A DNA stretch of 21,926 nt from a virus. The translations under genes were made by a program, and so were the position numbers. A model generated the notes under the pieces. That model did not search any database and was not told where the DNA came from. It saw only the letters and a program-made list of their open reading frames with translations. The first letter of the stretch is position 1, and each line of letters starts with the position of its first letter. The stretch lies in the IMG/VR virus record IMGVR_UViG_3300047550_003440, positions 1 through 21,926 of that record. One strand, given 5' to 3'. Below, piece after piece: positions 1 to 21,926 of the stretch.

Positions 1-364
1 CAACTTGGTAATCACGGGGAGCATACTTACAAATAGAATTCATATAATCTTTAACACCTTCCTTTGAGATGTTTTCATTCACCTCAAAAGGAAGACCATA
101 ATACTTATTGTCACGAAACTCATAAGTATAATCGTGCTGCTCACAGAATCTTATGAGTTTGTCTAATAAACCAATATATATTTCTTTCGTGTTTACATTA
201 AACAAGTAAATATGCCCATTCCAATACTTATTTCGGTAAGCAGGGGCAAACTTAGCATTTGGGACTTCAAATTGAAATGCGTCTCTTAATTCATAATAGA
301 CGTGTGGCTCTGCTTCAACTTGAAGATATACCTCATTCTTTTTTGAAATAATCAAATGTGACAT
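1..364 (-). CDS. uvsW: UvsW recombination/replication DNA helicase, N-terminal part (cut by window edge)
   Basis: About 121 codons of an open frame run from an ATG at 364 off the left edge without a stop, and an in-frame TGA lies directly before that ATG. The start reads MSHLIISKKNEVYLQVEAE, followed by a YELRDAFQFEVP segment and a YWNGHIYLF segment. These match the layout of the T4 UvsW N-terminal domain (HELRDFFSFE, then a W-G-I-L-L stretch), and RDYQV at the edge sits where T4 has the residues before its Q motif. UvsW is a superfamily 2 helicase that remodels branched DNA and helps switch T4 from origin-dependent to recombination-dependent replication. The Walker and DEAD-type motifs lie outside the window and cannot be checked. 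It follows uvsY, so two recombination genes are adjacent. A NATAAATA-type box and a hairpin lie just upstream. Confidence 0.82.
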   Translation of the reverse strand, partial: MSHLIISKKNEVYLQVEAEPHVYYELRDAFQFEVPNAKFAPAYRNKYWNGHIYLFNVNTKEIYIGLLDKLIRFCEQHDYTYEFRDNKYYGLPFEVNENISKEGVKDYMNSICKYAPRDYQV

Positions 365-386
365 TCATAACATATCAGTTATGAAT
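363..386. repeat. Inverted repeat at the uvsW start
   Basis: ATTCATAAC and GTTATGAAT form a perfect 9-bp inverted repeat around a 6-base centre, ATATCA. On the minus strand the hairpin ends on the uvsW start codon, and its upstream arm touches the AATAAATA box. It could be an mRNA hairpin limiting uvsW translation or a protein-binding site. It lacks the T-run expected of an intrinsic terminator. Confidence 0.5.
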
Positions 387-393
387 ATTTATT
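386..393 (-). promoter_or_regulatory. Late promoter box AATAAATA before uvsW
   Basis: The minus strand reads AATAAATA about 22 bases before the uvsW ATG, in the 33-base gap after uvsY. It fits the NATAAATA variant of the T4 late box (TATAAATA) used in marine T4-like phages. Similar boxes precede several other genes in this window. Such short A+T-rich matches can arise by chance. Confidence 0.4.
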
Positions 394-397
394 TCTA

Positions 398-829
398 TTA
401 ATTAAACCCGGATTGGAATCGGTTCCAATCTATTGCGTTCTTGATGGAGTAATTGCGATTAGAAATCATCTTGATCACTTCCTCAAGAAACTTAAGCATA
501 ATGTCATAATAACGAATCTTCAGATCAATTTTATTCAACCTCTCATCGGCGTCTAGGTGCCTCTGTAACGCCTCTTTGTCTCTAACCTTATATGGAAATG
601 GGTTTTCAATATAAACCTCTGCTGGTGCCTTTCCAGTGTAGTAGTTGTATCTTTCCAGTCTTACCTTACTATAAGTCTCTCTTGCCTTCTCTCTGAGTAA
701 GGTGATTGTATTGTAGATTGTATAATACTTTGCGTGAAGTTGTGGAATTTTTAAAGATTCGCCATGCAAATTATCGGGGTCAATGACAGAATCTCTCTGC
801 CACATTTCTTGTATTTCGTCAAGTGTCAC
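398..829 (-). CDS. uvsY: UvsY recombination mediator
   Basis: This 143-aa protein matches T4 UvsY (137 aa) in length and pattern. The N terminus MTLDEIQEMWQRD aligns with T4 MRLEDLQEELKKD. A central LERYNYYTGK matches the T4 LDYYSG region, and the C-terminal SIKNAIDWNRFQSG matches AIKHIQDMRAFEAG. UvsY loads the UvsX recombinase onto single-stranded DNA coated with gp32. The start codon is GTG at 829, sharing one base with the upstream stop (TAGTG). Alignment to T4 supports GTG over the internal ATG at residue 9. Confidence 0.9.
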   Translation of the reverse strand: MTLDEIQEMWQRDSVIDPDNLHGESLKIPQLHAKYYTIYNTITLLREKARETYSKVRLERYNYYTGKAPAEVYIENPFPYKVRDKEALQRHLDADERLNKIDLKIRYYDIMLKFLEEVIKMISNRNYSIKNAIDWNRFQSGFN

Positions 830-1371
830 TATAATCCTGTAGTAATATCATAGATAGTATACTTGAAGGTTACATCTGCTGTAAAGTACTGAATATCTGT
901 CTGAGTAGAATCGAAATTTAGTGAAGTTAAAGAAACTGGAAATAAATCTTTGAATTTTACAATAGCATTTGTATTATAGTTGCTATCCAAAATATAAAGA
1001 CTTCCATCACTGAATGCTCTTTTAGGATCTAATGGTTGAGTTAAATCATCTTGATTGGTGAGCAAGTCTCTATAATCTTGTGCGCTTTCTGGAAATCCAA
1101 GACCAGTTAACCAATTATGAATTGCCATATAGTTAACAAGATCTTCATCAACTAAGAATCTTAAATTTAAATCTTCATAAGTAAGTATATCTCCGGGTAT
1201 ATCAAGATTTTTCAAATATGTATTTTGTGTTTCAGTTTGTAGTGTTATTTCTGGAATTTTACTACCAGTGCAAAAGAAAGAAACTTTTGGTTCTTTTGCT
1301 AAAGTAAACTTAAACCCAACGGGGGATAAAAAATTTCGATTTGAAATTTGATTTGCAAATATATTTGTCAT
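829..1371 (-). CDS. Tail protein, probable gp3-like tail completion/sheath stabiliser
   Basis: The 180-aa product has FKFTLAKEPKVSFFC near the N terminus, a PGDILTYEDLNLRFLVDEDL block around residues 58-77, and NYMAIHNWLTGLGFP after it. I associate this type with a conserved myovirus structural protein encoded between gene 23 and uvsY in marine T4-like phages. The beta-rich pattern resembles tail-tube-fold proteins. Length (T4 gp3 is 176 aa) and position suggest gp3. A gp54-like tube initiator is the main alternative, although T4 gp54 is longer. It starts 2 bases after the upstream stop and overlaps uvsY by one base. A tail-structure role is more secure than the exact name. Confidence 0.6.
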   Translation of the reverse strand: MTNIFANQISNRNFLSPVGFKFTLAKEPKVSFFCTGSKIPEITLQTETQNTYLKNLDIPGDILTYEDLNLRFLVDEDLVNYMAIHNWLTGLGFPESAQDYRDLLTNQDDLTQPLDPKRAFSDGSLYILDSNYNTNAIVKFKDLFPVSLTSLNFDSTQTDIQYFTADVTFKYTIYDITTGL

Positions 1372-1373
1372 TA

Positions 1374-1976
1374 TTATTTTTTAGGTGATACTTTTTTTGA
1401 TGCTGTGGGAATTGTTGGTTCAGTTCTAACATAAATTTTTCTCTTCCCCCACTCGGTCGATGTTTTTACTGGTGCCAGATCTTGTGCAGTTCTTAGACTT
1501 AAATCCATTCCAGTTGTTTTATTATAATCACCTGATGGACCAAAATTACCAGTGTCTTGAACTGAAGTTTTAACAACTCTCGTGTCATTTCCCATTGGTT
1601 TTGTAGTTAAATTTAAGTTAGTTCCAAAAGGAATAGATGGTTCTGTGCTTTTTTTAGACTTATAAGGAATTGCAACTAATCTTTGGTTATCATTAAATTT
1701 ATGACCACTAGCAGTTAAAGATCCTGGAATGTCTACTTTACTATATGAACTTGCGTTAACTGGTTTCCATCCATATCTTTTTTGTTCTAGATCTGTGTGT
1801 GGTCTTTGAGTAAACCGACCAGTTTTTTTATTCAGAACACCTGGATGGTAGTTTTTATATGCAAGAACTTGTTGAGATTGGGGTTTTGGTTTATTTTGTG
1901 GTTTTACCAATTTCGCCAACGGATTCCAAAATTCTTGAATATTTGCATCGACGCAAAATTGTTTAAAGGACTTCAT
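1374..1976 (-). CDS. Putative capsid-targeted protein with RlpA/3D-like double-psi beta-barrel domain
   Basis: The N terminus MKSFKQF resembles the T4 capsid-targeting peptide of internal proteins (MKTYQEFIAE in IPIII), and IQE at residues 13-15 fits the gp21 cleavage rule (L/I)-x-E. Residues 30-75 are rich in Lys, Gln and Pro. Residues about 88-185 resemble an RlpA/3D double-psi beta-barrel: TASGHKFND, then IPFGTNLNL, VQDTGNFG (Asp141) and GMDLSLRTAQDLAP (Asp158). RlpA-type domains bind or cleave peptidoglycan glycan strands. One reading is an enzyme packaged in the head, but no catalysis can be shown from sequence. The C terminus is basic (KKVSPKK). It lies between the plus-strand endonuclease and the 180-aa tail gene. 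An AATAAATA box lies about 15 bases upstream. T4 has no counterpart that I recognise. Confidence 0.6.
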   Translation of the reverse strand: MKSFKQFCVDANIQEFWNPLAKLVKPQNKPKPQSQQVLAYKNYHPGVLNKKTGRFTQRPHTDLEQKRYGWKPVNASSYSKVDIPGSLTASGHKFNDNQRLVAIPYKSKKSTEPSIPFGTNLNLTTKPMGNDTRVVKTSVQDTGNFGPSGDYNKTTGMDLSLRTAQDLAPVKTSTEWGKRKIYVRTEPTIPTASKKVSPKK

Positions 1977-1990
1977 AAGTCTTTTATTTT

Positions 1991-1998
1991 TATTTATT
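1991..1998 (-). promoter_or_regulatory. Late promoter box AATAAATA before the 200-aa head-type gene
   Basis: The minus strand reads AATAAATA about 15 bases before the ATG at 1976. The gene-23 transcript probably stops at the hairpin at 3559-3580, so this box is the likely source of late transcription for the 1374-1976 gene, the gp3-like gene and uvsY. Confidence 0.4.
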
Positions 1999-2005
1999 CT
2001 TAAAG

Positions 2006-2022
2006 AACATATATGTTATAAT
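2006..2022 (+). promoter_or_regulatory. Possible promoter for the plus-strand endonuclease
   Basis: TATAAT at 2017-2022 is a perfect sigma70-like -10 box, 15 bases before the first ATG of the endonuclease. It overlaps a perfect 12-bp palindrome, AACATATATGTT (2006-2017). No convincing -35 hexamer is seen at normal spacing, so the call is weak. Confidence 0.3.
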
Positions 2023-2037
2023 ATACTTTACCATCTT

Positions 2038-3555
2038 ATGTTGAAATGTTTAATGAGTCTCATTCAATATCTACAGGAAAATTGGGATAAATCAAGTTTT
2101 ATAAAGATCTCATTGAATGAAAAAATTCGTAATGAGATTGAAACAGAAACATCTTTCTTAAATTTTTATTATAAATCAATTCCACTTCGCACTAGAGCAT
2201 ATGTAATTGTAAATTCAATCACTGAAGATACTTTACCAAAATGTAAATGTGGTTGTGGAAAAGTTTGTGCCATTAATCTGACATATGCAGTTCAAGGTTT
2301 TCGTAATTATGCAGATTCATTCTGTTCCCGTAAAAGTAAGACAATTTCATCCAAAGCAAAAAGTAAATTAGAATCTTTTGAGTGGATATATGCGCAGAGA
2401 GTAAGTCAAAAAAAGTCCATTGAACAAATTGCCAAAGAACTCAATATTTCTACAATACCTGTGGTAAAGTATCTCAAAAAACATCAAATTGATAATTTAG
2501 TCGATTCAAGAAGAAGAAATAGTTATAGCACCTCAATTTTAAGTGATAAAGAAAAACTTCAAAGTCTTTATGAAACTGGACTTACCTGCGAACAAATTGC
2601 AAATCAGTTGGGAACTACAAAATCTACAATTTCACGCTGGTTGAATGTCTATCAAATTCATGTAAGAGAACCAAATTCTTATGAAAGAAAAATTAAAAAA
2701 ATAAGTAAGGAAGAAAACACTTTATATGAGTATGTTAAAAGTATATATTCCGAAGAAATTATTCAGTCCAATCGTTCAATTCTAAAGGGAAAAGAACTTG
2801 ATATATATTTGCCAAAACATCAACTTGCAATTGAATATAATGGACTATATTCACATCACTACCGACCAACAGAAATTAAAGAGTCATTGATTAAAGGAAA
2901 ATCTTATCATTTACAAAAAACTCTTAAATGTGAAGAACAAGGAATTCAACTTCTACAATTTTATAGTGATGAGTGGTTATTAAAACAAGATATTGTTAAG
3001 TCAATCATTTCAAGTAAACTAAATTTAAATCAAAAAGTATATGCCAGAAAATGTGAAAAAGTAATTATAGACACTTATGAAAAAAATTGTTTTTTAAATC
3101 GATATCACATTCAAGGTGAAGATAAAAGTAGAATAAAAATAGGATTAAAGTATGAAAATGAACTTGTCTGTATAATGACTTTTTGCAAATCAAGATTTAA
3201 TCAGAATTATAAATGGGAACTTTCAAGATTTGCAAACAAGCAAGGAGTAAATGTAATTGGTGGATTCAGCAAATTGTTAAAATGGTTCAGAGAGGAAAAT
3301 GATGGAAATATTGTTTCTTATGCAGATCGAAGATATTCAAACGGAAATGTATATCTTAAAAATGGATTTGAAGTTGTAAGAATTAACTCACCTTCTTATT
3401 ATTATGTCAATCAAAATTATTCAAAAAGATTAAATCGGATGAAGTTTCAAAAAAAACTTATTGGTGCTTATGACTGTACCGAATATGAAAAAGCAAGAGA
3501 ACTTGGGTATCATAAAATATTTGATTGTGGGACGATTTGTTTTGGGTTAGCATAA
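2038..3555 (+). CDS. Free-standing Vsr-like (PD-(D/E)XK) homing endonuclease with C-terminal GNAT-like domain
   Basis: This 505-aa protein is encoded against the direction of every neighbour. In order it shows a cysteine cluster (CKCGCGKVC, residues 69-77, and Cys96), two helix-turn-helix segments (about 126-148, SIEQIAKELNIST; about 178-205, TCEQIANQLGTTKSTISRW), and a Vsr-like nuclease core. The core has GKELDIYLPKHQLAIEYNG (251-269, with Asp255 and Glu266) followed by a helix and GIQLLQFYSDEW. Residues about 330-480 (IMTFCKSR, VIGGFSKLLKWF, SYADRRYSNGNVY) recall phage endonuclease C-terminal domains with a GNAT-like pattern. Such enzymes spread their own gene by cutting alleles that lack it. 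It sits between gene 23 and the 1374-1976 gene. The true start may be ATG 2038 or 2053; neither has a clear Shine-Dalgarno sequence. Confidence 0.8.
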   Translation: MLKCLMSLIQYLQENWDKSSFIKISLNEKIRNEIETETSFLNFYYKSIPLRTRAYVIVNSITEDTLPKCKCGCGKVCAINLTYAVQGFRNYADSFCSRKSKTISSKAKSKLESFEWIYAQRVSQKKSIEQIAKELNISTIPVVKYLKKHQIDNLVDSRRRNSYSTSILSDKEKLQSLYETGLTCEQIANQLGTTKSTISRWLNVYQIHVREPNSYERKIKKISKEENTLYEYVKSIYSEEIIQSNRSILKGKELDIYLPKHQLAIEYNGLYSHHYRPTEIKESLIKGKSYHLQKTLKCEEQGIQLLQFYSDEWLLKQDIVKSIISSKLNLNQKVYARKCEKVIIDTYEKNCFLNRYHIQGEDKSRIKIGLKYENELVCIMTFCKSRFNQNYKWELSRFANKQGVNVIGGFSKLLKWFREENDGNIVSYADRRYSNGNVYLKNGFEVVRINSPSYYYVNQNYSKRLNRMKFQKKLIGAYDCTEYEKARELGYHKIFDCGTICFGLA

Positions 3556-3580
3556 AAAAAGACCCCCTTTCGGGGGTCTT
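3554..3580 (-). terminator. Rho-independent terminator after gene 23
   Basis: On the minus strand a 9-bp perfect stem (AAGACCCCC/GGGGGTCTT) encloses a GAAA tetraloop and runs into a run of seven T. It lies 20 bases after the gene 23 stop. On the plus strand the same stem follows the endonuclease stop at 3555, but without a U-run, so it would work there only weakly. Confidence 0.9.
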
Positions 3581-3599
3581 GAAGCAATATAGAAAGTGC

Positions 3600-5015
3600 T
3601 CACATAAGGTTTGCAACTTTAACTCTTCTGTAGTAAACATTAGAGTTGGTTTCGATATTGTCTGGAGCAGTTGGGAGAGTACCACCTTTAGCAAATGGAT
3701 TTGCAACAATTCCATAGCGAGTCTTAAATCCAATTTTTGGTTGGAAAGTGTGCTCACCAACAGCACGTACCATCTGGAGAGGTACATATGGGCAGTAGAA
3801 GAGACCAGCATCATAAGGAGATGCACCCTTATAACCGACAACGTAGAACTGGTTAGCAGCAACGTTTGCAGAATATGGGTCGATGTAGACTCTGTACTTA
3901 CCTTGGAGAACACCAGCAAAGGTGTTACCAGTGTCATCAACGTTAAGGTTGGCGTTGAGTGCAGGGGTGTAATCAAGAACACCTGCCATGGTGAGTGCCG
4001 AAGCAACGTCAGCAGAGCAGAGGATCATGTTACCCTTCCCTCTACGAGTTTGCTGTGCAATTGCGTTAGCATCACGCTCGATTTGGAAGATAAGACCCTT
4101 GAACTTCTCAACTGACCAACGACCGTTGCTATCAACGTCGAGGTCAAAAGTACCAGCGGTAGCGGTGTTAACCTGAGCGCCAGGAACAGCAACCTTATAA
4201 ATGGTACGAATGATTTCTCTGTTGATTTCAGCAAGAATCTCAGTGCTGAGGATGTTAGCAAGCTCAGCCTCTGCATTCAGACCATGAATTGCCTTCAGGT
4301 CTTGTGCGAGTTCGAGCGAGTATTCTGCCTTCAGAGCGCGTGACTTAGCAGTAACGGTGAGTTTCTCGATTGAGAAAGCCATCTCGTTAAAGTAGTTGGT
4401 ATTGCCGTCGCCAAGTGCTTCAGCATTACCAGTGGTCATACCTTCGCCAGTGTTGTACTTGTTAGCACCAGTTCCAGCGTTGATAGATTGATCGGTTGGA
4501 CTGAGAATTGAAGGATTAGTACCACCCTGAGCAGTAGTACCCAGACCAACTGCGCCGTCAATGAAACCTGCGGTGAGGTTACGGCTGTTATTCTGACCAG
4601 AGAATGCGGAATCTACTTCATTGTAGAATGTCTCAGCACCACTCTGATTCTGATAACGTGAACGCATTGCGAAGATGAGTCCTGTAGGGCCGTTCATTGG
4701 TTGAACGCCACAGAGATCATAAGCGATCAGGTTAGGCATTGAACGTCTGATCAGTGAGATCAGAACGGGATCAAAACCAGCAACAGGAGAACCTGTTGAA
4801 CCAGCTGCACTACCACTAAATCCACCGGTACCGGCAGAGTTGGTTGGGGAAGCTTCGCTAAGGAAAGAACGCTCTTCACGGAGTTCTCTCTCTTGGTTTT
4901 CTAGCAGGATAGCAGTTACCGATCTACGATGTGAATCTTTGATTTGATCCATTCCTTGATAATCAAGGATCGGTGCCCACTTCTCCTGCAGATATTCGGT
5001 GTTGTACATCTGCAT
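3600..5015 (-). CDS. gp23: Major capsid protein gp23
   Basis: The 471-aa product is a T4-type major head protein. It begins MQMYNTEYLQEKW, has LLENQERELREE near residues 38-48 and a prohead protease site FLSE-A, so cleavage after Glu54 would leave a mature protein of about 417 residues. The body has GLIFAMRSRY (about 113-122), KAEYSLELAQDL, NILSTEILAEINREI, and a C-terminal PYDAGLFYCPYVPLQMVRAV, all typical of gp23. Hexamers of the cleaved form build the head shell. An AGAGGT Shine-Dalgarno lies 9 bases before the first ATG, favouring it over the ATG two codons later. Codon choice looks more G+C-rich than in neighbouring genes, as expected of a very highly expressed gene. A strong terminator follows. 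Confidence 0.97.
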   Translation of the reverse strand: MQMYNTEYLQEKWAPILDYQGMDQIKDSHRRSVTAILLENQERELREERSFLSEASPTNSAGTGGFSGSAAGSTGSPVAGFDPVLISLIRRSMPNLIAYDLCGVQPMNGPTGLIFAMRSRYQNQSGAETFYNEVDSAFSGQNNSRNLTAGFIDGAVGLGTTAQGGTNPSILSPTDQSINAGTGANKYNTGEGMTTGNAEALGDGNTNYFNEMAFSIEKLTVTAKSRALKAEYSLELAQDLKAIHGLNAEAELANILSTEILAEINREIIRTIYKVAVPGAQVNTATAGTFDLDVDSNGRWSVEKFKGLIFQIERDANAIAQQTRRGKGNMILCSADVASALTMAGVLDYTPALNANLNVDDTGNTFAGVLQGKYRVYIDPYSANVAANQFYVVGYKGASPYDAGLFYCPYVPLQMVRAVGEHTFQPKIGFKTRYGIVANPFAKGGTLPTAPDNIETNSNVYYRRVKVANLM

Positions 5016-5046
5016 TTGATTTTTACCTCTTTAAAAAGTTTTGTTT

Positions 5047-5054
5047 GATTTATA
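5047..5054 (-). promoter_or_regulatory. Late-promoter-like box TATAAATC before gene 23
   Basis: The minus strand reads TATAAATC, one base off the T4 late box TATAAATA, about 32 bases before the gene 23 ATG in the gp22-gp23 gap. A separate promoter for the capsid gene would fit its high expression. The last-base mismatch keeps confidence moderate. Confidence 0.4.
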
Positions 5055-5063
5055 ATCTAAAAA

Positions 5064-6179
5064 TCACTTGTTAGCGACTCTACTGAGAGTCTGAAGATAT
5101 GCTTCCATGATTGGGGAAACTGAAGATTGTTCAGATCCTTCATAAGAAACTTCCTCTGATAAATTCTCAGTTACATCTCTTTGAGTACCAGCGTTTGATG
5201 GGAAATATGATTCCCTCAGAGTTACTAGTTTCTCACGATAGTTTTCTTCACTATCAAACTCAACATTTTCTGCAAGAGAAGCGAGTTTGTCTTTCTGAGA
5301 AAGTGCGAGACCCTCAGCGACATCTGCAAAAATTACATCAGCAACTGACTCTGCTAATCTTCTATTAAGAGCAATATTTCTTTCGATTTGCTCGTTGAGT
5401 TTTTCTTCCATTTCATCAAGTTTATCTACCATACTCTCGATTACATCATATCTATCTTCAGGAATTGAAACATAATGATCTTCAAAAAGACTCTTCATTC
5501 CGGCGAGGAATGATTCGGTCATTTCAGTCTTAAGACCGTGCTCAATGGCAAGTGCATTCTCTTGAATCCACTCATCAGCAACATACTCAAGATAAGTATC
5601 TAAACGCTCAGTTAATTCTTCTTTGATAAACTGAACTTCTTCAATAAGAGCATTTTCATAAGTTTCTTGAAGTTCTTCTTTGATTTCAGAAACTTTAGAA
5701 CGAATTGCTGCTTCAAAAATAGTGCGTGCTTTCTCTTGGAATTCCTCAGAAAGTTCTTCACCTTCAAGAAGAGCATTGACATCTTCTTCAATGTTAAATT
5801 CTTCTTCAACTTCTTCTTCGTCTTCTTCGTCTTCTTCTACTTCTTCTTCATCTTCGTCAAGTTCTTCTTCATCGATAAGATCTTCTTCCTCATCAACTTC
5901 TTCCTTTGCCAACGTTGGCATAGGTTCTGCAGCTGCTGCTTTAGCGTTAACTACATTCTTTACCTGAGTAAGAGTTGCTCCAGGAGTTTTAAGTGTTGCG
6001 GAATCATCGTCTGGACGATAATTTTCTGGGGTAGGTCCACCTAAATCCTCCCAACTACCAGTTTGCCCAGGAATCATAACTCCAGAAGCATTCTGTGCAA
6101 TTGTGCTCATTGGTTCGGCAGGTGCAGCCCCTTTGGTTACTACGTTTTCCATTTCTTGTAAATTTCTACCAACGGACAT
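5064..6179 (-). CDS. gp22: Prohead core scaffolding protein gp22
   Basis: The 371-aa protein lies between gp21 and gp23, as in T4. The C-terminal two thirds (about residues 140-371) are rich in Glu, Leu and Lys with heptad-like spacing, as expected of the helical core scaffold (for example VDKLDEMEEKLNEQIERNIA). The N-terminal part is Ala/Pro-rich, carries a near-duplicate segment (residues about 11-29 and 74-92, sharing AEPM-x-T-I/L-A) and then an almost purely acidic tract at about 93-134. gp22 forms the inner core on which gp23 assembles, and gp21 then degrades it; several (L/I)-x-E sites are present. A TATAAATA box precedes it. Confidence 0.88.
   Translation of the reverse strand: MSVGRNLQEMENVVTKGAAPAEPMSTIAQNASGVMIPGQTGSWEDLGGPTPENYRPDDDSATLKTPGATLTQVKNVVNAKAAAAEPMPTLAKEEVDEEEDLIDEEELDEDEEEVEEDEEDEEEVEEEFNIEEDVNALLEGEELSEEFQEKARTIFEAAIRSKVSEIKEELQETYENALIEEVQFIKEELTERLDTYLEYVADEWIQENALAIEHGLKTEMTESFLAGMKSLFEDHYVSIPEDRYDVIESMVDKLDEMEEKLNEQIERNIALNRRLAESVADVIFADVAEGLALSQKDKLASLAENVEFDSEENYREKLVTLRESYFPSNAGTQRDVTENLSEEVSYEGSEQSSVSPIMEAYLQTLSRVANK
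5904..6149 (-). repeat. Internal 19-residue duplication in gp22
   Basis: Residues 11-29 (ENVVTKGAAPAEPMSTIAQ) and 74-92 (KNVVNAKAAAAEPMPTLAK) align without gaps and share NVV, the Ala-rich block, AEPM, T and A. They occupy 6093-6149 and 5904-5960, within the flexible N-terminal part before the acidic tract. Confidence 0.7.
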
Positions 6180-6207
6180 TTTGATTGATTGTGTTATAAT
6201 CTATATT

Positions 6208-6215
6208 TATTTATA
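6208..6215 (-). promoter_or_regulatory. Late promoter TATAAATA before gene 22
   Basis: A perfect T4 late box, TATAAATA, lies on the minus strand 29 bases before the gp22 ATG in a non-coding gap. It overlaps the stop of the endonuclease remnant by no more than a few bases. Confidence 0.62.
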
Positions 6216-6217
6216 AA

Positions 6218-6346
6218 TTAAAGATTTGAAAAGAATTTAAATTTATATCTTTTTTTAAAAGTCTGCTTAGAAACATTAAAATATTCATAAGCATCTTTCA
6301 TACACCCAAATTTTATACCATTACAAATAATAGATATAGTATTGTT
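6218..6346 (-). pseudogene. Remnant of a homing endonuclease DNA-binding C terminus
   Basis: Directly after the gp21 stop, the minus strand holds about 42 codons open from just after TGA (6349-6347) to TAA (6220-6218). They read ISIICNGIKFGCMKDAYEYF and continue NVSKQTFKKRYKFKFF. This fits the helix-turn-helix tail common in phage homing endonucleases (NUMOD/IENR type: N-G-x-x-F-x-S-x-x-x-A, then a V-S-x-x-T-x-x-x-R helix). There is no start codon or nuclease domain. I infer the scar of a former insertion between genes 21 and 22. Confidence 0.45.
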
Positions 6347-6350
6347 TCAT

Positions 6351-7001
6351 TTACATCATACTTAAAAACTTTTGAAAATGCTGAAGTTTTCTTTCTTCAG
6401 TCAATTTCTTTTTTTTCACATCGTTTTCAATGATATTTTTAATTGAATCCGCTATCCAAACTTTTTTATTTGAATCGTATATCCATTCTTTACCTTCCAT
6501 AATTCCCTGAACGAATGCATCAGGTGCAGAAGGATCTGCAACGATATCAGCAGCGGTTGCTAGCATGAAATCTTCACCAACAATTTTATGTCCTTCATTA
6601 GTTATTTTTAACGATCCAACACCACGAGAAGAAACTCCAAGACAAACACCTTCTTTAATTAAAGAAGATGCAATTTTACCCATGGGAGTTTCAAGAATTT
6701 GTGCTTTACCGATAAAGTTATTACCATCTCTATAAAGTTCACAAATTTTATGCGAAACTCTATCAAGATTTACTGTTGGACCATCTGGATGTCCAAGTTC
6801 TCCAAGAGCACGACCTTTTTGTACAAAATTTTCATTATATCTATTCACCTCTCTTTCCATAATTGAAAGAGGATACATTCTACCGTTTCGATTAATTTGT
6901 TCTGCCTGTAAGAAAATGCCTTTAATGTAGCATTTTTGGGAAGAACCTTTTCCTTCGGTAATAAATTCTACTTTTTGTACTTCTTCGGTGATGAGTTTCA
7001 T
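6351..7001 (-). CDS. gp21: Prohead maturation protease gp21
   Basis: The 216-aa product matches T4 gp21 (212 aa). It shows IKGIFLQAEQINRNGRMYP (27-45), the catalytic-His segment LGELGHPDGP (His71), the catalytic-Ser segment LGVSSRGVGSL (Ser124/Ser125) and DPSAPDAFV near 157-164. gp21 is a serine protease of the herpesvirus assemblin-like fold. It enters the prohead, cuts gp23, gp22 and internal proteins after (L/I)-x-E, and then digests itself. It begins 1 base after the 175-aa gene. The C-terminal 40 residues are Lys-rich and more A+T-rich than the core. Confidence 0.93.
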   Translation of the reverse strand: MKLITEEVQKVEFITEGKGSSQKCYIKGIFLQAEQINRNGRMYPLSIMEREVNRYNENFVQKGRALGELGHPDGPTVNLDRVSHKICELYRDGNNFIGKAQILETPMGKIASSLIKEGVCLGVSSRGVGSLKITNEGHKIVGEDFMLATAADIVADPSAPDAFVQGIMEGKEWIYDSNKKVWIADSIKNIIENDVKKKKLTEERKLQHFQKFLSMM

Positions 7002-7002
7002 T

Positions 7003-7530
7003 TTATTCGGAAACTAATTGGACTATTTCTGTAATACTTAAATTTGTTGCATTAGCGTCAGCAAGAGCTGCAACCTTAACACTTCTTGACACTATTGCTT
7101 CTGTGACTGTAATAACTCCAACAACAGATGATGTATCTGCTGATATTGTTAGGGTAGATTCTGTTAAATCTGTGACTAACTGATGGACAGTATTTATCCC
7201 AGACGGTTGTGCATTTTCAATGGTTACATAATCTCCAATAACAAAAGGATTACCTGCATTATTTGGAAATGTAATAACTGTAGACGATCCAGTTGTAATT
7301 CCTGCAACCTTTTGCCTAGCAATTCTTTCCTTTAATACTTCATTCCCATATGGTGAAACATAAAATGAATTAGTAGTAACAGTAGGATTTCCGCCCGTTT
7401 CAACATAAACTGCAGTTAATCCGGCAGCAACACGTATATAACCACTTTTCAAAGCAATTGGATTGCTAGTTGCAGCAACAGAAACTGTTGGAGAAATTCT
7501 ATTTACATTTTGAACTATTTTTATTGCCAT
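7003..7530 (-). CDS. Conserved structural-type protein between gp67 and gp21
   Basis: I know this 175-aa type only as a conserved protein of marine T4-like phages found beside gene 21; its function is unknown. It is rich in Val, Thr, Ser and Ala with alternating beta-strand pattern and no Cys. Features are ISPTVSVAATSNPIALKSGY at the N terminus, FYVSPYGNEVLKERIARQKV in the middle, and GDYVTIENAQPSGINTVHQL, which resembles small beta-barrel or Ig-like decoration modules. The start ATG shares one base with the gp67-like stop (TAATG), so it is translated with the prohead core genes. A head decoration or vertex protein is a fair guess. Confidence 0.6.
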   Translation of the reverse strand: MAIKIVQNVNRISPTVSVAATSNPIALKSGYIRVAAGLTAVYVETGGNPTVTTNSFYVSPYGNEVLKERIARQKVAGITTGSSTVITFPNNAGNPFVIGDYVTIENAQPSGINTVHQLVTDLTESTLTISADTSSVVGVITVTEAIVSRSVKVAALADANATNLSITEIVQLVSE

Positions 7531-7697
7531 TATTCAGCATCTCCTGTTTGATCGCTATTATCAAACATCATTGTTGCAACTTCTGGTCGAATAGATTCTA
7601 TTTTTTCTGCAGATTTAGCATAGAGTAATTGTTTGACCACATCAGAAATATCAGATGGTGATCCATCAGTTGCAATCAAGTCGATAAGTTCTTCCAT
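7530..7697 (-). CDS. Prohead core protein gp67-like (55 aa)
   Basis: A small gene fills the gap between portal and the 175-aa gene. It starts MEELIDLIATDGSPSDISD, continues VVKQLLYAKSAEKIESIRP and ends EVATMMFDNSDQTGDAE. T4 gene 67 (80 aa, prohead core) occupies the same slot after gene 20 and has the same plan: an N-terminal ELIEAI helix, a helix with A-E-K, and an acidic tail. T4 gp67 is a minor internal core protein cleaved by gp21 that affects head shape. The stop overlaps the next ATG (TAATG). A TATAAATA box lies 25 bases upstream. Confidence 0.75.
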   Translation of the reverse strand: MEELIDLIATDGSPSDISDVVKQLLYAKSAEKIESIRPEVATMMFDNSDQTGDAE

Positions 7698-7721
7698 AAA
7701 AATTGTTTATTATTATATGGT

Positions 7722-7729
7722 TATTTATA
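7722..7729 (-). promoter_or_regulatory. Late promoter TATAAATA before the gp67-like gene
   Basis: A perfect T4 late box on the minus strand overlaps the last codons of gene 20 and lies about 25 bases before the gp67-like ATG. It would drive the gp67-like, 175-aa and gp21 genes. Confidence 0.58.
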
Positions 7730-9419
7730 TTTTTCCACCTTTGGGTTCTGGTATTTCTACTGCTGTATCATTTATAGTAGGTTCTATTGGAACTTCACCA
7801 CCTGCTCCTTGTTCAATCGCTTGACCTGCAGTTTCTCCATCACCAGGTAACGGATTACCCATCTCGTCAACAGGGGCATTTGGATCCGGTAAAATACCTT
7901 TAGCAATTTCATCTTCAATTTGAAGATCTATTTCAATAATCTCCGAGTCAGTTTGACGAAGAATTTTTTTACGAACATATTCTGTCGAATAATACTTTCC
8001 AATATAAGGTTCAATTGTAGTTGCAAGTGTCAATCTGTTGGTTAATAATTCTGCTTCTTTTAATTCTGAAAAATGATTGTCATATAAAAAGTCGTATTGA
8101 ATATGATCACTCATTTTTTCCCAATCTTCTGGGGAAACTATATTTTTTAATAGTAATTGTGTGCGAAGAATATCATTAAAAAGATTAGCAAATCTCTTTC
8201 TCAAACGACCAACAAACTTTGAGAACATCAGTTCATCTCTTAAAATTTCAGATGATCTGCCAAGATTAAATCCATCACCACCACCAGCAATCCTTGTTTC
8301 TGGAACTCCAAGTGCTCTATAAAGTTTTTTCTGGAAGTATTCAATATCCGAAAGTTCACCAAGATTTTGACCACCGGGAAGAGTGGTAATTTCAGTTCCT
8401 CTACCACCTTCTCTTCTTGGAAGCCAAAAGTCTTCAAGCATACTCATGAACTTACGATCATCACGAACTTCACCAGTATTTGCATCATAAACAAGTTTAT
8501 TACGATAACGAGACATAACCTCTTTCAAGTATTGCTCTGCTTTTACTTTAGGTAGATTGCCAACATCAATGTAAAAAATACGACGCTCTGGTGCTCTAGA
8601 TAGTCTATAGATAACTAGAGAGTCCTCAATCATTCTTAACTGATTAAGTGCTTTAATTGCCTTGTGTAGATAAGAAAGAATTGTTCCCTTATTTCTATCA
8701 ACTAATCCTGAAGTGCAATATGTAATTGAATCTTTTGCAATCTTAACTCCTCTTTTAGATCCACCACTAATTGTTCCTGTAGGAAAATTTGGAGTAGGAG
8801 TATAAATGAAGTATTCTTCAATTTCTGGAAAATTATATTCTTGCTCTTGTCCGAAAGATCTTGATAGCAAATTTAAATTTCTTGTTCCATTAACATCATT
8901 GCCCGTCTTTTTCTCTTGACGAACATGTTTTACTTTCATTGGATCAATATATCTTAATTCCTGGATACCTGCATCAGGATTTTTTTGATCAATTACTTTA
9001 AGATAAAATAAACGTCCATCTATATACCAGTTTCTGAAAATTTCATGAGACTTTTTATCAAAGTCCATGATTTCTTTAATATATTTAAATTCTGCTCTTA
9101 TAACTTCTTTTAAACGATCACTTGCATTTAAGTTAGATAATTCAATTTCTACAGGAGAATCATAAAGGTCGCTGACAATCGCTTCATTTACAACACTTTC
9201 AATAGCATTATCACACTCAGGATGAAGTGCCATTTCACGATAACGGCGAATTAAATCATACTCAGTTCTATAAACACCCTCAATATCTACATATTGACCA
9301 TAAAATCCAGACTGAATAAAATAGTCAACCCCGTCCTCATTACTAGGAGGAACGGGGGAAACTACAGATTTGGGTTTGTTGTCACTACTCTCAATCGAAA
9401 AACCAAAAAGTTTCGCCAT
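7725..9419 (-). CDS. gp20: Portal vertex protein gp20
   Basis: The 564-aa protein is the T4-type portal (T4 gp20, 524 aa). It has DLIRRYREMALHPECDNAIE (about 55-74), the conserved AIVSDLYDSPVEI, a RYIDPMKVKHVR strand, IYRLSRAPERRIFYIDVGNL (about 270-289), MSRYRNKLVYDANTGEVRDD, and PGGQNLGELSDIEYFQKKLY followed by ALGVPETR. These are signature portal segments used in cyanophage diversity surveys. A dodecamer forms the head entry vertex, nucleates assembly, docks the terminase and later joins the neck. The N terminus, MAKLFGFSIE, follows a 35-base gap after gp19. The C terminus is acidic and Gly/Pro-rich. Confidence 0.96.
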   Translation of the reverse strand: MAKLFGFSIESSDNKPKSVVSPVPPSNEDGVDYFIQSGFYGQYVDIEGVYRTEYDLIRRYREMALHPECDNAIESVVNEAIVSDLYDSPVEIELSNLNASDRLKEVIRAEFKYIKEIMDFDKKSHEIFRNWYIDGRLFYLKVIDQKNPDAGIQELRYIDPMKVKHVRQEKKTGNDVNGTRNLNLLSRSFGQEQEYNFPEIEEYFIYTPTPNFPTGTISGGSKRGVKIAKDSITYCTSGLVDRNKGTILSYLHKAIKALNQLRMIEDSLVIYRLSRAPERRIFYIDVGNLPKVKAEQYLKEVMSRYRNKLVYDANTGEVRDDRKFMSMLEDFWLPRREGGRGTEITTLPGGQNLGELSDIEYFQKKLYRALGVPETRIAGGGDGFNLGRSSEILRDELMFSKFVGRLRKRFANLFNDILRTQLLLKNIVSPEDWEKMSDHIQYDFLYDNHFSELKEAELLTNRLTLATTIEPYIGKYYSTEYVRKKILRQTDSEIIEIDLQIEDEIAKGILPDPNAPVDEMGNPLPGDGETAGQAIEQGAGGEVPIEPTINDTAVEIPEPKGGKI

Positions 9420-9454
9420 CTTATAATTTTTATTAAACTACTTGTATGAGTTAT

Positions 9455-10045
9455 TTAGTTAATATCTTCTCCACCAGCTGATGGAGAATTACCTTTCATT
9501 GCTTCCCACCAGAGAATTTGGAACTCTACAGGGAATTCTTGAATGGTTGATGTGCCGTAATCGAGCGTAATTGCTCCGATAGAAGTTGGAAAAATATCAT
9601 AAAAATGATATGCTCTGAGAGTTGATCCATCACGATCAAGTTGATAAACAAAAGCATCTGCAGTATATGCTGTTGGATCTGTTTCTCCAGTATTATCGGA
9701 AACTCGATTAATTCTATTCATCCAATTCTCAAATGCTGAACGAATAGCAAAGTCAGTGTCATTAATTACCGTAACTGTCCAACTTTCAAATGTCCTGTCT
9801 CCTGCAACTTTTAGAGTTCTTCCTCTAAAAGGAACATCGATAGGAGCAACATTAGAAGCAGGAAGGTTTGCACCTTTGACTAAAAATCTTGCCTTATCAA
9901 GAACATTAGTATCTGCAGGAGCAATATCTGGGAATGAAAGAACAACTTCAAAAAGATTACTTCTAGCACCACCACCTGTTAACTTACTCTTAAAGTCAGT
10001 AATCTTTCTTAGTGGAGGTGGATTTAATTGTTGTCTAGTTGCCAT
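9455..10045 (-). CDS. gp19: Tail tube protein gp19
   Basis: The 196-aa protein has the gp19 pattern. A FKSKLTGGGARSNLFEVVLS segment lies near residues 18-37, then KGANLPASNVAPIDVPFRGR (about 72-91), the FESWTVTVINDTDFAIRSAF block (about 100-119), and a C-terminal YHFYDIFPTSIGAI followed by EFPVEFQILWWEA. Hexameric rings stack to form the inner tail tube that passes DNA. It lies between sheath and portal, as in T4. An AGAGGT lies 11 bases before the ATG. Confidence 0.95.
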   Translation of the reverse strand: MATRQQLNPPPLRKITDFKSKLTGGGARSNLFEVVLSFPDIAPADTNVLDKARFLVKGANLPASNVAPIDVPFRGRTLKVAGDRTFESWTVTVINDTDFAIRSAFENWMNRINRVSDNTGETDPTAYTADAFVYQLDRDGSTLRAYHFYDIFPTSIGAITLDYGTSTIQEFPVEFQILWWEAMKGNSPSAGGEDIN

Positions 10046-10064
10046 GGTAGTTTAAACCTCTAAA

Positions 10065-12242
10065 TTAAAAGTTTCCGATTACTTCTTCAAAGTCAACACC
10101 AGTCTTGGTGGCAATAAAGTTAAGACCAATGAAGTTAATTGATCTTGCAGGTTTGATGTAAATATCAGCAACAAATTCATTGTTGTCGATTACGGCAGCA
10201 GTGTTATTTGTTTCATCACAGATAACAACATAATCAAAGATTCCTCTCTTTGCTTGAACATCACGTAAGAATGGTTCAATAGTATTTACAAAGTTAGTTC
10301 TTGTAATTTCATCATTGAATTCAAAGAGAGCATCTTTCGCTGCTTGAGAAATTGCATCCTCAAGATAGATAAACAGACGACGGACATTGATTCTGTCGAA
10401 TGCGGAAGACTTGGCAAATCCAGTCTTATCGCCAAATAGAATTATTCCAGCACCAGGTGAGAAGATTACTGGGTTAATTCTATTTGAGTAGAGAACATCT
10501 CTTTGAGTCTTAGATGGGTTATATGCAAGCTTAACAGCATTTAAGATGGCACCTCTTGATGTACCTGCGGGAGAATACCAAGCAAAGTTGTTGATATCGT
10601 TACGGGCACAAAGACCTGCAATGTCTCCATTTAGAGGTACATATCTAAATGTATTTGAGAATCTGTCATACATGTACTTGTAACCACTATCAAATATCGC
10701 ATAGGATGATGATGTAACAGAAGCATAAAACTCAATTACATTGTCAGTAATATCTGCAGCAGATCTTACTGTTACTGCATTTTGGTCTGATGTGTCAGAT
10801 AGTGCAGCGCCTCTATAATGTGAAATAAAGGCAATTGCATCTTTTCTCAACTCAGCAACTGAAATGAGTTTATTTGCAAGTGCTTGTGCAGTGTTGATAT
10901 CATAAGCAGCAGATCCCATCAGGAGGAAGTCTACCTTGAAGTTTTCTGTATTTTCAAATAAATCATATCCGCCAGAAAGTTCTGCCAGAGATGCAGTTAA
11001 TGATCCTGCAGCGGTTGTTCCTGCCTGACCATTGTAATCTAAACCACCAGTAAGAGTGTTTGTTGAAGAACCTGCAGCAGCAAAAGTAATTCCATCTGCT
11101 TCTTGATTCCAAGCAACATCAGACTCTAAGTTAAAACCTGAACTATATCCAGTAGTTACAATCCCTGTTGGAGAATTGAGACCAAAGATATACTCAGAGT
11201 TATTAGCAAGATACTTTCTCCAGTATGAAGGATTTCCTACTGAGAATTCGGCATCAGTTGCCTTAGACAGTGAGAGGTGCTTCTCAAGAATTGTTCCAGC
11301 ATTTCCAGTTACTGTGCCGAGAGCATCAATAACTACAACATGAACTTCGTCAAATCTTGAATTTCTTGGTGCAGCGAATGCAGAAGTGCCAGGTCTTGGA
11401 GCAATGTTATTCCAAGAAATTGATGAGGTGCTAGTTAAACCTAGTGTTTGTTGGTCAAACCAATCAAGTCTTGAAGTATAAGAAGTAGACCCAAGTGCTG
11501 TTACACCACCAGTTGTATGAATAGCAACACTTCCTGTGGAGGAGAATGCATAAATACCAGAAGGTTGATAGTCAACTTCTGTCTCAGTTCCGCTTGCCGA
11601 AATATAAGAAAGTACCTTTACAGATACATCGGTGCCAGAGACTTCAGTAATAATACCCTTTAAGTATCCATCAAGTACTGAAGTTGTACCAGCACCAGGA
11701 TTTACTCTACCTACCACAGATTGGGTAACACCATATCCAACCTGAATGCTTGTAATACCTGATGCAACTGAAGTGTTAATGCCAACCAAAATTTGGTCTG
11801 CTTTAGAATCAATAATACCAACTTTAAGACCATTAGACCAAGAACCCGGGTTTCTTGCTGCAACTACAACACCAGCAAGAGTATTTTCATCATACCCTAG
11901 AGCATTGTAGTGATCTACACTATCAATTTTAACACTAGAAGCAGTTCCAACAAAACCATTTCTTAGATCATTATCATTTGCTCTTACAACTCTTAAAGCA
12001 CCACCATATGCTAGATATGAAGAGGCAGATAACCAATACTCATATTGCTTATCTGTAGAGTATGGTCCTCCAAAATTGGTAAGTAAATCATTTTCATTTT
12101 CCACTAATGTTGGGGAATCAATAGGTCCCTTAGCAAAAGGTGCAACTATTGCTCCAATTTTGTCTGATGAAGGAGTAACTCTTCCAATTGTTAAATCAAT
12201 TTCTCTTACTACAATTCCAGGAGATGCTAAATTTAGTGGCAT
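10065..12242 (-). CDS. gp18: Contractile tail sheath protein gp18
   Basis: The 725-aa product starts MPLNLASPGIVVREIDLTIG, the typical sheath N-terminal strand, followed by GAIVAPFAKGPIDSP and an ENDLLTNFGGP segment. The C-terminal conserved sheath domain shows AGLCARNDINNFAWYSPAGT, ILNAVKLAYNPS, RDVLYSNRINPVIF, and RINVRRLFIYLEDAISQA. The middle (about 130-420) is Ser/Thr/Gly-rich and corresponds to the surface-exposed variable domains. It is somewhat longer than T4 gp18 (659 aa). The sheath contracts to drive the tube through the cell envelope. A GGAG lies 7 bases before the ATG, and an AATAAATA box lies 33 bases upstream. Confidence 0.96.
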   Translation of the reverse strand: MPLNLASPGIVVREIDLTIGRVTPSSDKIGAIVAPFAKGPIDSPTLVENENDLLTNFGGPYSTDKQYEYWLSASSYLAYGGALRVVRANDNDLRNGFVGTASSVKIDSVDHYNALGYDENTLAGVVVAARNPGSWSNGLKVGIIDSKADQILVGINTSVASGITSIQVGYGVTQSVVGRVNPGAGTTSVLDGYLKGIITEVSGTDVSVKVLSYISASGTETEVDYQPSGIYAFSSTGSVAIHTTGGVTALGSTSYTSRLDWFDQQTLGLTSTSSISWNNIAPRPGTSAFAAPRNSRFDEVHVVVIDALGTVTGNAGTILEKHLSLSKATDAEFSVGNPSYWRKYLANNSEYIFGLNSPTGIVTTGYSSGFNLESDVAWNQEADGITFAAAGSSTNTLTGGLDYNGQAGTTAAGSLTASLAELSGGYDLFENTENFKVDFLLMGSAAYDINTAQALANKLISVAELRKDAIAFISHYRGAALSDTSDQNAVTVRSAADITDNVIEFYASVTSSSYAIFDSGYKYMYDRFSNTFRYVPLNGDIAGLCARNDINNFAWYSPAGTSRGAILNAVKLAYNPSKTQRDVLYSNRINPVIFSPGAGIILFGDKTGFAKSSAFDRINVRRLFIYLEDAISQAAKDALFEFNDEITRTNFVNTIEPFLRDVQAKRGIFDYVVICDETNNTAAVIDNNEFVADIYIKPARSINFIGLNFIATKTGVDFEEVIGNF

Positions 12243-12267
12243 CTTTATTCTCCGTATCCAGAATTAT

Positions 12268-12300
12268 TCTAAAAATATTTATTAAAAAGTATATTTTAGA
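12268..12300. repeat. A+T-rich inverted repeat around the gp18 late box
   Basis: TCTAAAAATAT (12268-12278) and ATATTTTAGA (12291-12300) pair with a single extra A. They flank the AATAAATA box in the gap between the zinc-finger gene and gene 18. It could be a weak hairpin or an operator-like site, or just A+T-rich chance symmetry. Confidence 0.3.
12276..12283 (-). promoter_or_regulatory. Late promoter box AATAAATA before gene 18
   Basis: The minus strand reads AATAAATA 33 bases before the gp18 ATG, in the 85-base gap after the zinc-finger gene. It would let the abundant sheath and tube genes be transcribed independently of the fractured terminase cluster upstream. Confidence 0.42.
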
Positions 12301-12327
12301 TTGAGAAACAATGCATGAACACTGACA

Positions 12328-12555
12328 TTACCAATCAGGATAATGCCATTCAGTTAAATATATATTTTTTTTCCTATATTCTTGAACTCTTTTTATAGTG
12401 CATTCTTTACACTCATAAGAATAAGATGATGGTAAAGTATAATTTTTACGAGTACGATAAAAACCATCTAATAAGTTTTTTTTAATTCCACAAACCTTAC
12501 ATTTTCTATCGTCAAGAAATAAATGCTCTATTTCAAATTGATTTTCTAAGTCCAC
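12328..12555 (-). CDS. Small four-cysteine zinc-finger protein
   Basis: The 75-aa product has two CxxC knuckles, CKVC at residues 19-22 and CKEC at 49-52, with FYRTRKN between and a basic helix KRVQEYRKKN after. This is the zinc-binding scaffold seen at the start of many phage HNH/endonuclease VII-like proteins, but no HNH catalytic His-Asn-His set is visible. It may be a DNA-binding accessory or a remnant of a mobile endonuclease. The start is GTG at 12555, sharing one base with the gp17 C-piece stop (TAGTG). The coupling suggests co-translation with the terminase nuclease piece. Confidence 0.6.
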   Translation of the reverse strand: MDLENQFEIEHLFLDDRKCKVCGIKKNLLDGFYRTRKNYTLPSSYSYECKECTIKRVQEYRKKNIYLTEWHYPDW

Positions 12556-13769
12556 TATCTATAATCCCACATATAAGATCTATCACCATATTCATCAACA
12601 TTCCATACCTCTAAAGCATTATTTTCGCTTTTTGATCCTGCAAATATCCATCTATCTCCGGTTTCCTCATCAACAGTGATGCTGAAATCATCTAGTCCAT
12701 CTGCAATAAATCCAAATGGTGCCATATCTTGTTCTATTTGATTTTTTTGTTCTTCATAAATTCTTTTACGAACATCATTATCCGTCATCTCTTTGAAATA
12801 GTCCTGTGCGACCAACCAAGAGAAGATTACAAGGCACATTGCCAAATCATCATTACAACCCTCTTCTGCCTCAAAGGAGTTGTGTCTCTGAGCGAATGTG
12901 GTTAACTCAGATATGATATCATAATCTACCGTAAGTAATTTATCATCTTCCATTAAGGTTTTTAAGTTAGAACATCCCAACTTTTTAACGGCTGCAGTTG
13001 TTCTTACACCAAGTTGCGATTTCTTACCACTAAATCCAGATCCTACAATTTGTCCAGCACGACCTCTCATGGCACACATTAAGACATTATCATATTCCAA
13101 ATCAAAGTGAAGAATATTTGCAACCTGATCTCCAATATCATTAACTTCAACTAATAACCAAGAATTATTATATCCTTTTGCCACTTCATGAATAACACTT
13201 GGAAATAGCATTGGTTTAATTTCATTATTTTTATATTTTGCTACAACTTTATAAGGAAAATTAGTAATATCAAAGACAATGAATGCTGAATAATCATTCC
13301 CAATTCCACGAGCAACGTCAACGGTCATCAAATAGTTGTGTTCCTCTTTTGGATTTTCATAAATGTCAAGACCTGCGTTCCTTTTTATTGGGTCTTCATA
13401 AACAAGATTTTTGAGTTTTGCTGGATTGATAAGAGTGTTTGTAGATCCCAAAAATTCGCAGTTATGTGATATTATATTATTTGAATAATATAAATTATCT
13501 TCTCCAACATCAAGTAAATCATAAAGATATACTTCTTTTTCTACAATTTCATTATAAACTACTTTTTTTCCCTGTAAAAAATCATCAACTTTAATCATTG
13601 ATGCTTTAATTTGTTCTTCTCCAAAAGAATGGTTATCAGAACACTTTATTTCTGACCCATCATCAAATATTATCCAATGATAAAAAGGTTTATATACTTT
13701 TTGAATTCCAGAAAAAGATTTAAATCCACTTGGAGTCTTTACTGTAATATTTTTATTAAGTTTAAACAT
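12555..13769 (-). CDS. gp17: gp17 terminase piece 3: C-intein 2 fused to the nuclease domain
   Basis: Residues 1-103 are a C-intein: TPSGFKSFSGIQKV, block B-like SDNHSFG (His47), then LYDLLDVGEDNLYYSNN and terminal SHN with catalytic Asn103. Cys104 is the +1 nucleophile. Residues 104-404 are the terminase C-terminal nuclease, starting CEFLGSTNTLI, which aligns with T4 AFEGTSGTLIS. Acidic residues typical of the RNase H-like fold are present: Asp151 (TVDVARGIGNDY), Glu208 (LLVEVND) and Asp307/308 (CNDDLAMCLVIFSW). This domain cuts concatemeric DNA during packaging. The ATG overlaps the GIY-YIG gene stop by 8 bases. Alone it would carry a 103-residue intein on its N terminus, so trans-splicing with piece 2 is inferred. 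Confidence 0.93.
   Translation of the reverse strand: MFKLNKNITVKTPSGFKSFSGIQKVYKPFYHWIIFDDGSEIKCSDNHSFGEEQIKASMIKVDDFLQGKKVVYNEIVEKEVYLYDLLDVGEDNLYYSNNIISHNCEFLGSTNTLINPAKLKNLVYEDPIKRNAGLDIYENPKEEHNYLMTVDVARGIGNDYSAFIVFDITNFPYKVVAKYKNNEIKPMLFPSVIHEVAKGYNNSWLLVEVNDIGDQVANILHFDLEYDNVLMCAMRGRAGQIVGSGFSGKKSQLGVRTTAAVKKLGCSNLKTLMEDDKLLTVDYDIISELTTFAQRHNSFEAEEGCNDDLAMCLVIFSWLVAQDYFKEMTDNDVRKRIYEEQKNQIEQDMAPFGFIADGLDDFSITVDEETGDRWIFAGSKSENNALEVWNVDEYGDRSYMWDYR
13461..13769 (-). other. Split intein 2, C-terminal half (103 aa)
   Basis: This half contains all intein blocks except the first and ends in His-Asn before Cys+1. I recall close similarity to the atypically split AceL-TerL intein from a metagenomic phage terminase, which has a 25-residue N half and begins MFRTN where this begins MFKLN; both share a GIQKV segment. 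That comparison is from memory and needs an alignment. Confidence 0.9.
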
Positions 13770-14331
13770 TTGACCAGCACTCTTTTAAAATAATTCTTTT
13801 TATTCCTTGTGGAGTTAAATTATAATCTTTGGCATATTCTTTGCAAAATGCCTGAATGTATGATAATTTTTTACCATTTTTCATAACAACCCCAACATTT
13901 TTTAAGTCTGGTTTTTCATTATATAGTTTTCTTATCTCTCTTATCTGCTCATCATTTATTTTTCTACTAAAAACTCTACCTTTTCTAGAGTTACTCATTT
14001 TTTCTATGGTTTCTTCAGAGAAGCAATTTTTAATTCCTTTGTTCCAAGGAACAGTGCCTTTTTTTACTCCTCCAATTCCCTTTCGTTCGTAATTATCAAA
14101 TCCTTCTCCACCAGTAGACTTATTCCAACCATTCTTAAAAGTATCAAATTTTTCTATGTAAAAAATTTCTGCCTCTTTTGCTTTTTCCGGAATATCTATC
14201 TGTTCATTTATTTCAAAAGTATGTGGTGGTTTATTTCTTTTATGCTCCCTTTTTCTAGCATCTAAATTTTGCGTTTGTCCCACATATTTAATATTACCGT
14301 TCAAATCCTTAAGAAAGTAAATATAATACAT
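13762..14331 (-). CDS. Free-standing GIY-YIG homing endonuclease in the second gp17 break
   Basis: The 189-aa product has the GIY-YIG core in order: YYIYFLKDLNGNIKYVGQT (residues 2-20), the Arg-His segment DARKREHKR (24-32), the catalytic Glu in EIFYIEKF (55-62) and GWNKSTGGEG (68-77). A NUMOD3-like GVKKGTVPWNKGIKN follows, then a basic helical region and a C-terminal helix-turn-helix-like segment (AKDYNLTPQGIKRII). GIY-YIG enzymes such as I-TevI spread introns, inteins or themselves. It lies between N-intein 2 and C-intein 2. Its stop overlaps the C-intein ATG by 8 bases. It has its own TATAAATA box 10 bases upstream but no Shine-Dalgarno. Confidence 0.9.
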   Translation of the reverse strand: MYYIYFLKDLNGNIKYVGQTQNLDARKREHKRNKPPHTFEINEQIDIPEKAKEAEIFYIEKFDTFKNGWNKSTGGEGFDNYERKGIGGVKKGTVPWNKGIKNCFSEETIEKMSNSRKGRVFSRKINDEQIREIRKLYNEKPDLKNVGVVMKNGKKLSYIQAFCKEYAKDYNLTPQGIKRIILKECWSNV

Positions 14332-14340
14332 TTTTTTAAT

Positions 14341-14348
14341 TATTTATA
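14341..14348 (-). promoter_or_regulatory. Late promoter TATAAATA for the GIY-YIG gene
   Basis: A perfect T4 late box lies in the 28-base gap between the N-intein 2 stop and the GIY-YIG ATG, only 10 bases before that ATG. The leader would be nearly absent. The transcript would also cover gp17 piece 3. Confidence 0.5.
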
Positions 14349-14364
14349 ATCCAAAAAACTCACA
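14344..14364 (-). other. Ghost of the C-extein junction after N-intein 2
   Basis: Overlapping the stop of gp17 piece 2, in the +1 frame, the minus strand encodes Cys-Glu-Phe-Phe-Gly-Leu-stop. The real extein after intein 2 begins Cys-Glu-Phe-Leu-Gly-Ser at 13460. The first 15 bases differ at three positions, all third codon positions. I infer a decayed copy of the intein/extein junction, possibly left by the insertion event. Chance is not excluded at this length. Confidence 0.4.
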
Positions 14365-15331
14365 ATCGTTGATATAAATCTTCCATAGAAATTTTTTGAG
14401 GAATACCATTCTCATCTAAAATTTCTATCATGGTATCTCCACTTAAGCACTCAAACTCAACTTTAAACTGTTGTTCTGAGGTGTTTGCAATCGTCTGCTC
14501 CTTCCAGGCGGCGTCTCTACCGGGCACTTCAGACCAATGAACATCTGTAGGTACATATTCGTTCTTGCCCCTTTCAGCGTCATGCCACATACGGTAGAAG
14601 TGGTTCATACCGCGTGGTGTAGATACGATAATTACTTTCGTGCTTTGTCCAGAAGAAATAGTAGGATAAACAGAGGCAAAGAAGTCATCAGCAATGTGAT
14701 TCGGGATGAAAGCGAACTCGTCAAGAAAGATGACATTATAGGATCCGCCTCGGACAGCAGATGAAGAAGTAGAGTTAGATGAAATTTTGGATCCATTTTC
14801 TAATTCTAGAGATCCCTTATTCCAAGATATAATACCTTGTTGCATCCACTTAGGTAGATTCTCATAAGCAAGTTGTAGTCTTCCAAGAAGGTCTCTTGCT
14901 GTGGATGCTTTGTTTGCAAGAATAGCAATATTCACATTATCATTGAACACTGCATAATGAAGAAGATATGAGACAACAGTTGTAGAATTGTGTGAAACTA
15001 TTTCATTACTGTAAAATATATTACCATTATCAACATCAAGAAGATCATACATATTAGAAATTCTTGATGTTTTTTTTAATTGTAATATTTTTTCTGCGCC
15101 ATTTTTTGTTTGTATACAGTCATCAATGGAACAATCTTCACAATAAACTTCTTGCCATTTATCATTTAATAAGATGTGTTTATCTGCACATATAAGAGAT
15201 TTTCCAGTTTCGGTTACAACCTCCCATTCTTCATATTCTATAGTTTTTCCTACCCCAGAAAAAGATTGCCATCCAGAAGGAGTTTCTACTTCCCATTCAT
15301 CAGTTTTTATTTCTTCAATAAATTTAGACAT
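14360..15331 (-). CDS. gp17: gp17 terminase piece 2: C-intein 1, ATPase body, N-intein 2
   Basis: Residues 1-115 are C-intein 1 (TPSGWQSFSGVGK, ADKH with His52, YDLLDVDNGNIFYSN, ending SHN with Asn115). Residues 116-294 are the terminase ATPase after the P-loop lysine: Ser116 as +1 nucleophile and P-loop Ser, SWNKGSLELENGSKI (169-183), Walker B NVIFLDEFAFIP (Asp204, Glu205) and coupling motif STPRG (237-241). Cys295 opens N-intein 2 (CLSGDTMIEILDENGIPQK, then EDLYQRL, 29 residues). The extein matches T4 gp17 closely (TTVV, GIVEWNKGSIELDNGS, TTPNGLNHFY). The ATG overlaps the Vsr-like gene stop by 8 bases, with GGAG 7 bases upstream. The piece cannot be a full ATPase without trans-splicing. Confidence 0.94.
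   Translation of the reverse strand: MSKFIEEIKTDEWEVETPSGWQSFSGVGKTIEYEEWEVVTETGKSLICADKHILLNDKWQEVYCEDCSIDDCIQTKNGAEKILQLKKTSRISNMYDLLDVDNGNIFYSNEIVSHNSTTVVSYLLHYAVFNDNVNIAILANKASTARDLLGRLQLAYENLPKWMQQGIISWNKGSLELENGSKISSNSTSSSAVRGGSYNVIFLDEFAFIPNHIADDFFASVYPTISSGQSTKVIIVSTPRGMNHFYRMWHDAERGKNEYVPTDVHWSEVPGRDAAWKEQTIANTSEQQFKVEFECLSGDTMIEILDENGIPQKISMEDLYQRL
14363..14449 (-). other. Split intein 2, N-terminal half (29 aa)
   Basis: It starts at Cys295 of piece 2 with CLSGDTMIEI, a standard intein block A, and ends at EDLYQRL before TGA. At 29 residues it is much shorter than the roughly 90-100 residues of usual N-inteins. The end resembles the AceL-TerL N-intein as I recall it (EDLYKRLA). Confidence 0.88.
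14987..15331 (-). other. Split intein 1, C-terminal half (115 aa)
   Basis: It shares TPSG-(W/F)-x-SFSG, YDLLDV, YSN and SHN with C-intein 2, so the two inteins are related, but overall they are well diverged. It ends in Asn115 before Ser+1. The 115 residues hold block B (ADKH) through block G. Confidence 0.9.
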
Positions 15332-15596
15332 TTAAAAACTCCAAGCATTTTTTAATAGCATACTCTTTATTATTTCTATATTCTTCTTCTTTAATATGAA
15401 GAACTTCAAATCCATTATTTTGTATAATTTCGTCTCTTTGCCAATCTCTCAATCTGTTTGAATTTCTAATTATATATCTTCCATGCCAATAAGTACCATC
15501 AAATTCTATAATTTTTTTACTCTTGATATTTATAAAATCTGGAAAAATAAATCTGTTACCCAAATTTAATCTATATTCATTATTTAATTCCGCCAT
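15324..15596 (-). CDS. Free-standing Vsr-like endonuclease in the first gp17 break (90 aa)
   Basis: The 90-aa product has the short-patch-repair (Vsr)/PD-(D/E)XK pattern: NRFIFPDFINIKSKKIIEFD (residues 14-33, Asp20, Glu31, Asp33), GTYWHGR, then RDWQRDEIIQNNGFEVLHIK (50-69) followed by EEEY. Vsr-like homing enzymes are known from fractured genes in marine phage metagenomes, where they lie between split-intein halves. It is shorter than bacterial Vsr (about 136 aa) and lacks an obvious DNA-binding extension, so it may be a minimal or N-truncated form. It starts 17 bases after the piece 1 stop and overlaps the piece 2 ATG by 8 bases. No late box is seen in the short gap before it, so it is probably transcribed with gp17. 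Confidence 0.82.
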   Translation of the reverse strand: MAELNNEYRLNLGNRFIFPDFINIKSKKIIEFDGTYWHGRYIIRNSNRLRDWQRDEIIQNNGFEVLHIKEEEYRNNKEYAIKKCLEFLNV

Positions 15597-15613
15597 TTAC
15601 AATTTCTCCACAG

Positions 15614-15988
15614 TCAAGGCAAATCAGTATTACTTTCTTTCTTGATTTTTTCATAAAATTCTCCAATAGTCACTTCAATAATTTCTCCAGTAAGTTTATT
15701 CCTTAACCTTACCGTTGTATTTGTATTAAAACATTTACCCGTCTGACGGGGCATTTTACATATATTAAATCTATTTTCGTGGAAATTTTTGATTAATTTT
15801 TCTTGAAACGGATACATTTCAAAGGGAACTAGACCGTGATCGAGAGACACGATCTTAATATAATTTCTAGCAAAATATACTGGATCTTCTTTACACCTTA
15901 AGAACTCAATAATTTGTTCTTCTGTAAACTCAATAGGCGTATTTGCTTTTTTAAGCAAAGGATTACCCAAATACACATCATTGGACAT
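15614..15988 (-). CDS. gp17: gp17 terminase piece 1: N-terminal ATPase segment and N-intein 1
   Basis: Residues 1-85 are the start of the large terminase: the FARNYIKIVSLDHGLVPFEM region, the adenine-binding YPFQEKLIKNF segment (59-69), and Walker A PRQTGK (80-85), matching SRQLGK of T4. At Cys86 the sequence becomes an intein block A, CFNTNTTVRLRNKLTGEIIE, continuing VTIGEFYEKIKKES to a TGA after 39 intein residues. The break falls between the Walker A lysine and the Ser/Thr that binds magnesium, so this piece cannot act alone. A GGAG lies 7 bases before the ATG. With pieces 2 and 3 the spliced terminase would be 85 + 179 + 301 = 565 residues (T4 gp17 is 610). Confidence 0.93.
   Translation of the reverse strand: MSNDVYLGNPLLKKANTPIEFTEEQIIEFLRCKEDPVYFARNYIKIVSLDHGLVPFEMYPFQEKLIKNFHENRFNICKMPRQTGKCFNTNTTVRLRNKLTGEIIEVTIGEFYEKIKKESNTDLP
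15617..15733 (-). other. Split intein 1, N-terminal half (39 aa)
   Basis: It begins at Cys86 of piece 1 immediately after the Walker A lysine. The pattern C-F-N-T-N-T-x-V, a turn, then I-x-x-V-T-I-G-E-F fits intein block A and the following strand. At most 39 residues belong to it. Confidence 0.87.
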
Positions 15989-16001
15989 AATAAAACTCCC
16001 T

Positions 16002-17585
16002 TTAATCCTCTACATAAATGAACGAAACATTAGCAGCAGTAATATTAGATGTAGATGAAATTACTGCGGTTAAGAAATTATTTGGTGGAATATGAATACC
16101 CATATCAATTAAATTAACATCAAGAGTGGAGTTATCTGCTACATGAAATGCAGCAATAGGTGGTATTGATTGTGCCCCTAATGCAAATAATCCCGTACTA
16201 TCCTGAGTTGCAGTAAGTGATGTATTAAAATCACCCTGAGTTGTCCATCTCAAATAATTTGCAATTGTTGGATTATAATATAAACGAATAACCGCAGGAT
16301 CACCAACAGTATTCACAGATGCAGTAAGTCTTGAAATAATAAGATCTCTGGTATTAATCTTACCTTGATAAACAAGTTTATTCTTAACTGAAAGAAGATG
16401 ATATAGAGAACCAGGAGTATTCATTGAATCGTTTCTGGTTGCAGTTATTGAATATGGAAGTCTTGTTCTTTCAACAATACCTTCAATTGCACCTAAGAAT
16501 GATGCTCCTCTACAAGTAACAACACCTACACCACCATTAATATTTGCTGCAACATATCCAATCTTCATTGATGGATTTGCTAGGTGTGGTAGTTCGTTTC
16601 TATTAGAATAATGCTCGTGATGGAAGAAAATCATATCCCCATTTAGAGGATTTTCAATCGCATATCTAATCTCACCAGAACCTAACCAACGGAAGTTGAT
16701 TTGATATACATTCAGTTTAGATGGGTCTAGAGTAATACCAGAGTATCCAGTTCCATCAAGTTTATCTAAATTAAAATCTTCTTGGAAAGTCCAGTTTTCT
16801 GTTTGTACTACCCCTGCCTGTTCTATTTGGTTTGTAAAAGATGCTGCTGCTGTGCTGGTTAGATTAAAAGTTCCAAGTTGAGGACCAAGAGATGTTGCTA
16901 AAAATCTTAATCTTGATTGGTCATACTCAACCAACCACAAAGCATTGAAGAGTGCTTGTGCTCTTAGTCCTTGTGCGAGTTGAGAAAGATTTCCTGCAAG
17001 TGTTCCTGAATTTACTGTTACTGCAGTGAAAGATGTTCCATTGAGAGTGACTGTTACATTTCCATCATCAAGTGTAGTAAAGTCAAATCCTTGAATTCTT
17101 GCTTTACCACCATTCGCACGAAGAACACCAAACTTCCCATTGGTGTGTGCATATCCAATTTGAATTGCTTGTTCTTGATTGAATAGTCCTGCTCTTTGTG
17201 TAAATCCTACTGGGTTATTTGAAAAAGAACCAGTAAATCTTGCAACAACACCTTGTCCTGGACGGTATCTAATAAAGTTTGTGCTTCTGATTACACCATA
17301 AGAATTTGCAGATGATCCAGCACCTACTACGAATGTGGAATTACTATGAGTAGCAATTCCTGTTGCACTAAATGTAAATGTCTCAAACTCTCTTGGATCT
17401 AATCCATAGACAGCATCTGCCTGAATTTTTGGTGTAATGGGAATTGAAATATTCTCACCAAAGGCAGATTTAGAGCAAGCACTTTCATTTAGGATATTTC
17501 CATACTCATCAGCACGGAGATAAACCTCATGAAGTGTTCGTTCTTGATTTAGATAATCTTGTGTAGTCTTATTCCACTGAGCCAT
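16002..17585 (-). CDS. Virion structural protein of marine T4-like phage type (function unknown)
   Basis: The 527-aa product starts MAQWNKTTQDYLNQERTLHE. It contains RYRPGQGVVARFTGSF (about 104-119), GYAHTNGKFGVLRANGGKAR, WLGSGEIRYAIENPLNGDMI and a Thr/Asn/Ser-rich C-terminal half. I recognise the type as a large beta-rich structural protein found near the terminase genes in marine phages; similar stretches also occur in algal-virus proteins, by memory. A receptor-binding, fibre or decoration role is possible but unproven. No signal peptide or membrane segment is seen. The start shares one base with the upstream stop (TAATG), and gp17 piece 1 follows after 13 bases. Confidence 0.65.
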   Translation of the reverse strand: MAQWNKTTQDYLNQERTLHEVYLRADEYGNILNESACSKSAFGENISIPITPKIQADAVYGLDPREFETFTFSATGIATHSNSTFVVGAGSSANSYGVIRSTNFIRYRPGQGVVARFTGSFSNNPVGFTQRAGLFNQEQAIQIGYAHTNGKFGVLRANGGKARIQGFDFTTLDDGNVTVTLNGTSFTAVTVNSGTLAGNLSQLAQGLRAQALFNALWLVEYDQSRLRFLATSLGPQLGTFNLTSTAAASFTNQIEQAGVVQTENWTFQEDFNLDKLDGTGYSGITLDPSKLNVYQINFRWLGSGEIRYAIENPLNGDMIFFHHEHYSNRNELPHLANPSMKIGYVAANINGGVGVVTCRGASFLGAIEGIVERTRLPYSITATRNDSMNTPGSLYHLLSVKNKLVYQGKINTRDLIISRLTASVNTVGDPAVIRLYYNPTIANYLRWTTQGDFNTSLTATQDSTGLFALGAQSIPPIAAFHVADNSTLDVNLIDMGIHIPPNNFLTAVISSTSNITAANVSFIYVED

Positions 17586-17896
17586 TAATCACTCCACGAT
17601 AATCTTTCTGGTCTGTATCTTTGTGCGTTTTTAACTCTTGAAGTATTTTCCTGGGATGGATACACATTATGAACAATGGCACCAGGATATTCTCCCTGAA
17701 GTTGCTCTGTAAGTTCATTTTTGGAAGGCATAGAACCTTCTATCTCCATTCTATATATCTTACCTTCCCAAACCACATCTGCAAAATATGATTCTGTGGT
17801 AGGTTCTGATTGTGGTGAACCACCTACATTTAAAGTTCCATTAAAATTGCCATTAATGGTAATGCTTTCTGATAGAAATTGTTGAAAAGATTTCAT
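17585..17896 (-). CDS. Small protein with capsid-targeting-like N terminus
   Basis: The 103-aa product begins MKSFQQFLSES. The first ten residues closely resemble the T4 capsid-targeting sequence MKTYQEFIAE, and LSE-S fits gp21 cleavage after Glu10. I infer that it is taken into the prohead and processed to about 93 residues. After a polar linker (TINGNFNGTLNVGGSPQSEP) a compact domain, VVWEGKIYRMEIEGSMPSKN and LTEQLQGEYPGAIVHNVYP, has a beta-alpha-beta look. The basic tail is KNAQRYRPERLSW. Function after delivery is unknown. It overlaps the 527-aa gene by one base. Confidence 0.65.
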   Translation of the reverse strand: MKSFQQFLSESITINGNFNGTLNVGGSPQSEPTTESYFADVVWEGKIYRMEIEGSMPSKNELTEQLQGEYPGAIVHNVYPSQENTSRVKNAQRYRPERLSWSD

Positions 17897-17897
17897 T

Positions 17898-19460
17898 TTA
17901 GTTACAGTTCCAACGACGGAGTGCTTTGTTAATTCTTGAATCTGGATCTCGTGCAGTTTTTGCTGATGTAAGTTTAGACTTCATGCCTTTCATACGCCGG
18001 CAGAAGTTAGCGCGACGCTTTGCTCTTTTTCCAGTTGGTTTCTTTTCAGTTACAGCAGTTTGAAGTTTTGAACCTGGATTCTCGCGACGATAAGCATCTA
18101 CTGCTGCTTGACTCAATCCATCAGTTTTATCTTTACGGTTGACTTTTTGCCAGTCCTCACTCAAATCCATTTCTGCTCGCCAGTTAGAAAATCCTTCTAC
18201 TTTTACACAGCGATTATAGGTTTTACCAAATAATTTCTGAGTTCCTTGTTTCTTGTATCCTGTCCAACATTTCTTCGCTTCACTCATTTCTCCACTATCA
18301 ACATAATCTGCTGCAGAATCTAAGTAATCTGCTGCTTTTGTGATTTTTGATTGAACCCAAGCTTCAATGTTTCCCTCACCTTTCATTTTTTTACGAAGTC
18401 TTTTTACTGCAGAGATAATCGTAGATAATTCGGAGCGAGCCATAGAATGTTCATGATCATAAGACTCTGGCATATTTCCAGGATGAGGAGTATTTGGTGT
18501 ATATTTTTTACCTAAACTCATAGGTAATGAATACATATCCCAATATTTTACTCCATATTTACATTCATCCCGAGTTTCATTTTTTTCACATTTTGGACAG
18601 TATCTAATCATTTTTACCTCCTCTGATTTAGTACCCCAATTGTCAGCACCAACTCTACGACATTTAACCAGTGCTCCTGATGCATATGCACTTGGCCAAA
18701 CAGAATATCTTGATTTTACTTTATGGTAGCAAGCATCTTTAGATCCGCTACCTTTTCCAGGTTTGTCTTTTCTTGCTTCGTTAAGTTCCATTGATTCTTT
18801 GATTCCTGGTTCTGCTTTTACGTAATTGGCATCTTTTTTACCTTTTGCGAATGTAGAAACCATTGTTGGTTTTGCCCCACCAGATTTTGCTTGTTGACTT
18901 TTATCTTTTTGTCTTTTTCTACGAACTGCTGACTTAATAAGCGAAAGTCCTTTTTTACCTTTCTTTTTTAGTGCCTTTAATCTTCCACTACTAAAACATT
19001 TAGGTGTCTTAGTTTCACCTGGTTCATTGGCACATGGAGAACCATCTGCTTGAACCCATCCAGGTTTTCCATCTTTAGACTTAGAACCCTTAAACCAATG
19101 ATGAAGAGTCCCTTCAGAAACTGAAACATCCTTGAACTTTTTATGTTCTTTTTTTGCTTCTGCTTCCATTTTTTTCAAACGAGTATAATAATCTGGAATT
19201 TCATCTAAATGTTGAAGTGCAATTTCTCTAGCAAGTTCATGATTTTTTGTATGCTCATGTTCAATGGGTTCTCCCATTTTTAGTTGCCTTTCAATAAAAG
19301 AAACTTCTAAACGATGCTTCTTTGCTATTTGCTCAACTGTTTTAATTGGTTTAAGTTGCTCTTTCAATCTTTTTTTGCGACCTTGGCAATGCGCTTTCTG
19401 AGAAAATCCTTTTGGATTGTCGCAATCAATAGATTTTTTATATTTTTCCGACCAACCCAT
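17898..19460 (-). CDS. Lys-rich multi-module protein, concatenation of short Cys/Trp modules
   Basis: This 520-aa protein is a chain of short modules. They are SIDCDNPKGFSQKAHCQGRK (10-29); a helical unit with EIALQHLDEIPDYYTRLKKM (79-98; DUF5661-like); SKDGKPGWVQADGSPC (128-143, with Cys155; DUF5872-like); DACYHKVKSRYSVWPSAYAS (242-261); a CPKC zinc-ribbon-like unit (288-300); a long helical unit (340-390); CWTGYKKQGTQKLFGKTYNR (398-417); and a C-terminal unit with AYRRENPGSKLQTAV and ANFCRRMKGM (456-520; DUF6321-like). I recall these as conserved modules of marine phages and some algal viruses, usually in short proteins. Family names are from memory. The charge suggests nucleic-acid binding or packaging with DNA. 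It lies between gp16 and a capsid-targeted gene. Confidence 0.7.
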   Translation of the reverse strand: MGWSEKYKKSIDCDNPKGFSQKAHCQGRKKRLKEQLKPIKTVEQIAKKHRLEVSFIERQLKMGEPIEHEHTKNHELAREIALQHLDEIPDYYTRLKKMEAEAKKEHKKFKDVSVSEGTLHHWFKGSKSKDGKPGWVQADGSPCANEPGETKTPKCFSSGRLKALKKKGKKGLSLIKSAVRRKRQKDKSQQAKSGGAKPTMVSTFAKGKKDANYVKAEPGIKESMELNEARKDKPGKGSGSKDACYHKVKSRYSVWPSAYASGALVKCRRVGADNWGTKSEEVKMIRYCPKCEKNETRDECKYGVKYWDMYSLPMSLGKKYTPNTPHPGNMPESYDHEHSMARSELSTIISAVKRLRKKMKGEGNIEAWVQSKITKAADYLDSAADYVDSGEMSEAKKCWTGYKKQGTQKLFGKTYNRCVKVEGFSNWRAEMDLSEDWQKVNRKDKTDGLSQAAVDAYRRENPGSKLQTAVTEKKPTGKRAKRRANFCRRMKGMKSKLTSAKTARDPDSRINKALRRWNCN

Positions 19461-19473
19461 TAGAATGTTAAAA

Positions 19474-19896
19474 CTACTCTTTATTATTTAGAAAACCTTG
19501 TTTGAGTAATTTAGATAATTCTGAGGTAGATCCAACAAACACTGCATTATTTGTTACATTATTGGTTGTTTTAACCGATTCTTCCTCAACATCTTTAAGT
19601 TTCTTTTGTAAATCTATAAGTTTATCTGTAACATCTCCAACACTTTTGATAAGTTGACCAGCAACTTCATATGCTCTAGGACTTCCACCTTCCCCAGCAA
19701 GTTCCATTATTCCGTTAATTGCTTCTTGTCCTTTTTCAATCAGAGAATATAAATTTGCCCTAGTATATTCATAGTCTTTTTGAATATCATCCGATTTGAT
19801 TGGAGTTATATTCAATTCTTGTTTTACCTTTTCTACCTCAACAATATCACTAGCGATGTTGAGTGCAGAATCTAATCCTTCATAGTTATTAGTCAT
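19474..19896 (-). CDS. gp16: Small terminase subunit gp16
   Basis: The 140-aa product matches T4 gp16 (164 aa) in plan: a leading EGLDSALNIASD, DDIQKDYEYTRANLYSLIEK (35-54), a central helix pair with SPRAYEVAGQLIKSVGDVTD (72-91), KLIDLQKKLKDVEEE, and a C-terminal AVFVGSTSELSKLL that aligns with ATVFMGSPTELMDEI. gp16 forms rings, binds DNA and stimulates the gp17 ATPase during packaging. It lies 6 bases after gp15, as in T4. In this phage it is separated from gp17 by three extra genes. It is a little short for the family, but all parts are present. Confidence 0.92.
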   Translation of the reverse strand: MTNNYEGLDSALNIASDIVEVEKVKQELNITPIKSDDIQKDYEYTRANLYSLIEKGQEAINGIMELAGEGGSPRAYEVAGQLIKSVGDVTDKLIDLQKKLKDVEEESVKTTNNVTNNAVFVGSTSELSKLLKQGFLNNKE

Positions 19897-19902
19897 AACA
19901 TA

Positions 19903-20700
19903 TCAAATATCTTCTTGCTGTGTTGGACTATATTTTTTGGAATCATCGAAAGTATCCCAAACTTCAGTAAATCCAAAATTATCATCAGGATCTGCATCAA
20001 TAGGATCTGGAGTAACAGTATATCTCATTTCCCTTTTTGCCGTTGCAGTATCTGTGGAATTATAATAATCAACTTGTACCTTACGAATGAGTCCGTCTGT
20101 AGAATCTGCAATTGGACCAAATAAATATGTTTTCGCAGTAAAATTGAGTGTATAAATCAAAGATCTTCTTGTTGTGAAATTTCCTTCGTAATCATCTTGG
20201 AATGAAATACTGTCTAATACAATTGGTATATCCTTTTTCTCTCCTATAGAACTAATCAAATCTACAGTTAAATTGAAAGATGGTTGAAAATAAGGCAATA
20301 TCTGCTCAATAATTTGTAAAGCATCATCATTTAACTTACTAAGGATACTTAGTTGAAATCCAATATTATATGGAACTGGCATAAAAATTTTTTTCAAATT
20401 TGTTCCATCTGAAGCTTTAAATGTTTGAATAACTCCTGTTTTTCTGGTTGAATCATATTGAATTGATGTCATTTCAAAGGACATTCTGGGTAAAGTTATG
20501 GCAATTGCTTTATTTAATTTTTCTTGTTGCTCAATTTTTGCCAAAAACTTTTGCATTGGTCCATATGAAAGACCAACTTTCAAATCTGAAATTACATCAT
20601 TTGAATTATTTTTGTGCTTAATATGAATATTATTAAAAAGAGTACCAAATGAAACTATTGTTTTTCTGATAATTTCGTGATAGTAATATGTACCTAACAT
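19903..20700 (-). CDS. gp15: Tail completion / sheath terminator protein gp15
   Basis: The 265-aa protein matches T4 gp15 (272 aa). It starts MLGTYYYHEIIRKTIVSFGT, where T4 has MFGYFYNSSFRRYATLMGD. It has DLKVGLSYGPMQKFLAKI, ITLPRMSFEMTSIQYDSTRK, the PYNIGFQLSILSKLNDDALQ helix and IIEQILPYFQPSFN, where T4 has IVEQILPYFQPHFN. gp15 forms a hexamer that caps the tail and binds the neck. It starts in a TAATG overlap with gp14, and its C terminus ends in an Asp-rich stretch. Confidence 0.95.
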   Translation of the reverse strand: MLGTYYYHEIIRKTIVSFGTLFNNIHIKHKNNSNDVISDLKVGLSYGPMQKFLAKIEQQEKLNKAIAITLPRMSFEMTSIQYDSTRKTGVIQTFKASDGTNLKKIFMPVPYNIGFQLSILSKLNDDALQIIEQILPYFQPSFNLTVDLISSIGEKKDIPIVLDSISFQDDYEGNFTTRRSLIYTLNFTAKTYLFGPIADSTDGLIRKVQVDYYNSTDTATAKREMRYTVTPDPIDADPDDNFGFTEVWDTFDDSKKYSPTQQEDI

Positions 20701-21926
20701 TAATATACTCCAAATGGATTTTTTTCCGTGAAATCTAAAATTCTATCTGCCTCATCTTCTATTTCTTTATTATCAGAATATTTATCACTAGAAGTATCAT
20801 CTTCATATGATTTTAATGTGTAAGTGGCAGATGAAGAGGATCCAACAATATTCTCACCTTCACTAAATTTGCCACTATTTATAGAAACTCTAAGAATCTT
20901 ATCAATATCTTTACCAGGATTTGTCCAAGATCTAACTTCTGCAGTGGTTCCTGAAAGTGATCCAGTTACTGTTTCTGAAACAATATAAGTCCCAAATCCT
21001 ACATTTGGTGGTGGAGAAACATTTATATTTGGTATAGAAGTATACCCAGATCCAGCATTTATCATCAAAACTTCCGATAATCTACCAGCACTAATTCTTG
21101 ATATTGCTGTTGCGGTTGTTCCACCACCAACTGGAGGATCTATTGTAATTGTTGGTGGTATGTAATATCTATCACCTTTATCCACTATTCCAATATTTAG
21201 AATTGATCCTGTAGATATTATGCAAGTTGCTATTGCTCCAAAACCAGAACCACCAATAATAGATAGTGTTGGAGGTTCTGTATATCCATACCCAGTATTT
21301 GTAATTAAAATTTCTTTTACAGAATGAACACCACCAACAGAAGTTGTTATTGCAACTGCTGTTGCAGTTTTTGATAGTTCTGAAACACCAATAGCTCCTA
21401 ATATTGGTGAGGTGTCTGGATTTCCTGTTGGAGGACTTATAATAACTGTAGGTGTTTCTGTGTATCCATATCCATCATTCAATAAAACTACTTTACTAAC
21501 TCCAAAAAAAGGACTTATTGCAGCTTGACATCTAGCAGATCCTCCAAATGCAACTAATTTAAGATCTGTTATATATCCAATGTCCCCCATAACATCATCT
21601 ATTTCAGAAATGCCAGTATTAATTTCTTCATCTTCATATTCGAATAATTCGCAGGATAATTCATAAACATAATTTTTTCCCAATTGGTAAAATGGTTTTT
21701 CCATTTCAACTCGTTTTATCTCAAACAATCTTTCTCCCAAAGGGAAAAAAATTAAATCACCTTCTTTTGGTCTACTTACAAATGCCAAGTCTTCACCTGG
21801 GTAATATACCCTAGATAATGACATTATTTCAGATAAGTAGGGTGATATAAATTCTTCAAATCTTTCTTTTGATATTACTAATGAAATTTCATTGTTTAAT
21901 TTTATTCCAAATTTAGACATAATATC
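20700..21926 (-). CDS. gp14: Neck protein gp14, enlarged by repeats (N terminus beyond window)
   Basis: MSKFGIKLNNEISLVI followed by PKEGDLIFFPLGERLFEIKR and EKPFYQLGKNYVYELSCELF matches the middle of T4 gp14 (FFSKFGMQVNDEVTLSI, PKEGDLIYFP, DPFYQLGQN). In T4 about 100 residues precede this point, so the ATG at 21920 is internal and the gene is cut by the right edge. Behind the conserved part an insertion not seen in T4 carries four glycine/tyrosine repeats and a GSLSGTTAEVRSW module before a C terminus ending DFTEKNPFGVY. gp14 joins the head portal to the tail with gp13 and gp15. At least 406 residues are visible, against 256 for all of T4 gp14. It overlaps gp15 by one base. Confidence 0.92.
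   Translation of the reverse strand, partial: DIMSKFGIKLNNEISLVISKERFEEFISPYLSEIMSLSRVYYPGEDLAFVSRPKEGDLIFFPLGERLFEIKRVEMEKPFYQLGKNYVYELSCELFEYEDEEINTGISEIDDVMGDIGYITDLKLVAFGGSARCQAAISPFFGVSKVVLLNDGYGYTETPTVIISPPTGNPDTSPILGAIGVSELSKTATAVAITTSVGGVHSVKEILITNTGYGYTEPPTLSIIGGSGFGAIATCIISTGSILNIGIVDKGDRYYIPPTITIDPPVGGGTTATAISRISAGRLSEVLMINAGSGYTSIPNINVSPPPNVGFGTYIVSETVTGSLSGTTAEVRSWTNPGKDIDKILRVSINSGKFSEGENIVGSSSSATYTLKSYEDDTSSDKYSDNKEIEDEADRILDFTEKNPFGVY
21006..21494 (-). repeat. Four G-x-GYT-x-x-P repeats inside gp14
   Basis: Counting from the Met at 21920, repeats begin near residues 143 (VVLLNDGYGYTETPTVIISP), 202 (EILITNTGYGYTEPPTLSII), 243 (IGIVDKGDRYYIPPTITIDP) and 283 (EVLMINAGSGYTSIPNINVS). 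Each has a hydrophobic strand, G-(Y/S/D)-G-Y-T, two Pro or Thr residues and a second strand, often followed by PP and Gly-rich linkers. Spacing is about 40-59 residues. Similar units occur in other marine phage structural proteins. Confidence 0.85.

Follow-up and report, generated by a model that had tools for sequence, protein, structure and literature searches.

An RlpA-like double-psi beta-barrel protein predicted to be packaged in the heads of T4-like cyanophages

Does a T4-like cyanophage store a protein with the fold of a cell-wall enzyme in its head and send it into the host together with its DNA? The question is raised by one gene in the virus record IMGVR_UViG_3300047550_003440, whose positions 1 to 21,926 (21,926 nt) make up the window analysed here. 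A first-pass annotation had seen in its product a capsid-targeting-like start, an IQE cleavage site and an RlpA/3D-like barrel pattern, and had proposed that a wall-acting enzyme is packaged in the head, freed by gp21 cleavage and delivered with the DNA. All the motifs it quoted are present in the translation, namely MKSFKQF (residues 1-7), IQE (13-15), IPFGT (115-119), VQDTGNFG (139-146) and MDLSLRTAQDLA (157-168). Our main reading, to which we assign a probability of about one half, is that the gene encodes an internal head protein that would be docked by its tag, cut by gp21 and ejected, with the barrel then acting on host glycan.

The window holds the head and tail gene cluster of a T4-like cyanophage on its minus strand, in the order gp15, gp16, gp17 (interrupted), gp18, gp19, gp20, gp21, gp22, gp23, barrel gene, gp3 and uvsY, with part of these names assigned by gene order. 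The features around the barrel gene are:

829 to 1371, minus strand: gp3 (tail completion), directly downstream of the barrel gene; named from the gene order in T4-like cyanophages
1374 to 1976, minus strand: 200-residue protein with a predicted capsid-targeting sequence (CTS) and a modelled double-psi beta-barrel (DPBB); open reading frame with ATG start, about 60 distinct relatives
1991 to 1998, minus strand: late-promoter motif AATAAATA, 15-22 bp before the start codon; cyanophage consensus NATAAATA
2038 to 3555, plus strand: homing endonuclease between gp23 and the barrel gene
3559 to 3580, minus strand: intrinsic terminator after gp23
3600 to 5015, minus strand: gp23 major capsid protein, 94.5% identical to that of Synechococcus phage S-SRM01
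5064 to 6179, minus strand: gp22 scaffold, on which the CTS is predicted to dock as it does in T4 (PMC9026906)
6351 to 7001, minus strand: gp21 prohead protease, predicted processing enzyme of the barrel protein

For the gene at 829-1371 the PHROGs label is tail tube, as opposed to the tail-completion role that gene order gives to gp3. The barrel gene adjoins gp23 in most relatives, as the first-pass annotation had said of this locus, but in the window itself the homing endonuclease on the opposite strand intervenes. It also does so in a near-identical locus (L002); in the other relatives in which a long stretch separates gp23 from the gene, no match to the window's endonuclease was seen. Elsewhere in the cluster, the gp17 terminase (12555-15988, minus strand) is split twice in a 'fractured' gene layout, with a free-standing endonuclease between the halves. 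The breaks resemble split inteins (CFNTNTTVRL... with ...IVSHN/S, and CLSGDTMIEI... with ...IISHN/C), and the endonucleases at them are Vsr/DUF559-like (15324-15596) and GIY-YIG (13762-14331).

Late expression of the barrel gene is highly likely. The motif upstream of it corresponds to the late-promoter consensus of cyanophages (PMC2984593), and [AC]TAAATA lies 12-46 bp before the start codon in 23 of the 24 copies found in the slot between gp23 and gp3 (0.02 expected per 35 bp), in many of which it follows an intrinsic terminator after gp23. The same motif is found upstream of 7 of the 14 copies located outside this slot.

The case for packaging comes from the N-terminal part of the protein, which divides as follows:

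1932 to 1976, minus strand: residues 1-15, capsid-targeting-like sequence MKSFKQFCVDANIQE, with a predicted gp21 cut after Glu15
1869 to 1931, minus strand: residues 16-36, fast-evolving linker rich in Pro and Lys
1761 to 1868, minus strand: residues 37-72, motif VLAYKNYxPGVLxKxTGKFTQRxHTxxEQKRYGWKP, specific to the family and more conserved than any other part

Over pairs of relatives that are not independent of each other, the median ratio of region dN to gene dS is 0.24 for residues 1-15, 0.65 for the linker, 0.19 (0.185) for residues 37-72 and 0.34 for the barrel. Searched alone, residues 37-72 gave significant matches to the barrel family only. In T4, the first 10 residues of IPIII are enough for encapsidation, targeting depends mostly on CTS residues 4 and 7 and processing on residues 8 and 10, and propeptides of 10-19 residues are removed by gp21, which cleaves after L/I-x-E (PMC9026906). 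The barrel protein shares with T4 IPI, IPII and IPIII the MK[ST][FY]x[QE]F start, an L/I-x-E motif ending 10-19 residues in, the character of a late gene and the gp21/gp22/gp23 system. It differs from them in that its packaging is predicted, its mature part is RlpA-like, unlike any T4 internal protein, and the residue following Glu15 is bulky (F/L/N/G in the family) where IPI, IPII and IPIII have Ala.

Converted to a DNA pattern, the tag MK[ST][FY]x[QE]F matches exactly ipI, ipII, ipIII and 61.1 in the 169-kb T4 genome. Ten cyanophage records gave 33 matches, spread over 9 records with 1-8 each and mostly in unannotated genes; the reversed pattern gave none in the same ten records. The window contains two copies of the CTS DNA pattern ATGAARWSNTWYNNNSARTTY, which none of 100 shuffles contained. 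The strict tag was absent from all genes of S-SM1, S-PM2 and Syn9, so that the virion proteomes published for these three phages have no bearing on tagged proteins. Within the barrel family, K2, [ST]3, [FY]4 and F7 are retained (F4 and F7 in the window), the strict pattern is present in 51 of 57 family rows, and one more (L092) begins MRTFKEF.

The cleavage motif is kept as well. I13-Q-E15 is the sole [LI]xE in the window protein, and Glu15 is present in all 46 members with that column filled, next to a linker evolving about 2.7 times faster. Of the 51 tagged relatives, which share descent and are not independent trials, 46 have [LIVM]xE within residues 8-22; over 2000 shuffles of the linkers the count averaged 6.4 and never exceeded 16. 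Members without residues 12-36 show the 10-residue layout of T4 (e.g., MKTFREFLSE/S), and in one member (L039) the IQE stretch is gone. Asp is frequent at position 10 of the family; in T4, Asp at this position blocks cutting at 10 and leaves targeting unaffected. Cleavage after Glu15 is probable, and packaging in the head is likely.

Three scans of IMG/VR yielded about 60 distinct relatives. The named phages with the gene are Synechococcus phage S-PRM1 (gp029, YP_010097732), whose host is WH7803, and DSL-LC03, and in both it is annotated as a hypothetical protein. In the S-PRM1 protein the predicted cut falls after ...GLEE. A scan of 84,980 prokaryote genomes returned no relative, so that the family is viral within the reach of the search, and no cellular donor is known. 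Most copies occupy the gp23/gp3 slot. Other copies neighbour gp32, are found near nrdB in company with large modular proteins, or separate uvsY from uvsW. In the tree, the gp32, uvsY/uvsW and L096/L097 sites form one clade each, and copies at the nrdB site fall into two. Outside the gp23/gp3 slot, every full-length stand-alone copy retains the tag, which therefore is not a by-product of adjacency to gp23. One nrdB-site copy (L054) is instead fused to a larger protein; there (2490-4514) the barrel lies C-terminally in a modular protein of 674 aa that also contains a HAD-like stretch.

Several other relatives have unusual surroundings or architectures. In L081, whose barrel gene is at the uvsY/uvsW site, a second CTS-tagged gene (5220-5984, MKTFREFILE/A) is its upstream neighbour, in tandem. 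L021 has DUF3008 fused to the barrel in place of the CTS. L024 (about 4826-5560) and L044 (about 6001) have a broken frame or an out-of-frame N-terminus, perhaps from decay or sequencing errors. A phage protein resembling cyanobacterial SLH-domain porins is encoded a few kb from the barrel gene in L032 (10689-12173) and L096 (8444-9943).

The distribution bears on two other explanations. If the tag leads the protein to the scaffold and the barrel is a structural part of the head with no function after ejection, this would be a head-assembly or core protein, and its gene does adjoin gp23 in most relatives, while the T4 core proteins gp67 and gp68 are likewise small and processed (PMC9026906). 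The slot, however, is empty in S-CAM9, holds an unrelated 56-aa tagged protein in S-SRM01 (the phage with the 94.5% identical capsid protein) and a 2OG-FeII oxygenase in P-SSM2. These related phages have no barrel gene at that position, and an accessory, mobile gene better suits a cargo, so that we regard a purely structural role as improbable. The other explanation takes the MKSF start as incidental and the protein as an unpackaged wall enzyme acting within the cell or at lysis. DSL-LC03 and S-PM2 do have genes for ordinary RlpA-like proteins away from the head cluster, but these proteins are untagged, and that of S-PM2 has a signal-peptide-like start, whereas the barrel family has no signal peptide and carries the tag and cleavage motif at every location. 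An unpackaged enzyme accordingly has as little likelihood as a structural one. The capsid-targeting start and IQE cleavage site proposed earlier are thus upheld, as predictions from sequence, by the T4 control, by Glu15 in 46 of 46 members and by the tag kept at all sites. We infer that head packaging and processing are well supported, and the barrel proteins form a genuine new family whose members are predicted to be internal to the head.

What, then, does the head protein carry? The C-terminal two thirds contain:

1410 to 1772, minus strand: residues 69-189, modelled RlpA/barwin-like DPBB, from two structure models, structural matches and hhalign
1554 to 1556, minus strand: Asp141 (in DTGNFG), 57 of 57 rows; aligns with the Asp of RlpA INDRG and by motif order corresponds to YuiC D151/MltA D297
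1503 to 1505, minus strand: Asp158 (in MDLS), 57 of 57 rows; aligns with the Asp of RlpA IDLS and by motif order corresponds to the catalytic YuiC D162/MltA D308

AlphaFold2 with 41 family sequences gave a model with a mean pLDDT of 82, and about 90 across most of the barrel. The best solved match to residues 68-189 is the RlpA-like protein PA4485 (4avr; Z 12.3, rmsd 2.4, 93 aligned, 27% identity, TMt 0.81), followed by residues 285-393 of the hub of cyanophage A-1(L) (8kea; Z 11.9, 26% identity). Kiwellins (Z 11.5), SPI (5ntb, Z 10.5) and expansins come close behind RlpA in this ranking, and the diffocin baseplate (8v3w) is also among the DPBB structures matched. An earlier model from 12 sequences had the same top two by VIA-align, with Foldseek placing kiwellins first. 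A weak match to MltA (2g6g, E 1.3) is the only MltA/YuiC-type entry among the structural matches listed, and the viral models matched include an RlpA-like protein of S-CBWM1 and a 3D protein. By hhalign, the family compares with three RlpA-like sequences at 2e-7 (P), with 35% identity over 75 columns. That residues 69-189 adopt a DPBB fold is, on these models, nearly certain; structure prediction and fold comparison, which the first-pass annotation had put forward as the check on its RlpA/3D-like reading, returned a double-psi barrel and not an unrelated fold, and profile-profile comparison agrees.

The resemblance to RlpA lies below what family models detect. None of 12 members matched PF03330 (DPBB_1) at E<=1, and Pfam assigned no domain to the barrel proteins, the DUF3008 match being confined to the fusion L021. 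With PA4485 and DPBB_1 the window protein shares the fold and the S-x-Y, TAxG, PFGT, DxG and [IM]DLS motifs. It differs from RlpA in its long insertions, in the replacement of a His by Pro and in having no signal peptide, lipobox or SPOR domain. Neither the protein nor small profiles found a relevant match by sequence in the PDB (a PHA granule-associated protein at E 0.95 is a chance hit), and PHROG 7930, 'lipoprotein precursor', was set aside at E 0.001 only. A gene with this product name in S-PM2 is plainly RlpA-like.

Since DPBBs occur in tails, the protein might also be a tail or baseplate part. Examples are the solved A-1(L) hub (8kea), the diffocin baseplate (8v3w) and a 575-aa frame of S-CBWM1, and the next gene in the window is gp3. 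The A-1(L) 'endoglucanase' domain and the window protein are both cyanophage DPBBs, the virion place of the latter being predicted; the former, however, belongs as a single domain to the 899-aa tail hub gp15, whereas the window protein is free-standing, 200 aa long and head-tagged, without hub domains, and its gene lies beside gp32 or nrdB in some phages. A place in the tail is therefore very improbable. The frame that adjoins the DPBB frame of S-CBWM1 (L102; MG450654, about 95408-95668) looks peptidase-like, so that the DPBB frame may be a tail hub like A-1(L) gp15.

Whether the packaged barrel is an enzyme is a harder question. Besides Asp141 and Asp158, Tyr78 is invariant (57 of 57), as is the TAxG loop, and position 76 is Ser in 55 of the 56 rows covering it and Thr in the remaining one. 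In YuiC and MltA, the last of three Asp residues is catalytic and a Thr orients it; the middle Asp and a Tyr are proposed to assist (PMC4499186). By motif order, though not by alignment to YuiC, Asp158, Asp141, Tyr78 and Ser/Thr76 match the catalytic Asp, the second Asp, the Tyr and the orienting Thr. In this order (Thr/Ser-x-Tyr, DTG Asp, catalytic Asp) the barrel family resembles the 3D/Sps domain, YuiC and MltA. The difference is at the first of the three conserved aspartates that define the 3D domain (PF06725): this position, the histidine of TAAH in RlpA, is Pro104 in 57 of 57 rows. We keep the barrel protein apart from the RlpA and 3D families: it does not match their family models and has neither the RlpA His nor the first 3D Asp.

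Conservation of Asp141 and Asp158 was considered as proof of catalysis and was rejected on the kiwellin control, in which the double-psi fold and both aspartates are present. No role as a wall enzyme is known for kiwellins, so that the two aspartates, taken alone, are suggestive of catalysis without establishing it. An active DPBB is nonetheless known from a cyanophage virion: that of A-1(L) lyses Anabaena cells, and its point mutants lose expression or activity (PMC10966104). From its sequence, wall cleavage by the barrel protein is only plausible, and we put activity on glycan at somewhat less than an even chance. Of the earlier proposal of a wall-acting enzyme delivered with the DNA, the targeting, the cleavage site and the RlpA-like fold thus stand as predictions, while the enzymatic step is put in doubt by the change of His to an invariant Pro104 and by the kiwellins.

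The main rival follows from the same observations. The protein may be packaged and ejected like T4 IPI, with a barrel that has no enzymatic activity and blocks a cytoplasmic protein of the host by binding or inhibiting it; kiwellins and the Streptomyces papain inhibitor (SPI) use the same fold in this way. Kiwellins and SPI fit the model nearly as well as RlpA, all members have lost the RlpA His, and T4-type internal proteins are injected against host defences (PMC3012670, PMC9026906). Kiwellin and SPI are secreted plant or Streptomyces proteins with no head tag, sharing the fold and, for kiwellin, both aspartates. By sequence, however, the closest proteins are RlpA-like ones and the wall-lysing domain of A-1(L), and the invariance of Tyr78, Asp141, Asp158 and the TAxG loop over deep divergence is beyond what is expected of a fast-evolving inhibitor surface. 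We consider an injected inhibitor unlikely, though well ahead of the structural, unpackaged and tail explanations.

For the glycan-acting head protein, the following course can be proposed. During late head assembly, the N-terminal 15 residues would dock the protein on the gp22 scaffold, and gp21 would cut after Glu15 to leave a mature protein of about 185 residues consisting of linker, family motif and barrel. By analogy with the T4 internal proteins, it would probably be ejected with the DNA, and as infection begins the barrel may then act on a glycan of the host, which is probably peptidoglycan; this is the least certain step. The cytoplasm has no peptidoglycan. IPI, Alt and other internal proteins of T4 have the host cytoplasm as their site of action (PMC9026906), so that delivery to the periplasm is an extra assumption, and a role at the wall would need release of the barrel protein there. 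A precedent for a muralytic enzyme packaged in the head is the lytic transglycosylase gp16 of T7 (PMC5380687). The shared idea is a wall enzyme kept in the head and ejected with the DNA; unlike the barrel protein, gp16 is a 143-kDa core protein of a podovirus with neither CTS nor DPBB.

We also considered that the barrel protein substitutes for a missing tail lysozyme. The gp5 of DSL-LC03 has no Phage_lysozyme match, but the baseplate cluster of this phage contains proteins annotated as lysozyme C- and carboxypeptidase-like, which weakens this idea; DSL-LC03 has no obvious need for a head enzyme. As DSL-LC03 has its own RlpA-like gene in addition to these lysozyme-like genes, the head protein would be an addition rather than a replacement. 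If a head-borne, glycan-active barrel does exist, it would give a T4-like phage a second route to the host wall beside its tail enzymes.

More broadly, and tentatively, the CTS may be a general address for injected cargo in T4-like cyanophages, one such cargo being a glycan-cleaving barrel that is stored in the head, freed by gp21 and brought to the envelope with the genome. This predicts an injected-cargo system for an abundant group of marine and freshwater viruses. Among the papers searched, we found no description of capsid-targeting sequences in cyanophages, and the tag pattern makes the question of their injected proteins open to direct proteomics.

Other tagged or head-associated genes were seen along the way. 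The window has a second CTS-tagged gene:

17585 to 17896, minus strand: protein starting MKSFQQFLSE/S, phrog_1742, function unassigned

Its tag is of a clean T4 type, and a homolog is present in 135 cyanophage records. The gene next to it (17898-19460, minus strand) encodes a modular, very basic 520-aa protein with DUF5661 and DUF6321, which may be another internal head protein. In T4 itself, gene 61.1 (NC_000866, 18966-19130), the only gene with the strict tag besides ipI-III, encodes a 54-aa hypothetical protein and may be an unrecognised internal protein.
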